NCBI GenBank assembly: GCA_020851455.1
Contig: JADZCT010000040.1
Span: forward strand, 1-64,000
Length of the DNA: 64,000 bases
DNA from: Gemmatimonadaceae bacterium
GTDB taxonomy: Bacteria > Gemmatimonadota > Gemmatimonadetes > Gemmatimonadales > Gemmatimonadaceae
Direction of reading: 5' to 3'
The notes beneath the pieces are model-generated. The model was not told the DNA's origin, made no database searches, and was given only the letters and a program-made list of their open reading frames with translations. The translations under genes were made by a program, and so were the position numbers. Shown piece by piece: positions 1 through 64,000 of the stretch. The first letter of the stretch is position 1. Each line of letters opens with the position of its first letter.

Positions 1-301
1 CGTGCGGCGCGTGCGCGAGCACGCGCCGCCGGGAATTGGCGTGCAGGTCGAGTGTGAGTCGGCAGCGCAGGTTCAGGTGGCCGTTGCAGCCGGCGCCGAC
101 AGCGTCCTGCTCGACAACATGGACCACGCGACGCTTCGTGAGTGCGTGGTGGTTGCCGGCGACCGCTGCCTCACCGAAGCCAGCGGCGGTGTTACGATCG
201 AAACCGTTGCCGCGATCGCCGCGACGGGCGTTGACAGGATTTCGGTTGGCGCCCTGACGCACTCCCCGCCCGCGATGAACCTCGCGCTCGATTTCGAGTA
301 A
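1..301 (+). CDS. nadC: Nicotinate-nucleotide pyrophosphorylase (carboxylating), C-terminal part
   Basis: This is the last ~99 residues of quinolinate phosphoribosyltransferase, which converts quinolinate and PRPP to nicotinate mononucleotide in de novo NAD synthesis in the cytosol. The visible part carries the family's C-terminal barrel: VQVECES, the DSVLLDNM strand, LTEASGGV and the closing GVDRISVGALTHS that forms the phosphate-binding loop. The reading frame is open to the left edge, so about two thirds of the gene lies outside the window. The stop is TAA at 299-301. Only 33 bases separate it from the next gene on the same strand, so co-transcription is possible. Confidence 0.95.
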   Translation, partial: VRRVREHAPPGIGVQVECESAAQVQVAVAAGADSVLLDNMDHATLRECVVVAGDRCLTEASGGVTIETVAAIAATGVDRISVGALTHSPPAMNLALDFE

Positions 302-334
302 CGCGCGTTTCCGCCCAGCGTACCCCTGCCGACG

Positions 335-838
335 ATGCCCCCTTCGTCCCGTGCCGTCGCGCCCGCCCCTCGCGCGCCACATGGAGCGACGCCGGATTCC
401 GGACCCGTCGAAACCTTTCGGGGCGTCGCCGCCTTCGAAGCGTCCAAGGGCGTGCTCGTCATCCTTGCGGGTCTCGGTGTGCTTTCGTGGAACAGGTGGC
501 TGCGCCGCGTGGTCGCGATATTCGTTGGACACCTGCACCTGAATCCGGCGAAGCATCACCCGCACATCTTCGAGCTGATTGCCGACGGCGCCTCGACCCA
601 CATGACCTTGCTTGCGGCCGGCGCCGCCGTGTATGTGATCGGCAGGTTCGTAGAGGCGTTCGGACTCTGGCACGGCAAACGCTGGGCAGTCTGGCTTGCC
701 GCGGGCACCGCGGCGATCTACCTCCCGTTCGAGGTGGTGGAACTGGCCAGACGGCCGGGGCTGGTTCCGATCGGGGCGTTGCTGGTGAATCTGGGGATCG
801 TGGTCTACCTGCTGCGCCGCACATACCACCGGGCGTAG
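335..838 (+). CDS. DUF2127 family membrane protein
   Basis: A 167-residue protein with a Pro/Ala-rich N-terminal tail of about 28 residues followed by roughly four hydrophobic segments (near 33-50, 88-107, 115-132 and 142-160). The GVAAFEASKGVLVILAGLG start of the first helix and the late FEVVELARRP stretch are typical of DUF2127, a family of small integral membrane proteins of unknown function. It ends 19 bases before the end of the convergent DUF255 gene. The join contains a short imperfect inverted repeat (845-865), which may serve as a shared weak terminator. The family call rests on recalled motif similarity; nothing shows its function. Confidence 0.75.
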   Translation: MPPSSRAVAPAPRAPHGATPDSGPVETFRGVAAFEASKGVLVILAGLGVLSWNRWLRRVVAIFVGHLHLNPAKHHPHIFELIADGASTHMTLLAAGAAVYVIGRFVEAFGLWHGKRWAVWLAAGTAAIYLPFEVVELARRPGLVPIGALLVNLGIVVYLLRRTYHRA

Positions 839-857
839 CGGACACTCCGGTAGCGGG

Positions 858-2909
858 CTACGGAGCCCTTCCTGCCTCTGCAAGCTGGCTCGCCAGCACC
901 GCCACGTCGCCCGTCGGCAAGCTGCACGCGTATCCGCGGCAAACGTACGCGGTGGCAGTCGCGCCAGCCCGCCCCTCGAACAACGGAAGGCCCACAATCT
1001 CTTCGCCGTGCCCAACGGCCAGCACTAGTGAAGGGAGGTACTGGCGCGATACCACCTCTGCCAGCCCCCGCACGCCCGCGTGGCCGGAATCGCCCGCGAT
1101 CGCGATCTCGACCGCGCCGCGCGCCGCCATGTCGGCGACGCCGAGGATGTGACCCATCATCACCGGCTCCTGCGCCATCTCTGCCGCCGACGCATCCAGC
1201 GCCCGGCCTGCCAGATCACGCGCGCCTTCGTCGCCGAAATACTCGGCCATGAACAGTTCCAGCTCTATCGCAAGCGACGTGCCCGCCGGAGTCGCGTTGT
1301 CGGCCGTTTCTCGCGGCCGGACGATCAGAGTTTCATGGTCGCTTGCCGTGTCATAGAACAGGCCGTCACTCGCGCTCCAGAACCACCGCACGCACGCATC
1401 GGCCAGCGCGCGCGCACGGTCGAGCCACTTTCGCGCGAACGTCGCCTGGTACAGCCCGACGAATGCAAGCCCGAGCGACGCGCTGTCTTCGAGGAATCCG
1501 GCAACGCGCTTCCCGCCGGCCAGCGCGGTGCGCGGCGCGCGGCCGTCCGAGCCAACTTCGTTCCAGAGGAACTCCCCGGCGCGTTCGGCGGCTGCGAGCG
1601 CGTCACGGTTGCCCAGCACACGGCCTGCCTCGGCGAGCGCGCGAACCATCAGCCCGTTCCAGCTCACCACGACTTTCTCGTCGCGTGCCGGACGCACGCG
1701 GTGCGAGCGTTGGTCGAGTAAGACGCTCTTCGCGCGGGAAAGCGCCCCGTCCGCCCCGTCCGCGCCGCCCGCCGCGACCGAACGCGCAGCATGCAGTATG
1801 TTGCGCCCCTCGAAGTTGCCGTTCTGCGTGACGCCCCACGCCCGGGCACACACGTCGTAGTCGCCACCCAGTACTCGCCGCAGCTCGGCGTCCGTCCACG
1901 TATAGAATAACCCCTCTTCACCCTCGCTGTCCGCGTCGAGTGACGAATGGAACGCGCCATCCGCCGACGTCATTTCGCGCGCGATCCACCGTATCGCGTC
2001 GTCCGTGGCGGCGCGCACGACGGCGTCTCCGGTGGCCTGCCACAGGTGTACCCCAAGACGGATCAGGAGCGCATTGTCGTAGAGCATCTTCTCGAAGTGC
2101 GGCACGAGCCAGCGCGCGTCGGTGCTGTAGCGGTGGAAGCCGCCGCCTACCTGGTCGCAGATGCCGCCGCGCGCCATCGCGATAAATGCCTCGTGCACTA
2201 CCGCGAGCGCCGGCCGCGCGCCAGTACGCGCCCAGTGACGCAGGCAGAAATCGAGCGCCATCGGCTGCGGAAACTTTGGCGCGCCGCCGAGCCCGCCGAA
2301 ACGCGGGTCTCGCAACCGAGCGATGTCGTCGTACGCGCGCACGAGCATCGCCGCGTCCACCCGGAGGGCGGCGCCGTCGCCCTCCGCGGCGCGTGCCGCG
2401 AGCGGCGCTGAGATGGACTCGTACATCGCGCGTACCCGCTCCGCCGACTCGTCTATGGTGCTGCGCCGCGTGCGCCACGACTCGGCCACGGACGTCAGGA
2501 CCCGACGGAACCCGGGCAGCCCGTGGCGGTCTGCCGGCGGGAAGTACGTGCCGCCGTAGAACGGAACGCCGTCCGGCGTAAGGAAAACCGTCATCGGCCA
2601 GCCACCGCTGCCAGTCAGCGCCTGCACGGCCTGCATGTATATCCCGTCCAGGTCGGGACGCTCCTCGCGGTCAACCTTGATGTTCACGAAGTTCGCGTTC
2701 ATCAGCGCTGCGGTGTCGGGATCCTCGAACGACTCGTGCGCCATCACGTGGCACCAGTGGCACGACGAATACCCGATGGACAGCAGGACCGGCCGGCCGG
2801 TCCGCCTCGCCTCGGCCAGCGCCTCGGGGCACCACGGCCACCAGTCCACGGGGTTTCCCGCGTGCTGGAGGAGGTACGGACTCGATTCGGCAGCCAGGTG
2901 GTTGGGCAT
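858..2909 (-). CDS. DUF255 thioredoxin-domain protein (YyaL / SSP411 type)
   Basis: 683 residues, matching the usual ~680 of this family. An N-terminal thioredoxin-like domain (about 1-165) starts [20 protein letters not shown] and carries the hallmark CHWCHVM, with C50, C53 and H54. It continues with [13 protein letters not shown] and [13 protein letters not shown]. The rest is an (alpha/alpha)6-type domain like N-acylglucosamine 2-epimerase or glycosidase folds, with [10 protein letters not shown], typical of the family. The frame stays open 94 codons upstream, but ATG 2909 is chosen because the family begins exactly there and the longer frame would run through the divergent glycosyltransferase. 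The reaction is unknown; a redox-linked role is only suggested by the CxxC pair. A TAAACT box lies about 26 bases upstream of the start. Confidence 0.9.
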
Positions 2910-2990
2910 CGGTGGCGAAGCAGCGTGCGTCAAAGCCAGTTTAAGCCATTGGCCGCGCGCGCGCGGCTCGCTTCTGCCAGCTTGCCACTC

Positions 2991-4625
2991 GTGCCGAGCA
3001 TCATTCACAAGTCGCTCGACCCGGCGGAGTTCCGCACGGGTCCCAATCCCGTCGCGTGGAAGCAGGCGACGCGCATCGTCTGGACAGCGCTCGCCCTGCG
3101 GCTCGCGGTAGGCGCCATCGTCCCGCTCTTTCCCGACGAAGCGTACTACTGGGACTGGTCGCGCCACCTCGCCGCGGGCTACTTCGACCATCCGCCTGCG
3201 ATCGCGTGGCTCATCCGGGCGGGCACGCTCCTCCTTGGCGATACCTCGATCGGCGTTCGCCTCCTCCCGATTCTCGTGAGCGGGGCCGCCGCCCTTGGAA
3301 TCGTCCGTGCGGCGCGCGCCGTGGGCGGCGACGCCTCGGCGCGGCTCGCCGCCGTCCTCGTCACGGTAATTCCGCTCATTGCTGCGGGCTCCGTCCTCGC
3401 GACGCCCGACATACCGATGCTCTGCGGGGCTGCGTGGACGCTCTACGCCGTGCTCCGGGCACTCGGCCTCCCCGACAACGCCGACACCGACGCCTCACCC
3501 GACGTCGAAGTCGAGCCAGACCCGCGCAGCGCGGCCAACTGGTGGCTCGCCGCAGGCGTGGCGATCGGACTCGCGATGGCGTCCAAGTACACGAGCGTGC
3601 TCCTCCCCGTGGGCGTGGCCGCGGCGTTCATCGCCCACGGGAAACTGCAGAACCGGCTCGCACAGCGCGGACCGTACCTGGCGGTCGTCGTCGCAACGAT
3701 CGTCCTGCTCCCGGTGCTCGGCTGGAACGCGGTCAACGACTGGATTTCGTTCAGGTTTCAGTTTGGCCACGGACTAGGCGCCCCAAAGGGTGGAGCGCTT
3801 GGCGCAGTGAACCGTGAACTCGAACTCCTTGGCGGCCAGGTGGGTCTCGTCTCGCCGATCCTGTTCTTTTTCGTGGCCCGCGCCGTCCGCAACGGGCTCC
3901 GGTACTCCGAGGAAGGGTTCCGACTCGTGCTTGCGATGACATGCGTCGTCCCGCTCGCTTTTTTTGCCTACAGCGCCACACGCCGCTCGGTCGAGGCCAA
4001 CTGGCCCGCGCTGGCGTGGGCCGGCGCGATCGTGCTCGCCGCGAGCGACCTCCCTCCGTCGCGGCGTATGCGCGCGTGGCTCGGCGGTGGTATCTGGCTC
4101 GCCTTCGCGCTTTCGCTCGGCGTGTACGTCCACGTGATCGTGCCGATCCTCCCGCTGCCCGCGCCGCGCGACCAGGTTGCCAAGGCGTTCGGATGGGACC
4201 TCGTGGCGACCGTCGTGGACCGCAAGCGTCAGGCAATCCCCCAGCTGAGGCGTGGTGCAGCGCCGGCCGATCATGTGTTCGTCGCGGCCGAGCGCTATCA
4301 GGACGCCGCCGAGCTCGCGTTCCACCTCCCCGACCACCCGCAGGTGTACTCGCTCAACCTCACCGGCCGCGCAAACCAGTACGACCTCTGGAGCCAGCTC
4401 CGCGACGACGCGCCCCTCGGTTCGGCAGTCGTGCTCCTGCTCGACGACGAGGACGACGAGCCCCGCGTCATCAGAAAGCTCGGCTGCTGCTTTACCCGGA
4501 TTGACGAAAGCGAGGGGGTCTCGCTCATGCGCGGCGACGAGGTCGTGAAGCGCAAGCGTATCTGGATCCTCACCGGCCGCAGCGACGGCTGGCCGCTGCG
4601 CGATCAGCCATTATTACCAAAGTAG
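2991..4625 (+). CDS. GT39/ArnT-type membrane glycosyltransferase
   Basis: About 544 residues with some ten hydrophobic segments. The signature [10 protein letters not shown] followed by [14 protein letters not shown] (residues ~45-75) is the first periplasmic loop of PMT/ArnT-type, GT-C fold glycosyltransferases, where the acidic residues bind a lipid-phosphate sugar donor. Such enzymes add sugars to lipids or proteins on the outer face of the inner membrane; the acceptor cannot be told from sequence. A soluble C-terminal domain follows the last helix near residue 395. There is no ATG near the start of similarity. GTG 2991 is the best choice (TTG 2982 is possible), giving an 81-base divergent spacer to the DUF255 gene. 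Confidence 0.85.
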
Positions 4626-4677
4626 CCCCTGGCAGCCCTTTGACGCGGCGGCGCCGGCTTGCCGCCCGGGAGTCACA

Positions 4678-6072
4678 ATGCCCAACGCCCCTTCCACGCC
4701 TGCCGACCTCGACCGCTGGCTCGCCGATCACGATGTCGCAAACCTCGAGGCGCTCAATGAGTTTCTCCGTATCCCGAGCGTAAGCGCCAGTTCCGAGCGC
4801 AATGCCGACACCGCCCGCGCCGCGGCGTGGCTCAACGGCGCCCTCGCCAGGATCGGGTTCAGCTCGAAGGTGATGAAGACGCCGGGGCACCCGGTCGTCC
4901 TCGCGGAGTGGCGCAAGGCGCCCGCCGGTTCGCCGACGGTCCTCGTCTACGGCCACTACGACGTGCAGCCGCCCGAGCCGCTCGAGCTCTGGACGTCGCC
5001 GCCATTCGAGCCAACGGTGCGCGACGGCAAGCTCTTCGCCCGCGGCGCGGTTGACGACAAAGGCCAGCTCTGGGTCCACGTGATGGCGCTCGCAGCGCAC
5101 CTCGGCGCGCGCGGCACGCTGCCCATGAACGTGATCGTCGTCGCCGAAGGCGAGGAGGAGGTTGGGAGCGCCAACCTCGCTCCATTCATCGAAGAAAACG
5201 CGAAGAAGCTCCGCTGCGACTACATCGTGATCAGCGATTCCGCCATGTTCGCCCCTGGGATCCCCAGCATCCTCAGTTCGCTGCGTGGCCTTGCCTACTT
5301 CGAGATTCTCGTGAAGGGCCCCGCCGCCGACCTCCACTCCGGCATGTACGGAGGCGCCGTGGTCAATCCCGCGACCGCACTTTCGCGCATCATCGCCACG
5401 CTCCACGACTCAAACGGCCGCGTTGCGATCCGCGGGTTCTACGAGCGCGTGAAGCCGTTCCCGGCTGCCGTCCTCAAGGGGATGAAGAAGCTCCCGCACA
5501 GCGATGCCCGCTTCAAGAAGGAAATCGGCGTCCGCGCACTCGGCGGAGAGACGGGCAAGACCACCCTCGAGAAGCTCTGGACGCGCCCAACGTGCGACGT
5601 CAACGGGCTCCTCTCCGGCTACACCGGCGAAGGCGCGAAGACCGTGCTACCCTCGAGTGCGATGGCCAAGGTCAGCTTCCGGCTCGTACCCAACCAGGAC
5701 CCCGACGTCGTCGAGCGGCTCCTTCGGTCGCACGTCCAGAAGGTCACGCCGCCCGGCGTCACCGCAACGGTGCACGCGCTGCACGGCGGGCGCCCCTGGC
5801 GCGCGGATCTCGACGGGCTGCTGTACGATGCCGCCCGCCGCGCGCTGCGCGCCGCGTTCGGCAAGGATCCGGTAGTCGTGGGGGAGGGCGGCTCGATTCC
5901 CGTCGTTGGCGACTTCGAGCGAATCCTCGGCGCGCCCGTGCTGCTCGTCGGGTTCGGCCTGCCCGGCGAGAACGCGCACGCTCCCGACGAGTGGATCAGT
6001 CTCGACAACGTGCGGCGCGGCGCGCGCGCAATGGCCACGCTCTGGGACGAGGTCGCCACGCGCAAGGGGTGA
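4678..6072 (+). CDS. M20 family dipeptidase (carnosinase-type metallopeptidase)
   Basis: 464 residues, typical of M20 dipeptidases (CNDP/PepV-like group). The metal site is complete: YGHYDVQPPEP gives the first His and the following Asp, RGAVDDKGQ the bridging Asp, and AEGEEEVGS the general-base Glu pair. The dimerisation lid appears at KGPAADLHSGMYGG and the last metal His in NAHAPDEW near the C-terminus. It hydrolyses short peptides using a two-metal centre in the cytosol. The start ATG 4678 has a GGGAG ribosome-binding site eight bases upstream. The gene lies 52 bases after the glycosyltransferase and ends 18 bases from the convergent rho gene. Confidence 0.93.
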   Translation: MPNAPSTPADLDRWLADHDVANLEALNEFLRIPSVSASSERNADTARAAAWLNGALARIGFSSKVMKTPGHPVVLAEWRKAPAGSPTVLVYGHYDVQPPEPLELWTSPPFEPTVRDGKLFARGAVDDKGQLWVHVMALAAHLGARGTLPMNVIVVAEGEEEVGSANLAPFIEENAKKLRCDYIVISDSAMFAPGIPSILSSLRGLAYFEILVKGPAADLHSGMYGGAVVNPATALSRIIATLHDSNGRVAIRGFYERVKPFPAAVLKGMKKLPHSDARFKKEIGVRALGGETGKTTLEKLWTRPTCDVNGLLSGYTGEGAKTVLPSSAMAKVSFRLVPNQDPDVVERLLRSHVQKVTPPGVTATVHALHGGRPWRADLDGLLYDAARRALRAAFGKDPVVVGEGGSIPVVGDFERILGAPVLLVGFGLPGENAHAPDEWISLDNVRRGARAMATLWDEVATRKG

Positions 6073-6090
6073 CGCCCCGCGGCGCGGCGG

Positions 6091-7656
6091 CTACAGCCCG
6101 CCCAGCAGCGCGTCGTTCGATGCGGTGCCCTGAATGCGCTTGATCAGCCACTCCATCGCGGTCTGCGGCGGCATCTGCTGCAGGCCACGGCGCAGCATGT
6201 AGATCGCCTGCAGCTGGTCCTCGCGGTAGAGCTTCTCCTCGCGCCGCGTGCCGCTCGTCGCGATGTCGAACGCGGGGAAGATGCGCTTCTCGGCGAGCGA
6301 ACGGTCGAGCTTGATCTCGCAGTTTCCCGTGCCCTTGAACTCCTCGAAAATCACGTCGTCCATGCGCGAGCCAGTCTCGACCAGCGCCGTCGCGATGATC
6401 GTGAGCGAGCCGCCGCCGTGCTGCGGGGCAATCGAGCGCGCCGAGCCGAAGAACGCCTTTGGCCGCGCCATCGCCGAGGAGTCGAGCCCGCCGGAAAGGG
6501 TGCGGCCGGTGCCGCGCTCTGCCGTGTTGAACGCGCGCGCCATGCGCGTGAGCGAGTCGAGGACGATCACTACGTCCTTGCCCTGCTCTACCATGCGCCG
6601 CGCCCGCTCGAGTACCATCTCTACAACTTCCACGTGCCGCTTGGCCGGCTGGTCGAAGCTCGACGCCACCACCTCGCCCACCTCCCACGAGATCGCTTCG
6701 CTCACTTCTTCGGGCCGCTCGTCCACGAGGAGAATGAGGAGCTCGGCGTTCGGATGGTTGAGCGCGATACCTTCGGTGATTGCGTGAAGCAGCATAGTCT
6801 TGCCCGCGCGCGCCGGCGCCACGATGAGCGCGCGCTGGCCGTAGCCGATCGGGGCGATCAGGTCTATGGCGCGACGCGTCAACTCCGGCCCGCCATTCTT
6901 TGCCGAACGACCCGTCTCCAGGGTGAGGCGCCTGTCCGGGTAGCTCGCGATGAGCGACTGAAACTCCACCCGCCTCGCACCCGCCACCGGCTCGGCACCG
7001 TCGAGCTTGGTAATCTCGGCGACGATCGCTCGGCCGCGGTGGTCGTGCCCCGTTGCAGCTACGACCTTGTCGCCGCGCCTGAGGCCGTACTGCCGCACGA
7101 GGTGCGGTCCTACGTATGCGTCGCCCTGTTCGGCCAGGTAGCTGTTGTGCGCGCGGCGGATGAAACCCGCTTCGCGCGACGGATCGAACCACCCTTCCGT
7201 GACGCCGTCCGGTACGATTACCGGTGGCGGGCCGGCCTGCGGCGACGGCGCCCCGCCGCCCTGCTGCTGCTGGTCCGGTGAGCGCCGCCGTCCGCGCCGG
7301 TTGCGCCGCCCGCGCCTGCCACCGCGGTGGCCGTGGGCGCCCTGCCACTGCTGCTGGCCGTTGTCCTGCGCCTGCGAAGAGTCGCCGGCCGGCGCCTCGC
7401 CGCCACCCGAGCCATCGCTCGCTGCTGGCGCGCTGCCGCTGCGCTCACCGCCATTGCCGCCGCTTCCCTCGTCGCCATCATTGCTGTGCGGAACGGCGGT
7501 GCGTTCGCCGTCGCCCGCAGCATCTCCCGGCGCCCCACCGCCACCAGAATCCGGCGCTGGGAGGTATGGATCCGCGGTGGTTTCCGTGGAGATGTCGGTA
7601 TGCGGCTGCGCACGCTTGGCGCGGCCGCGTCCCGGCGAACGACGACGTTCGGTCAT
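6091..7656 (-). CDS. rho: Transcription termination factor Rho with long Gly/Arg-rich N-terminal extension
   Basis: 521 residues. The RNA-binding and RecA-type motor domains are intact from about residue 150: EGWFDPSREAGFIR and GLRRGDKVVAATG (primary RNA-binding OB fold), Walker A PARAGKTMLLHA (~281-292), DERPEEVSE, Walker B VIVLDSLTRMARAFN, the Q-loop SALDSSAMARPK-like stretch and the R-loop FKGTGNCEIKLDR. The first ~150 residues replace the usual short Rho_N helix bundle with low-complexity Gly/Ser/Asp/Gln sequence ending in an Arg-rich block (RGGRRGRRNRRGRRR, ~111-125). Such insertions occur in high-GC Rho proteins and bind extra RNA. ATG 7656 is chosen; the frame is open 67 codons further, but that part has no Rho character. 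Confidence 0.97.
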   Translation of the reverse strand: MTERRRSPGRGRAKRAQPHTDISTETTADPYLPAPDSGGGGAPGDAAGDGERTAVPHSNDGDEGSGGNGGERSGSAPAASDGSGGGEAPAGDSSQAQDNGQQQWQGAHGHRGGRRGRRNRRGRRRSPDQQQQGGGAPSPQAGPPPVIVPDGVTEGWFDPSREAGFIRRAHNSYLAEQGDAYVGPHLVRQYGLRRGDKVVAATGHDHRGRAIVAEITKLDGAEPVAGARRVEFQSLIASYPDRRLTLETGRSAKNGGPELTRRAIDLIAPIGYGQRALIVAPARAGKTMLLHAITEGIALNHPNAELLILLVDERPEEVSEAISWEVGEVVASSFDQPAKRHVEVVEMVLERARRMVEQGKDVVIVLDSLTRMARAFNTAERGTGRTLSGGLDSSAMARPKAFFGSARSIAPQHGGGSLTIIATALVETGSRMDDVIFEEFKGTGNCEIKLDRSLAEKRIFPAFDIATSGTRREEKLYREDQLQAIYMLRRGLQQMPPQTAMEWLIKRIQGTASNDALLGGL

Positions 7657-8053
7657 GTTTCGATGCTGTGAAAGGGCTCGGTTCTTCTGCGCTCGGGCAC
7701 AGCCAATGGCTGCGGCGCGGGAGCGCATTACTGCTCTATGATGGGAAGGACTGCGTAGCTGCTGCGTACGGACAACGGTCCACGAACAAGCGGGATGCTG
7801 CGGGGGACTTGTATTGCTGGAATCGTCCCAGGCTGCGTGGAACGCGGTCAATTGCACGCGGTCCCAATCTCACTTGCCCGGCGCCCCGCGACTTGACGGC
7901 GGGGCTCACTCACGCCTCCAGTATGCGGCGGTTCCTGCCGTTGCGCAACCCTCGGCCCCCGGCGACATGAAGTCCAACGGACAGATCCCTGTTGCGTTCC
8001 CTGCGCATCGTCTTGCGGTGCGAACCAGTGACGGCCCCTAAATTGCACGTTTC
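7657..8053. other. Divergent intergenic region between rho and a TPR gene
   Basis: A 397-base stretch without a supportable gene. It should hold the rho leader on the minus strand and the start of the TPR gene on the plus strand. A perfect 7-bp stem (7883-7889 with 7899-7905, 9-base loop) is the only clear structure. TAAATT at 8039-8044 could be a -10 box for the gene at 8054, which would give almost no 5' leader. I found no convincing -35 box, no riboswitch core and no tRNA here. Confidence 0.5.
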
Positions 8054-8641
8054 ATGCCTGCTACTACCGCCCAGCTCGACCTCGACCAGGTAGTGACCGC
8101 GTACCGCCGGACGGCGGACGTCCCGGCGCTGCTTGGCCAGCTCGACCGCATCGCCCGGGGCTACCCCACCGGCGACCTGGTTGCCGCCACCCAGCCCTAC
8201 ATGGATCTGCACGAGGTGGCCGGACCCATCTACGAAGTGATCGTGGAGCGCGAGCCGGATAACGCGCGGGCCCTCGTGGCGCTCGCCAACGCATACTGGC
8301 TCACCGGGCGCGGCCCGGACGTCGTTGCAGCCCTGGCCGTCCGCGCCCGGCAGGCGGATCCGTCCAGCCGGGCAGCATGGCACCTCTGGGCGCTGTCGGA
8401 ATCATCGCCCCGCGAGCGCACCAATCGCTGGAACGAAGTAGTGCAGCGCTTCCCGGAAGACGATGTCGCCCGTGCAAGCCTTGCCGACAATTCCGCGGCG
8501 CTGGCAGGCGCGGAAAACGACTCGGTGGCGCTCAAACTTGCGATTGCCAGCTACCAGATCCTGCTCGATCGCGCCACTCGCGACGACCAGCGCGCTGCCG
8601 TCCAGCGCGCGCTCGAGACGCTGCGCAACTGGAAGGCGTGA
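8054..8641 (+). CDS. TPR-like protein of unknown function
   Basis: 195 residues, acidic and Ala-rich, without signal peptide or membrane segment, so likely cytosolic. Helical repeats of TPR size are visible: YEVIVEREPDNARALVALAN (~60-79), ALAVRARQADPSSRAAWHLWA (~95-115) and the final AIASYQILLDRATRDDQ. The spacing and the A-W-L/A-L pattern support two to three TPR or SEL-like units acting as a protein-binding scaffold. No enzyme motif is seen. The start ATG lacks a Shine-Dalgarno sequence; a TAAATT box nine bases upstream hints at a nearly leaderless message. It converges on the response-regulator gene 35 bases away. Confidence 0.7.
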   Translation: MPATTAQLDLDQVVTAYRRTADVPALLGQLDRIARGYPTGDLVAATQPYMDLHEVAGPIYEVIVEREPDNARALVALANAYWLTGRGPDVVAALAVRARQADPSSRAAWHLWALSESSPRERTNRWNEVVQRFPEDDVARASLADNSAALAGAENDSVALKLAIASYQILLDRATRDDQRAAVQRALETLRNWKA

Positions 8642-8676
8642 GGCCACTGCCCGGCGCGGTGCGAGGCCGTCGCAGG

Positions 8677-9156
8677 TCAGTCGTGCGGGCTGGTGCCTGG
8701 CCCGTCCAGGATCGAGCGGAGGAACTCGATCAGGGACGTATTCACGAATGGCTTGTGGCGAAGCGGGCATCCCGTGTATGAGACGAGTTGCTCGACTTCG
8801 ATGCTCGCATCGGCCGTGAGGAACACGGTGCGCCGCCGCAGGTGCGGGTACTTGGACGAAGCGAAGTAGAAGAACAGGTCGCCACGGCTACCAGGAAGCC
8901 GGAAATCCAGCACCATCGCGGCGATCTCGTTCGAGAGAAGCCGTTCCGCTTCCGCCACGGTCCCGCCGAGAACGGGCGCGAACCCTGCGTGTGAGAGAGT
9001 CCGACCGAGCACCATCCGTACGGCGTCATCGTCCTCGATCACGAGGATCTTCGGCGCGTCACCCGGCGGCGCAACGACGCGGCTTCCTGCGCTTCGTTCG
9101 CTGGCAAACAGCCCCGGGGTGGCCGGGCGGGGGAGATCCGATCCGTCGCCGGTCAC
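8677..9156 (-). CDS. Single-domain response regulator (CheY-like receiver)
   Basis: 159 residues: a ~35-residue non-conserved N-terminus and one receiver domain. The acidic pocket is ILVIEDDD (~37-44), the phospho-acceptor Asp sits in AAMVLDFRLPG, the conserved Thr in VFLTADA and the Lys in LRHKPF. The switch region is therefore complete, so phosphorylation is expected. There is no output domain, so it acts by docking to another protein. It starts with GTG 9156, whose last two bases are part of the TGA stop of the upstream AraC-type gene (GTGA overlap), indicating translational coupling. The two proteins probably act in one pathway; no cognate histidine kinase lies in the window. Confidence 0.88.
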   Translation of the reverse strand: MTGDGSDLPRPATPGLFASERSAGSRVVAPPGDAPKILVIEDDDAVRMVLGRTLSHAGFAPVLGGTVAEAERLLSNEIAAMVLDFRLPGSRGDLFFYFASSKYPHLRRRTVFLTADASIEVEQLVSYTGCPLRHKPFVNTSLIEFLRSILDGPGTSPHD

Positions 9157-9995
9157 GGCACATTCCAGCCGCTGCGGTGCGACGGGCCATCGGGTTCTTG
9201 CGCTTCATGACGCAGTGCCGCGGGATCGGGCAGCAGGTGGCCAGCGAGCATCCTGACGAAGTCCTCCGGAGCCACCAGGTTCCGTACACGCCCCGGCGTC
9301 ATGCCTATCACCGACTTCATCGCCTCCGCCATCGCATCCACGTCGGAAAACCGAAGTCGCGTGGCGGTGAGCTCGAGCGAATGCCCGGGTATGCGGAGCA
9401 GGGCGTACGCCCGCAAGGATCGCGCGCCGGCCAGGAGCTCCCGCGGCGAGGCCAGCCCAGCCCTCTCGAAATGACGGTACAGCGAGCGGCGCGGCACACC
9501 TGACCCCGCCGTGAGGTCTCCCACGCTGCGGAACAGCGTCGGGTTTCGGATCGCGCGCTCGATCACTGCCGCCACGCGCGCCGGCACGCGTCTGACGCCG
9601 CGACCGATTGCCGCGAGCAGTTGCTCCGAGAGAAGGATTCCGGGCTGCAGTTCGAGCATGCTGCGCAGGTGCTGCGGGTCGTCATCCAGTCCGTAGAGCA
9701 CGATCTGGCCCATTCCCTCAGCCCCCAGCTCGACCAGCGATCGCATCGTCTGCGCCGTGAGCGCGGAGTACACGACCATCGGCAGAGCGCCGTACCGCTG
9801 CCGGGCGGCGCGGATGCGCTCGATTCCCGCCGGCTCTCCGAACTGCGGATCAACCACGAGCACATCCACCGGCTGGCGGCGGATGATCGAGTCGGCGTGC
9901 GCCCAGTCCAGTGCCGCGTGCACGGCATGATCCTCCCCGGCCGCCCCCCTCAGGCGGGCCAGCTTCACTGCTTGGACGCAGGCTGCGACGTGCAT
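9153..9995 (-). CDS. AraC-type transcriptional regulator with N-terminal receiver-like domain
   Basis: 280 residues. The C-terminal ~110 residues form an AraC-type double helix-turn-helix: VGDLTAGSGVPRRSLYRHF for the first, LTATRLRFSDVDAMAEAM and GMTPGRVRNLV for the second. The N-terminal part looks like a receiver fold (VDVLVVDPQFGEPAGIERIR, PMVVYSALTA, ELGAEGMGQIV). It lacks the acidic cluster at its start, although an Asp is at the right place in LVVDPQ, so phosphorylation is doubtful. It overlaps the next gene by four bases. An inverted repeat 25-75 bases upstream of its ATG may be its own operator. Confidence 0.82.
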   Translation of the reverse strand: MHVAACVQAVKLARLRGAAGEDHAVHAALDWAHADSIIRRQPVDVLVVDPQFGEPAGIERIRAARQRYGALPMVVYSALTAQTMRSLVELGAEGMGQIVLYGLDDDPQHLRSMLELQPGILLSEQLLAAIGRGVRRVPARVAAVIERAIRNPTLFRSVGDLTAGSGVPRRSLYRHFERAGLASPRELLAGARSLRAYALLRIPGHSLELTATRLRFSDVDAMAEAMKSVIGMTPGRVRNLVAPEDFVRMLAGHLLPDPAALRHEAQEPDGPSHRSGWNVP

Positions 9996-10020
9996 GGAGT
10001 GACGGGTATGGAGGCTGCTG

Positions 10021-10070
10021 GTGCCGTAAAATCGAACGCCTTCTGGCCCAGAATCGCCGTTTTATGGCAC
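10021..10070. promoter_or_regulatory. Inverted repeat between AraC-type gene and small lipoprotein
   Basis: GTGCCGTAAAA (10021-10031) and TTTTATGGCAC (10060-10070) are reverse complements at 10 of 11 positions, separated by 28 bases. They lie in the 156-base divergent spacer beside an AraC-type gene, whose relatives commonly bind spaced half-sites. I read this as a candidate operator for autoregulation and for control of the divergent lipoprotein. The distance suits looping or dimer binding on one face of the helix, but the assignment is inference. Confidence 0.4.
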
Positions 10071-10151
10071 AAATCTGCCGTTGAGTGCCGGAATGTTGAT
10101 CCTACCTTGCACTGGATCGCTCCGCAACCACTAATCCGAGGTCAACCCGCC

Positions 10152-10280
10152 ATGTCGTTCCGCCAAAAGCTCTTCCTGGTCGTCGGCGTCTCGCTCCTTG
10201 CTGCCGCGTGCTCGTCCCCGGTAGCGCCGAACAAGGTGTGCGATGTGATTACGTTCGGCAGCGGCAGTCGCTGCGAATAG
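10152..10280 (+). CDS. Very small lipoprotein (42 residues)
   Basis: The encoded peptide begins MSFRQKLFLVVGVSLLAAAC: a charged n-region, a hydrophobic core and a lipobox LAAAC with the acylated Cys at position 20. The predicted mature part is only 23 residues with two further Cys (positions 30 and 41) that could form a disulfide. A GAGG ribosome-binding site lies at 10138-10141, ten bases before ATG. TTGAGT (10081) and TACCTT (10103) could be its promoter. It ends 23 bases from a convergent gene. The signals make it a credible gene, but I recognise no family; entericidin-like or colicin-lysis-like peptides are comparable only in size and build. Confidence 0.65.
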   Translation: MSFRQKLFLVVGVSLLAAACSSPVAPNKVCDVITFGSGSRCE

Positions 10281-10302
10281 GTTCATATCGCTGGCCCGCC
10301 GG

Positions 10303-11547
10303 CTACCCGCAAAGGGTGGCGGCGAGTTGACGGAGATCGGCGGCGACCTCGAGGGTGGCGTCGGATTCCACTGAGTCCGACGCCCGTTCGACTACGCTGT
10401 GTACGACCGGCTGTGCGCGCGATTCGTGTGCCAAGTCGGCGGGCAGTTCGAATCGCGCCGCCGTATCACGTGCTTCACGAAGCCAGCGATCGGCCTCGTC
10501 GGGCTCACCGAAACGCCGGAATCCAGCGGCGACCTCAACCTGCAGGGACAACCGGGCGCTGGCCGACAGACGCGATAGCGACAGCCGGGCCATTGTCGCG
10601 TCGAATAGCTGTCGATCCTGCATCCTCGCCGCCGTGATGAGAATGTTGCCAATCGCACCAACACGCAGCTCCTCGCTCGACGCCGTTGCCTCCAGAATCC
10701 TGAACGCGTCCAGCGCAGCCGCGTATTCACCCGACGCCGTCAGGTAAGCCGCCAGGTCGCCCAGCACGCGGTCGCGTTCAACCAGGTCGGTCGTGAGCTT
10801 AAGCGCGCGGTGCGCAAGCACCGACGCGCGCACGTGGTTCCGTGCGTGATACGCCACTACGGACCGGTTGTGCAGCGCGGCCGCGAGTTGCGGTGTGAGG
10901 TCGTACTGCTGTGCCTCGGCCGCGATCGCTTCCATCTGCGAATCCGCCAGCGCGAGGTCGCCGCGCAGCATTGCAACCTGAGCCACGCCCATCTTGCCCC
11001 AGATGGCGAACGTGCGGTTCCCCCGCTTCTGCGCCAGCTTGACCAGCGCACGCGATGACGCCTCGGCGTCGTCCAGAGCGCCCGCCTTGCGCTGACAGAA
11101 CGCGAGCCGGGTGTAACCGTTCAGCACCAGCTCGGTGTCGTACTCGGCGTCGGCAAGCCGGACCACCGAGTCATACACGTCGGCTGCCAGCCTCATCTGA
11201 CCATGGTGCCGCTCCAGGATCTGCCCGTAGGCATAGACGCGCGGTAGCACGGGCACGAGGTCCGGCAGGCGGAGAAGTTGCATCGTATTCACCGTGGTCA
11301 GCAACGCTTCGCGCACGGGCTCCGAAGGCGGTAACGCCATTATCGCGCCGCGCACAGACCGCACGCTCACCGACTCCGGCTCGACGATCGCGCGCCCGGC
11401 GAGCACCCAATGGTCAATCATCCGCAGCGCCAGAAGACCGGCTGTCGCCAGCTTGGCCGCGTCCGAACCTTCGGGCGCCTCCGCGAGGACTTCGAAGAAC
11501 GGCAAGTGCTTCAGCCGCTGCTCGTTCTGCGTCTTCTTTTTCTTCAT
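10303..11547 (-). CDS. TPR-repeat protein of unknown function
   Basis: 414 residues, no signal peptide. After a Lys-rich start (MKKKKTQNEQ) the protein is almost wholly helical with repeating 34-40-residue units, such as LVLNGYTRLAFCQRKAGALD, FAIWGKMGVAQVAMLRGDLA, AAALHNRSVVAYHARNHVR and RVLGDLAAYLTASGEYAAAL. This is the build of MalT- or Rap/Rgg-type TPR domains that sense ligands or partners, but no DNA-binding or kinase domain is attached. ATG 11547 is preferred over the frame's first start 21 codons upstream because the charged MKKKK start is a natural N-terminus. The gene is downstream of a polysaccharide deacetylase gene on the same strand, with 90 bases between. Confidence 0.75.
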   Translation of the reverse strand: MKKKKTQNEQRLKHLPFFEVLAEAPEGSDAAKLATAGLLALRMIDHWVLAGRAIVEPESVSVRSVRGAIMALPPSEPVREALLTTVNTMQLLRLPDLVPVLPRVYAYGQILERHHGQMRLAADVYDSVVRLADAEYDTELVLNGYTRLAFCQRKAGALDDAEASSRALVKLAQKRGNRTFAIWGKMGVAQVAMLRGDLALADSQMEAIAAEAQQYDLTPQLAAALHNRSVVAYHARNHVRASVLAHRALKLTTDLVERDRVLGDLAAYLTASGEYAAALDAFRILEATASSEELRVGAIGNILITAARMQDRQLFDATMARLSLSRLSASARLSLQVEVAAGFRRFGEPDEADRWLREARDTAARFELPADLAHESRAQPVVHSVVERASDSVESDATLEVAADLRQLAATLCG

Positions 11548-11637
11548 GTCGGGTACCGGTTGCCGCCGCAAGGGTTGTCCCAACTTTAAGACCATCTCCG
11601 GAACCCGCAACGGGAGTGGCCGAAATCGGTATGCCGG

Positions 11638-12618
11638 CTACGGTCGGTTGGTACTCGTTCCCCCGTGCTGTTTCGTGGCTGTGCCCGTACGGATGATGCG
11701 CCCTGGCCCGCGCGAGACGAACCGGTCGTTGCGCCGGTCGAGCTGGTCGAGCGTCTTCCCTGGCTCTCCTCCGGTCACCTGTATCCTGGAAAGCGCGAAG
11801 GGGTTGAACGCTGCGCTCGCAGGGCTCGGAACGGGAGGGCCGGCGACTTCGAGCACGGCATCGAAAGAGTACTTCACCTCCATGCCAGTTCGGGGATCCT
11901 TCCAGCTTCCCCGCGCGGCGAGCGAACGGTCACGCGGCCACAGCCCGAGCGGGAGCGCGAATGTTCGCACCCGGTAACCGCTCACGGCCGAGTCAATCGC
12001 AAGCACGCCGCGCGCAATCTGCTCCTGCACCATCCGGGCATCGTAACGCGACAGATTCGCGTGCCACAGCGTATGGCCGCAGAGCTCGAAGCCCTGATCC
12101 ACGAGGAAACGAAGCTTCGGAAACCGCCACGCCGACTTCTGGCCTTCGATGCCCTTCTCTCCGAAGAACGCGTGGCCATCGGCGGCGCCCGACAGCAGGC
12201 AGAACGTGGCTCTGTTCTTCCAGTCCGGATGGAGCCGGTTGAACGCGAGCCAGATGCCGACCGCGCTCGTGGAATCAACCTCGAGCCGACCGTTGTGCTC
12301 GACATAGCGGAACTGGCTGGGCGGAGCGTCGTCGAACGTGAACACGACGGGCGAAAGTCCGGCCGGCACGTCAATGTCGCCGTCAACGAGCTGCGCCACG
12401 GTTATGGGCCGGTACCCGCGCTGGTAGAGCAGTTCCATGTCACGGCGGAAGTTCTCGCGGCTGCGACTCCACCTCGACTCGCGCTCCCCGACCAGGTGAT
12501 ACTCGAGTATCGGAATCCGGCCGTTCTCGTTGGGCGCTCGCACAGGGGCCTGGGCTGGTGCATGGCGAGCGGCCGCGGCCAGGCAGCCGAGTGCGGTGAC
12601 AATCATGGAACGGCGCAT
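11638..12618 (-). CDS. Secreted polysaccharide deacetylase-family protein (NodB fold)
   Basis: 326 residues with an N-terminal signal peptide ending near APAQAPV (~residue 24). The NodB domain shows motif 1 as VFTFDDAPP with D96-D97 and motif 2 as CGHTLWHANLSRYD with H182 and H186, so the metal-binding Asp-His-His triad is present. The IPILEYHLVGE stretch near the start also belongs to the family. Such enzymes remove acetyl groups from chitin-, peptidoglycan- or capsule-type sugars outside the cytoplasm; the substrate is unknown. A TAATTT box lies nine bases before ATG with no Shine-Dalgarno, so the mRNA may be nearly leaderless. Confidence 0.87.
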   Translation of the reverse strand: MRRSMIVTALGCLAAAARHAPAQAPVRAPNENGRIPILEYHLVGERESRWSRSRENFRRDMELLYQRGYRPITVAQLVDGDIDVPAGLSPVVFTFDDAPPSQFRYVEHNGRLEVDSTSAVGIWLAFNRLHPDWKNRATFCLLSGAADGHAFFGEKGIEGQKSAWRFPKLRFLVDQGFELCGHTLWHANLSRYDARMVQEQIARGVLAIDSAVSGYRVRTFALPLGLWPRDRSLAARGSWKDPRTGMEVKYSFDAVLEVAGPPVPSPASAAFNPFALSRIQVTGGEPGKTLDQLDRRNDRFVSRGPGRIIRTGTATKQHGGTSTNRP

Positions 12619-12680
12619 ATGCCTGCAAAATTACCAGGGGGCTAGCCGCTGCGTGAGAACGCTCCAGGCCGCGCGGAACG

Positions 12681-13925
12681 TCAGCCCAGCAGGCCCATAC
12701 GCGCCCCAGAGCGGAAGCCAGGGAAGAGGACGTCGAGGCGCGCCGCGCCCAGGTGGCCCGACACCACCTCGCTGAAGACGGCGCGAAAATCGGTCGTGAG
12801 CGCGAGGTCCCTTCCCTGGTACAGTTGTTCAGGGCGGAGCCCTGGCCAGCGTCCGAATACCTTCTTGCCCTTCACCGGCCCGCCAATGACGAACATGGCA
12901 CCGGCGTGGCCATGGTCGGTGCCACCGTTCCCGTTCTGCCGCGCCATGCGCCCGAACTCGGACATCGTCAGGATGACGACGTCGTCCATTCGGTCGCCGA
13001 GGTCCGAGGCAAGGGCCGCGATGGACTTCGCGAAGTCGTCGAGCCGGTTCGCGAGCTGGCCCTGCGCCCCGCCCTGGTTCACGTGCGTGTCCCACCCGCC
13101 GACGTCGGCGAAGGCGACCTCCAGGCCGACGTTGCTCTTGATGAGCTGCCCGATCTGCCGCAGCCGCTGGCCGAACTGCGACCGCGGGTAGTCGGCGCCG
13201 TGCTCCGGCTGGTACTGCTGCGGGTTCGCTGCCTTGAGCATCTTCACGGCCTCGAACATCTCGCGTCCGGTGCCCTCGACGATATCCGCCGATCCTGTCT
13301 TGTAGAGCGCCTCGAGCCGGGCAACGGCGTCGCCTCCCGTGCGCACGGCAAACTGGTCTATCGAATCCATGGCGACCGTGGGTGCGCTGCCTTCGAGGAC
13401 GCGCGGGGTCTGCGGAGTCATCGAGACCGCGCGGAAGGGGCTTGCCTGGCACTGCTGGCACGTTCCCGACGCCGCGAGGTAGCGGTTGAGCCAGCCGTCC
13501 ATCGTACCCTTCACGTCGGGGGTCCCGCTTTCCATGTAGTCTTGCGCGTCGAAGTGCGACCGTGTGCTGCTGGGGCTCCCCACGGCATGGATTGGCGCGA
13601 GGATTCCCTGATCCCAGAGCGGCTTGAGCGGGGCCAGCGACGGATGGAGCCCGAAGAAGCCGTCGAGGTCAATCGCCGACACGGCACCGGAACTCGGCGC
13701 CGGGATCGCGATGTTTGGCCGCAACTGATAGTATGCCTGCTCGCCGAACGGCACGACCACGTTCAGCGCATCGGCGGCGCCGCGCTGGAAGAGGCAGATG
13801 AGCACCTTGCCCTTTTCTGCTCCTGGCAGTTCCATACCGAACGAAAGGCGTCGCAGGAACGAAGGGCTGAGCCCCATCGTTGCCAGCGCAATTGCGCCGG
13901 ACTTGATGAAATATCGGCGTTGCAT
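12681..13925 (-). CDS. DUF1501 family protein with Tat signal
   Basis: 414 residues. It begins MQRRYFIKSGAIALATMGLS, a twin-arginine signal (RR at 3-4), so export in folded form is likely. The body has family marks: VLICLFQRGAADALN, GFFGLHPSLAPL, FADVGGWDTHVNQGG, VVILTMSEFGRMARQN and GGTDHGHAGAMFVIGG. The clustered His and Asp suggest a metal-dependent, sulfatase/alkaline-phosphatase-like fold; the reaction is unknown. DUF1501 genes nearly always sit after a DUF1800 gene, as here, where only four bases separate the two. The frame is open 51 codons further upstream inside the DUF1800 gene, but the Tat signal fixes ATG 13925. Confidence 0.92.
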   Translation of the reverse strand: MQRRYFIKSGAIALATMGLSPSFLRRLSFGMELPGAEKGKVLICLFQRGAADALNVVVPFGEQAYYQLRPNIAIPAPSSGAVSAIDLDGFFGLHPSLAPLKPLWDQGILAPIHAVGSPSSTRSHFDAQDYMESGTPDVKGTMDGWLNRYLAASGTCQQCQASPFRAVSMTPQTPRVLEGSAPTVAMDSIDQFAVRTGGDAVARLEALYKTGSADIVEGTGREMFEAVKMLKAANPQQYQPEHGADYPRSQFGQRLRQIGQLIKSNVGLEVAFADVGGWDTHVNQGGAQGQLANRLDDFAKSIAALASDLGDRMDDVVILTMSEFGRMARQNGNGGTDHGHAGAMFVIGGPVKGKKVFGRWPGLRPEQLYQGRDLALTTDFRAVFSEVVSGHLGAARLDVLFPGFRSGARMGLLG

Positions 13926-13929
13926 GCGT

Positions 13930-15651
13930 CTACCTCCTCTGAAACTCGGGGCTTCCAAGCGCAAGTCCAACGATGAGCGGGAAGCCACGAGGCTGCGGGA
14001 GTTGGCCTTGCCCGCGCGCGCCCTGCGTACCCGCCGCGCCAGCATCCGCCGCTGGACGCTTTGCGAGGGGGTTCTCACCGCTCAGCAGCACGGCCCGCGT
14101 CTCGGGCGATGCGTCGCCGCCAAGGATCGCGCGCACTACGCCATCCACCTGCTGATCAACCGGCGCGCGCGGCAGCGAATCGCTGCCGGGGATGCCCATC
14201 GGGCTCACTCCGGGCAGGCGGCCGGACGCGACCAGCATACCGAAGTTGATCCGGTTGAGGATCGCGCCCGTGTTCATCCACTCGTCTCCGGTCTCCGGCC
14301 AGCCGTTAGGCGCCTGATGGCCGAAGATGGGTTGGCCGAGCTGCGCAACCGCCGCGGCAGTCCGCGGCGTGGCGTCGCCTTGGCCGCCGAGTGCGCGTAC
14401 CGTGCTGACGACGACCTCGAACGGCGACTTCACCTTGCTCCGGTACGCGGCGCGCGCGAAGAACTCGGGGCTGGTCACGATCGTGCGAACCACCTCGCGG
14501 ATGTCGCCGTGGGTGCTCGTGAAGACCGCCGCGGCGCGGCTCACCAGCGCGGCTGGCGGCGCGTCGCTCACGAACCGGCGCGCGAGCTTGAATGCGATGA
14601 ACTTCGCCGTGGACGGATGCTGCGCGACGATGTCGAGCAGGTCCTCTCCATCCTGCAGCCCGCGCCCGGCCTCGAGCGTGTGGCCGAGTATGTGCTTCTC
14701 GCCGGCATCGTGCCAGGCCGCGACGAACTGGAAGCCGCCGCCCTGCTGTGCGCCCTTGAACGTCCAGCCAGTGAGCGCGCGGGCGGCGTCTATCACGTCG
14801 GCCTGCGTGTAACCGCCATCCACCCCGAGCGTGTGAAGCTCGAGCAGTTCCCGGCCGTAGTTCTCGTTCAGCCCGCCACGCCCGCCGCGCCCGCCTCGCC
14901 CGGCAGGTGGCATCAGGTGCGGTCGCGTGCTGTCGGCGCGGCTCTCCCAGTTGTCCAGGTAGAAGAGCATGGCGTCGCTCTTCGCCACCGCGCCCAGCAG
15001 CGTGCGGAACTTGCCGAGCGCATTCGGCCGGATCACCCGGTCGGCGTACTCCGCCAGCAGGTACCGCTCGCGTGGCCCTTTGGCGTCGTACACGGTGAAA
15101 TGATTGAGCCAGAAGTCGGTGACGACTTCCTGCAGTTGCCGGTCGCTCAGCACCGCGCGCGCAACGCGGGAGCTTTGCACTTCTGCCGTGAGCTGACGCA
15201 GCGCCGCCGCCGATTCCTTGAGCCGCGCGCTGTCAACGGCGCTCAACCCGTCGCGCGCCGCGCCAGCGTTGCCGCGGCCGCGTGCCGCCACGATCTGTCC
15301 CGGCGGCGGGTAGCGCTGCTCCAGCTCGGCCGGCGGCTCGCCGATCATGTGGTATGAGGAACGAAGAAACTCCTCCGTCCTCGCGTCGTCAATCCGCTCC
15401 GGATGGAGTTGCTCGTCAATCCAGCGGTCCACGCCCATTGCCCTGACTCGCGCTTCATCGCCCGGACGCGGGCCGAAAGCGAGGCGGTTGAGCGCGTGGG
15501 CTACCTGCTGGTCGGCGGTCTGCTCGCGTGAGAGGGCTGGCGTTCCGCCGCCAGTCATTCCCTGCGCAGGGGCCACCGGCTGCGGGGCCTGTCCGCGGGG
15601 CGCACAGGCGGCGGCGAAGATGAGTACGGTCAATCGGACGAAATGGCGCAT
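13930..15651 (-). CDS. DUF1800 family lipoprotein
   Basis: 573 residues. A signal ending in a lipobox (LIFAAAC, acylated Cys near 16) predicts membrane anchoring. The family start AHALNRLAFGPRPGDEARVR and MGVDRWIDEQLHPE is clear, followed by VVTDFWLNHFTVY, YGRELLELHTLGVDGGYTQ and PNGWPETGDEWMNTG. A Gly/Arg tract GRGGRGGRGG interrupts the domain near residue 285. The protein is the usual partner of DUF1501, with which it forms a two-gene operon here; both are exported and their joint role is unknown. ATG 15651 is chosen because it places the lipoprotein signal at the N-terminus; 32 codons upstream are also open. Confidence 0.9.
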   Translation of the reverse strand: MRHFVRLTVLIFAAACAPRGQAPQPVAPAQGMTGGGTPALSREQTADQQVAHALNRLAFGPRPGDEARVRAMGVDRWIDEQLHPERIDDARTEEFLRSSYHMIGEPPAELEQRYPPPGQIVAARGRGNAGAARDGLSAVDSARLKESAAALRQLTAEVQSSRVARAVLSDRQLQEVVTDFWLNHFTVYDAKGPRERYLLAEYADRVIRPNALGKFRTLLGAVAKSDAMLFYLDNWESRADSTRPHLMPPAGRGGRGGRGGLNENYGRELLELHTLGVDGGYTQADVIDAARALTGWTFKGAQQGGGFQFVAAWHDAGEKHILGHTLEAGRGLQDGEDLLDIVAQHPSTAKFIAFKLARRFVSDAPPAALVSRAAAVFTSTHGDIREVVRTIVTSPEFFARAAYRSKVKSPFEVVVSTVRALGGQGDATPRTAAAVAQLGQPIFGHQAPNGWPETGDEWMNTGAILNRINFGMLVASGRLPGVSPMGIPGSDSLPRAPVDQQVDGVVRAILGGDASPETRAVLLSGENPLAKRPAADAGAAGTQGARGQGQLPQPRGFPLIVGLALGSPEFQRR

Positions 15652-15840
15652 CGTGGTCTCCGGGCTCTCACATTGCTGACGCTCACCTTCCGTGCCCGTT
15701 AATGGCGCCTGCCGCACCGCGGCCCCTGCTGACCCACCGGTCGTCAACTGATTCCCCCTTCACCGCGCCAGCGTTCCCGCTCTTGACGGCGGACGTACCG
15801 GGCTGCAAGGTCAGGTTCCCACGCGGAGGAGGGTGAGCGA

Positions 15841-17949
15841 ATGCGGGAGTATTCAAGCGATGCCATCCGGAACGTCGCCGTCGTTGGACATGGGGCGAGC
15901 GGGAAGACCACACTGGTCGACACGCTCGCCTTTGTGTCTGGGAGCTCGAAGCGACACGGATCCATAAAGGACGGCACAACGCTTACCGACACGAGCCCGG
16001 AGGAGATAGAGCGCAAGTACTCGATTTCGCTCGGGTGCGCCTTCGCGGAGTGGCGCGACGTCAAGATCAACCTCGTTGACACGCCAGGATTCGCCGATTT
16101 TCACGGCGACGCAATTGCCGGCCTGACCGCGGCCGACGGCGCCCTCGTACTCGTGGGCCCGACGACGGGTGTGGAAGCCGGGACCGAACGCATGTTCCGC
16201 GAGGCCGTGGCCCGGAAGGATCCCGTCCTTTTCGTGGTCTCGATGATGGACAAGGAACACGCCGACTTCGACAAGGCCTACCAGTCAATCAAGGACCGGC
16301 TGACATCGAAGGTCGTGCCGGTGGAGATACCGATCGGCGCCGGCGCCGGGTGCACGGGCGTCATCAACCTCATTACCGGCAAGGCCCACCAGCCAGTGAA
16401 GGGGGGCAAGCCGGGCGAGTTTGAGGAGGTTGACGTGCCGGCCGCAGAGGAGGAGCGCTTCAGGCGATATCGCCAGGAGATGGTCGAGGCCGTTGCGGCC
16501 ACTGACGATGCCCTCCTCGAGCGCTTCTTCGGCGGCGAGGAGCTCCAGGGCGAGGAGGAGCTGTCGGCCCTCAAGGAGGCCATGAAGGTGGCTGAGCTCT
16601 ACCCGGTGCTCTGCTGCGCCGCGCCACTCCATGTCGGGGTGACGACTATCCTCGATTTCATCGTCGCGCTGATGCCGAACGCCTTCGAGATGGAGGAACT
16701 TCACGCGTTCAAGGGCGCCGAGGGCGCAAAGATCGTCGAGATTCACCCGGACGACACGGCAACATTCACGGCGCTCGTCTTCAAGACGACCGCCGAGCCG
16801 CACGTTGGCGACGTGACTTTCTTCCGCACATTCAGCGGCGTCGTGGCGACTGCTGGCGAGGTGTACAACGCGACGCGTGACGGCGTCGAGAAACTGAACC
16901 ACCTCGCCGTGCCGCAGGGCAAGGACCGCATCGAAGTAGCCGTGCTCCACCCTGGCGACATCGGCTGCGTGGCGAAGCTGCACAACACGCACACGAACGA
17001 CACGCTCTCGACCAGGGCGCATCCCGTGCGGCTACAGCCGATCGAGTTCCCGGACTCGCTGGTCACCTTTGCGGTGAAGGCAGCTTCGCGCAACGACGAG
17101 GAGAAGCTCCAGCAGGGCCTTCACCGACTCCATGACGAAGACCCGACGTTCCAGACGCACTACAACCCTGAGACGCACGAGACGATCGTTGGCGGCCTGG
17201 GAGAGCGCCACATCGAGGTGGCGATGACGCGTCTGGCGCGCCAGTGGGGAGTCAAGGCCGATCTGTCCGCGCCGCGAATCCCGTACCGCGAAACGCTAAC
17301 CGGTCCGGGCGATGGCCAGGGGCGCCACAAGAAGCAGAGCGGCGGCCGCGGCCAGTTCGGCGACTGCTGGGTGCGGCTCAAGCCTGCCAAGCGCGGAGCG
17401 GGCTACGGATTCATTGACGCGATCGTGGGCGGGGTGATTCCGCGCCAGTACATCCCCGCCGTGGACAAGGGAATCCAGGAGGCGTCAGCACGGGGAATAC
17501 TCGCCGGCTATCCGGTGGTTGACTTCACGGCGGAGTGCTACGACGGCAGCTACCACTCCGTGGACTCGAACGAAGCCAGCTTCCGGATGGCGGGCATCAT
17601 TGCCTTCAAGACAGTCGGACCAAAGTGCAGGCCGGTGCTGCTCGAGCCGCTCGATGTCGTCGAGGTCACCACGCCCGACGAGTACCTCGGCGACGTAATG
17701 GGTGACCTGAGCAGCCGCCGCGGCAAGCTCCTCGGCTCCGAACCGTCGGAGAACGGGTCCGGCACGGTCGTGAAGGCCGTCGTGCCGCAGGCCGACCTCC
17801 ACCTCTACGGCACGCGGCTCTCGAGCCTCACCCGCGGGCGCGGAACCTTCGTCCACAAGTTCCATGCGTACGAGCAGATGCCACAGGAACACGCCGGCAA
17901 GGTGATCGCGGCGTACGAAAAGACGAAGAAGGAAGAAGTCGAGGAGTAA
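15841..17949 (+). CDS. EF-G-like translational GTPase (EF-G2 type) with altered G4 motif
   Basis: 702 residues with all EF-G domains. G1 is GHGASGKTT (16-24) and G3 is DTPGFADF (80-87). Switch I reads TDTSPEEIERKYSIS, as in the divergent EF-G2 group rather than in canonical EF-G. The G4 motif, normally NKMD, reads SMMD (134-137): the guanine-specifying Asp stays, but Asn and Lys are lost. Domain IV contains SGGRGQFGDCWVRL and the C-terminus LTRGRGTFVHKFHAYEQMP. A strong Shine-Dalgarno (GGAGGAGGG) precedes ATG. EF-G2-type proteins bind ribosomes, but their role in elongation or recycling is unsettled; this is not the housekeeping fusA, which should sit near rpsL/rpsG. Confidence 0.9.
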   Translation: MREYSSDAIRNVAVVGHGASGKTTLVDTLAFVSGSSKRHGSIKDGTTLTDTSPEEIERKYSISLGCAFAEWRDVKINLVDTPGFADFHGDAIAGLTAADGALVLVGPTTGVEAGTERMFREAVARKDPVLFVVSMMDKEHADFDKAYQSIKDRLTSKVVPVEIPIGAGAGCTGVINLITGKAHQPVKGGKPGEFEEVDVPAAEEERFRRYRQEMVEAVAATDDALLERFFGGEELQGEEELSALKEAMKVAELYPVLCCAAPLHVGVTTILDFIVALMPNAFEMEELHAFKGAEGAKIVEIHPDDTATFTALVFKTTAEPHVGDVTFFRTFSGVVATAGEVYNATRDGVEKLNHLAVPQGKDRIEVAVLHPGDIGCVAKLHNTHTNDTLSTRAHPVRLQPIEFPDSLVTFAVKAASRNDEEKLQQGLHRLHDEDPTFQTHYNPETHETIVGGLGERHIEVAMTRLARQWGVKADLSAPRIPYRETLTGPGDGQGRHKKQSGGRGQFGDCWVRLKPAKRGAGYGFIDAIVGGVIPRQYIPAVDKGIQEASARGILAGYPVVDFTAECYDGSYHSVDSNEASFRMAGIIAFKTVGPKCRPVLLEPLDVVEVTTPDEYLGDVMGDLSSRRGKLLGSEPSENGSGTVVKAVVPQADLHLYGTRLSSLTRGRGTFVHKFHAYEQMPQEHAGKVIAAYEKTKKEEVEE

Positions 17950-17969
17950 CACCGCCAGACCCTAGTGCG

Positions 17970-17997
17970 CAGGGGCGTCGCGATCACGGCGTCCCTG
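17970..17997 (+). terminator. Imperfect hairpin after the EF-G-like gene
   Basis: CAGGGGCGTC (17970-17979) pairs with GGCGTCCCTG (17988-17997) through ten positions, two of them G-T, around an eight-base loop. It lies 20 bases after the stop codon, between convergent genes. A weakly T-rich TGTCGTT follows. A factor-independent terminator is plausible but not strong. Confidence 0.5.
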
Positions 17998-18029
17998 TGT
18001 CGTTCCGGGCCTTTCGGCTGGCTGTCGTG

Positions 18030-18785
18030 CTAGACCTTGTGGTACACCACGCGCGCCGCCATCACCCTGTCCGGCGCCGTGTACACCTCGAAGTCGCTGA
18101 AGAAACTGGGCGCTTCCGCCTGGAGTACGCCGAGCACCGCGATCGCCCAGCGCCTGATCTCCATCTCCGCTCCTTCGCCTGCGCGCAGTTCGAGGGTCTG
18201 ACGCCACGCCCGCACGTTGGCCGTCGCGACGACCTTCGTCTCCGTCGAGTTCGGCAGCACGCCGCGCGCTGCCTCGCGCGCCATTTTCCGCCGGTGGACC
18301 TTGTCGTCAACCCAATCGTAGCGATCCATGAGCTTCTCGACGAGCGCCACGTACGCCCCCTGCGCAGTCAACACCTGCGCCTTCCACATTTCGACGAGCG
18401 CGTCGTCGCCGAGGATGGCGGGCGGAATCACGAACGCGGCATGCGATTCGTCCACGTAACGCTGCGAGAGCTGTGAGTAGGCGAACCCCGCGCGATGCCG
18501 CACGAGTTCGTGTGTGAGGGACCTGCTCACGCCCTCGATGAGCAGCGAGTAGTTCGCGTGCTCGAGCACCGAGCCGTGCCCTTGCTTCTTGATGTTCTCG
18601 ATGTACTCGCGTGTCGTCCTGTTGGCCGGATTCTTCTGGCTCATGTAGCAGAGCCGGCCGGCGAACTCTGCGATTCGCTCGCCGTCGCTGCTCTCACCGA
18701 TCCGGTGCACTGGGAGGTGGGCTGGTTCCGTGTAGGCCGGGCGGGCCAGGACGGTAATGAGCGGTTCCGCGTAGAAGTGGGGCAT
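18030..18785 (-). CDS. thyX: Flavin-dependent thymidylate synthase ThyX
   Basis: 251 residues. ThyX makes dTMP from dUMP using methylene-THF, FAD and NADPH, leaving THF rather than dihydrofolate. The signature RHRAGFAYSQLSQRY (96-110) is the ThyX motif RHR-X(7-8)-S, with the nucleotide-site Arg/His and the conserved Ser. GHGSVLEHANYSLLIEG (69-85) provides the FAD/dUMP-binding His and Glu, and the C-terminal NVRAWRQTLELRAGEGAE is also conserved. ATG 18785 is chosen over a TTG nine codons upstream. No thyA is seen. A hairpin terminator just upstream separates it from hsp20 on the same strand. Confidence 0.96.
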   Translation of the reverse strand: MPHFYAEPLITVLARPAYTEPAHLPVHRIGESSDGERIAEFAGRLCYMSQKNPANRTTREYIENIKKQGHGSVLEHANYSLLIEGVSRSLTHELVRHRAGFAYSQLSQRYVDESHAAFVIPPAILGDDALVEMWKAQVLTAQGAYVALVEKLMDRYDWVDDKVHRRKMAREAARGVLPNSTETKVVATANVRAWRQTLELRAGEGAEMEIRRWAIAVLGVLQAEAPSFFSDFEVYTAPDRVMAARVVYHKV

Positions 18786-18815
18786 GGCTTGAATTTGGCT
18801 CAAGCGATGCAAGAA

Positions 18816-18846
18816 GGCACCGCCCCCGCGGCGCGGGGGCGGTGCC
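18816..18846 (-). terminator. Perfect 15-bp hairpin terminator of hsp20
   Basis: GGCACCGCCCCCGCG (18816-18830) is the exact reverse complement of 18832-18846, leaving a one-base centre, so the closing pairs must open to form a small loop. On the minus strand it lies 29 bases after the hsp20 stop codon and is followed by TTCTTGC, a short T-rich tail. It should end hsp20 transcription before thyX. Confidence 0.7.
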
Positions 18847-18875
18847 GTGTCCTTCCCTGAGCCGGTTGCCTCTCG

Positions 18876-19358
18876 TTACCTGGCAGGTGCCGGCGCAGCT
18901 TCGGCGGCCTTGATCGTGATCTTGCGCGGGAGCGACGCCTTCGACTTCGGAACCTTGAGCGTCAGCACGCCCTGCGAGAACGAGGCCTCGATGTGCTCCG
19001 CGTCAACATGCTCCGGGAGCCGGATCGAACGCGAGAAGCCGCCGCTCAGGCGCTCGCTCGAGAATACGCGCAACTGGCCGCGCTCCTTCTGGGCGGGAAG
19101 CGTGTCAGCGCGGGTGCCCGTGATCGTGAGGGTTCCGCGGTCGAACTGGATATCCACGTTCTCCTGGTGCACGCCCGGCAGGTCCGCCTCGATGACGAAC
19201 GCGGTGTCCGTCTCATAGAGGTCAACTGCCGGGAGCCAGAGCTGGTTACGGGCCGGCATCTCGGCGATTCCCGTGGACGAGCGCGACATGGCGTCGTCAA
19301 CCTGGCGGCTCCAGTCGAGCATGCGATCGAACAGTGTCGGATAGTGGGTGATGGCCAT
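18876..19358 (-). CDS. Small heat-shock protein, Hsp20/alpha-crystallin family
   Basis: 160 residues. The alpha-crystallin domain runs from about 48 to 145: AFVIEADLPGVHQENVDIQF, LTITGTRADTLP, the Arg-rich GGFSRSIRLPEHVDAEHIEA and the end strand FSQGVLTLKVPKSKA. The N-terminal arm (ITHYPTLFDRMLDWSRQVDD) is the usual oligomerisation segment. It is an ATP-independent holdase that keeps unfolding proteins soluble. ATG 19358 has GGAGG at 19366-19370, seven bases upstream, which decides the start against a longer frame. A candidate sigma-54 promoter lies ~100 bases upstream, a 15-bp hairpin terminator follows, and the gene therefore appears to be a single transcription unit. Confidence 0.95.
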   Translation of the reverse strand: MAITHYPTLFDRMLDWSRQVDDAMSRSSTGIAEMPARNQLWLPAVDLYETDTAFVIEADLPGVHQENVDIQFDRGTLTITGTRADTLPAQKERGQLRVFSSERLSGGFSRSIRLPEHVDAEHIEASFSQGVLTLKVPKSKASLPRKITIKAAEAAPAPAR

Positions 19359-19455
19359 CTTGTTGCCTCCGCTGGAGGAATGGTTGGTGGGCCGCGGGTT
19401 TCGGGCCCGTCCGGGGCGGTGTGGCGCCTCCGCACCGCTACGCCCTGTCCCAGGC

Positions 19456-19470
19456 GCATCATCCGTGCCA
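19456..19470 (-). promoter_or_regulatory. Candidate sigma-54 (-24/-12) promoter of hsp20
   Basis: On the minus strand the sequence reads TGGCACG-GATG-ATGC. The sigma-54 consensus is TGGCACG-N4-TTGC; the -24 element matches fully, the GG and GC dinucleotides are ten bases apart as required, and only one -12 base differs. Transcription would start near 19444, giving an ~86-base leader for hsp20. Sigma-54 control is known for stress genes such as pspA and ibpB elsewhere. No sigma-54 gene or activator is in the window. Confidence 0.45.
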
Positions 19471-19498
19471 CCAATCAGTTGCCGGATTGACAACGCTG

Positions 19499-19534
19499 CT
19501 TGCCGTGCTGGCAAGTGCGCGTGCCATCATGGCA
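19499..19534. promoter_or_regulatory. Two adjacent inverted repeats upstream of hsp20
   Basis: CTTGCC-GTGCT-GGCAAG (19499-19515) and TGCCAT-C-ATGGCA (19522-19534) lie side by side, the second overlapping the last codons of squalene synthase. Both share the GCC(A)/(T)GGC core. They are about 60 and 85 bases upstream of the start expected from the candidate sigma-54 promoter, suitable for an activator. Alternatively the first one is a weak terminator for the upstream operon, although no T-run follows. Confidence 0.4.
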
Positions 19535-20576
19535 AGGGCCGCGATCGCACCCGCCGGACGAGTGCTCCCAGTGCGCGATTGCTGCCCAGGCACGCCAGGC
19601 CGGCCAGCATCAGCCAGCGGACTTCCCTGCGCGAGATCTTCACGGACCCGCCGGCCTGCAGCATCGTGCGCGTAGCGGCAAGCTCCCGGAGAGTTGCGTA
19701 CGCATATAGCAGCGGCAGCACGCAGAACGCGCGAATGGCTACCGCCCTGCGCGGAATCCGGCACAGGTACTCGAGTGCTTCGTCGAGGTCACTCCACGCA
19801 AGCGCTATGAAGCCGGCCACCGCCGCGTGATTGCCCTCTACGTGCGAGGCCGAGAGCAGCGTTTCGTGCCCGCTCCCGTGCTCGGCCAGCGTGCGCGCAG
19901 GGATGTAGATCGCGTTCTCATGCTCGGCGTCCCACGCGATGTCCTTGAGAATGTTCACCGTCTGCAGGGCTTCGCCGAAGCGCTGGCAGCGTTCCCAGAG
20001 CTGCGCGAAGGCACGGTCGTCAATCGAAGAGGAGTGTTCGCGCCACAGCTCCGTGAGCATGCAGCCCACGGTCCCCGCCACGTAGTAGCAGTATTCCCGG
20101 TATTCATCGAGCGTCTGGATCCGGATGCCGTGCGGGTACCGCAGCACGAACTTGCGCATTCCCGAGACCATCTCGCGCACCCAGCGCACGACGATATCCC
20201 TGGTGCGCGGCGGCAGCGCGCCAAGGATGGCACACACGCGGTCGGTGTTGCGCACGAGGTCGGTGTGAGCCGGGTTGCCCGTGACTTCGGCCGCGGCTTC
20301 CGTGAACGAGGCTACGGCAGCCGGATCCATGAGGGTGGCAGAGAACGTCTCGAGGAGCGCGGCCTTTCGCTCGGCAGGCATTGCGCCGTCGTCTTCCACC
20401 GTGTCGGCGATGCGCGCCAGCAGATACGCGGTGCCGACGGCGCTGCCGAGCGTTCCTTTCAGGAAGCGGATCGAGAGGGCGAAGGTTCGCGAAACCGCCG
20501 GCAGGATCTCTCGCGCCCACTGATCGGCCGCCGCGATATCAATCGGAGGTCTCGCGGCCGCTCCGGATTCAGCCAT
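19527..20576 (-). CDS. Squalene/phytoene synthase family protein, squalene synthase-like
   Basis: 349 residues. Members condense two prenyl diphosphates head to head. Both Asp-rich Mg-diphosphate sites are visible: IADTVED (D58, D62) and NILKDIAWDAE (D212, D216). EYCYYVAGTVGCMLTELW (161-178) and the early SRTFALSIRFL are closer to farnesyl-diphosphate farnesyltransferase (squalene synthase) than to phytoene synthase; there is a hydrophobic C-terminal end. Product squalene would feed hopanoid synthesis, but no cyclase gene is here, so phytoene or dehydrosqualene remain possible. It is the last gene of the long operon and overlaps the previous one by eight bases. Confidence 0.88.
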   Translation of the reverse strand: MAESGAAARPPIDIAAADQWAREILPAVSRTFALSIRFLKGTLGSAVGTAYLLARIADTVEDDGAMPAERKAALLETFSATLMDPAAVASFTEAAAEVTGNPAHTDLVRNTDRVCAILGALPPRTRDIVVRWVREMVSGMRKFVLRYPHGIRIQTLDEYREYCYYVAGTVGCMLTELWREHSSSIDDRAFAQLWERCQRFGEALQTVNILKDIAWDAEHENAIYIPARTLAEHGSGHETLLSASHVEGNHAAVAGFIALAWSDLDEALEYLCRIPRRAVAIRAFCVLPLLYAYATLRELAATRTMLQAGGSVKISRREVRWLMLAGLACLGSNRALGALVRRVRSRPLP

Positions 20577-21351
20577 GGGGCGGGCCGTCGCCGTACTCGA
20601 GGCCGTCGAGTACCTGTTCGAGCGCGACCTGCGCGCGAATCCGCTGCGACCGGAACCGGTTGCGGGCGATGGTGATGGCCGCGAGCGGGATTGCGACGGC
20701 CGGAACCATCGCGAGCGTGGCTGCGAGCATCAGCCCGGCGCTGGTCGCCATCCAGAACGCGGGTACGCCCACGAGCACGCCCGCGGTCGCGACGCCAACC
20801 GCGACGCCCGCGGCCTGGGCTCTCGCGCCGCGCAGGTTGGCCAGCAGCCGCACGTGAGCTCGACGCGCTTCAACCGATGCCACCACGGCATACACTTCGG
20901 TTGCGCCCGCCAGATGGAAGCCGCGCCCGCCAAGGCGCAACGCGCGTCGCATGGCAGAGACGAAGTCCTGCCGTGGCTCCCAGGTCATCTGTCCCGGCTG
21001 GCGTCGCATCACCGTCAGCGATTCGGCTCGCTCCATCCACACGTTCACCATAGCGAGCGTCTCGGCTGCATCGCCAGGCACCGTACGGGCCGCCTCGACG
21101 ACTGCCTCTCCGAGCAGCGAGTGCGCCATCCCCGAGTCCGGACCCATCGGCACGCGCGCTCGCTCCTCGGCGAGGGCCTGCCGGACGACGTCGCGCGAGA
21201 GCCCGGCCTCGCCGGCGATCTCCACCAGCTGGGCCTCGGTCAGCCCGAGCTCATCATCGCTCGACTGCGCGCTCAGCTCGGCAGCACGCGCGAGCACGCG
21301 CTCGAGAACCGACCGGGAGAGCGGCGCGGGCCGGCCCGGTTCGTTTGTCAC
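20569..21351 (-). CDS. Unknown protein with two C-terminal membrane segments
   Basis: 260 residues. The N-terminal third (SRSVLERVLARAAELSAQ, LGLTEAQLVEIAGEAGLSRD, VRQALAEERA) looks like a helical DNA- or protein-binding module that I cannot name. The middle has a polar alpha/beta part, and near residues 190-240 two hydrophobic stretches follow each other, ending in a basic RNRFRSQRIRAQ. It is probably anchored in the inner membrane with both ends inside. GTG 21351 is one base after the stop of the upstream gene and is therefore preferred to starts inside that gene. It is translationally linked to squalene synthase. Confidence 0.6.
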   Translation of the reverse strand: MTNEPGRPAPLSRSVLERVLARAAELSAQSSDDELGLTEAQLVEIAGEAGLSRDVVRQALAEERARVPMGPDSGMAHSLLGEAVVEAARTVPGDAAETLAMVNVWMERAESLTVMRRQPGQMTWEPRQDFVSAMRRALRLGGRGFHLAGATEVYAVVASVEARRAHVRLLANLRGARAQAAGVAVGVATAGVLVGVPAFWMATSAGLMLAATLAMVPAVAIPLAAITIARNRFRSQRIRAQVALEQVLDGLEYGDGPPHG

Positions 21352-21352
21352 G

Positions 21353-22405
21353 TCAGATCCCGCTGAATGCGACGGCGACCTGCCGCTCGAGCGATGAGAG
21401 AATCTCGCCGGAGACCGGGAATGCCGCCGCAAAGGCGCTGGCCACGTCGCCGTCGGCGGAGTGGCCCGTCGCCCGAAGATAGAAGCGCCGGTAGCCGTCG
21501 GCGACGTCGGCGCCGAGGCGCGCCGCCAGCACCGCGCCGCCGCGCACGAGCGCCAGCGACTGTAGCCGTTCGGCCTCGCCCGACCGCACCTGTGCGGGCG
21601 TGACGTTGTCGGCCACCGCGGCCGCCGCCAGTGACGCCACGACTTCGTGCAGCAGGCAGTAAATGGCGTCCGCGGCCCGGTCCGGCGTCTTCGGGAAGCC
21701 GACCACGATCGTGGCCCCCGAGTTGTCGCCGCTCACCGTCCGGCCTTCGGCCTCGAGCACGGTCGAGAGAATGAGCTGTCCGCTCCTCTGCTGGGTGTGG
21801 CTGAGGAACGTCTGGAGCGCGGGCAGGAAGCGGCTGTGCCAGAGTGAGTCAACGGCGGCGAGGGCGTCGCTGCGGCGGCGCGTCTCGGCGAGCCACCAGT
21901 GATTGTAGAACTTGTCCTGCTCGGAGCGGAGCGACGCAAGGTATCTGCGCGCAAAGTCACGATCCTCCCGCGTGCGGAAGACCGCTGCCACACGTGCGAC
22001 GCCGTCAGCGGCTTCGCGTGGCGCCCGGCGCGGGTCGCCGTCGGCGCGGATGAACGCATCCATAGCCGACTCGAGTTCGCCCCACGTGCCGAACGAGAGC
22101 GCGAGGAACTGCGCATTCACCAGCGACGGTCGGGTGCGGATCGCCGCACGGAGCACGTCAGCGTTCGCGTCGAGGTCGGTGACGGCTGATGCCGCGTTCC
22201 GCGCCACGATCATCTCGTCGCGGTAGCCGGCGCGATACAGCGGCACCGGCGACGAGTCCGGCGCGACGAACGCGAATCCGTGCAGCCACAGGTCAACGTG
22301 CTCGCGCGTCTTGACCGGCCAGAGGTCGCGCGCCTGGGCGGCCGCGCCAGTCGTGCATGCAACGACGAGCGCCAGCGCAAGTCCAGTCCGGCGGACGGCG
22401 CTCAT
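21353..22405 (-). CDS. Unknown exported protein
   Basis: 350 residues with a clear signal peptide (TGLALALVVACTTGAAAQA, cut near residue 25). The mature part is mostly helical, rich in Ala, Arg and Asp. It has few landmarks: LHGFAFVAPDSSPVPLYRAG near the start and AIYCLLHEVVASLAAAAVAD near 265-285, where an HE pair could be part of a metal site but lacks the second His of HExxH. I recognise no family. Its ATG overlaps the TGA of the zinc-ribbon gene (ATGA), so the two are coupled. Confidence 0.65.
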   Translation of the reverse strand: MSAVRRTGLALALVVACTTGAAAQARDLWPVKTREHVDLWLHGFAFVAPDSSPVPLYRAGYRDEMIVARNAASAVTDLDANADVLRAAIRTRPSLVNAQFLALSFGTWGELESAMDAFIRADGDPRRAPREAADGVARVAAVFRTREDRDFARRYLASLRSEQDKFYNHWWLAETRRRSDALAAVDSLWHSRFLPALQTFLSHTQQRSGQLILSTVLEAEGRTVSGDNSGATIVVGFPKTPDRAADAIYCLLHEVVASLAAAAVADNVTPAQVRSGEAERLQSLALVRGGAVLAARLGADVADGYRRFYLRATGHSADGDVASAFAAAFPVSGEILSSLERQVAVAFSGI

Positions 22406-23130
22406 GGCGCGGATGCGCGTCCGCACACCACGCAAAACTTCCACCCTGGCTCGAGCTCGGCGCTGCACCCACCGCAGCGGCGCACCGCGAGGTCCTGCCC
22501 GCAGTGCGGACAGAAGCGCACTTCACGCGCCTGGGGGAGCTGCTGCCCGCAGTACCGGCAGCCCGGGCGCGCACGCCGCGCCCCTGCCTCGGCGGTTACC
22601 GTCGCCGTAGGATCGGGGAGCGGCCGCGCCTTGGCAGCCGCTGGCCTGGGCGCCGCGGCTCGTTGCGCGGCGGGCCGGGCCTGCTGCGGTTCGCTCTTCC
22701 GTGTGGGCGGCGCGGCTTGTGCCGCTGCCGTGGCAACGCCGGCGGACGGCGCCTGAGACTCCGCAGGGCCGAGTGCATCGAGCGCAGCCCGTACACGTTC
22801 CTGCGCGAGCGAAAGCGTCGTGTTCAGGTACGAACGGTACGCCTGCAGGTTCGGGTTTTTCGAGTTGAGTTCCGCGCGCAGGTCGTCCTGCATGAGGTCA
22901 TCGGCGAAGACGTAGCCGCCGTCCCCGGCGAGGAGCCGCGTCATTGCATGGCCATAGTCATCGTCCGTGTCGGCCCCGATCTCGGCACGCACGGCCTTGT
23001 ATGGGACGAACTGCAGGATCTCGGCCACGTCCATGCCTCTTGCGAGCCGGTCCGGCTGGTGACGGCGCACCGATCGCACCAGGGCAACGAAGAGCCGGTC
23101 AATGATGCTGGGCGACGGCGCTGCAGTCAC
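22402..23130 (-). CDS. Zinc-ribbon protein with Ala/Pro linker
   Basis: 242 residues. An N-terminal helical domain (1-125; IIDRLFVALVRSVRRHQPDRL, LLAGDGGYVFADDLMQDDLR, SYLNTTLSLAQERVRAAL) is followed by an Ala/Pro-rich linker (~130-185). The C-terminal zinc-ribbon array has CRYCGQ, CPHCGQ, CGGCSAEL and CVVCGR, giving eight Cys for two Zn ions, as in double zinc ribbons. No signal peptide. The role is unknown; a scaffold or nucleic-acid-associated factor is possible. It begins with GTG 23130, sharing a GTGA overlap with the upstream RNase HI-like gene. Confidence 0.75.
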   Translation of the reverse strand: MTAAPSPSIIDRLFVALVRSVRRHQPDRLARGMDVAEILQFVPYKAVRAEIGADTDDDYGHAMTRLLAGDGGYVFADDLMQDDLRAELNSKNPNLQAYRSYLNTTLSLAQERVRAALDALGPAESQAPSAGVATAAAQAAPPTRKSEPQQARPAAQRAAAPRPAAAKARPLPDPTATVTAEAGARRARPGCRYCGQQLPQAREVRFCPHCGQDLAVRRCGGCSAELEPGWKFCVVCGRASAP

Positions 23131-23771
23131 GTAGCCTCCATGCCTTCAACGTACAAGTTCGCCACCGGGGGCGCTGAGTGAGGGCGAAAGGCGGCGTGCT
23201 CCGGGAATGCCGTCGGGTCTGCGTGGCGCGCGCCTGCTTCACGCGCGGCCGCGAGCCACGCCTCGAACCCTGACGCGACCAACCCTCCGGAACCCGCCTG
23301 GGCCGCGGCAGCCCGTGTCGCAAGGTGGTTGGCGTACTCGTTCTGTGCATGTCCCGCGTGCCCGCGCACCCATTGCCAGCGCACGGCGTGTCCATTGACC
23401 GCGCGCAATGCATCGAACCAGAGCGGCAGGTTCTCGATGGCGCCGCCTTTGCGCGACCAGCCGCGGCGGCTCCATGCATGCACCCACTGCGTCATCCCGT
23501 CCACGATATACCGCGAGTCCGTGGTGAACAGGACGTCGAACAGCGCGCCCTTGCGGGCCAGCTCGCCGAACGCGGCTATCACGCTCCGGAGCGCCATGCG
23601 GTTGTTGGTGGTGGACGGTTCCGCGAGCCACAGGTCGTGACGCGAGATGCGGCCGTCCGGTCTGCGGTACTCCACGAGCACGCCGACCCCGCCGGGGTTG
23701 TCACCCTCGCGGCCGTTGCCCAGGCACGACTCGTCGGCGTACACGGCCACGAGTTCACGGCCAGGCGTCAC
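23127..23771 (-). CDS. RNase HI-like protein with degenerate active site
   Basis: 214 residues, the first 160 forming an RNase HI fold: VAVYADESCLGN, STTNNRMALRS, LFTTDSRYIVDGMTQWVHAW, RWQWVRGHAGHAQNEYANHLA. Compared with E. coli RNase HI, D10 (here D13), D70 (D85) and H124 (H138) are kept, but the catalytic E48 is Ala60 and D134 is Asn148. Active RNase HI cleaves RNA in RNA-DNA hybrids with two metals held by these four acids, so activity is doubtful. A 55-residue C-terminal tail has no known domain. The start is GTG 23771, overlapping the previous stop by GTGA. Confidence 0.88.
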   Translation of the reverse strand: MTPGRELVAVYADESCLGNGREGDNPGGVGVLVEYRRPDGRISRHDLWLAEPSTTNNRMALRSVIAAFGELARKGALFDVLFTTDSRYIVDGMTQWVHAWSRRGWSRKGGAIENLPLWFDALRAVNGHAVRWQWVRGHAGHAQNEYANHLATRAAAAQAGSGGLVASGFEAWLAAAREAGARHADPTAFPEHAAFRPHSAPPVANLYVEGMEAT

Positions 23772-23989
23772 TTGGGGACGACCTCCACGCTCTCCGCCTC
23801 GTCTATCCAGAGCAGCACATGGTCGCCTGTGGCGGGATGCCGCGCCTCGATCGCCTCACGGCCGCCCCGCGTGATGAGGCGGTCGGGTACGACGGTGATG
23901 TCCTGACGTCGCCGACGCACCACAATGCGTCGGCGGTCACGGATGGCTGATTCCAGTGCGTCGTACTCGCGCACGGTGAGCTGGGCCAT
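23768..23989 (-). CDS. Small unknown protein (73 residues)
   Basis: A charged 73-residue protein, MAQLTVREYDALESAIRDRR at the start, then VVRRRRQDITVVPDRL and HPATGDHVLLWIDEAESVEVV. It looks like a compact beta-rich domain with no signal or membrane part. ATG 23989 is chosen since it overlaps the stop of the M20 gene by one base (TGATG); the longer frame would lie inside that gene. It may bind nucleic acid through the Arg cluster, but no family is recognised. Confidence 0.65.
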   Translation of the reverse strand: MAQLTVREYDALESAIRDRRRIVVRRRRQDITVVPDRLITRGGREAIEARHPATGDHVLLWIDEAESVEVVPK

Positions 23990-25158
23990 CAGTGCGCCCC
24001 GCACCATGAGATGATGGCCGACTCGAGCACGGCGGAGGCTTCCTCGATTTCGGCGATGGAGACGGACTCCTCGCTGGAGTGTGCCGCGCAAATGTCGCCC
24101 GGGCCGAAACAGATCGCGGGTATGCCCGCCGCGCTCAGGATGGCCGCGTCGGTCCAGCACGAGAGTCCTTCGATCGGCGCCGGACGTCCCCGGGCAGTGA
24201 GCGCAGCCACGACGCACTGGGCGATTGCGTGCGCGGCGGGGACTTCATTGGGCGGCTGCGAGAAGCCGGGCGTGACTGTGGCGCTGAGTTCCGGGTGCAA
24301 AGCACGCACCCTGGCAACTGCTCCCTCGATCTCGGCGCCGAAACCGGCGGCCGCCTCGCCGGGGATCGTGCGGCGTTCGAGTTGCACCGCGCACTCGCCA
24401 GGGTAGGTGGAGAGCTCCGTTCCTCCGGCGATCATCGAGGCGTGCAGCGATGGCCGGCCAAGGAGCGGATGCGCGCGCTGCGTGAGCTCCCGCTGCTGCC
24501 ACGCATCGAGTTCCACGATGACCATCGCCGCGAGCGTGATCGCGTCAACGCCGGTGTCATACCTACTGCCATGCGCGGACGTGCCGTGCACGGTCAGGTC
24601 CGCCCAGGCGAACCCCTTGTGCGCGGTGCACACGGCCAGGCGTGTGGGCTCGGCCACGATTGCGGCGTCGGCGCGCACTCCGCCATCCACGACGGCCTTC
24701 GTGCCGATGCTGTGGGACTCCTCATCCACCACTGCTGTTACGATCACCTCGCCGCGCAGCCCGCCAGGAGTGGAGTGCGCTGCGCGCCACGCGGCGGCGC
24801 ACATCGCAGCGATCCCTGCTTTCATGTCGGCCGAGCCGCGCCCGTAGATACGACCGTCGCGCGCGACGGGATCCCACGGTTCGTGCACCATCCCTTCGGT
24901 GCCGACCGTGTCGAGGTGTCCGTTGAGGAGCAGGGATGGCCCGCCCGTGTCGCCGATGCGTGCGAGGACGTTGGGGCGCCCCGGCGCGACGTGCTGGAGC
25001 TCCACGCGGAACCCCCAGTCGTGCAGCACTCGTTCGAGGAAGCGCGCACACGCTCCCTCTCCCGGCCCGACAGCGGCCAGGGACGGGTTTCGCGAATCAA
25101 TGGCGACCAATGCGCGGGTAAGCGCGACCGCGTCGCCGGGGAGCAGCGCCGGGGGCAC
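23989..25158 (-). CDS. M20 family metallohydrolase (ArgE/DapE-like deacylase)
   Basis: 389 residues. The metal ligands are present: LLNGHLDTVGTEG (His, Asp), GRGSADMKAG (bridging Asp), AVVDEESHSIGT (catalytic Glu pair), IVAEPTRL and the last His in AAHSSEESV. The dimerisation domain has the VHGTSAHGSRYDTG motif. This is the layout of acetylornithine deacetylase and succinyl-diaminopimelate desuccinylase, which split N-acyl amino acids in the cytosol; the substrate cannot be read from sequence, and no arginine or lysine synthesis genes flank it. The start is GTG 25158, 15 bases after the upstream gene's stop. It is the second gene of the eight-gene operon. Confidence 0.88.
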   Translation of the reverse strand: MPPALLPGDAVALTRALVAIDSRNPSLAAVGPGEGACARFLERVLHDWGFRVELQHVAPGRPNVLARIGDTGGPSLLLNGHLDTVGTEGMVHEPWDPVARDGRIYGRGSADMKAGIAAMCAAAWRAAHSTPGGLRGEVIVTAVVDEESHSIGTKAVVDGGVRADAAIVAEPTRLAVCTAHKGFAWADLTVHGTSAHGSRYDTGVDAITLAAMVIVELDAWQQRELTQRAHPLLGRPSLHASMIAGGTELSTYPGECAVQLERRTIPGEAAAGFGAEIEGAVARVRALHPELSATVTPGFSQPPNEVPAAHAIAQCVVAALTARGRPAPIEGLSCWTDAAILSAAGIPAICFGPGDICAAHSSEESVSIAEIEEASAVLESAIISWCGAH

Positions 25159-25173
25159 CAGCCCGGGCCCCGG

Positions 25174-25608
25174 CTACTTCTTGGCGACCGGCTTCTTCTT
25201 TGCCGGCTTCGCCTTCGCCGGAGTCGGGGCATTCTTTCTGGCGCCGCTCGGCTTGTGCGCGTCCGCGGAGTGCTTGGCGCGCTTGCCGCGGGTGGCTTCT
25301 TCCGCCGAGGCAATGAGCTTGTCGGCTTCGTCCTGCGTCATCTGGCTGCGTCGCACCATGAACAGCACGAGGTCGCGCACGCTTTCGATCGAGAACGCCC
25401 CGGTGCCGGCCGCGGCATTCACGACGTCCTTCATGGCGGCCGCCATCTTGCTACCGGCTTCCTTGCTGATTTCCTGCGCCTTTGCGGTCATCTCAGCGAC
25501 GGTGTCGCGCACGTCGGCGCCGCGATGGCCAGCATGCCGCCTGACTGGCAGCGTGGTGCCGCCACCGGGGGTGCCTGGCTTGGCGGGTGGAGTTTGCTTG
25601 TCAGACAT
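25174..25608 (-). CDS. Phasin-like protein with Lys/Ala/Pro-rich C-terminal tail
   Basis: 144 residues. The central helical part (~33-100; TVAEMTAKAQEISKEAGSKM and SIESVRDLVLFMVRRSQMTQ followed by DEADKLIASAEEA) resembles PHA-granule-associated regulators and phasins of the PhaF type. The C-terminus is a histone-like tail with PAKAKPAKKK, able to bind DNA. Proteins with this two-part build can link granules to the nucleoid, but no PHA synthase is nearby, so that role is a guess. AAGGAG at 25620-25625 is the ribosome-binding site, eleven bases before ATG, and a sigma-70-type promoter lies ~120 bases upstream. It leads the eight-gene operon. Confidence 0.7.
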   Translation of the reverse strand: MSDKQTPPAKPGTPGGGTTLPVRRHAGHRGADVRDTVAEMTAKAQEISKEAGSKMAAAMKDVVNAAAGTGAFSIESVRDLVLFMVRRSQMTQDEADKLIASAEEATRGKRAKHSADAHKPSGARKNAPTPAKAKPAKKKPVAKK

Positions 25609-25729
25609 CGGCTGTGATACTCCTTAGGGGCGGACTGGGAACGAGTCGGTGCGCTGGCGAAGAACCGCCAGCATTCGACTGGCGTCGTGTTTGGGAGCGG
25701 TGGCGAATCAGCGCCTCGCCAACGCGCCA

Positions 25730-25757
25730 AGTATATGAAAACATTGTTGCGTGGCAA
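25730..25757 (-). promoter_or_regulatory. Sigma-70-type promoter of the eight-gene operon
   Basis: Read on the minus strand: TTGCCA (-35, 25757-25752), a 16-base spacer, then TATACT (-10, 25735-25730). Both boxes match the consensus in at least four of six bases and lie in the only AT-rich patch of the neighbourhood. The start point near 25723 would give a ~115-base leader before the phasin-like gene. Confidence 0.6.
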
Positions 25758-25829
25758 GCGGTTGAATCCCGTAAGGTAATGGCGCTTCTCATGGTCATGG
25801 CAGAGCAGTTTCCGAAGTCTCGCAGTTAA

Positions 25830-25861
25830 TTGAACATATGGTTATGCGCCACTACTAAGAC
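25830..25861 (+). promoter_or_regulatory. Promoter region of the CoA transferase gene
   Basis: TTGAAC (25830-25835), 17 bases, then TACTAA (25853-25858) is a plausible sigma-70 promoter. The overlapping TAAGAC (25856-25861) sits six bases before GTG 25868, the same spacing as other leaderless-type starts in the window. Either way the mRNA would have almost no leader, and no Shine-Dalgarno is visible. Confidence 0.5.
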
Positions 25862-25867
25862 ATAAAT

Positions 25868-26974
25868 GTGCCATTTATGAATCATTTACCACTCAAGGGA
25901 GTGCGGGTGCTGGATCTATCCCGTGTGCTCGCCGGGCCGCTCTGCGCGATGCAGCTCGGCGACCTTGGCGCCGACGTGATCAAGATCGAGCGGCCCGGTG
26001 TCGGTGACGAGTCCCGAGCGTGGGGGCCGCCGTGGGATGCTGCGGGCGTGAGCGCGTACTTCCTCTGCTGCAATCGCAATAAGCTCGGCGTGGCGGCTGA
26101 CCTGGACGACCGCGCTGGCGCCGCGCTTGTGCAGAAACTCATTGCCGGCGCCGACATCGTGGTAGAGAACTTCCTCGCCGAAGCGCTCGAACGCCGCGGC
26201 CTCGGGGCCGATGCGATGGTCGCGCGGAATCCGCGTCTCATCTGGTGCACCATCCAGGGGTTCGCGCGCGACCCGACGCGGCCGGGCTACGACTACGTGG
26301 TGCAGGCAGAATCGGGATGGATGTCAATCACAGGCGAGCCCACTGGTGCGCCGATGAAGGTTGGCGTAGCGCTTGCTGACGTGCTTGCGGCCAAGGAGGC
26401 GGCAGTCGCGGTGCTGGCTGCGCTCTCGGGGCTCCGGGCCGGCGCCGGCGTCCAGCGCCGCGTACGCATTTCGCTGCACGAAGCCGCGGTCGCGGCGCTC
26501 GTGAACGTGGCGCAGAACGCGCTCGTCACCGGAGCGCCCGCCTCCCGCTGGGGAAATGCGCACCCGAACCTCGTGCCGTACGAACTCTTCGATGCGGCCG
26601 ATCGGCCCGTGGTGATCGCGGTCGGGAACGACTCGCAATACACGGCGCTGGTGGGTGTGCTTGGCGACGCGGCGCTTGCCGACGCGCGATTCGCGACGAA
26701 CGCCGGACGCGTGGCGGCGAGGGAAGAGGTCGTTGCCCTGGTTCGCGCGGCCATCCGCAAGGCGCCCGCCGCCGCATGGATGGAGCGTCTGCGTGAGGCG
26801 GGCGTGCCAGCGGGAATCGTCCGCTCGGTGCGGCAGGCGCTCGAAGGCGCCGATGCATCCAGTGCCTCGGGCGTTGGGCCGCAACCACCAGGCGCGGTGC
26901 GCCGCCCGCCGCCTGCGCTGGACGAGCACGGGGCGCTGGTTCGCTCGCGCGGGTGGGATGCCTTCGCGCCGTAA
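25868..26974 (+). CDS. CaiB/BaiF family CoA-transferase (family III)
   Basis: 368 residues. Family III enzymes move CoA between carboxylic acids through an Asp-CoA thioester. Marks: GVRVLDLSRVLAGPLCAMQLG with GADVIKIERPGVGDESR (11-50), ADIVVENFLAEALERRGLG, and GYDYVVQAESGWMSITGEP (140-158). The likely nucleophile is D171 in KVGVALADVLAAK, matching Asp169 of formyl-CoA transferase. The substrate is unknown: 2-methylcitramalate, succinate-hydroxymethylglutarate and carnitine-type relatives look alike. The protein is slightly shorter than the usual ~400 residues and its C-terminus is Pro-rich. The start is GTG 25868 or ATG 25877 three codons on. Confidence 0.9.
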   Translation: MPFMNHLPLKGVRVLDLSRVLAGPLCAMQLGDLGADVIKIERPGVGDESRAWGPPWDAAGVSAYFLCCNRNKLGVAADLDDRAGAALVQKLIAGADIVVENFLAEALERRGLGADAMVARNPRLIWCTIQGFARDPTRPGYDYVVQAESGWMSITGEPTGAPMKVGVALADVLAAKEAAVAVLAALSGLRAGAGVQRRVRISLHEAAVAALVNVAQNALVTGAPASRWGNAHPNLVPYELFDAADRPVVIAVGNDSQYTALVGVLGDAALADARFATNAGRVAAREEVVALVRAAIRKAPAAAWMERLREAGVPAGIVRSVRQALEGADASSASGVGPQPPGAVRRPPPALDEHGALVRSRGWDAFAP

Positions 26975-27023
26975 TGACCGCGCGGCCGCCGGCGCGGCGC
27001 GCACCATCGCTAGAATCCTCTCC

Positions 27024-28316
27024 ATGATCCGCCGCCGCCGAATGCCGGGCCCCTGGCTGCCCGCCGCAATTGCGGTGCTGGCCGCAGTGGGATGCGAAGG
27101 AAGCGCGGTCCATGCGACCGGGCCGCGCGGTTCCGACTCATTTGCGCGGTTCTACGTGATCGGTGGCGCCATCGCGGCGGGAACCGAGTCGGGCGGACTC
27201 GTGGCGGCGTCGCAAGCGGCGGCGTGGCCCGTGCTGCTTGCAGCCGCTGCCGGTCAGCAGCTCTCGCAGGCGTTGCATCAGGCCCCCGGGTGCCCGGCGC
27301 CGCTGGTCGCGCCGCTCGTGGAGTTGCGCCTGCTCACTGGCGCCGCGGCTGTGTCGCCCGATACGGGCTGCACAGCCCTGATTGCCCGCTTCACGCCGCC
27401 GGGCAACAACCTTGCGATCGCGGGGGCAACCGTGTGGGATGCCCTCAACGCCACGCCGAGGGCCGTGAACGCTCCCGGCTCAACGCGCTCGCTCGTCGAG
27501 CGCACGCGCTACTCGGCTGTGCTCGCGTTCACGCAGTCGCAGGTCACCGCGACGCTGGTGGGCGCGCCCACGCTCGTGGCCGTGGAACTCGGGCTTGCGG
27601 AGGTGTATCGGGCAGCAGCGAGCGGGCTGGTGGTTGCGGCCACGGCGTACAGCCAGCCGGCGGCATGGACCCTCGTGCCGCCGGCAGTCTCGCTGCCGGT
27701 CGTGGACGCGATCGCCGACAGTCTCGCGAAGTCGGGTGCAAAGGTGGTGCTGCTTTCGGTGCCGCCCGTCCCCCAGCTTCCGGCGTTTCGCACGGCCGCG
27801 GAAGTATGGGCGGCGCGCGGCGCCCTGCTCCCGTTCGGGATCGCGGTGCAGGCCGACTGCGCCACGTCGCCGAACATCGTGAACGTCGCGGCGGCGGTTC
27901 CGACGCTCGCTCAGCGTGCGCTCGCTGCGCCCGGCGTACAAGCCATGTCGTGCGCGAGCGCGCCAGGCACCGCGGACGGCGTCCTTGCACCCGACGAAGT
28001 CGCGGCGATCGCATCGTCAATCACACAGTTCAACGCTCATTTGCGCGACGTCGCCACTGCCCACGGCTGGGCGTACGCGGACCTCACCGCCACTTACGCC
28101 AGGATGGTGGCAGCTGCAGGGCCGTATTCTCCCTCGACCCAACTGACCTGCGCGCTCCCCTACGGCGAGTTCGTATCGCTCGACGGGATCCACCCGTCGG
28201 TACGTGGCCAGCAGGCAATTGCCGACGCCGTCGCAGCGGCACTCGATGCACGCTACGGGTTCGGTCTCCCCCTCGCGGGCAACCTCCCCGGCCTCACGGC
28301 GCCGGCCTGCCCGTGA
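27024..28316 (+). CDS. SGNH/GDSL-like lipoprotein with missing nucleophile
   Basis: 430 residues. The signal ends in a lipobox AAVGC, so Cys24 should be acylated. Block V of SGNH hydrolases is clear: SLDGIHPSVRGQQAIAD, with the catalytic Asp387 and His390. The first block, expected as GDS/GNS-x-T-A-G, reads VIGGAIAAG (45-53), so the nucleophilic Ser is Ala49; the following SQAAAWPVLLA is where the family has TQxSYPxLLA. The fold is therefore kept while esterase activity seems lost. The start ATG 27024 begins a basic MIRRRR n-region. A 21-base tandem duplication covers the stop codon. The sigma-factor gene follows. Confidence 0.75.
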   Translation: MIRRRRMPGPWLPAAIAVLAAVGCEGSAVHATGPRGSDSFARFYVIGGAIAAGTESGGLVAASQAAAWPVLLAAAAGQQLSQALHQAPGCPAPLVAPLVELRLLTGAAAVSPDTGCTALIARFTPPGNNLAIAGATVWDALNATPRAVNAPGSTRSLVERTRYSAVLAFTQSQVTATLVGAPTLVAVELGLAEVYRAAASGLVVAATAYSQPAAWTLVPPAVSLPVVDAIADSLAKSGAKVVLLSVPPVPQLPAFRTAAEVWAARGALLPFGIAVQADCATSPNIVNVAAAVPTLAQRALAAPGVQAMSCASAPGTADGVLAPDEVAAIASSITQFNAHLRDVATAHGWAYADLTATYARMVAAAGPYSPSTQLTCALPYGEFVSLDGIHPSVRGQQAIADAVAAALDARYGFGLPLAGNLPGLTAPACP

Positions 28317-28341
28317 ACTGCGCCGGCCTGCCCGTGAACTG
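28300..28341. repeat. 21-bp tandem duplication across a stop codon
   Basis: A 21-base unit starting CGCCGGCCTGCCCGTGAACT (28300-28320) is repeated exactly at 28321-28341. The TGA stop of the GDSL-like gene lies in the first copy, so the second is untranslated. It points to a recent slippage event; loss of the first stop would add readable codons from the second unit. Confidence 0.9.
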
Positions 28342-28448
28342 CGTCGGCCGGCGGGCCGGACGTGACCTGCATCACGCCAGATCGTCATTCGTGCGTGAAA
28401 CCGGGCCTTCGTCAGCGGCAAGCCCTCGCGGGCAAGCGCGTGCGTGGT

Positions 28449-28454
28449 TACACT
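28449..28454 (+). promoter_or_regulatory. -10 box of a leaderless-type start (sigma factor gene)
   Basis: TACACT lies exactly six bases before GTG 28461 and there is no Shine-Dalgarno. Transcription starting about seven bases after the box would begin at the start codon. No good -35 box is seen at the usual distance. Confidence 0.45.
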
Positions 28455-28460
28455 AGCGTC

Positions 28461-29027
28461 GTGGCGACCTTCGCACCCATCCCCCCGGCGTCCGACGGGG
28501 AGCCAGACCAGGCGATCGTTGATCGCGTGCTCGCGGGAGAGCACGAGGCGTTCGGTATCCTCTTCCAGCGCTACAGTGATTCGCTGTACCGCCACGCCGT
28601 GAGCATGATCGGCAGCCAGGACGACGCAGCCGACATCCTGCAGAACTCGTTCATCAAGGCGTACCACCACCTCGCCGACGTTCGGGGCCGGTTCGACGCC
28701 TGGCTCTTCCGGATCGTCGCGAACGGCTGCAAGGACTGGCTGAAGAATATCCGGCGGACCCACCTCAGTTACGAAGAGGACGATCAACCGTCTGGATATG
28801 AGACGCCGGACGAGGAACTCGACCGGGGCGAGCTCCGGGGCAACCTGGACCGGGCTCTGGCGGCACTGCCGGCGTCGCTGCGGGAGGCCTTCGTGATGAA
28901 GCACGTGGAAGGCCGGTCGTACGAGGACATGGCTGCCCTGCTCGGCACGTCAGTTGGTGCACTGAAGATGAGAGTCCACCGCGCCCGCGAGGCGCTGCAA
29001 AGACTGCTGGAGGATCGCGCCGCATGA
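28461..29027 (+). CDS. ECF-type RNA polymerase sigma factor
   Basis: 188 residues. Region 2 covers about 18-90: AFGILFQRYSDSLYRHAVSM, then DDAADILQNSFIKAYHHL, matching region 2.2 core binding, and the region 2.4-like FDAWLFRIVANGCKDWLKNI. Region 4 lies at about 128-180: LAALPASLREAFVMKHVEGR, YEDMAALLGTSVGALKMRVH, a helix-turn-helix for the -35 box. There is no region 3, as in ECF factors. GTG 28461 is preferred because of the -10 box placed six bases upstream; GTG 28362 would add 33 basic residues of no sigma character. The stop overlaps the next gene (ATGA), whose product is the likely regulator. Confidence 0.9.
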   Translation: MATFAPIPPASDGEPDQAIVDRVLAGEHEAFGILFQRYSDSLYRHAVSMIGSQDDAADILQNSFIKAYHHLADVRGRFDAWLFRIVANGCKDWLKNIRRTHLSYEEDDQPSGYETPDEELDRGELRGNLDRALAALPASLREAFVMKHVEGRSYEDMAALLGTSVGALKMRVHRAREALQRLLEDRAA

Positions 29028-29308
29028 TGCATGAGGATCCGGATACGCACCTTCCCGACAGGATTGACCCTGCGGTTCGGCGCGAGGAGGACGAAGCCAA
29101 ATCCGACCGGGAGGTGCCGCTGGCGGCGATGCCGCCAATCCTGCACCGCTGGCTCGACGGCGAACCGGTGAACGAAGCAGAGTTGCGCGCCGCCGGCGCT
29201 TATGAACTCTGGCTCAAGGTGAAGGCCGAGGCGGAGCGGCGCCGCAGGATGCATACCCCGACGCCATTGGGCGGCGCGATAATGGAGGCGATCCGGAAGG
29301 ACCGCTGA
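29024..29308 (+). CDS. Small protein coupled to the ECF sigma factor, possible anti-sigma factor
   Basis: 94 residues, very charged, with no membrane segment and no HxxxCxxC zinc motif. The centre PPILHRWLDGEPVNEAELRA is like the first helices of anti-sigma domains, and the C-terminal part AYELWLKVKAEAERRRRMHT is a basic amphipathic helix. Its ATG overlaps the sigma factor's TGA (ATGA), so the two are made together, which is the usual arrangement of a sigma factor and its antagonist. The role is inferred from position; the sequence resembles no anti-sigma family that I can name. Start at 29024 or the next ATG 29027. Confidence 0.6.
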   Translation: MMHEDPDTHLPDRIDPAVRREEDEAKSDREVPLAAMPPILHRWLDGEPVNEAELRAAGAYELWLKVKAEAERRRRMHTPTPLGGAIMEAIRKDR

Positions 29309-29389
29309 GTCTTCCGTCGCTCGACGACCTGCGCCAACGCGCCGACACGTTCGCCTGGGAGCCCGTGAGGGTTGCCAGGCGATTCAGTT

Positions 29390-30799
29390 TCAGACGTGAA
29401 TCACCCGCCCCAGCGCCGCCAGCGCGGATTCCTTCACGGCTTCCGAAAGCGTGGGGTGCGCGTGCACGGTCTCGCCGATGTCCTCCGCCGACGCGCGGAA
29501 CTCCATCGCGACGACGATTGCCGCGATGAGCTCGCTTGCGTTCGCCCCGACGATGTGGCAGCCGAGCACTTCGTGCGTCGCTGCGTCGCAGACGAACTTC
29601 ACGAACCCGGCGGTATCGCCCATTGACCGTGCGCGGCCATTGGCGCTGAACGGGAACTTCCCGGTCACGTGCGGCCGTCCGCTGGCCCTCACCTCGTGCT
29701 CCGCAAGGCCAGCCGATGCGGCCTCCGGCCATGTGTACACGACGGACGGCATGTTGTGATAGTGCATCGCGGCGCGGTGACCGGCGATGACCTCGGCCGC
29801 GACGACCCCTTCCTCTTCGGCCTTGTGCGCGAGAAGCTTGCCGCCCACGGCGTCGCCGATCGCGTACACGTTGGGGAGTGACGTCCTCATCTGCGCGTCC
29901 ACGACGATCTCGCCGCGCGGGCCGGTGGCGATGCCCATGGCCTTCGTATCCACGCCGCGCAGCGCCGGCCTGCGCCCCGTCGAAACGAGCACGTAGTCCC
30001 CGTCTATCGTGAGCTTCGACGCGCCCTGCTCGACGTCAACGAACACGCGCGAGTCGTTGCGCCGGCCGCCCACGACCTTCGTCCCGGCATGGATCGCAAG
30101 GCCCTGCTTGCGCATCAACCGGTCCATCTCCTTCACGACGTCTTCGTCGCTGCCCGGCAGGATCGTGGGCATGAACTCGACGACCGTAACCTTCGCGCCG
30201 AGCCGCCGCCACACGGAGCCGAGCTCGAGGCCAATCACGCCGCCGCCAATCACGATCAGGTGCTTCGGCACCTCAGGGATCGAGAGCGCGCCGATGTTAG
30301 AGAGTATCCGTTCCTCGTCGAACGGCAGGAACGGCAGGCTCGACGCCGTGCTTCCGGTTGCGATAATGACACTGCGTCCGGCGTAGGTGGTGATTCCGCC
30401 GTCAGGCCCGCGAACCTCCACCACGTTGCCTGCAATGAGGCGTCCCTCGCCTCTGGCCCACGTGACCTTGTTCTTGCGGAAGAGGAACTCGATCCCCTTC
30501 GTGTTCGATGCTACGACGCCTTCCTTGCGCCGCATCATCGCGGCAAGGTCGAGCCTCACGTCGCCGAGCAGAATGCCATGCTCGGCAGCGTGCGAGCGCG
30601 CGAACTCGTAGTGCTCGGACGACTGCAGGAGCGCCTTGCTCGGGATGCAGCCGACGTTGACGCAGGTGCCGCCGAGCGTGCGGTCCATCTCGACGCAGAC
30701 GGTGGAAAGGCCGAGCTGTGCAGCGCGGATCGAGGCGACGTAGCCGCCGGGGCCACCGCCGATCACCACGACGTCGGTCGCTTGGGGCGTGAGTGTCAC
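29390..30799 (-). CDS. lpdA: Dihydrolipoyl dehydrogenase (E3)
   Basis: 469 residues. E3 reoxidises the dihydrolipoamide of 2-oxoacid dehydrogenase complexes and passes electrons to NAD. FAD site VVIGGGPGGYVASIRAAQLG (11-30); redox disulfide GGTCVNVGCIPSKALL with C46 and C51; NAD site VIGGGVIGLELGSVWRRLG; second FAD motif VYAIGDAVGGKLLAHKAEEE; and the catalytic His-Glu pair in ETVHAHPTLSEAVKE near the end. All catalytic residues are present. The start is GTG 30799. It lies 75 bases downstream of the E2 gene on the same strand, so both probably come from one transcript. Confidence 0.97.
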   Translation of the reverse strand: MTLTPQATDVVVIGGGPGGYVASIRAAQLGLSTVCVEMDRTLGGTCVNVGCIPSKALLQSSEHYEFARSHAAEHGILLGDVRLDLAAMMRRKEGVVASNTKGIEFLFRKNKVTWARGEGRLIAGNVVEVRGPDGGITTYAGRSVIIATGSTASSLPFLPFDEERILSNIGALSIPEVPKHLIVIGGGVIGLELGSVWRRLGAKVTVVEFMPTILPGSDEDVVKEMDRLMRKQGLAIHAGTKVVGGRRNDSRVFVDVEQGASKLTIDGDYVLVSTGRRPALRGVDTKAMGIATGPRGEIVVDAQMRTSLPNVYAIGDAVGGKLLAHKAEEEGVVAAEVIAGHRAAMHYHNMPSVVYTWPEAASAGLAEHEVRASGRPHVTGKFPFSANGRARSMGDTAGFVKFVCDAATHEVLGCHIVGANASELIAAIVVAMEFRASAEDIGETVHAHPTLSEAVKESALAALGRVIHV

Positions 30800-30874
30800 G
30801 GAAGTAACGGGTTGTCGGGAAGCATGTGGCGCACGTGCAGAACCTCGCGGGCAGGCCCCGGAGCCAGCCAGGTG

Positions 30875-32200
30875 CTACGAGATAAGCATTGACTCCGGGT
30901 CTTCCATCAGCTCCTTCACGCGCACGAGGAAGAGCACTGCATGCTGGCCCTCGATGATCCGGTGGTCGTACGAGAGCGCCACGTACATCATCGGACGAAC
31001 CACGATCTGGCCGTCAACCACTACCGGGCGGTCCTGGATCTTATGCAGGCCAAGGATGCCCGATTGCGGGAAGTTGATGATCGGCGTGGACACCAGCGAG
31101 CCGAAGACGCCGCCGTTGGTGAGCGTGAACGTGCCGCCCGTGAGGTCGTCAATCGTCAGCTTGCCGTCGCGCGCGCGCTGTGCCGTCTCGGCGATCGCCT
31201 TCGCCAGGGCAAGGACGCCCATGTGCTGCGCGTCCTTGATGTTCGGCACCACCAGCCCCGCGTCGTTCGCGACCGCGACGCCGATGTTCACGAAGTTGTG
31301 GTAAACGATCGTATCGCCGTCAACCGACGCGTTCACGTTCCTGAACTCCTCGAGCGCAATCACCGCCGCGCGCGCGAAGAACGCCATGAACGTGAGCTTC
31401 ACGCCGTGCGCCTGCTCGACGCGCTCCTTCATGCGCGCGCGCAGCGCCGACACGGCCGACATGTCTATTTCGTTGAACGTTGTGAGGTGCGCCGTGCTTT
31501 GCTGGGCCGCGAGAAGGTTCTCGGCGATGCGCTTGCGGCGTGTCGTCATCTTCTCGCGCACTTCACGCATCGTCTCGGACGCCGGCCTTTGCATGGCGAA
31601 CTGCGTCGGGATCACGTTCGGATCCGTTGCCGACGTAGCGCTGGCGGCGGCAACGGGGGTGGCAGGCGCTGGCGGCGCTGGCGGCGCTGGCGGCGCTTGC
31701 GGTGCGGGAGGCGGCGTCGAGGGCGCCGGCGAGGCAACCGGCGCGGCCATCGCGGCCACGACGTCTGGGCGGCTTACGACGCCGCCGCGGCCGGTTCCGG
31801 CCACTGCCCCGATGTTGATTCCAGCCTCGTCCGCGAGCTTGCGGGCCGATGGCGCCGACCTCACGTCGGATGGGGCAGCCGATGGTCGCGGGGCGGCTGT
31901 CGCGGTCGTGGTCACGGGTTGCGCAGTTGGAGGCGGCGCCGGCGCACTCGTTCCTGTGCCGGTCGCTGCGTCGTCGAGCTGACCCAACACGTCATTCACC
32001 GCAACCACGTCGCCCTCGGCGTGCAGCCGCTTGACGAGCACGCCCGCCTTGAGCGAGGGTACTTCGACCGTGATCTTGTCGGTCTCGAGCTCGACGAGCG
32101 TGTCGCCGGCCGCTACCGCGTCGCCTTCCTTCTTGAGCCACCGCGACACAGTGGCCTCGGTGATGGACTCGCCGAGTGGGGGTACCTTTATCGAGACCAT
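30875..32200 (-). CDS. sucB: Dihydrolipoyllysine-residue succinyltransferase, E2 of 2-oxoglutarate dehydrogenase
   Basis: 441 residues. Lipoyl domain 1-77 with the lipoylated K42 in ELETDKITVEVPS and the E2o-type start VPPLGESITEATVSRWLKKE. A Pro/Ala/Thr linker follows, then the E1/E3-binding domain (~112-150; SARKLADEAGINIGAVAGTG), a second Ala/Pro linker and the catalytic domain (~205-441). The active-site SYDHRIIEGQHAVLFL carries the His-Asp pair and NIGVAVANDAGLVVPNIKDA the substrate site. The ETDKITVEV lipoyl motif and the FNEIDMSAV stretch point to the succinyl type. E1 (sucA) is not in the window. A TATTGT box six bases before ATG and no Shine-Dalgarno suggest a leaderless message. Confidence 0.95.
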   Translation of the reverse strand: MVSIKVPPLGESITEATVSRWLKKEGDAVAAGDTLVELETDKITVEVPSLKAGVLVKRLHAEGDVVAVNDVLGQLDDAATGTGTSAPAPPPTAQPVTTTATAAPRPSAAPSDVRSAPSARKLADEAGINIGAVAGTGRGGVVSRPDVVAAMAAPVASPAPSTPPPAPQAPPAPPAPPAPATPVAAASATSATDPNVIPTQFAMQRPASETMREVREKMTTRRKRIAENLLAAQQSTAHLTTFNEIDMSAVSALRARMKERVEQAHGVKLTFMAFFARAAVIALEEFRNVNASVDGDTIVYHNFVNIGVAVANDAGLVVPNIKDAQHMGVLALAKAIAETAQRARDGKLTIDDLTGGTFTLTNGGVFGSLVSTPIINFPQSGILGLHKIQDRPVVVDGQIVVRPMMYVALSYDHRIIEGQHAVLFLVRVKELMEDPESMLIS

Positions 32201-32206
32201 ACTCGA

Positions 32207-32212
32207 ACAATA
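32207..32212 (-). promoter_or_regulatory. -10 box of a leaderless-type start (sucB)
   Basis: On the minus strand TATTGT is followed by six bases and then ATG 32200. The spacing is identical to that at the sigma-factor gene. No Shine-Dalgarno is present and no convincing -35 box lies 16-18 bases upstream. Confidence 0.45.
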
Positions 32213-32273
32213 ACCCGTTGCCTGCGTACGGCGGCAGTGGACACGGTACGCAAGGCCCCGCAGCGGAAGACAG

Positions 32274-33323
32274 ATGCGCGCACTGACGATAGATGACCAC
32301 GGCGGAATGGAACAGATCCGCGTTCGCGACGACCTGCCGGTTCCGCCTGTTGAATCACCCGGCGACGTGCGCATCCGTGTACGCGCGGCCTCACTCAACC
32401 ACCTCGACCTCTTCGTCGTTGGAGGGCTGCCCGGGATCAGGATCGTGCCGCCATGGATCCTTGGATCGGATGCGATGGGTATCGTTGACGCCGTTGGCGC
32501 GGCCGTGGAATCGGTGAAGCCAGGCGCGCGCGTGGCGATCAACCCCGGAATCGGCTGCGGAACGTGCGAGTACTGCCGCAGCGGCGAGGCGCCGCTCTGC
32601 CTGAAGTTCGCCGTTCTCGGCGAACACCGGCCGGGGAGCTTCGCCGACTACGTCGTAGTGCCGGGAACCCACGTCTGCGAGGTGCCTCTGTCAATTCCCG
32701 ACGATGTCGCCGCCGCGTTTCCGCTCGCGGGGCTCACCGCGTGGCGAATGGTCGTCGGCAGGGCGCGCGTCGCCCTGGGCGAACGCGTGCTGGTGCAGGG
32801 TATCGGAAGCCCGGTGTCGTTGGCTGCGCTGCAGATCGCGCGCCTTCGCGGCGCGGAGGTATGGGTGACTTCGTCGAGCGATGCGAAGCTTGCGCGCGCG
32901 CGGGAACTGGGCGCCACGGAAGCGATCAACTACCGTACGCACGACGTGGCGAAGGAAGTCCGCACCCGCACCGGCAAGCGTGGGGTTGATGTCGTGATAG
33001 ACAGCGCAGGCCGCGAGAGCTGGCCCGGGTCGCTCGGCGCGCTGGGGCGGCGCGGCCGGCTCGTCGCATGCGGCGGCACAACTGGGCCAATCGTCGAAGT
33101 GGACGTTCGAAGGATGTTCTGGAACCAGTGGACGCTCATGGGTTCCACCATGGCGAACGAAGCCGAGTTTGCCGCGGTCATGGCCGAGTTCGTCGCGGGC
33201 CGGCTTACGATGCCCGTTGATTCCGTGTTCGCGCTGGAGCGCGGACGGGAGGCGTTCGAACGGCTCGCCAGCGGGCGGCAGTTCGGCAAGGTGGTTCTCC
33301 GCCTCGCAAACGCGGGCGGTTGA
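32274..33323 (+). CDS. Zinc-containing medium-chain dehydrogenase/reductase
   Basis: 349 residues. The GroES-like domain binds a structural zinc through C95, C98, C101 and C109 (GIGCGTCEYCRSGEAPLC). The catalytic-zinc ligands are missing: the usual Cys is in SLNHLDL and the GHE motif reads GSD. The Rossmann domain shows ERVLVQGIGSPVSLAALQIA, with the glycine loop altered to GIGSPVS, then VIDSAGRESWPGSLGALGRR. This suits a quinone-oxidoreductase- or crotonyl-CoA-reductase-like enzyme using NAD(P)H without catalytic zinc; the substrate is unknown. ATG 32274 has a GGAAGA ribosome-binding site. It diverges from sucB across 73 bases. Confidence 0.85.
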   Translation: MRALTIDDHGGMEQIRVRDDLPVPPVESPGDVRIRVRAASLNHLDLFVVGGLPGIRIVPPWILGSDAMGIVDAVGAAVESVKPGARVAINPGIGCGTCEYCRSGEAPLCLKFAVLGEHRPGSFADYVVVPGTHVCEVPLSIPDDVAAAFPLAGLTAWRMVVGRARVALGERVLVQGIGSPVSLAALQIARLRGAEVWVTSSSDAKLARARELGATEAINYRTHDVAKEVRTRTGKRGVDVVIDSAGRESWPGSLGALGRRGRLVACGGTTGPIVEVDVRRMFWNQWTLMGSTMANEAEFAAVMAEFVAGRLTMPVDSVFALERGREAFERLASGRQFGKVVLRLANAGG

Positions 33324-33410
33324 CGCGCACGCTGCAGGCTCGCCTGGCGAGACGCAGCCGCACACTGGCTCGTCTTCGGGGTAGGAGCCTTCGCTGCCAT
33401 TTCAGGAGTC

Positions 33411-34562
33411 GTGCCCGCTGTGTCGAGTCGCTTCAGACGTCAATCGCAGTTCCTCCTGACGGCGCTCTGTGCCGTGGCGCTTTCGTCGCCCGCCGTTGCG
33501 CAGGGAGGTTCCCCTCAGCCGCGCCTCGAGCTCGCCGACTCGGCGAAGGCCGCATCGCGGCCAGCCACGGGTGAGTTGCGCCGCGATTTCGTTCGCAACC
33601 AGGCGATCATCGGCCTCGGCGTCTACGCACCGGCGTTCGCCACGACCGTTGCCACCGAAGGCGTAGGATGGGTGGCCAGCTACCTGGCGATCGCCGGAGG
33701 GACGTACATAGCAGCTGCCGAGGTTTCGCGCGAACTGAAGGTCACCGATCCGATGCAGCGGCTGGCAACGTGGATGCCGCTGCATGGCGCTGCGGCCGGG
33801 GTGATCTTTGGGGCGATGGTGGATGGCAGCCGGAGGGAGACTGCGGCGGCGGTTCTTGGCGGCGCCCTTGCGGGCACCGCGCTCGGGCTCTGGCGAGGGC
33901 GCGGAATGGACATGGACGAAGCGTCGGCCACGATCGCAGGCGCCGACGTTGGAGCGTTGGCCGCGTATGGGGCGGCAACATTCGCCGGGCTTACCGACCA
34001 GGGCGGGCGGAATCGCACGCGCCTGGCCGCCACGCTTGGCGGCATGGTCGTTGGCGCACCGCTCGGGCATGCCTACGTTGCGCTGGCGCCGTATCGCGTA
34101 ACGCAGGGTGACCAGCTTGCGATGGCCGCAACTGCCGGTGTCGGGATGCTTGCCGGCCTGACAGTCATTGCGCGCGATCCGAACCCGACGCAGCGCCAGA
34201 TTGGCGGCGCGCTCACCTTCGGCGGGCTGGCGGGGCTGATTGCAGGCGACCGGCTGTTCGCGAGCCGCTACGATCACACCGAGGGCGATGGCACTCTGAT
34301 CATCGGCGGCGGCGTCGCGGGCGGCCTGATGGGCGCCGGCGTGGCGTTGCTCGCGGGCGGCTCGACGTCGCGCTGGAGCACCAAAACGGCCGGGCTGACC
34401 ACTCTCGGTGCGGCCGCCGGGGTTGCGTGGTCGCAGTACTACCTGCAGCCCGCCGCTGACGGCGCCGTGCGGCCAGGGGCGCTCCGGTTCGACCCCGCGG
34501 GGATCGTCGCCGCCGCGATGCGGATGAACGGCGCCTACACGTTGGCGACGATTCGGTTCTAG
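33411..34562 (+). CDS. Unknown exported protein with many Gly/Ala hydrophobic segments
   Basis: 383 residues. A signal peptide (FLLTALCAVALSSPAVAQGG) is followed by about nine Gly/Ala-rich hydrophobic stretches such as AAAVLGGALAGTALGLWRGR, GMVVGAPLGHAYVALAP, LTFGGLAGLIAGDRLF and GGGVAGGLMGAGVALLAGG. The repeating glycine-zipper pattern resembles glycine-zipper outer-membrane or envelope proteins, but no known family is recognised. AGGAG at 33404-33408 is the ribosome-binding site. It is very close to GTG 33411 (2 bases), so GTG 33420 three codons later, 11 bases away, may be the real start. Confidence 0.65.
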   Translation: MPAVSSRFRRQSQFLLTALCAVALSSPAVAQGGSPQPRLELADSAKAASRPATGELRRDFVRNQAIIGLGVYAPAFATTVATEGVGWVASYLAIAGGTYIAAAEVSRELKVTDPMQRLATWMPLHGAAAGVIFGAMVDGSRRETAAAVLGGALAGTALGLWRGRGMDMDEASATIAGADVGALAAYGAATFAGLTDQGGRNRTRLAATLGGMVVGAPLGHAYVALAPYRVTQGDQLAMAATAGVGMLAGLTVIARDPNPTQRQIGGALTFGGLAGLIAGDRLFASRYDHTEGDGTLIIGGGVAGGLMGAGVALLAGGSTSRWSTKTAGLTTLGAAAGVAWSQYYLQPAADGAVRPGALRFDPAGIVAAAMRMNGAYTLATIRF

Positions 34563-34592
34563 ATTCGTGGCACCCCGTCTGGTGCCCCCCTC

Positions 34593-35315
34593 GTGAACTT
34601 CATAGACCGGTTGCAGCAGAGTCTCTCGCTGCTCTGGGAATTCCTGCCCGGCCTCGTTGGCGCGGGCCTGATACTCTTTGGCGGCTACGTGCTGGCCAAG
34701 CTCGTCCAGAAAGGCGTCACGCGCCTCCTCAGGCGGCTCCGGCTGAACGAGGGACTGCGCAAGATCGGTGTCCTCGGGGCATTTGACAGCGCCGCCGCGC
34801 ATTACAACCCGGTGCGCATCATCGCGCACCTCGCGTTCTGGGCAGTGATGTTCACGGCGATGCTGATCGCGGCGAATGCGCTTGGAATTGACTCGCTCGC
34901 GCCGGTCTTCTCCGAGCTCGTTGGCTACGTGCCGAGCGTGGTCGCGGCTATCGTGATCGTGATACTTGGGCTCGTACTCGGTGACTTCGTGGGCGGGCTG
35001 ATCATGGCGAGCACGCATTCGCTGCATGGAGGGCCCACGCTGGCGCGCGCGGGGAAGGCCGGCGTTGTGCTGCTCGCGATCTTCATGGCGCTGCAGGAAC
35101 TGGGCGTTGCGACGACGATTGCCACGACGGCGTTCGCGATAATGTTTGGCGCGGTGGCGCTCGCGGCCGCGCTCGCGTTCGGGCTCGGCAACCGCGACCT
35201 TGCCGGCGAGATCGCGCGCGGCTGGTACAATCGCTACCGCGCGGAGCGCGACGCGATCGATCGCGAGGTGGAGACCGAAGAGGCATCGGACGGACTCGAC
35301 GGATCGCCCTCGTAA
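34593..35315 (+). CDS. Conserved-TM-helix (MscS-related) membrane protein
   Basis: 240 residues with five hydrophobic segments (about 14-33, 85-105, 115-137, 152-168 and 175-198). FLPGLVGAGLILFGGYVLAK and YVPSVVAAIVIVILGLVLGD followed by FVGGLI are copies of the conserved TM helix found in mechanosensitive-channel-related proteins; the second helical hairpin ends LAFGLGNRDLAGEIARGW. The MscS beta domain that forms the pore vestibule is absent, so channel activity is uncertain. GTG 34593 has no Shine-Dalgarno; a GGCACC/GGTGCC hairpin (34569-34586) lies just before it. The acidic tail DREVETEEASDG is cytosolic. Confidence 0.78.
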   Translation: MNFIDRLQQSLSLLWEFLPGLVGAGLILFGGYVLAKLVQKGVTRLLRRLRLNEGLRKIGVLGAFDSAAAHYNPVRIIAHLAFWAVMFTAMLIAANALGIDSLAPVFSELVGYVPSVVAAIVIVILGLVLGDFVGGLIMASTHSLHGGPTLARAGKAGVVLLAIFMALQELGVATTIATTAFAIMFGAVALAAALAFGLGNRDLAGEIARGWYNRYRAERDAIDREVETEEASDGLDGSPS

Positions 35316-35429
35316 GTCAATGGTGGATAATGTGTTAGCGAGGGCCGCAGGCATTGTATTGCTGCGTCTCGGTCGGTACATTTAACGGTTATCGCGAAGC
35401 GGCGTCCGCCTCTCTCTCCCGCACCCGAA

Positions 35430-37973
35430 ATGACCGCCCCGAACAATCGCGAAAGGATCCTTCCGCGCCTGATTGACGACGAGATCAGGGAGTCGTTCAT
35501 CAACTATTCGATGAGCGTCATTGTCAGCCGCGCGCTGCCCGACGTGCGCGACGGGCTCAAGCCGGTGCACCGCCGGATTCTCTATGCGATGAACGAGCTG
35601 GGGCTCGTGCCCGGCCGGCCGTACAAGAAGTCGGCGACGGTGGTGGGCGACGTGCTCGGCAAGTACCACCCGCATGGCGACAGCGCGGTATACGACGCGA
35701 TGGTGCGGATGGTGCAGGATTTCTCGCTGCGCTATCCGCTCGTGGACGGGCAGGGCAACTTCGGCTCGATGGACGGCGACAGCGCCGCGGCGTACCGGTA
35801 CACCGAGGCGCGCCTCACGCGCATCGCTACCGAGATGCTGGCGGATATCGAGAAGAGCACGGTTGACTATGCCGCGAACTTCGACGACCGGCTCGAGGAA
35901 CCGACTGTCCTGCCCAGCGGGCTGCCGAACCTGGTGATCAACGGATCGAGTGGCATCGCGGTGGGAATGGCCACGAACATTCCGCCGCACAACCTGAAGG
36001 AAGTCGTTGCGGCAATCGCTGCGCTGATTGACGACGCCTCGCTCAGTTCGGAAGCGATCCGCAACTACATCAAGGGTCCCGACTTCCCGACCGGCGCGTA
36101 CGTGTATGGTACCGCGGGCATCAAGGACTACATCGAGACCGGGCGCGGCAGGATCGTGATGCGGGCGCGCGCGGTGATAGAGGAGAACGAGAAGGGGAAC
36201 AAGTCGCAGATCGTCGTCACGGAGCTTCCATACCAGGCGAACCGCGCGTCGCTGGTGGAGAACATCGCGTATCTGGTGCGCGACAAGAAGCTGGAGGGGA
36301 TCAGCGATCTTCGCGACGAATCGAGCGCCGACACGCGCATCGTGATAGAGCTCAAGCGCGACGCGATCCCGCGCGTGGTGCTGAACCAGCTGTACAAGCA
36401 CACCGCGATGCAAGGCACGTTCGGCGTGATCATGCTTGCGCTGGTGCCCGATCCGCAGACGAAGCGGCTCGTGCCGCGCGTGATGGGGATGCGGGAGGCG
36501 CTGCTGCATTTCATCCGCCACCGCCACGAAGTGATCGTGCGGCGGACGCAGCACGACCTCGACAAGGCGCGGGAGCGGGAGCACATCCTCGACGGCCTCA
36601 AGATCGCGGTGGACAACATTGACGCGGTCATCAAGGTGATCCGGGGTGCCGACGACACCGAGTCGGCGTCGAAGGAGCTGCGAGCGCGTTTCACGCTCTC
36701 GGAGAAGCAGGCCGAGGCGATCCTGAACATGCGGCTCGCCAAGCTCACGGGACTGGAGCGCGAGAAGCTCGAGGAGGAACTGAAGGAGGTTCGCGCGCTC
36801 ATCGAGGAGCTGGCGGCGCTGCTCGACTCGAAGCCGAAGCGGATGGCGGTGATGAAGGCGGAACTTGCGAAGGTCGCCGAGACGTACGGCGACGCGCGGC
36901 GCACCGAGATCACGAGCGACCAGGGCGAGTTGACGATCGAAGACCTGATCGCGAACGAGGAGATGGTCGTCACGATCACGCACACCGGCTACATCAAGCG
37001 GACGTCAATCTCCACGTACCGGAAGCAGCGCCGCGGCGGACGCGGCACGGTCGGCGCTGACTTCAAGGCCGAGGATTTCGTCGAGCATTTGTTCGTGGCC
37101 TCGACGCACGACTACATCCTCTGCTTCACGCAGGACGGGCGGTGCTTCTGGCTCAAGGTGCACGAGATCCCACAGGCGGGCAGGGCGGCGAAGGGCAAGC
37201 CGATCGTGAACCTGATCAACGTCACACCCTATACGCGGATCAAGGCGATCGTCCCGGTCAAGGAGTTCACGGACGACGAGTACCTTCTCTTCTGCACCCG
37301 CAACGGGACGATCAAGAAGACCGCGCTTTCCGAGTACTCGAACGTACGCTCGACCGGCGTGAAGGGCATCAAGGTCGAGGACGGCGATGAGCTGATTGAC
37401 GTCCAGGTCACGAGCGGGACGAACGACATCGTCCTCGCCACGCGATACGGGCTGAGCGTACGGTTCCACGAGCAGGATGCGCGCGCGATGGGCCGCGACA
37501 CTACCGGCGTCAAGGGCGTTGACCTTTCCGAAGGGGATGCCGTGATCGGGATGGTCGTGATCAAGCGCGAGGCGACGCTGATGGTCGTGACGGAGCACGC
37601 GCTGGGGAAGTGCTCGCACATTGACGACTACCGGGTGCAGAAGCGCGGTGGCAAGGGAATCAAGACTGTGAACCGCACGGATCGGACCGGCGACGTAGTC
37701 GCGCTTCTCGAGGTGCTGCCGGAAGACGAAGTCATGCTCATCACCCGCGCCGGCCAGGTGATTCGTTCGCCCGTGAAGGACGTGCGGGTGGCGGGCCGGA
37801 ACACGCAGGGCGTGAAGCTGATGAATCTCGACGCAGGCGACCTCGTTTCGGCGGTTGCTCGCGTGGTGCCGGACGACGACAACGCAGCCGATGGGGAAGG
37901 CGGCGCGGGCGACGACAACGGCGGGGATGCCGAGGCCGGCCCGGGCGTGTTCGAACTCACGTCCGAAGACTGA
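35430..37973 (+). CDS. gyrA: DNA gyrase subunit A
   Basis: 847 residues. Together with GyrB it introduces negative supercoils. The winged-helix and tower domains are complete: [16 protein letters not shown] (43-58), the catalytic Tyr124 in [10 protein letters not shown], and the quinolone-determining stretch [13 protein letters not shown] (78-90), which holds the drug-sensitive Ser85 and Asp89. The GyrA box that allows DNA wrapping is QRRGGRG (533-539), with Arg for the usual Lys, and separates it from ParC. The C-terminal beta-pinwheel is followed by a long acidic Asp/Gly tail. A hairpin terminator follows about 50 bases after the stop. gyrB is not in the window. Confidence 0.97.
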
Positions 37974-38026
37974 ATATGTAATGATACTGTAATGATTATC
38001 GGCGCCCGTACGGGCCCGATGATGGC

Positions 38027-38056
38027 ACGAGCCAGCAGCGGCAGATGCTGGCTCGT
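38027..38056 (+). terminator. Intrinsic terminator after gyrA
   Basis: ACGAGCCAGCA (38027-38037) pairs perfectly over 11 bases with 38046-38056 around an eight-base loop. ATCATTTAAT follows, so the tail is AT-rich though not a pure T-run; outer ATGAT/ATCAT can extend the stem past a bulge. A 12-bp palindrome GCCCGTACGGGC (38004-38015) lies between it and the gyrA stop. Confidence 0.7.
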
Positions 38057-38116
38057 ATCATTTAATCCGGGTGTGCCCGAGCGGCGCGCCATTCGCCATC
38101 CCACCGAGTTCCATAG

Positions 38117-41100
38117 ATGCGCATCTTCGACCAACGACCCATCAGTTCCTCAGCGCGCGCCGCGACACTGCTCGGCGCGCTCTTCATTTTCGCCGCCCCA
38201 GCGCTGCACGCACAGACGCGGCAGGTGGCGCAGGCGTCTGCGCCGAAGCGCTCCGCCTCGGTTGATACGTCCCTGTGGAAGGGCCTCTCGTGGCGAATGC
38301 TCGGCCCGGCGCACACGGGCCGCATGACCACGGTTTCCGGCTCGGCGAAGCGGCCAGGCGAGTACTACGTGGGAACGACCGGCGGTGGCGTGTGGAAGAC
38401 GTCGGACAGCGGCCGCACCTGGCACCCCATGACCGACAACTACTTCGGCGGCACGATGGGGGCGGTGGAGGTCTTCGCGCCGAACCCGGATATCGTGTGG
38501 GCGGGGGGCGGCGAGTACCCCATTCGCGGCAACGTCTCGCATGGCGATGGCGTGTGGAAGACGATGGACGCCGGGAAGACGTGGCAGTACATGGGTCTTG
38601 CCGAGACCCAGTACATCTCGCGCATCATCGCGCACCCGACCGATCCGAACGTCGCGTACGTCGGCGCGCTCGGCCATGTGTTCGGCCCGAACCCCGAGCG
38701 TGGCGTCTATCGTACGAAGGACGGCGGCAAGACGTGGCAAAGGATTCTCTTCAAGAACGATTCGACCGGCGTCGGTGACCTGGTGATGGACCCCACGAAC
38801 CCGAACGTGCTGTACGCCGGGTTCTGGCAGGCCGGGCGCAAGCCGTGGATACTCATCAGCGGCGGCGCGGGCAGCACGATGTACAAGACCACGGACGGCG
38901 GCGACCACTGGACTGAACTGAAGAACAATCCAGGCCTTCCCAGCGGCATCTGGGGCAACATCGGCTTTGCCGTCTCGCCGGTGAACCCGAAGCGCGTCTG
39001 GGCGATCATCGAGGCCGAGGAAGGCGGCGTGTTCCGCTCGGACGACGCCGGCGCGACGTGGCAGCTCCTCAGCCAGGACCGCAACCTGCGCCAGCGCGCG
39101 TGGTACTACTCGAAGCTCACGGCCGATCCGAAGAACGCCGATGTCGTCTGGGCAGGGAACGTCGGCGGGTTCGTCTCGCGCGACGGCGGCAAGACGTGGG
39201 TCAGCGGGCTCGGGAACGGCGACACGCACCAGTACTGGATTGACCCAACCAACCCGGACAGGATCGCGGTCGCCGGCGATCCTGGAATCGTGCTCACGTA
39301 CGACGGCGGGCGAACGCAGATCCGGGCGAACCTGCCGACAGGCCAGTATTACCATGTGCACCTGACCAACGCGACGCCGTACGACGTATGCGGCGCCGAG
39401 CAGGACGGTGGCGTGGACTGCTTCCCGGTGCGGGCCGCAGGGGGTGGTGGGCGCGGCGGGTTTGGCGGTCCCGGTGGCGGTCCCGGTGGCGGGCGCGGTG
39501 GCGGGCGCGGTGGCGCAGGGGGCCGTGGTGCTGACGCGCCGCAGTTCGACTTCACGCCGCGCTACGGCGGCGCCGGTGGCGAGTCGGGATACGTAGCGAG
39601 CGATCCGCTCGACCCGGACGTGACGTTCGGCGGGAACTACAGCGGCGTGCTCCAGATGCAGAACAAGCGCACGGGCGTGTCCATGCGGCTCGATCCGTGG
39701 CCGCTCAATCCGATGGGCCACGACGCGAAGGACTCGAAGTACCGCTTCCAGTGGACGTTCCCGATCATGAACGGCCCGCACGACCCGAAGGTTCTTTATG
39801 CGGGCGGCAACGTACTCTTCCGCTCGACCGATCTTGGCCAGAGCTGGAAGATCGTATCGCCCGATCTCACCCGGAACGACCCCGCGACGCTGGGCGCGTC
39901 GGGCGGGCCGCTCACGAAGGACCAGACGAGCGTGGAGTACTACGCGACCATCTTCGCGGTGGCGGAATCGCCTGTGACCAAGGGGCTCGTGTGGGCCGGC
40001 TCGGACGACGGGCTGATTCACCTCTCGCGTAACGTCGGCACCACGGTGGGCGGCGCGATGCCCACGTGGGCGAACGTCACGCCAAAGGATCTCCCGAAAT
40101 ACACGCGCATCTCGATCATCGAGCCCTCGCACTTCACCGCCGGCACGATGTACTTCGCGGCGAACCGATACGAAATGGACGACTTCGCGCCGCTGCTCTA
40201 CCGCACGACGGACTACGGCAAGACGTGGACGAAGATCACGAACGGGATTCCGGCGACGGAGTTCACGCGCGCAATTCGCGAGGATCTCGTGCGCCCGGGC
40301 ATGCTGTACGCCGCGACGGAGCGCTCGATGTATGTCTCGTACGATGCCGGCGACCACTGGATGAGCCTGAAGCGCGATCTCCCGCCCGTCCCGGTGCACG
40401 ATATCGCCCTGCGCGACGATGATATCGTGATCGCGACGATGGGTCGTGGCTTCTACGCGATGGAGGGAATCGCCGCGCTCCGCCAGGCGGATGAAGTGGA
40501 CAAGGCAGTGGGCGCGCACCTCTACGCGCCGGGCGCGACGTTCCAGAACACCGGAACGGTGAAGGTGGAGTATTGGCTTGCGCAGCCCAATCAGCTCGTG
40601 ACGATCGAGCTGCTCGACGCCAGGGGCAACGTGATCCGCAAGGTGTCGAGCACCGACAGCGTGCCCGCGGGCGGGCGCGGCGGTCGTGGTGGCGGAGGAG
40701 GGCGCGGGTTCGGCGGCGCACCGCCGGCGCGCGTCACCAATGCCGCGGGGCTCAATACCTACGACCTCAGCCTGCGCTACCCTGACGGCGTGAACTTCCG
40801 CGGCGCGATCTACTGGGCCGGCAACGGACTCAACGGTCCCGTCGCGCCTCCGGGCAGCTATACGGTGAGGATGACCGCGGGAGCGGCAGCGCCGCAGTCG
40901 CAGAAGTTCCGGCTGCAGAAGGATCCGCGGTCGACCGCGACGGACGCGGACCTCGTAGAGCAGTTCAACTTCCTGATTCGTATCCGCGACACGGTGAGCG
41001 CGGCGAACAACGGCGTGCGCACGATCCGCAACGCGCGCTACCAGGTGGACAGTCTCAAGAAAGTCCTCACAGGTCAGCACCTTGCCGACTTCAACAAGGC

Positions 41101-41440
41101 CGCCGGTGATATGACCGACAGCACCCGGATGACCGAGGAGGAGATCTACCAGACGAAGAACGAGGCGGGCGAAGATCCGCTCAACTTCCCGGTGCGGCTC
41201 AACAACCAGATTGGCGCACTTGCCGGGTTCGTTGGTAGCGGTTCGCGGCGCCCGCCGCAGCAGGCGTACGACGTCTGGAACAACCTCGCGCCGCAGATGA
41301 ACAAGCAACTCGTGCGGCTCGACGCGCAGTGGAAGCTGCTGCTCCCCAGGGTGAATGCGGTGCTGAAGGCCGCGGGGATGGCGCCAATCGTGCTGTCAAC
41401 CGACGAGCTGCCGTCGGCGCGTCCGAACATCGTTCCGTAG
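38117..41440 (+). CDS. Large secreted BNR/sortilin-like beta-propeller protein
   Basis: 1107 residues with a signal peptide (GALFIFAAPALHAQ, cut near 33). Two seven-bladed propellers are suggested by repeated Asp-box/BNR motifs: TSDSGRTW, TMDAGKTW, TKDGGKTW, TTDGGDHW, SDDAGATW, SRDGGKTW, STDLGQSW, TTDYGKTW and SYDAGDHW. The architecture is that of the VPS10/sortilin-like glycosyl-hydrolase-related proteins common in this type of genome. Such propellers bind peptides or glycans outside the cell; no catalytic site is evident. Two RGG-rich inserts (near 441-475 and 852-868) break the domains, the first built from a 12-base tandem repeat. The C-terminal ~200 residues are helical. A perfect 17-bp hairpin follows the stop. 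Confidence 0.9.
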   Translation: MRIFDQRPISSSARAATLLGALFIFAAPALHAQTRQVAQASAPKRSASVDTSLWKGLSWRMLGPAHTGRMTTVSGSAKRPGEYYVGTTGGGVWKTSDSGRTWHPMTDNYFGGTMGAVEVFAPNPDIVWAGGGEYPIRGNVSHGDGVWKTMDAGKTWQYMGLAETQYISRIIAHPTDPNVAYVGALGHVFGPNPERGVYRTKDGGKTWQRILFKNDSTGVGDLVMDPTNPNVLYAGFWQAGRKPWILISGGAGSTMYKTTDGGDHWTELKNNPGLPSGIWGNIGFAVSPVNPKRVWAIIEAEEGGVFRSDDAGATWQLLSQDRNLRQRAWYYSKLTADPKNADVVWAGNVGGFVSRDGGKTWVSGLGNGDTHQYWIDPTNPDRIAVAGDPGIVLTYDGGRTQIRANLPTGQYYHVHLTNATPYDVCGAEQDGGVDCFPVRAAGGGGRGGFGGPGGGPGGGRGGGRGGAGGRGADAPQFDFTPRYGGAGGESGYVASDPLDPDVTFGGNYSGVLQMQNKRTGVSMRLDPWPLNPMGHDAKDSKYRFQWTFPIMNGPHDPKVLYAGGNVLFRSTDLGQSWKIVSPDLTRNDPATLGASGGPLTKDQTSVEYYATIFAVAESPVTKGLVWAGSDDGLIHLSRNVGTTVGGAMPTWANVTPKDLPKYTRISIIEPSHFTAGTMYFAANRYEMDDFAPLLYRTTDYGKTWTKITNGIPATEFTRAIREDLVRPGMLYAATERSMYVSYDAGDHWMSLKRDLPPVPVHDIALRDDDIVIATMGRGFYAMEGIAALRQADEVDKAVGAHLYAPGATFQNTGTVKVEYWLAQPNQLVTIELLDARGNVIRKVSSTDSVPAGGRGGRGGGGGRGFGGAPPARVTNAAGLNTYDLSLRYPDGVNFRGAIYWAGNGLNGPVAPPGSYTVRMTAGAAAPQSQKFRLQKDPRSTATDADLVEQFNFLIRIRDTVSAANNGVRTIRNARYQVDSLKKVLTGQHLADFNKAAGDMTDSTRMTEEEIYQTKNEAGEDPLNFPVRLNNQIGALAGFVGSGSRRPPQQAYDVWNNLAPQMNKQLVRLDAQWKLLLPRVNAVLKAAGMAPIVLSTDELPSARPNIVP
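39464..39511. repeat. Four 12-bp tandem repeats coding GGPG/GGRG
   Basis: Two units GGCGGTCCCGGT (39464-39487) and two units GGCGGGCGCGGT (39488-39511) lie in direct tandem inside the BNR gene. They encode GGPG twice, then GGRG twice. The in-frame 12-base unit can expand or shrink by slippage without breaking the frame. Confidence 0.9.
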
Positions 41441-41459
41441 GGCGCAGGTGAAATAACGA

Positions 41460-41495
41460 GTGAGGGTCCGCGGCCCTTGGGCCGCGGACCCTCAC
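41460..41495. terminator. Perfect 17-bp hairpin between convergent genes
   Basis: GTGAGGGTCCGCGGCCC (41460-41476) is the exact reverse complement of 41479-41495, with TT between the arms. It starts 20 bases after the BNR stop. No T-run follows on the plus strand; on the minus strand TCGTTATTTC follows. It probably ends transcripts from both sides. Confidence 0.65.
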
Positions 41496-41615
41496 CTGCT
41501 TCGGGCACTTGTGTTGCATGCCGGGAAGGTATGGGCGGACGTTGCGCGATGAGCACCTTCGCGCCCGGCTGCAGTCGGACCTCCGCCGAGTGGCGTCCCG
41601 CGCGCATCGCTTCGG

Positions 41616-43139
41616 CTATTTTCCCCGTCCGCACGCGCGCATGTCAACGTTGGCCGTTTCGCCGCGCGCAACCTTGACCAGCGTGCTCTGCGTCTTCCCG
41701 TCCGACGAGCAACTGAGCGTCCACGACTCCTGAAGGAACGCCTGCTCGTGCTGGCTTGCGCGAAGCGACGGATTCACGTGCCACGTCACTTCACTCGCGC
41801 CGACCGGAACGGTCAGCGTGCTCGTGATGGACGTTGGTATCCTGATCGCGGGGTCGCGCGCGAGACTGTCGGCCCGGTTGTCGCTCTTGAGCAACGGTGA
41901 ACTCTCGATGTCGAAGCGCTTGCTGATGGTGAGGATCGCCCCCGCGGGGGCCTTGACCTTCAGCACGGAGTGGAGCGCTGGGTTGGTGGTCGCCTCGAGG
42001 AGGCGCATGAAGGCATTCCGCGCGTTCGAACCGGGGTACGCGCCGGTGCCGGTGTACTGGTCAACGACGAACGGGTAAGCAGGGTGGAAGCCGCGGCCGC
42101 CGGGGGTGTTCTCGAACGTGAAGCTGAGCGTGCCGGCGGTATAATAGGCGAACTCCTCCATCGTTCCGCTCGCCGTGTAGTAAATCTCCGGCCACGGACC
42201 GGCGCGCCAGTTGAGGTCGCGGCCAAGCGCCTGCGCGAGCGAGTCGTACACGATGATATCGGCGGGAACGGGTTCTTCCACCGCGCTCGGGGCGCGGAGC
42301 ACCCGTTCGTCGGGCGTATGGTTGCTGAGCGCAACCACGATCTGGTTTGTGGCCATCAGGTCGCGGATATTCCGCACCTCCGGCTCCGAGAAGGGCGCGG
42401 CGCCGCGGTAACTGTCGCCCTTCGGGCTCACGCTTGCCCCGCTCCCGCCCCAGAAGGCGGCGTAGTTGCGGTTGAGGTCAACGCCGGTCATACGGTTCGT
42501 GGGGTTCGCGCAGTCGGCGAATGTCGGAACCTTGCCGTCTTCCACCCTGCAGTTGCGGCGCTTCTGCTCGATGAGCAGCGTGCGCGACATTTCGTAGCCA
42601 TCGGGATTCACTACGGGAACGACAAGGAGCCGCGCGTTGTCGAGCAACTGGCTGATCCTCGCGTCGGTCCGGTCGTTCATCAGGATGTCGTTCACGAACT
42701 CCATCGTGAGGTCAACGGTCGGCCACTCGCGCGAGTGCTGCAGTCCGGTCATCAGGAACGCGGGCTTCCACGCGCTGGCATTTACGTTGTGCGAGATCTC
42801 GAGCGCCCACACGGTCTGGCCGAGGAGACTCCTGTTCGGGAGGGCGAATCGCTTCACGCGGTCGGGATATGCAGCCGCTATGCGTTCGAGCTCGATGTTG
42901 GTCTCGATCAGTGTGCGATAGGTGACCCTGCCGGTCGGCAAGGGCGACTTCGGCCCCAGGTCCCTCGGCGGCGTCGTGTCGCGCTGGCTGAAACCCGATC
43001 CGCCGCCGCGGCCGCCACGCCCGCCTCCCTGCCCGCCTCCCTGTGCGGGCGCTGGCTGTGCAGCGAACAAAGTCGCTGCGCAGAGCGCCAGGGCCATTGC
43101 AATCGTGAGGGAACGCGAGGAACGGATTGTGCTGGACAT
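41616..43139 (-). CDS. Secreted M14 zinc carboxypeptidase
   Basis: 507 residues. Signal peptide ends near AAQPAPAQ (~33), followed by a Gly/Arg-rich tract (34-48). The M14 domain has all key residues: zinc ligands H135 and E138 in LQHSREWP and H274 in LSNHTPDE, substrate Arg in VDLNRNYAAFW (R224), and the catalytic Glu343 in SFTFENTPGG. It removes C-terminal amino acids from peptides outside the cytoplasm. The C-terminal ~110 residues are a beta-rich domain with a disulfide-sized Cys pair, perhaps for cell-surface attachment or folding. ATG 43139 is set by the signal peptide; an extra 38 upstream codons are open but not signal-like. Confidence 0.9.
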   Translation of the reverse strand: MSSTIRSSRSLTIAMALALCAATLFAAQPAPAQGGGQGGGRGGRGGGSGFSQRDTTPPRDLGPKSPLPTGRVTYRTLIETNIELERIAAAYPDRVKRFALPNRSLLGQTVWALEISHNVNASAWKPAFLMTGLQHSREWPTVDLTMEFVNDILMNDRTDARISQLLDNARLLVVPVVNPDGYEMSRTLLIEQKRRNCRVEDGKVPTFADCANPTNRMTGVDLNRNYAAFWGGSGASVSPKGDSYRGAAPFSEPEVRNIRDLMATNQIVVALSNHTPDERVLRAPSAVEEPVPADIIVYDSLAQALGRDLNWRAGPWPEIYYTASGTMEEFAYYTAGTLSFTFENTPGGRGFHPAYPFVVDQYTGTGAYPGSNARNAFMRLLEATTNPALHSVLKVKAPAGAILTISKRFDIESSPLLKSDNRADSLARDPAIRIPTSITSTLTVPVGASEVTWHVNPSLRASQHEQAFLQESWTLSCSSDGKTQSTLVKVARGETANVDMRACGRGK

Positions 43140-43295
43140 GGAAGGCCGGGGAGGTTGTTCGTGGCTGGATGGGGCGCGTCCGCGGGATTGCGTGGCTGAT
43201 GGGCACGCTGGCGCGGGCTCACTGACTGTTCTCACGAATAGAACGTACCGCAAACGCCCGGTGCTGCACGCAGCAGAGCCGAACTGGCCTTCGGG

Positions 43296-43583
43296 TTATG
43301 CTTGGGGCGGAGCGCCGGGCGGAAGCGAGGCCGGGTCCGGGCGGTGCTCCGCCAGCAGCCGCGTGACGAACCGCTGGCCCTCGGAGACGCGCTCGACTTC
43401 GACGGCCATTGCGTCTATCGTGCGCTCGATTCGCTCCAGTCGGGCGTCCATGTCCCGGGCCCTGGGCGCCAGCTCGTCCCGCCGCTCCATCCTCCGGGTG
43501 TAGGAGCGTACGAGGGGTATGCCGATGACGATCACGATGATCATGACCATCCCGGCGATCGGAATCACGATGTCTCCGTTCAC
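43296..43583 (-). CDS. Small single-pass membrane protein with coiled coil
   Basis: 95 residues. A hydrophobic helix (about 5-25, IVIPIAGMVMIIVIVIGIPL) is followed by a basic stop-transfer RSYTRRMERR and a long amphipathic helix with heptad pattern (DMDARLERIERTIDAMAVEV), then a Pro/Ala tail. This build is like PspB or many small envelope-stress and division proteins, but no specific family can be named. The start is GTG 43583. It lies alone between the M14 gene and the divergent threonine dehydratase gene. Confidence 0.65.
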   Translation of the reverse strand: MNGDIVIPIAGMVMIIVIVIGIPLVRSYTRRMERRDELAPRARDMDARLERIERTIDAMAVEVERVSEGQRFVTRLLAEHRPDPASLPPGAPPQA

Positions 43584-43723
43584 ACGCTGCCTCGGCGGCC
43601 GTATCCTGCCACTCAGTACGGTCAGGGCAGGCCCGGCGTTTCCGGAAGTGGGTCAGGTCACGGGATGTGCGTGCTGCCCGGGCTGGCGGGCGCGCCTCGG
43701 CATCCGTAGCTTCATGACACTGT

Positions 43724-43738
43724 CCTATTAACAATAGG
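43724..43738. promoter_or_regulatory. AT-rich palindrome between divergent genes
   Basis: CCTATT-AAC-AATAGG is a perfect inverted repeat with a three-base centre, in the otherwise GC-rich 205-base spacer between the small membrane protein gene and the threonine dehydratase gene. It could be an operator or part of a promoter. No T-run or clear -35/-10 pair fixes its role. Confidence 0.35.
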
Positions 43739-43788
43739 GTCCCGTCCTCCGGCGCCTGCCGGCTCGCGGGGAACGTTCGCAGCGCACA

Positions 43789-44778
43789 ATGACGCCAGCC
43801 GCTACGCACACACTCGTGTCGCTCGACGACATACGCCGGGCTGCATCCGTCTTGCAGCCGGTGGCCGTGCGTACGCCGCTGCTCCGGTCGTACACGCTCG
43901 AGGAGGCCGTGGGCGTTGCGGTTTACCTGAAGCCGGAGATGTTCCAGCGCAGCGGGTCGTTCAAGTTTCGCGGGGCATATACGTATGTCTCGCGTCTTGC
44001 GCCACGCGACCGTGCGCACGGCTTGGTTGCGCCGTCGAGCGGAAACCACGGGCAGGCGGTAGCGCTGGCGGCGCGACTGCATGGCGTAGCGGCGACGATA
44101 GTGATGCCGACGACGGCCACGCGCGCGAAGGTTGCCGGCGCCGAGCGACTGGGTGCGCGCGTGGAGTTCGCGGGCACGACGACAGCCGAGCGCCTCGCGC
44201 GGGCAATGGAGATCGTCGCAGCCACGGGTGCGGCGCTGGTGCCTCCGTACGACGCGGCGGACATCATTGCGGGCCAGGGCACTGCCGGACTGGAGATCGC
44301 CGAGGACATGCACGCGCTCGGCGTGGAACGCTATACCGTGCTGGTGCAGGTGGGTGGCGGCGGGCTGTCCGCGGGGGTCTCGACAGCGGTGAAGCAGGTG
44401 AGCCCGCGCGCCCGCGTTGTTGGAGTGGAGCCGAGCGGGTCGCCCAAGCTCACGCGGGCGCGCGAGGCGGGCGAGCCCGCCTCAATCCCGGCGAACCCTT
44501 CGGGCCTCGCCGACGGCCTGCTGGCGGTGCGGGTGGGTGACCTGCCGTTCGAGCACCACCAGGCGTACGTGGACGGCGTAGTGACGGTGGACGACGCCAA
44601 GCTCGTGCCGGCCGTTCGCCATCTCCTTGACAGGGAGAAGCTCGTCGCCGAGCCGAGCGGCGCGATCACCGTGGCAGCACTCGAGGGCGTGGACGGTGTG
44701 GCGGGTGCGCCCGTGGTCTGCGTCCTCTCCGGCGGCAACGTGGAGTGGGACGGATTGCAGGCTTTGTTTCAGCGATGA
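43789..44778 (+). CDS. Threonine/serine dehydratase-like PLP enzyme
   Basis: 329 residues, fold-type II PLP enzyme. The cofactor Lys is K59 in QRSGSFKFRGAY, the phosphate loop is VGGGGLSAGV, and the substrate Ser-Gly-Asn stretch is APSSGNHGQAVALAA. It removes water and ammonia from threonine or serine to give 2-oxobutyrate or pyruvate. It lacks the C-terminal ACT-like regulatory domain of biosynthetic IlvA, so it is of the catabolic TdcB or serine-racemase size. The stop overlaps the ATG of the next gene (ATGA), which ties this metabolic gene to a signalling pair. A racemase role cannot be excluded. Confidence 0.87.
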   Translation: MTPAATHTLVSLDDIRRAASVLQPVAVRTPLLRSYTLEEAVGVAVYLKPEMFQRSGSFKFRGAYTYVSRLAPRDRAHGLVAPSSGNHGQAVALAARLHGVAATIVMPTTATRAKVAGAERLGARVEFAGTTTAERLARAMEIVAATGAALVPPYDAADIIAGQGTAGLEIAEDMHALGVERYTVLVQVGGGGLSAGVSTAVKQVSPRARVVGVEPSGSPKLTRAREAGEPASIPANPSGLADGLLAVRVGDLPFEHHQAYVDGVVTVDDAKLVPAVRHLLDREKLVAEPSGAITVAALEGVDGVAGAPVVCVLSGGNVEWDGLQALFQR

Positions 44779-46253
44779 ACGCGATGCGGAACGGGCAGAT
44801 TCTGGTTGCCGACGACGACCCGAGCGTGCTCGACTCGCTTTCGACGGTGCTGCGCGACTCCGGGTTCGATGTGCGCATCGCCGACGGCAGGGAGTCGCTG
44901 CTGCGGGAACTGCGGCTGGGCACGCCGGACCTGCTTCTCCTCGACGTGATCATGCCAGGTGCCGACGGCATCCAGGTGCTGCAGGAACTGAAGCGAGACT
45001 CGCGCTGGCGCGACATCCCGGTGCTCATGATCTCGTCGCTCTCGCCCGACGGGGTGACGGAAAAGACGTTCGGGCTTGGCGCCGCCGACTTCATCCGCAA
45101 GCCGTTCCGTCCGCGGGAGTTGATCGCGCGCGTGCAGGCGCAGCTTCGGCTGCATCGCGAGCTTACCGCGTCACGAGCGGCGCTGACGGCCGCCGAGGAT
45201 GAGCTGCGGCGCGCCCGCGAGGACGCCGAGAGCCGCAGGAAGATGGTGGACATCCTGCACGAGGTCACCGGCGACCTCGCAACTGACGAGATCTATCCCA
45301 TTCTGGCGCGGCGTGTGGCGCGCGCGCTGAACCTGTCGCGGTGCTCGGTGATCCTGGCGAAGCCAGGAGACGCGAAAGGCGTCGTGGCAACCGCGTTCGA
45401 CGACCCCGCGCTCAGGGACTTCGAAATTCATCTCGACCGCTACCCGGAGATCAGGCAGGCGCTCGACACTGGCGAGCCGGTACTGATAGAAGATCTCCAG
45501 GTGAGCGACCTGCACAACACCATCCGGCAGGAGTGGCAGGCGCAAGGCACCAAGGTGCCGATCCGCTCGGTGATCGTGCTTCCCCTCAAACTTGGGGAAG
45601 AGCAGGCAGGGGTGTTCTTCCTGCGCCGCATGGAGTCGGAGCCGCCTCTCACCAGGGAAGACGTCGAGTTTGCCGATGCGGTGGTGAAGGCGGCGGTGGG
45701 AGCGATAGGGCGCGCGCGGCTGATCGAGACGACGCGCGCGGAGAACACCCGCCTCGAGGTGCTGGCGCGTACCGATCCCCTCACGCAGGTGCTCAACCGG
45801 CGCGCGCTGACGATGCAGCTCGTTGCGGAGATGGATCGTGCGCGCCGTTACGGCACCGACATCTCGGTGCTGATGGTTGACCTCGACCACTTCAAGCGCG
45901 TGAACGACACGATGGGGCACCTCGTGGGTGACGATGTGCTGCGTGAACTCGCCCGGCTCCTGCAGCAGTCGGTGCGTAGCGTGGACTTCGTCGCGCGTTA
46001 CGGGGGCGAGGAGTTCGTGGCGGTGCTGCCGGAAACGGCGCTGGCGGGCGCGGTCGTCTTTGCCGAACGCCTGCGGGAACGGATCGCGGCCACGAAGTTC
46101 GTCCCTGCGCACGGCGGCGTTTACCTTACTGCGAGTATCGGGGTGGCGTCATATCCGGCGCCGGAGATCCATACCGTGGACGACATGATTGCCCGCGCGG
46201 ACGAGGCGCTCTACCGCGCGAAGGAGCAGGGCCGCAACAGGGTGTGCCAATGA
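44775..46253 (+). CDS. Response regulator with GAF and GGDEF domains (diguanylate cyclase)
   Basis: 492 residues. Receiver domain 8-128 with VADDDPS and phospho-acceptor D57 in LLLLDVIMPG, and Lys in FIRKPF. A coiled-coil linker (~133-160) leads to a GAF domain (~165-320). The GGDEF domain has RYGGEEF (408-414), so it should make c-di-GMP from two GTP. R401-x-x-D404, five residues before GGEEF, is an intact inhibitory I-site for product feedback. The ATG lies in the stop of the dehydratase gene, and its own stop overlaps the kinase gene; all three are coupled. Activation by phosphorylation-driven dimerisation is known for this family. Confidence 0.94.
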   Translation: MNAMRNGQILVADDDPSVLDSLSTVLRDSGFDVRIADGRESLLRELRLGTPDLLLLDVIMPGADGIQVLQELKRDSRWRDIPVLMISSLSPDGVTEKTFGLGAADFIRKPFRPRELIARVQAQLRLHRELTASRAALTAAEDELRRAREDAESRRKMVDILHEVTGDLATDEIYPILARRVARALNLSRCSVILAKPGDAKGVVATAFDDPALRDFEIHLDRYPEIRQALDTGEPVLIEDLQVSDLHNTIRQEWQAQGTKVPIRSVIVLPLKLGEEQAGVFFLRRMESEPPLTREDVEFADAVVKAAVGAIGRARLIETTRAENTRLEVLARTDPLTQVLNRRALTMQLVAEMDRARRYGTDISVLMVDLDHFKRVNDTMGHLVGDDVLRELARLLQQSVRSVDFVARYGGEEFVAVLPETALAGAVVFAERLRERIAATKFVPAHGGVYLTASIGVASYPAPEIHTVDDMIARADEALYRAKEQGRNRVCQ

Positions 46254-47302
46254 GCATGCGTTGCCCGACGTGCGGCGCCATGTATGCGGACGACGCCAGG
46301 TTCTGTACCAAGGATGGCGGGCGGCTGCTGCTGCACGGAACCGGCGCCACTCCGGCAGCCGCAACTCCTGCCGCCGGCGTGGATGCGCACTCGACGGCCT
46401 CGCGGATGCAGGCGCCCGCGCCATCGAAGCCGGCGCTCAATCACTCCAACATGGCCGGCCAGGTGCTCGACGGCCGCTATGCCATCGTCAAGAAGATCGG
46501 CGAAGGCGGGATGTCGTTCGTATACCTTGCGCACGATGTCAGCACGAACGAACGCTACGCAATCAAGATCCTCTCGCCCGCGCTCGCGAAGGACGAGAAC
46601 TCGATGGCGCGCCTCCGCCGTGAGGCGTCACTCGGCATCCGCCTCGCGCATCCGAACGTCTGCAACATCGTGCGGCTCGGCGAGACCGAGGACGGGCTGG
46701 TCTACGTGGTGATGCCTTTCGTAGAGGGAGAAATCCTCTCGGACCTGAACCACAAGATGGGTGTCATCCCGCTCGGGCTCACCGTCGAGTGGATCGTGCA
46801 GATGAGTGAAGGGCTGCACGTTGCGCACGAGCTCAAGATCGTGCACCGGGACCTCAAGCCCGAGAACATCATGATATGCGCGCGGCCCGACGGCACGAGA
46901 TACGCCGTCGTGATGGACTTCGGCCTCGCCAAGGAACGGCGCGCGGGAGAGGAACTCGCCAAGCTCACGGCCACGGGAATTATCCTTGGGACGCCGGAGT
47001 TCATGAGCCCGGAGCAGCTCCGGGGCAAGCCGCTCGATCCGCGCACGGACATCTACTCGCTTGCCCTGATGATGTACGAGATGCTTACTGGCAAGCTGCC
47101 GTTCGAAGGACGTTCGCAGCAGGAGATGATGATCGCACGGCTCCGCAACGACCCGATCCCGCTCCGCCAGCGGCGTCCGGGCATGGACTTCCCGGAGGCC
47201 GTCGAGAAGGTGCTCGAGAAAGCCATGGCCCGCGATGCGGACAACCGGTACGCAACGACCCTGGAGTTCGCCGCGGCGCTGAAGAAGGCGGCCGCGGCCT
47301 GA
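46250..47302 (+). CDS. Soluble Ser/Thr protein kinase with N-terminal zinc ribbon
   Basis: 350 residues. A zinc-ribbon-like start (CPTCGAMYADDARFC; C5, C8, C19, with the fourth ligand not a Cys) is joined by an Ala/Pro linker to a Hanks-type kinase domain from ~75 to the end. The P-loop is GEGGMSFVYLA (84-94), the catalytic Lys K106 in YAIKIL, the loop HRDLKPEN (199-206) and DFG at 223-225. APE appears as TPEFMSPEQL. All catalytic residues are intact. There is no transmembrane or PASTA part, so it is cytosolic. The start ATG 46250 overlaps the upstream stop (ATGA). Confidence 0.93.
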   Translation: MSMRCPTCGAMYADDARFCTKDGGRLLLHGTGATPAAATPAAGVDAHSTASRMQAPAPSKPALNHSNMAGQVLDGRYAIVKKIGEGGMSFVYLAHDVSTNERYAIKILSPALAKDENSMARLRREASLGIRLAHPNVCNIVRLGETEDGLVYVVMPFVEGEILSDLNHKMGVIPLGLTVEWIVQMSEGLHVAHELKIVHRDLKPENIMICARPDGTRYAVVMDFGLAKERRAGEELAKLTATGIILGTPEFMSPEQLRGKPLDPRTDIYSLALMMYEMLTGKLPFEGRSQQEMMIARLRNDPIPLRQRRPGMDFPEAVEKVLEKAMARDADNRYATTLEFAAALKKAAAA

Positions 47303-47388
47303 GTTGCCGCCGGCGGCGGCACCTCCCCGCCGATCTGCGTCGCCGCAGGCCGCCTACTGCAGGCACCGCGACGCGGCTAGCATACGGC

Positions 47389-49017
47389 ATGCGCTTCGCC
47401 TTCGCCCTTGCCCTCTTCGCGTCAGCCGCGGCTGCGCAGCAGCGGAACGTGGACGTCCTCGACTATGACCTGACGCTCACGCTCCCGGACGCCGGCGCGA
47501 CGATAGATGGCGTCGCGGTGCTTACCCTTCGCCGCATGGAACGCGGCGGCAGCGCCGATACGCTCCTGCTCGATCTCCTGGATCTCGTGGTGAAGTCGGT
47601 TGCGGTGGATGGACGACCGGCGCAAGTCACGCACACCGCCGGCGTGATCCGCATCCCGCTTGGCAACGCGCCCGATACCGCGCGCGTTACGATCGCGTAT
47701 TCGGGCGCGGTGAAGGACGGTCTCATCGTCTCTACCGACAGCGCGGGCCGTTGGATGGCCTTCGGTGACAACTGGCCGAACCGCGCGCGGCACTGGTTTC
47801 CGTCCGTGGACCATCCGTCGGACAAGGCAACGGTTACGTGGACGGTTATCGCGCCGGCCGAAGTGAAGGTGATCGCGAATGGCGCGCTGGTGGAGGAGGC
47901 CGAGGTCGCGCGGCCCGATGACCCCGACGGCCACGCAGGCGCGCCGATCCCGATGCGGCGCACGAAGTGGCGGGAGTCGCACCCCATCGCGACGTACCTG
48001 ATGGTGATTGCGGCGGGGCCGCTCGTGGAGTACCCGCTCGGGAACACGGCCTGCGGGTGGGCGGAGAACCACGACTGCGTGCCGCAGATGGTGTACACGC
48101 TCCCCGGGCAGCGGGGAGTGCTGCCAGGCGGATTCGCCGAGGCCGATTCGGCCGTGACGTTCTTTGCGCGCACATTCGGGCCGTTCGGGTACGAGAAGCT
48201 CGCGCACCTGCAGAGTCTTACCCGCTTTGGCGGGATGGAGAACGCGAGCGCGATCTTCTACGCCGACCGGGCGTTCCGCAGCGGCGGCGTGGGCTACGGG
48301 CTCATGGCGCACGAGACCGCGCACCAGTGGTTTGGCGACCTGGTCACCGAGCGCGAGTGGCCGCACCTCTGGCTCTCGGAGGGATTCGCGACGTACCTCG
48401 CCGCGCTCTATACGCAGAAGTCGCGGGGCGACTCGGCGTTTCGCGTGGAGATGGAGCGCGCGCGGGAGACGGCGTTGAGCGCCGAAGCGGTAATGCGTCG
48501 TCCCGTGATTGACACGATCGAGACGACGCTCACGAACCTCCTCAACGCGAACAGCTACCAGAAGGGCGGCTGGGTGCTGCATATGCTCCGCGAGGAGCTT
48601 GGCGACGACGCGTTCTTCCGCGGGCTGCGGATCTACGTGGAGCGGCATCGCCACGGCACGGCGCTCACGGACGACCTGCGGAGCGCTGTGGAGCTTTCGG
48701 CCGGGCGCGATCTGAAACCGTTTTTCGCGCAGTGGCTCACTCGTCCGGGCTTTCCCGAGCTGGAGACGGCGTGGTCGTACGAGGCCGGCACGGGCAAGTT
48801 AGTCCTCAGCGTGAAGCAGTCCGGGCGGTTCGGGTACTTCACCTTTCCACTCACCGTTGAGTTCACTGACGGCGGCGGTACCGCGCACCGCGCGCGGCTG
48901 ATAGTGCCGGCGCAGGCAGCCACGACGTTCACCCTGAGCGCGGGGCTTCGCGCGGCGCCGGTAAAGATGAAGGTTGACCCCGACGTGGCCCTCTTTGCGC
49001 GCATCACGGAGCGCTAG
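47389..49017 (+). CDS. Secreted M1 family zinc aminopeptidase
   Basis: 542 residues. A short signal peptide (FAFALALFASAAAAQQ) predicts export. The M1 domain has the exopeptidase motif GGMENASAIF (281-290), zinc motif HETAHQWFGD with H308, E309, H312 and the third ligand E331 in LWLSEGFATY. It is shorter than PepN because the large C-terminal helical domain is mostly missing. It should release N-terminal residues from peptides in the periplasm. ATG 47389 is the only start giving a signal peptide. The next gene starts within or just after its end. Confidence 0.92.
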   Translation: MRFAFALALFASAAAAQQRNVDVLDYDLTLTLPDAGATIDGVAVLTLRRMERGGSADTLLLDLLDLVVKSVAVDGRPAQVTHTAGVIRIPLGNAPDTARVTIAYSGAVKDGLIVSTDSAGRWMAFGDNWPNRARHWFPSVDHPSDKATVTWTVIAPAEVKVIANGALVEEAEVARPDDPDGHAGAPIPMRRTKWRESHPIATYLMVIAAGPLVEYPLGNTACGWAENHDCVPQMVYTLPGQRGVLPGGFAEADSAVTFFARTFGPFGYEKLAHLQSLTRFGGMENASAIFYADRAFRSGGVGYGLMAHETAHQWFGDLVTEREWPHLWLSEGFATYLAALYTQKSRGDSAFRVEMERARETALSAEAVMRRPVIDTIETTLTNLLNANSYQKGGWVLHMLREELGDDAFFRGLRIYVERHRHGTALTDDLRSAVELSAGRDLKPFFAQWLTRPGFPELETAWSYEAGTGKLVLSVKQSGRFGYFTFPLTVEFTDGGGTAHRARLIVPAQAATTFTLSAGLRAAPVKMKVDPDVALFARITER

Positions 49018-49060
49018 GCCGACGGCGCCGGGCGCGCATGGCCGTGGCCGCGGCGGGTGC

Positions 49061-49987
49061 GTGGCCGCGATGGCCGCGGGGTTGTTGATGACCGCGGCGG
49101 GCGGGCTGCGAGCCCAGGGATCGCGGCAGGTAGACCCATCGTCGGCGGAGCTCGCGATCGCGCTCGGGCGGCTCGACGTGGCCGAGGCCGCCCTCTACGA
49201 CGCCGTCGCCCGGACGCCCCGAGAGCCGTCGGCGCGCGGGATGCTCGGCTTGTTCCTCGCAGCGCGCGGCAAGTTCCTGTCGGGCGCCACGCTCCTCGAC
49301 GAAGCGCTCTACTTCGGCGCCGATACTGCGAGCGTCCAGACGCGGCAGATGAACCTCTACCGCTGGACCGGTGATTATGCGCGCATCGCCGCGCTCTCGG
49401 CACTGCGCCTGCCGGCGGCAATGCGCGACGCGTATGCGCGCGCCGGCAGTGCAGTGGCAGGAGGCGCACCATCGGCCACGGTCAAGCTCCGCCCGAACGA
49501 CGCGTCAGGGCTTGGGCGAATATCCATCGAGATCGGCGGCGTCGCACTGCCCGCCGACGTCCAGCCGCTCGCCGACGGGCTGCAGTTGCCGTCGTCCATC
49601 GAGATCTTTTCGGCGATCGAGCCCACTGGCGCGCGGGGCGACACAACGTGGGGAGTTGCACGCGCCGTATCAATTGGAGGAGTCACGTACGGGCCCGTGC
49701 CGGTTGCGCTGGTGCCCTCGCTGTCCGCGGCGCGCATCGGGCTCGACATTCTCTCGCGCCTGGTGCCTACATTCGACGACAAGTCGCACATGCTGACCGT
49801 TCGGGCCGGGCGGCCGGCACCCACCGGCACTCCCTACCAGATTCTCCTTGGCTTTCCCGGCGTACGGTTCGTGGCCGCGGAGGGGAGCGCGCCGGTGTTC
49901 CTGCACACGCCCGGCGGGCGCGCTGCGCTGCGCGGCGTGCGGTGGACGCTCGACGCGGCCAACGGCGCTATCGTCGTGGAACGGTGA
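49061..49987 (+). CDS. TPR plus retropepsin-like protein without the catalytic DTG
   Basis: About 308 residues. After a signal-like start (AAMAAGLLMTAAGGLRAQG) come TPR-like helices (ELAIALGRLDVAEAALYDAV and FLAARGKFLSGATLLDEALY). The C-terminal half looks like a retroviral-type aspartic protease: ISIEIGGVALPADVQPLADG, SIGGVTYGPVPVALVP and ARIGLDILSRLVPTFDDKSH. The expected DTG is replaced by ADGLQLPSS, so the catalytic Asp-Thr-Gly is not intact. Protease activity is doubtful. The start is uncertain: GTG 49061, ATG 49070 or a start at 48974 overlapping the aminopeptidase gene by 44 bases. Confidence 0.6.
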   Translation: MAAMAAGLLMTAAGGLRAQGSRQVDPSSAELAIALGRLDVAEAALYDAVARTPREPSARGMLGLFLAARGKFLSGATLLDEALYFGADTASVQTRQMNLYRWTGDYARIAALSALRLPAAMRDAYARAGSAVAGGAPSATVKLRPNDASGLGRISIEIGGVALPADVQPLADGLQLPSSIEIFSAIEPTGARGDTTWGVARAVSIGGVTYGPVPVALVPSLSAARIGLDILSRLVPTFDDKSHMLTVRAGRPAPTGTPYQILLGFPGVRFVAAEGSAPVFLHTPGGRAALRGVRWTLDAANGAIVVER

Positions 49988-50065
49988 GTGGCGCCCGCGC
50001 CGGAGCGGGCCGGGCGATAAATTCCGCAACGAGCTGGTAGAGCGACCACAGCAACCGATAAGACA

Positions 50066-51217
50066 ATGCGAATGCTAGTTCTTGGCGCCGGCCTGCAGGG
50101 CGCCGCATGTGCGTATGACCTGCTCCAGCAGCCGTCCGTTGACGAGGTAGTCCTCGCGGACCGCCAGTTCACCCAGTCACCGAAGTTCTTCGAGGCGCTG
50201 CGCGGGCACGCCAAGCTCAGGCAGGTCACGCTCGACGCCACCGACAGCGCGGCCGCGGGGAAGGCGATGGAGGGTGCTACGGCGGTGATGTGCGCCCTGC
50301 CTTACTACTTCAACCTCGAGATGGCGCGCGCCGCGATTGCCGTAGGCGCACACTTCTGCGACCTCGGCGGCAATACCGGGATCGTCGAGGAGCAGAAGAA
50401 GCTGGATGGCGACGCGAAGGCGAAGGGTCTGACCGTGGTTCCTGACTGCGGCCTCGCACCCGGGATGGTGAATATTCTCTCGCAGATGGGCATTGACCGG
50501 TGCGACGAGACCTCGAGCGTGCGGATATTCGTGGGCGGCCTGCCGCAGCACCCCGAAGGCGTGCTCAAGTACCAGGTCGTGTATTCGCTCGAGGGCGCCC
50601 TCGACTACTACACGTCGCCATCATGGGTGCTGCGGAGCGGCAAGCGCGTGCAGATTGGCGCGCTCTCCGAAGTCGAGCCCGTGAAGTTCGACGAGCCCCT
50701 CGGCGAGCTCGAAGCGTTTCACACCGCTGGCGGACTTTCGACCATGGCGCACCGGTATGAGGGCAGGATCCAGACGATGGAGTACAAGACGCTCAGGTAT
50801 CCCGGGCACGCGAAGCTGATGTCGGCGATCCGTGAGCTCGGGCTGATTGACCCGAATCCTGTCACTGTGCGCGGAGTGCAGGTCGTGCCGCGCAATGTCG
50901 CGGCCGCCGTGATGACCCAGCGGCTGCTGAAGCCCGGGAGTCCCGACCTTGTCGCGCTGCGGGTAGTGGTGGAGGGGAAGAAGGGCGGGAAACCCGTACG
51001 CCACGCATGGGAACTTGTGGACCGCTACGACCCGGGGACCGGAATCAGCGCGATGGAGCGGACGACCGGCTTTTCGCTCGCTCTCACCGGACTCATGCAG
51101 GCCGCTGGCAAGATCCGGCCGCCGGGCGTGCACACGCCGGACGAGTGCGTGCCGGGTGGGGAGTACGTCGCCGAGCTTGCGAAGCGCGGCGTCAGGATCG
51201 CTTACGCGCAGGAATAG
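50066..51217 (+). CDS. Saccharopine dehydrogenase-family oxidoreductase
   Basis: 383 residues. The NAD(P)-binding loop is MLVLGAGLQGAACAYDLL at the N-terminus, followed by TAVMCALPYYFNLEMARAAI and GAHFCDLGGNTGIVEEQ, all typical of the saccharopine dehydrogenase family. DCGLAPGMVNILSQMGI and the later GLSTMAHRYEGRIQTMEYKT match its catalytic domain. Closest in build are lysine dehydrogenase and LYS9-type enzymes of lysine breakdown or synthesis; carboxynorspermidine dehydrogenase is another option. The start ATG 50066 lies before a second ATG two codons on. No other lysine gene is nearby. Confidence 0.85.
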   Translation: MRMLVLGAGLQGAACAYDLLQQPSVDEVVLADRQFTQSPKFFEALRGHAKLRQVTLDATDSAAAGKAMEGATAVMCALPYYFNLEMARAAIAVGAHFCDLGGNTGIVEEQKKLDGDAKAKGLTVVPDCGLAPGMVNILSQMGIDRCDETSSVRIFVGGLPQHPEGVLKYQVVYSLEGALDYYTSPSWVLRSGKRVQIGALSEVEPVKFDEPLGELEAFHTAGGLSTMAHRYEGRIQTMEYKTLRYPGHAKLMSAIRELGLIDPNPVTVRGVQVVPRNVAAAVMTQRLLKPGSPDLVALRVVVEGKKGGKPVRHAWELVDRYDPGTGISAMERTTGFSLALTGLMQAAGKIRPPGVHTPDECVPGGEYVAELAKRGVRIAYAQE

Positions 51218-51272
51218 GCTGGCAGTCAGCGGCGCGAGGATTACTGACGCCGCGTGACTGCTGCGCACCGGC

Positions 51273-51301
51273 TTGACATCATCCGTCTATCCGGATACAC
51301 T
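51273..51301 (+). promoter_or_regulatory. Sigma-70 promoter of metF-metH
   Basis: TTGACA (51273-51278), a 17-base spacer and TACACT (51296-51301). The -35 is perfect and the -10 matches four of six. It is the best housekeeping promoter in the window. Transcription from about 51308 would include the whole SAM-II-like element and the terminator. Confidence 0.8.
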
Positions 51302-51317
51302 GATGAACAACAACTGA

Positions 51318-51374
51318 AGACGTGGCGATTTCGAGGCAAATTGCGGCCACGTAAAAAGACCTGCTAAAGCGCCG
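51318..51374 (+). ncRNA. Candidate SAM-II-like riboswitch upstream of metF-metH
   Basis: ACGTGGC (51320-51326) and GCCACGT (51346-51352) form a perfect 7-bp P1 stem. Directly inside it comes GATTT (51327-51331), and TTGC (51341-51344) precedes the 3' arm. After the stem comes AAAAAG and then GCTAAAG (51363-51369). This order, stem-GATTT-TTGC-GCCACGT-AAA-GCTAAA, is the conserved core of SAM-II as I recall it. GGCA (51335-51338) can pair with TGCT (51362-51365) to make the H-type pseudoknot, with one G-T pair. Ten bases before it is the expected transcription start; an intrinsic terminator follows and metF-metH are the genes that should be shut off by SAM. Confidence 0.62.
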
Positions 51375-51405
51375 GCCCGGTTCGCCTCACCGACCCGGGC
51401 TTTTT
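51375..51405 (+). terminator. Intrinsic terminator in the metF leader
   Basis: GCCCGG (51375-51380) pairs with CCGGGC (51395-51400); after one mismatch three more pairs (TCG/CGA) close a six-base loop. TTTTT follows at once (51401-51405). It lies between the riboswitch core and metF, on the coding strand, so it is the likely expression platform for transcription control. Confidence 0.75.
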
Positions 51406-51421
51406 GTCGTCCGCACCTCCG

Positions 51422-52350
51422 GTGCAGCCGTGTCGGCGGGCTGCGCCGCCCTTCATACCGGAACCCAGACCAGCACCTTTGTTCTCCGTCTCGTTCGAGT
51501 TCTTCCCGCCCAGGACCCCGGAATCCGAGGAGCAGCTCTGGCGCGCGATCACGCGCCTGGCACCCCTCGCGCCACGGTTCGTCTCCGTGACATACGGCGC
51601 CGGCGGGAGCACCCGCGAGCGAACCCATCGCACGGTTCGGCGTATCCTCTCCGAGACTGACCTCGTCCCGGCGGCACACCTCACCTGCGTGAGCGCCACG
51701 CGAGAGGAGATTGACGCGGTTGCCGACGCCTACTGGGAGAACGGAGTGCGCCACGTCGTCGCGCTCCGCGGAGATCCGCCCTCGGGCGCGACGCGGTACG
51801 AGCCGGCTCCGGGCGGCTACGCCTGGGCCTCCGAGCTGGTCGCGGGGCTCCGGGCCCGCCACGACTTTGAGGTCAGCGTTGCGACGTTTCCGGAGGGCCA
51901 CCCGGACTCGCTGTCGCTCGACCGCGAGCTGGACAACCTCAAGCGGAAGGTTGACGCCGGAGCGTCGCGCGCCATCACGCAGTTCTTCTTCGACAACTGG
52001 ACGTACCTGAGGTTCGTGGACCGGGCCCGGAAGGCCGGGATCACGGTACCGATCGTACCGGGCATCATGCCGGTGACGAACTTCGGACAGATGACGAAGT
52101 TCGCGGCCATGGCGGGAGCCAGCATCCCGCGCTCGTTCCCGCTGCTCTTCGAGGGCCTCGAGAACGACCCGGAGACGCGCAAGCTCGTCGCGGCCACGGT
52201 CGCTGCCGACCAGTGCCAGAAGCTCGCCGACGCCGGCGTGACGGAGTTCCACTTCTACACCCTGAACCGCGCGGACCTCACATACGCGCTGTGCCACATA
52301 CTCGGCCTGCGCCCATGCGGCGCGCAGCCGAAACGACTGGAGAGCGGCAC

Positions 52351-52354
<4 letters not shown>
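51422..52354 (+). CDS. metF: Methylenetetrahydrofolate reductase
   Basis: About 310 residues. MetF reduces 5,10-methylene-THF to 5-methyl-THF with FADH2, providing the methyl group for MetH. The family start [19 protein letters not shown] carries the catalytic Glu; [36 protein letters not shown] and [20 protein letters not shown] are the FAD and folate site strands, and the C-terminus [20 protein letters not shown] is typical. The start is unclear: GTG 51422 is chosen, TTG 51404 lies in the terminator T-run, and TTG 51479 would begin just before FSVSFEFF. The stop overlaps the metH start (GTGA). Confidence 0.93.
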
Positions 52355-56133
<3,779 letters not shown>

Positions 56134-56143
56134 TTGTGGGATC

Positions 56144-57319
56144 ATGGCCAGCGACGCCGCGACAATGCCCACTTCGACGCGAAGGGTCCTCGTCATTGAC
56201 GATGAGCCGGCGGTCCTCAAGGCGCTCGGGATGGTATTGGAGCGGCGCGGCTTCTCCGTAGACACCATTGCCAACGCGCGCGAGGCGCTCGCGCGGATAG
56301 CGCAGCGGAGGTACCACGCAATCCTGTCCGATATCATCATGCCGGAGATGTCGGGCGTGGAGTTTCTGCGCGACCTGCGCCGCCACGACCTCGACGTCCC
56401 CGTCATCCTGATGACGGCCGGCCCGACGCTGGATTCCGCGATTGACGCGGTCGAGTACGGTGCGCAGCAGTACCTGCTCAAGCCGGTTGAGCCGGACGCG
56501 CTCGTGAAGGCCGTTGGGCGGGCGGTGGCGATCGGGGAGATGGCCCGCGCAAAGAGGGAGGCGCTCGCGGGCGGCGGCCGCAAGTCGGTGTCGCTCAACG
56601 AGCGCGCCGATCTCGAGGCGATCCTCAGACGCGCTTACGAGACCGTAAGCGTCGTCTTCCAGCCGGTCGTATCCCTCAGGCAGCAGGCGCTCGTTGGGTA
56701 CGAGGCGCTGATGCGCTGCGACGAGACGCTCTTCGGCTCGTACGACGCACTGCTGGCGGCTTCCGAGCGTATCTCATGGCGCCCCGTGCTCGCACGAACG
56801 ATCTACCAGCGCATCGCCGCGGCCTGCAGCGCGCTGCCGGATGACGCGCTCCTCTTTGTGAACGTCCACCCGCTCGACGCTCAGGAAGGCCTGCTCACGG
56901 GGCCGGACGCGCCGCTCGAGCCACTTGCCCGCAGCATCGTGCTGGAGGCGAGCGATCGTATGCCGGAATCGCAGGCCGACACCTTCGCGACCTCGCTCGC
57001 GGCGGTGCGCGGAGCCGGCTACCGGATGGCGATTGACGACCTTGGCGTCGGCGGCTCGCACATGTCGCTCTACTCCCGGCTCAAGCCGGACTTCGCCAAG
57101 CTCGACAGCTCCGTCATACGCGGGCTGGATACCAGCGACGACCGCCTGCGCATGACGCGCGGGATGTACGCCCTCTGCCGCGAACTGGGCGTGCCTGTGA
57201 TCGTGGAAGGAGTCGAGACCGAAGGCGAACGCACCGCATTGATGGCGCTTGGCGCCGACTATGCGCAAGGATACCTGTTCGGCCGGCCCGAAAGCGGGTT
57301 TGCCGCCCCACACATCTGA
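56144..57319 (+). CDS. Response regulator with EAL domain (c-di-GMP phosphodiesterase)
   Basis: 391 residues. Receiver domain 13-130: VLVIDDEPAV, phospho-acceptor D63 in AILSDIIMPEMSG, Lys in YLLKPVEP. The EAL domain (~165-385) has YEALMR (E187), FVNVHP (Asn metal ligand), IVLEASDR, AIDDLGVGGSHMSL (the Asp pair), FAKLDSSVI (Lys), IVEGVETEGE and QGYLFGRP (Gln). The catalytic signature is therefore complete, although loop 6 is shortened to GVGG. It should cut c-di-GMP to pGpG on receiving a phosphoryl signal. It lies ten bases after metH and may be read through from it. Confidence 0.92.
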   Translation: MASDAATMPTSTRRVLVIDDEPAVLKALGMVLERRGFSVDTIANAREALARIAQRRYHAILSDIIMPEMSGVEFLRDLRRHDLDVPVILMTAGPTLDSAIDAVEYGAQQYLLKPVEPDALVKAVGRAVAIGEMARAKREALAGGGRKSVSLNERADLEAILRRAYETVSVVFQPVVSLRQQALVGYEALMRCDETLFGSYDALLAASERISWRPVLARTIYQRIAAACSALPDDALLFVNVHPLDAQEGLLTGPDAPLEPLARSIVLEASDRMPESQADTFATSLAAVRGAGYRMAIDDLGVGGSHMSLYSRLKPDFAKLDSSVIRGLDTSDDRLRMTRGMYALCRELGVPVIVEGVETEGERTALMALGADYAQGYLFGRPESGFAAPHI

Positions 57320-57323
57320 ACCA

Positions 57324-58484
57324 ATGACCCACGGTAGCAACGCCATGCCGTTGTCGGTGCTCACCGACGACGAACGAAGCTTTCAGTCGGCAGTCGCGGA
57401 GTTCGCGCAGGGAGAGGTCGCGCCGCGCGTCGCGGCGATGGAACGCGCCGCGAAGCTCGATCCTGAACTGATCCCCAAGTACTTCGAGATGGGCCTGATG
57501 GGCATCCAGGTGCCCGAGGAACACGGCGGCGCTGGCGGCTCCGTCATGATGGTCGCGCTCGCCGTCGAGGGGATCAGCCGCGTAGACGCGTCCGCAGCGA
57601 TCATGGTGGACGTGCAGAACACGCTCGTTGCCTATCCGCTGCTCACCGCGGCGAGCGCCGAGCAGAAGGCCCGCTACCTGCCGGCGATCTGCGAGTCGAA
57701 GGTCGGGGCCTATGCGCTGAGCGAGGCGGCCAGCGGCTCCGACGCATTCGGGCTCCAGACGACCGCGAAGCCGCAGGGCAGGGACTGGGTGCTCCAGGGC
57801 CGCAAGCTATGGATAACGAACGCGGCCGAGGCCGAGGTGTTTGTGGTCTTCGCGAACGCCGACCCGGGCAAAGGCTACAAGGGGATCACCGCGTTTATCG
57901 TCGAACGCGACTTCCCGGGGTTCAGCGTCGGGCGAAAGGAAGACAAGCTTGGCATCCGCTCCTCCAGCACCTGCGAGCTGATTCTCGACGGCGTCGTCGT
58001 GCCGGGCGACAACGTGCTCGGCCCGGTCGGCCAGGGCTACAAGATCGCGATCGAGACGCTGAACGAAGGCCGTATCGGCATCGGCGCGCAGATGATTGGC
58101 GTCGCGCAGGGCGCGCTGGACGCGGCAGTGGGGTACGTGAACGAACGGCATCAGTTCGGGCGCGCAGTCGCCGACAACCAGGCGGTGCAATTCCAGCTAG
58201 CGCAGGTCGCAACCGAACTTCAGGCGGCGCGGCTCATGGTTTACGATGCCGCGCGCCTCAAGGACGCCGGGCACGACGTGGCGCAGGCCGGCGCAATGGC
58301 CAAGCTGTATGCGTCGCAGGTGTGCGAGCGGGTCACGTCCCTCTGCGTCGAGTTGTTCGGCGGCTACGGGTACACGAAGGACTACCCAGTGGAGAAGTTC
58401 TACCGCGACGCGAAGATCGGCGCGATCTACGAGGGAACGAGCAACATGCAGCTCCAGACGATCGCCAAGGGGTTGCTCAGGTAG
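57324..58484 (+). CDS. Acyl-CoA dehydrogenase, short-chain type
   Basis: About 386 residues. FAD enzyme that introduces the trans-2 double bond in acyl-CoA in fatty-acid or branched-chain breakdown. Motifs: GLMGIQVPEEHGGAGGS (N-terminal helix domain), YALSEAASGSDAFGLQTTA and KLWITNAAEAEVFVVFANAD (beta domain, flavin and substrate), HQFGRAVADNQAVQFQLAQV, and CVELFGGYGYTKDYPVEKFY with RDAKIGAIYEGTSNMQL, whose Glu is the catalytic base. Position of that Glu near the C-terminus is of the butyryl/short-chain class. ATG 57324 is chosen; ATG 57345 is also possible. The DUF1684 gene follows after five bases. Confidence 0.94.
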   Translation: MTHGSNAMPLSVLTDDERSFQSAVAEFAQGEVAPRVAAMERAAKLDPELIPKYFEMGLMGIQVPEEHGGAGGSVMMVALAVEGISRVDASAAIMVDVQNTLVAYPLLTAASAEQKARYLPAICESKVGAYALSEAASGSDAFGLQTTAKPQGRDWVLQGRKLWITNAAEAEVFVVFANADPGKGYKGITAFIVERDFPGFSVGRKEDKLGIRSSSTCELILDGVVVPGDNVLGPVGQGYKIAIETLNEGRIGIGAQMIGVAQGALDAAVGYVNERHQFGRAVADNQAVQFQLAQVATELQAARLMVYDAARLKDAGHDVAQAGAMAKLYASQVCERVTSLCVELFGGYGYTKDYPVEKFYRDAKIGAIYEGTSNMQLQTIAKGLLR

Positions 58485-58489
58485 GGGCG

Positions 58490-59449
58490 ATGCCGGAACG
58501 GTTCTCACCCGCAGTTGCGGCTCTTGCCGCGCTGGCGATCGGTTGCGCGAGCGACGTTCCGCATCTCCCATCCGTCAGCGCCGCCGTCCACCGCGACTCC
58601 GTGGCGCTGTGGCAGGCCTCGCGCTGGAGCGCGGTATTCGGGCCAGGCGGGTGGGCGACGCTGCTTGGCCTCTGGTGGATCGAGCCGGGCAAGACGTCCA
58701 TCGGCTCGGCGCCTGACAACACGATCGTGCTCCCGGCGAACCGCTCGCCGCGGAACCTCGGAACCGTCTGGCTCGGCAGCGACTCCGCCTACTTCGTCGC
58801 CGCAGCAGGCGCCACCGTGTACGCCGACACGGTCCGCAACCCCGTTACTGCAGTGCGGCTGCATCCGGATTACGAGCTGCGATCCACCGTGCTTCGCAGC
58901 GGGTCGCTCATCATCCAGTTCCTGGTGCGCGAAGACCGCGGCGTTCACCGGCGCGCGATCCGGATCAAGGATACGCTCAGTGCGTCGCGCACCGCGCCTC
59001 CGCTGCGGTACTTCCCGACCGACATCAGATGGCGCGTGCAGGCGCGGTACGTGCCGGTTGCGGGCGCGGACTCGCTCAACATCATCGGCGTGCTCGGTAC
59101 CGAGACGCGCATGGCGCATCCCGGCGACCTGCGGTTCACTATCGGCGGAAAACGCTACGCGCTCATGGTGATCCGCGAACCCGAGGATCACTCGAAGAAC
59201 CTCTTCGTGATGTTCACTGATTCTACGAACCGGAAGGAGACGTACCCGGCCACGCGATACGTCTGGGTTTCCGCCCCCGACTCGCTCGGACGCACGGTCA
59301 TTGACTTCAACAAGGCGTACAACCCACCGTGTGCGTTCACGCGCTTTGCCACGTGCCCGTTCCCGCCCAAGGGAAACCACCTCCCGCTTTACGTCACGGC
59401 AGGCGAGTGGAATCCCCACTACGAAGAGGTGGCGACGCACTCCCCGTGA
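58490..59449 (+). CDS. DUF1684 family lipoprotein
   Basis: 319 residues. The signal AALAALAIGCAS has a lipobox with the acylated Cys at 19. The mature part is the DUF1684 fold: GPGGWATLLGLWWIEPGKTS near the start and the family end DFNKAYNPPCAFTRFATCPF and PPKGNHLPLYVTAGEWNP, with two conserved Cys. The function is unknown; the family is widespread in Actinobacteria, Bacteroidota and Gemmatimonadota. The start is ATG 58490, five bases after the dehydrogenase stop. Its last 56 bases overlap the end of the convergent symporter gene, so both C-termini are constrained by one another. Confidence 0.87.
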   Translation: MPERFSPAVAALAALAIGCASDVPHLPSVSAAVHRDSVALWQASRWSAVFGPGGWATLLGLWWIEPGKTSIGSAPDNTIVLPANRSPRNLGTVWLGSDSAYFVAAAGATVYADTVRNPVTAVRLHPDYELRSTVLRSGSLIIQFLVREDRGVHRRAIRIKDTLSASRTAPPLRYFPTDIRWRVQARYVPVAGADSLNIIGVLGTETRMAHPGDLRFTIGGKRYALMVIREPEDHSKNLFVMFTDSTNRKETYPATRYVWVSAPDSLGRTVIDFNKAYNPPCAFTRFATCPFPPKGNHLPLYVTAGEWNPHYEEVATHSP

Positions 59450-60902
59450 GCGAAACGCCCACGAATACGAGCAGGGCGGCGATGAGCGCCACCCCGCTCC
59501 ACGGTACTCCCGCGGGGAGCACGTAGAGTCCCGCGAAGGAAAGCGACTCGCCGCCAAGCGTCACCACCAGCCCGGTGGTGATGGAGGCGATCGCGCCGCG
59601 CGCCGTTGCGCCAGGCCAGTTGAGGCCGACGGCAAGGGCCGGAACCAGGGTACTGGCGAACAGGCCGTAGCCGAAGACGCCAAGGAACGCGACCTGCGCG
59701 CCAGGGGCGTGTGCGACGGCAATTGCGGCAACCGCGAGTACGAGCGTCGCCGTGCGACCCTTCCGCAGTTCATTCGATGGCGTTCGGCCAAGGGCGTACG
59801 GCAGGTCGTGCATCAGGGCAGCCGCGCCCACCGACAGGAACGAGTTCACCGTGCTCATGATCGCCGCGGCCACACCCGCAAACACCAATCCGCCGAGCGA
59901 AACGGGGACCGCGTGCACGAGGAACGCCGGCATGGCATCGTCGTTCCGCGTGAGTGGCGGAATATCGCCCCGCACGACCATCGCCTTTGCCGCGAGCCCC
60001 ACGGTCAGGTAGAGGAGCAGCGCAAGCGTCATCGCGACCGTCATCACCATCGGGTACCAGCGGAACCGCTCCACGTCGCGCGCCATCAGGTACTTGTGCG
60101 CGATGTGAGGCTGGGCAAGCGAGCCGACGCCAAACACGAAGAACCAGCTCAGCGCCATCAGCGCGCCTCCCTTACCCCACGGCGAGAGCAGCGATGTATC
60201 GCTGGCGGCGAGAGTGGCGCTGATGGTCCCAAGGCCGCCGCCGGATCGAAGGGCGTACCAGCATGCTGCCACCGACGCCGCGGCCATCACAACGCCCTGA
60301 AACACATCGGCGTAGACGCCAGCCAGAATGCCGCCCGCGACGGTGTACGCGAGGACTGCCGCGGCGCCGATCCAGATGCCCGCCGAAAGCCCCACTCCAA
60401 GGACAGCGTCGAGCACGTAGCCGAGCGCGAGGAAGTTCGTGGCGATGTACCCGATGAGCGCCACGAGGATTGCGGCGGCGGCCCAGCCCTGCGCGGCGCG
60501 TGATTCGTAGCGCGCGCCGATCGCGCCCGGGATCGTGATGACGCCGCGCGTCCGCCCGAGGTCATGGAGCGGTCGCGCGAGCGACCATGCGCCAAGCGTA
60601 TTCGTGAGCGACGCGGGGAGCACTATGTAGAGCGCCGTTGCCCCGAGGCCGTAGAAGAGCCCCGGCCCACCTACGAACGTGAATCCGGAGAGGGTCGCGG
60701 CCATGGCCGAGACACCGAGCACGACCGTGCCGAGCCCCCGGCCAGCCACGAAGAAGTCGGTCGCCGTCCGGGTGCGTCGCGCGGCCCATGCGGCGATCCC
60801 CACGAGCACGGCGAGGTACGCCGCCATGACCGCGGGCGTCACGGCTCCCCCGACGCGGGGGAGCGAAGCCAATTGAACCAATGGCAGGAACGGCGCGGTC
60901 AC
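59394..60902 (-). CDS. Sodium:solute symporter family transporter
   Basis: 502 residues with about 13 transmembrane helices. Marks of the SSS family: TATDFFVAGRGLGTVVLGVS, AATLSGFTFVGGPGLFYGLG (Na site helix 1), GARYESRAAQGWAA, YTVAGGILAGVYADVFQGVV (the TDFIQ-like segment of helix 5-6) and AGVAAAIMSTVNSFLSVGAA (helix 8 with the Ser-Thr sodium ligands). The solute is unknown; proline, pantothenate and acetate carriers are alike. GTG 60902 overlaps the upstream stop (GTGA). The stop lies inside the DUF1684 gene on the other strand. Confidence 0.9.
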   Translation of the reverse strand: MTAPFLPLVQLASLPRVGGAVTPAVMAAYLAVLVGIAAWAARRTRTATDFFVAGRGLGTVVLGVSAMAATLSGFTFVGGPGLFYGLGATALYIVLPASLTNTLGAWSLARPLHDLGRTRGVITIPGAIGARYESRAAQGWAAAAILVALIGYIATNFLALGYVLDAVLGVGLSAGIWIGAAAVLAYTVAGGILAGVYADVFQGVVMAAASVAACWYALRSGGGLGTISATLAASDTSLLSPWGKGGALMALSWFFVFGVGSLAQPHIAHKYLMARDVERFRWYPMVMTVAMTLALLLYLTVGLAAKAMVVRGDIPPLTRNDDAMPAFLVHAVPVSLGGLVFAGVAAAIMSTVNSFLSVGAAALMHDLPYALGRTPSNELRKGRTATLVLAVAAIAVAHAPGAQVAFLGVFGYGLFASTLVPALAVGLNWPGATARGAIASITTGLVVTLGGESLSFAGLYVLPAGVPWSGVALIAALLVFVGVSLTGSASPPLRSGDSTRLP

Positions 60903-61336
60903 TCGCCTTCCGCACCGCCGCCATGCCGCGGGCCGCCATCGCTGCGATCGTTGCCGCCGGAGCGGGGCATCGAGCGGGCGAACACGACGGGCAGCACCAG
61001 CAACGGGATGAACCCGACGCCGTAGAACACCACCGCGAGCCGACGCGGCAGGCCAAGCAGCTGTGGCTCGCCGGCAGGAGCGGGCGTCAGCGCGCAGGCA
61101 AACGCCGCCAGCAGGAGCACGCCAAGGAGGATGAGGATCGCACCGACAGCGCGTCCGTGGATGCCGCCGCGCGCCGCCCCCAGCACGAACATCGCGACCG
61201 AAGCCATGCTCGTTCCCAGCGCGAGCGCCCACGGCGCCCAGTCGGGAGCGCTTCCGGCCAGGATCGTTCCGGCGTATCCGATTCCCGTCGTCGCGGCGCC
61301 GGCAGTCAGCAGCGCCACGCCAGGGCCCGCGCGCAC
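60899..61336 (-). CDS. Small membrane protein coupled to the symporter
   Basis: About 145 residues with four hydrophobic segments (ALLTAGAATTGIGYAGTILA, WAPWALALGTSMASVAMFVL, VGAILILLGVLLLAAFACAL and LAVVFYGVGFIPLLVLPVVF), ending in a polar Gly/Ser/Asp tail. It overlaps the symporter start by GTGA. Small partner proteins (DUF485, DUF3311) are known for this transporter family, but the sequence does not match these as far as I can tell. GTG 61336 is chosen as it begins two bases after the stop of the EAL gene; the longer frame lies inside that gene. Confidence 0.7.
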   Translation of the reverse strand: MRAGPGVALLTAGAATTGIGYAGTILAGSAPDWAPWALALGTSMASVAMFVLGAARGGIHGRAVGAILILLGVLLLAAFACALTPAPAGEPQLLGLPRRLAVVFYGVGFIPLLVLPVVFARSMPRSGGNDRSDGGPRHGGGAEGE

Positions 61337-61338
61337 GA

Positions 61339-62490
61339 TCAGGACACGCCCTTCGGGGTCCGTCCGTGGAGCGTCGGGGTCGTCGGGCGCGAAATCACGT
61401 AGCCCTGCGCATAGGTTGCGCCGTGCTCCTGCACCCACTCCAGCTCCTCGGCGGTCTCCACCCCCTCGGCGATACTCGCGATCTCCAGCTCGCCCGCGAT
61501 CTCCAGGATCTTCCGGGTGATCAGCGCCTTGTATGGATCGGTGGTCACGCCGTGGATCAGTTCCATGTCGAGCTTGATGAAGTCCGGGCGCACGTGGTGC
61601 AGGAGGTTCAGGCCCGAATACCCCGCTCCCACGTCATCGAGCGCCACGCGAAACCCCGCATCGCGGTGGGAAGCGAGCAGGCGCTTCAGCCCCGGCAGGT
61701 CGGCCGCTTTGTCGGACTCGACGATCTCGAAGACGATGCGGTCGTGCGGCACGCCGGCGCGGTCTATGAACTCGATCGTGTCCTCGAGGCTCGCGAGCGG
61801 ATCTTCGATCGCGCTCGGGGTGACGTTGACGAACAGGTTGCCCTCGACCTCGTCCATCACCATGCGGCTCACCGCCGCCTTGCGCGCCGCCAGTTCCAGC
61901 CGGTCGAGCATCCCGCACCCGCGCGCGGCGTCGAAGAGAAACGTCGGGTGGATGACGGAGTCGTCGCGCGCGATTCCCCTGAGCAGCGCTTCGTGCGCGA
62001 ATACGCGCGTCGGCGCGCCCGCATAGACGATGTCCTGCAGCACGCTCGTGAAGCGCTCCTCGTCGAGCAGGTCGCCCAGCCACTCGGACTCCGCGAGCAT
62101 GGCGAACTGCGCGTACGTCCTCACCTTCGGAAAGTCCGCCGCGGCAAGGGGCGCGGCGTCGGCCTTGTAGAGCACGCTGACCGTCGCGGCCTCCTGGTGG
62201 GTCAGCGTCCTGCGCATCGGCATCACGAGCGCCCGCAGCGTTATCCAGTCAATCTCGCCGACGATGCAGTCGCCTTCCTCGAGGCGGTACGGCACGTCGT
62301 GGCGCTCGAGAATGCCGCGCACTTTCTCGCGCGCCGTGCGCGATCCGCACCACAGGTACAGGTGCCCGATGGGCACCAGCGGCCGTCCCAGCGAGTCCCG
62401 ATGAATGGCGACGCGCAAAGCTGCGCCCGTGGTTGTGTCCATGCCCGACCGCTGTGAGGGAAAGTGAAGACGTGGTGTTCGTTGACTCAT
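61339..62490 (-). CDS. EAL-domain protein with unusual N-terminal domain
   Basis: 383 residues. The EAL domain (~150-375) has QDIVYAGAPTRVFAHEALLR (E167), LFVNVTPSAIED (Asn), IVFEIVESD, VALDDVGAGYSGLNLL (DD), IKLDMELI (Lys), SIAEGVETAEELE and YAQGYVISRP (Gln), a full set for c-di-GMP hydrolysis. The first ~145 residues (VPIGHLYLWCGSRTAREKVR, ERHDVPYRLEEGDCIVGEID) form a domain I do not recognise; it has no receiver or PAS signature and may be the sensor. ATG 62490 has AGGA eight bases upstream. The hairpin cluster at 62550-62592 lies in its leader. Confidence 0.88.
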   Translation of the reverse strand: MSQRTPRLHFPSQRSGMDTTTGAALRVAIHRDSLGRPLVPIGHLYLWCGSRTAREKVRGILERHDVPYRLEEGDCIVGEIDWITLRALVMPMRRTLTHQEAATVSVLYKADAAPLAAADFPKVRTYAQFAMLAESEWLGDLLDEERFTSVLQDIVYAGAPTRVFAHEALLRGIARDDSVIHPTFLFDAARGCGMLDRLELAARKAAVSRMVMDEVEGNLFVNVTPSAIEDPLASLEDTIEFIDRAGVPHDRIVFEIVESDKAADLPGLKRLLASHRDAGFRVALDDVGAGYSGLNLLHHVRPDFIKLDMELIHGVTTDPYKALITRKILEIAGELEIASIAEGVETAEELEWVQEHGATYAQGYVISRPTTPTLHGRTPKGVS

Positions 62491-62549
62491 GGATATGTCC
62501 TGCGGTCACGGGTGGGGCAGTGACTCGGGACACGGGATGGCAAGCAAGA

Positions 62550-62592
62550 GCACCCGGAGACGGAACCGGGTGCCCTTTTCGGGGGCACCCGG
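62550..62592 (-). promoter_or_regulatory. Mutually exclusive hairpins before the EAL gene
   Basis: Three short segments can pair in two ways: GCACCCGG (62550-62557) with CCGGGTGC (62566-62573), or CCGGGTGCCC (62566-62575) with GGGCACCCGG (62583-62592). Read on the minus strand, the first hairpin to form is the 10-bp one, and the alternative lies next to TCTTGCTTG, a weak T-rich tail. The site is 21 bases after the M14-type gene and 60 before the EAL start. It may be a simple terminator with a duplicated arm or an attenuator. Confidence 0.5.
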
Positions 62593-62612
62593 CCGTCCAC
62601 TACGGGCTACGT

Positions 62613-64000
62613 TCAGGGAACGATGTTCGGCTTGCCATCTCCGGCGATCGTGTTGAACAGCAGCTTGAACGTCCCGGCCGGTGTGGCGCGGAACGTGATT
62701 TCCGGTCCGAACATGTACACCGTGCCCTGGCCGTACTTGCCCTCGACCATCGCGACGCCGCCGTCGAGGTAGTTCTGGCCCCACGCCCATCCGCTCTTCA
62801 GCGGTGTGGGGCTGTCGAACCACGCAATGGGCTTGACGCCCTTCGCAGCTGCGTCGGGGCCGAGCCGGAACACGGGGCTGTTGTTGAAGAACACGTCACC
62901 GCGCGCGTCCTGGCCACGCGCCGCCAGGGTTGTCGTATCGTAGGCGACCTCGAGAAGCGACCCGGGCACGTAGAACTTCTCGCTGGAGAGCGGCGTGGCC
63001 GCAGTGCCAGTGGGCGTGCGCTCGACGAGATGGTTCGTTACCGGGAAGCCGAACTGCTGCGCCGCTGCAATGGACGACGCCCCAATCGCGATGAGCCGGC
63101 CGCCCTGCTGCACGAATTCCTTCAGCTTCGCAACGGTGGCTTCCGTCACGGAGCCAACCATTGACTGGTACTGGGCCGGGACGTTGGCGCCACCGCGACC
63201 GCCACCGCCGCGCCCGCCGCGCCCCCCTGCGCCGCTGCTCACGCCCGGAATCGAGTTCTCCGGGAAGATGAGCACGTCGAACTTGCTGCGGAGGTTGCCG
63301 GCGTTCAGTTCCGGCGCGTAGACGAGCTTGTACGGCATGCTGTACTGCTCGAGGAGCCAGCGGATGTGCCCGCTTGGCATCGAGCCGCCGTACTGGTCCC
63401 AGAGCCCGACGCGCGGGGCGGGTAGCTTGTTGCTCGACGCCGACAGGTCGGCAGACGCGGCGAACTCGACGCCGAGTTCAGCGGCTGCCTTGCGCACGAC
63501 CGGGGTGCTCGTCGCCGTTGCCGGGATGTAGTACGATCCGGCCGGGAACGATTCACCAGCCACCGTTACGGGGCCGTTCGTACGATACACGTCCGCGCCG
63601 GCGGTCCAGAGGCGGGCAACTGCATCGAACGCGTCGTTCACCTTGGCCGATACCACCCAGCCGGCGCCAGTCGTGGCGACGTTGGTCGGATCCGGCTTGA
63701 TGCGGTCCACGAGCGGATCCAGGCGCTTGAAAGGACCGTCGAATCCATCGAGGACGCGGTCGAACTTCACGCCCATCTGCATTGCGAGCGTCCAGCCTGC
63801 GTTGTCGTACGGTCTGGTGGGCGGGGCGCCCGGGTACGCGAAATCGTTCGGGTGATCCTGCGGCTCGAACATGTCGAGCACGTGGGCCCGGAAAGCCTGG
63901 GCCGTCTTCACCACGTACGATCCAGCCGGGTACTGCTTGCCGGCGACCGTGAAGTTCGCGGTGGCGCGGTGGACGACGATGCCGGTCTTCTGGAGTGCGA
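62613..64000 (-). CDS. M14-type metallopeptidase-family protein, C-terminal part
   Basis: The last ~462 residues of a large protein whose start is beyond the right edge; the frame is open to base 64000. The piece matches the C-terminal part of the ~900-residue secreted M14-family proteins common in this kind of genome: GKQYPAGSYVVKTAQAFRAH, DHPNDFAYPGAPPTRPYDNA and a glutamine-amidotransferase-like domain (KFDVLIFPENSIPG, LKEFVQQGGRLIAIGAS). A Gly/Arg-rich insert GGRGGRGGGGRGG lies near the centre. The M14 zinc site itself is not in the window, so activity cannot be judged. It ends 123 bases upstream of the EAL gene on the same strand. Confidence 0.75.
   Translation of the reverse strand, partial: ALQKTGIVVHRATANFTVAGKQYPAGSYVVKTAQAFRAHVLDMFEPQDHPNDFAYPGAPPTRPYDNAGWTLAMQMGVKFDRVLDGFDGPFKRLDPLVDRIKPDPTNVATTGAGWVVSAKVNDAFDAVARLWTAGADVYRTNGPVTVAGESFPAGSYYIPATATSTPVVRKAAAELGVEFAASADLSASSNKLPAPRVGLWDQYGGSMPSGHIRWLLEQYSMPYKLVYAPELNAGNLRSKFDVLIFPENSIPGVSSGAGGRGGRGGGGRGGANVPAQYQSMVGSVTEATVAKLKEFVQQGGRLIAIGASSIAAAQQFGFPVTNHLVERTPTGTAATPLSSEKFYVPGSLLEVAYDTTTLAARGQDARGDVFFNNSPVFRLGPDAAAKGVKPIAWFDSPTPLKSGWAWGQNYLDGGVAMVEGKYGQGTVYMFGPEITFRATPAGTFKLLFNTIAGDGKPNIVP

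Follow-up and report, generated by a model that had tools for sequence, protein, structure and literature searches.

The locus described here lies on contig G000:C102 of a 2.96-Mb Gemmatimonadota MAG, whose nearest named relatives are Gemmatimonadetes/Gemmatimonadaceae MAGs from freshwater and soil; the entire stretch of this contig that was analysed (64,000 nucleotides) is referred to below as the window. A leader at positions 51273-51405 (forward strand, as are the other stranded features of the window given below) combines, from 5′ to 3′, a sigma-70 promoter, a SAM-II aptamer and an intrinsic terminator, and is bounded by a saccharopine-dehydrogenase-like gene (50066-51217, same strand) and by the metF-metH pair. 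The assignment of these two genes is supported by matches to NCBIfam TIGR00676 (343 bits) for metF (51479-52354) and TIGR02082 (1676 bits) for metH, the B12-dependent methionine synthase (52354-56133, start approximate). The metF frame has no ATG, and its homology-based start, obtained by alignment to the ATG of a relative (G001), is the TTG at 51479; a second in-frame TTG (51404) overlaps the end of the terminator T run.

The promoter (TTGACA-17-TACACT, 51273-51301) shows 10 of 12 matches to the sigma-70 type, while only 0.1 sites of such quality would be expected by chance in shuffles of the region. When the promoters are aligned, almost every metF leader of the genus has similar hexamers, with the -10 element ending 16-22 nt 5′ of the P1 stem of the aptamer.

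SAM-II riboswitches are known mainly from alphaproteobacteria. The aptamer in the window (51312-51373) was recognized by the Rfam model RF00521, which matched 51312-51387 over its full length, with 35.2 bits and all conserved blocks aligned (E 1.5e-6 in a search of 301 bases against all of Rfam; 3.4e-6 when the whole genome was searched). As this score is 0.8 bits below the curated cut-off of 36, no Rfam entry is found in the window at curated cut-offs. A clade-specific model, for which 26 leaders from relatives and from the genome's other copy were used but not the window locus, gave its sole match in the window at 51320-51382, with 70.5 bits and an E-value of 8.8e-16. Searched with RF00521, 58 of 61 genomes of relatives contain a match, 50 of them above the cut-off and with a top score of 61 bits. 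The core blocks GATTT (51327-51331), TTGC (51341-51344), CCACGT (51347-51352) and GCTAAAG (51363-51369) are all in place, including the unpaired conserved bases of the family (GATTT, TTGC, GCTAAA); the order of P1 stem and P2 pseudoknot is that of SAM-II, and the genes 3′ of the aptamer belong, as is usual for SAM-II, to methionine/SAM metabolism (metF and metH here, met genes in relatives). The core is conserved before metF throughout the genus. Membership of the leader in the SAM-II family is thus established as far as sequence and structure can define it, and the window aptamer presumably binds SAM.

These results uphold much of a first-pass annotation of this DNA, namely the near-consensus promoter, the core order P1-GATTT-TTGC-GCCACGT-GCTAAAG, the SAM-II identity, and metF-metH as the regulated genes. 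Its suggestion of a divergent SAM-II or SAM-V-like subclass had to be abandoned: a covariance-model search that picked up RF00521 returned no SAM_V match in the window leader up to an E-value of 10, the long-loop SAM-II model (RF01726) stayed at 15 bits (E 2.7), far short of its cut-off (44), and the core agrees with that of ordinary SAM-II. Common to the leader and to these two classes is just the general idea of an H-type pseudoknot. Two further covariance matches in the region (WT1-AS_3 and mir-3130) are far below their cut-offs and due to chance.

In the predicted fold and in the alignment of leaders, P1 is formed by ACGTGGC (51320-51326) and GCCACGT (51346-51352), 7 bp in the window; its sequence is almost invariant and therefore gives no covariation support. 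For the P2 pseudoknot, the alignment and covariation point to pairing of GGC at 51335-51337 with GCC at 51371-51373, within a 3′ side that spans 51363-51373 (GCTAAAGCGCC) and also contributes to a second short pseudoknot helix (GC at 51343-51344; pairs 51343-51364 and 51344-51363) that is invariant in 26 aligned leaders. GGC/GCC changes to CGC/GCG in relatives, the first P2 pair being G-C in 46 and C-G in 20 of 88 distinct leaders, and 225 of 264 P2 pair cells are formed, versus 200 ± 4 (maximum 219) with the 3′ strands swapped between leaders. The alternative P2 pairing proposed at first, GGCA/TGCT, was rejected, as the extra base that it needs, directly before GCTAAA, varies freely in relatives.

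The distribution of SAM-II extends well beyond this genus. Of 200 genomes sampled evenly over the phylum, 137 contain SAM-II (E 0.001), while none of 14 control genomes has a match at the same threshold; a single genome can carry as many as five copies. These leaders precede metF(-metH), metH, panB, thrC-like, metX, hom, metY, MoaD/ThiS-like and ATP-grasp genes, some of the names being taken from sequence reading rather than from a model match. A Proteobacteria-wide survey gives metY, metA, hom-metXC and metXW as SAM-II targets (PMC4239095), without metF-metH or panB, so that both of the latter look like added targets here. The window's genome has exactly one further copy (L080, G000:C105:27052-27124), which precedes panB, a MoeB/ThiF-like gene and a threonine-synthase-like gene; a MoaD/ThiS-like gene is found behind a SAM-II in relatives. 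Taken together, this gene content suggests that homocysteine is made by a sulfur-carrier-dependent route that SAM controls. In one relative (L075, G018:C13:14227-14583) two SAM-II leaders stand back to back in divergent orientation, before panB and an ATP-grasp gene. A plasmid search found no related leader. SAM-I, the alternative class, is absent from the window's genome and rare in relatives; two genomes (G048 and G041) carry SAM-I above its cut-off together with a SAM-II match, while a 2007 survey saw no species with both.

The intrinsic terminator (51374-51405) consists of a 7-bp stem (51374-51380/51395-51401) with 3 inner bp, followed by TTTT with its last T at 51405. The hairpin at 51374-51401 has a predicted energy of -16.2 kcal/mol, albeit a strict terminator pattern (loop of 3-8) did not pick it out. 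A hairpin with a T-rich run was found in 86 of the 88 distinct leaders of relatives, before several different genes. The first-pass annotation was thus right in proposing a transcriptional platform, but not in regarding it as unusual for SAM-II. In fact, the original description of the class reported an OFF switch with a near-consensus promoter just 5′ of P1 and, in many cases, terminators after P2 (PMC1273637), and further precedents for termination behind SAM-II exist (PMC2258182, PMC9373788). The window leader shares with the alphaproteobacterial metA motif (RF00521) the core, P1 and pseudoknot, the spacing, the promoter just 5′ of P1 and the terminator behind P2 (PMC1273637), and differs from it in its host (Gemmatimonadota), its target (metF-metH) and a terminator whose 5′ half complements a P2 strand. 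For the metZ SAM-II attenuator of S. meliloti, the prediction is likewise that SAM brings about termination, leaving a short leader RNA, but that leader precedes another gene in another phylum, and the available text describes no repressor operator at its promoter (PMC9373788). Translational control via P2 was considered and rejected, as the terminator intervenes and no ribosome-binding site for the homology-based metF start is near P2, which lies more than 100 nt 5′ of that start (51479) and therefore cannot hide its ribosome-binding site.

A transcript ending at 51389, i.e. before synthesis of the terminator 3′ arm, is predicted in its minimum-energy fold (-22.5 kcal/mol) to pair 51333-51348 (GAGGCAAATTGCGGCC) with 51374-51388 (GGCCCGGTTCGCCTC), the latter strand doubling as terminator 5′ arm and loop and carrying a GCCTC element present in most metF leaders. 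This predicted antiterminator and the terminator are mutually exclusive, and P1 and P2 are excluded as well; P1, with which it competes, forms first, a point that speaks against it. The full-length minimum-energy fold holds the terminator, as expected of any leader of such kind.

In the leaders of relatives, the 5′ half of the terminator hairpin repeatedly carries the complement of one P2 strand. Among panB, metX, hom, metY and ATP-grasp leaders, an L1 with GCCGCC is accompanied by GGCGGC in 19 of 21 cases and by its G-U version GGTGGC in the other 2, and an L1 with GCCGCG by CGCGGC (4 of 7), its G-U version TGCGGC (1) or the shortened CGCGG (2). In metF leaders GAGGC is matched by GCCTC, with outer pairs that are G-C or C-G in several of them, while in many metH leaders it is the P2 3′ strand (AAAACGC or AAAAAGC) that is complementary to a loop sequence of the hairpin (GCGTTTT or GCTTTTT). 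When all leaders are pooled, the mean length of the longest complementary run between L1 and the platform is 4.75 versus 4.09 ± 0.09 with platforms swapped. The effect is weaker in predicted folds, where L1 or the P2 3′ strand is paired to the platform in 55 of 86 cases versus 43.6 on average (maximum 51) over 20 swaps, a moderate excess. The leaders compared are related and not independent of one another.

These P2-strand complements borne by the terminator suggest that closing of P2 by SAM disrupts an antiterminator and brings transcription to a halt. With SAM scarce, both strands that form P2 would be free, and L1/P2 5′ strand together with part of the P1 3′ strand would pair with 51374-51388, letting RNA polymerase read through into metF-metH. 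With SAM abundant, P1 and P2 would be locked and the antiterminator blocked, so that the hairpin at 51374-51401 would fold and transcription would stop at the U run near 51405. We infer SAM-dependent OFF switching from the exclusion of P1, P2 and the terminator alike by the predicted antiterminator; the folding order, the antiterminator itself and the direction of switching are those of the folding model.

A second potential regulatory element, absent from the earlier interpretation, was found in the promoter. A 24-bp palindrome, ATCCGTCTATCCGGATACACTGAT (51281-51304), covers the promoter spacer and the -10 element, and a part of it, ATCCGttcATCCGGAT, recurs in nearly every promoter spacer of the aligned metF leaders. 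Genomes were searched for it by sequence pattern only: of the genus genomes searched with the full palindrome (≤1 mismatch), a single one lacks it at metF, and a shorter exact core is present at metF in 17 of 18, while a reversed control pattern matched nowhere. The same core precedes metF leaders of further genomes beyond the genus; it was not found before the other, non-metF SAM-II leaders. The only other exact core in the window's genome overlaps the start codon of a gene (G000:C114:69131-70063; L118, L173) whose product, P0002, combines an ArsR HTH (PF01022, 49.6 bits) with a methyltransferase domain (PF08241, 74.2 bits). In each of the 30 orthologues studied from across the order, 12-13 of the 13 core bases are retained; in 29 the operator core is no more than 30 nt away from the start of the gene itself, and in the remaining one (L199) the best site is 67 nt upstream. 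In other genera the exact pattern is found almost only at the regulator's own gene.

An ArsR HTH joined to a methyltransferase domain is also the architecture of SahR. The regulator gene is unlinked to metF in this genus, while distant homologues lie directly 5′ of metF in Sphingomonas and Rhizobium and 5′ of ahcY-metH in Leptospira. In one relative (G020:C22, L221), metF directly follows a methyltransferase-domain frame, similar to the alphaproteobacterial ArsR-metF pairs; neither the GCTAAA core motif nor the operator was found at that locus. SahR and SamR are ArsR-family regulators of the SAM cycle, with an ATC-N10-GAT palindrome, autoregulated, and SAH-responsive in Desulfovibrio (PMC4239095, PMC8877191). 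P0002 shares with them the domain pair, the ATC-N10-GAT palindrome, a site at its own gene and homologues beside metF or ahcY-metH, and differs from them in being unlinked to metF and in that the promoter it targets drives a SAM-II riboswitch as well. The core at the regulator's own start and the company of its homologues thus make it resemble SahR. By this analogy, a dimeric autoregulated repressor would bind the putative operator over the -10 element; repression and the effector are likewise assigned by analogy with SahR. The conserved operator and the SahR-like regulator indicate that metF-metH is probably under dual control, by a repressor and a riboswitch, and a single switch may thus let the cell read a second signal besides SAM.

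Overall, we consider it quite probable that the leader acts as a SAM-II OFF switch on metF-metH transcription, with the repressor at the promoter as a separate layer. Among the alternatives, the one that survives best, although we regard it as unlikely, is that the SAM-II aptamer and terminator are insensitive to SAM, control being exerted by the promoter repressor or at translation, and the terminator limiting basal expression. A terminator behind the SAM-II of S. meliloti metA is not predicted to be SAM-responsive (PMC9373788), and the swap test on predicted folds was just moderately positive; on the other hand, terminators occur in nearly all related leaders before several genes, their elements complementary to P2 strands covary, and the distance of P2 from the metF start speaks against the translational version. 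Far less probable is a variant aptamer of the SAM-II/SAM-V fold with another ligand, e.g. SAH, which would be in line with the score just below the Rfam cut-off, with two linker changes (AAAAAGACC in place of AAAACAACC) and, by analogy with SahR, with a nearby repressor that may sense SAH. The core bases, however, are those of the family, relatives sharing this core exceed the cut-off by a wide margin, SAM_V has no match, and known SAM-II rejects SAH more than 1000-fold (PMC1273637). Chance resemblance, the promoter being an ordinary one and the terminator that of the same-strand upstream gene, might have been suggested by the sub-threshold Rfam score; it has a negligible probability and is already refuted by sequence conservation, given the match to a clade model made without this locus, the retention before metF across the genus and the absence of matches in the controls.

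The SAM-II OFF switch with a repressor at its promoter invites a more specific reading, for and against which we see even chances: two sensors in series on one metF-metH promoter, an autoregulated SahR-like repressor that acts at initiation in response to SAH or SAM, and a SAM-II attenuator that responds to SAM during elongation. The riboswitch is of a known type; less expected, perhaps, are a SahR-like operator on its promoter and terminators that carry covarying complements of P2 strands. In the open-licence papers searched we found no report of SAM-II in Gemmatimonadota and no description of a SahR-like repressor paired with SAM-II on one promoter.

The present analysis extends SAM-II from mainly alphaproteobacteria to most of the phylum Gemmatimonadota, with metF-metH and panB operons as targets. 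The covarying complements of P2 strands turn the antiterminator into a concrete, testable proposal for a class of riboswitch on whose expression platform little work exists. With a conserved repressor site lying in that same promoter, control of methyl metabolism by two signals can be put to a direct test; if the two-sensor reading is true, metF-metH output would follow the SAM/SAH balance.
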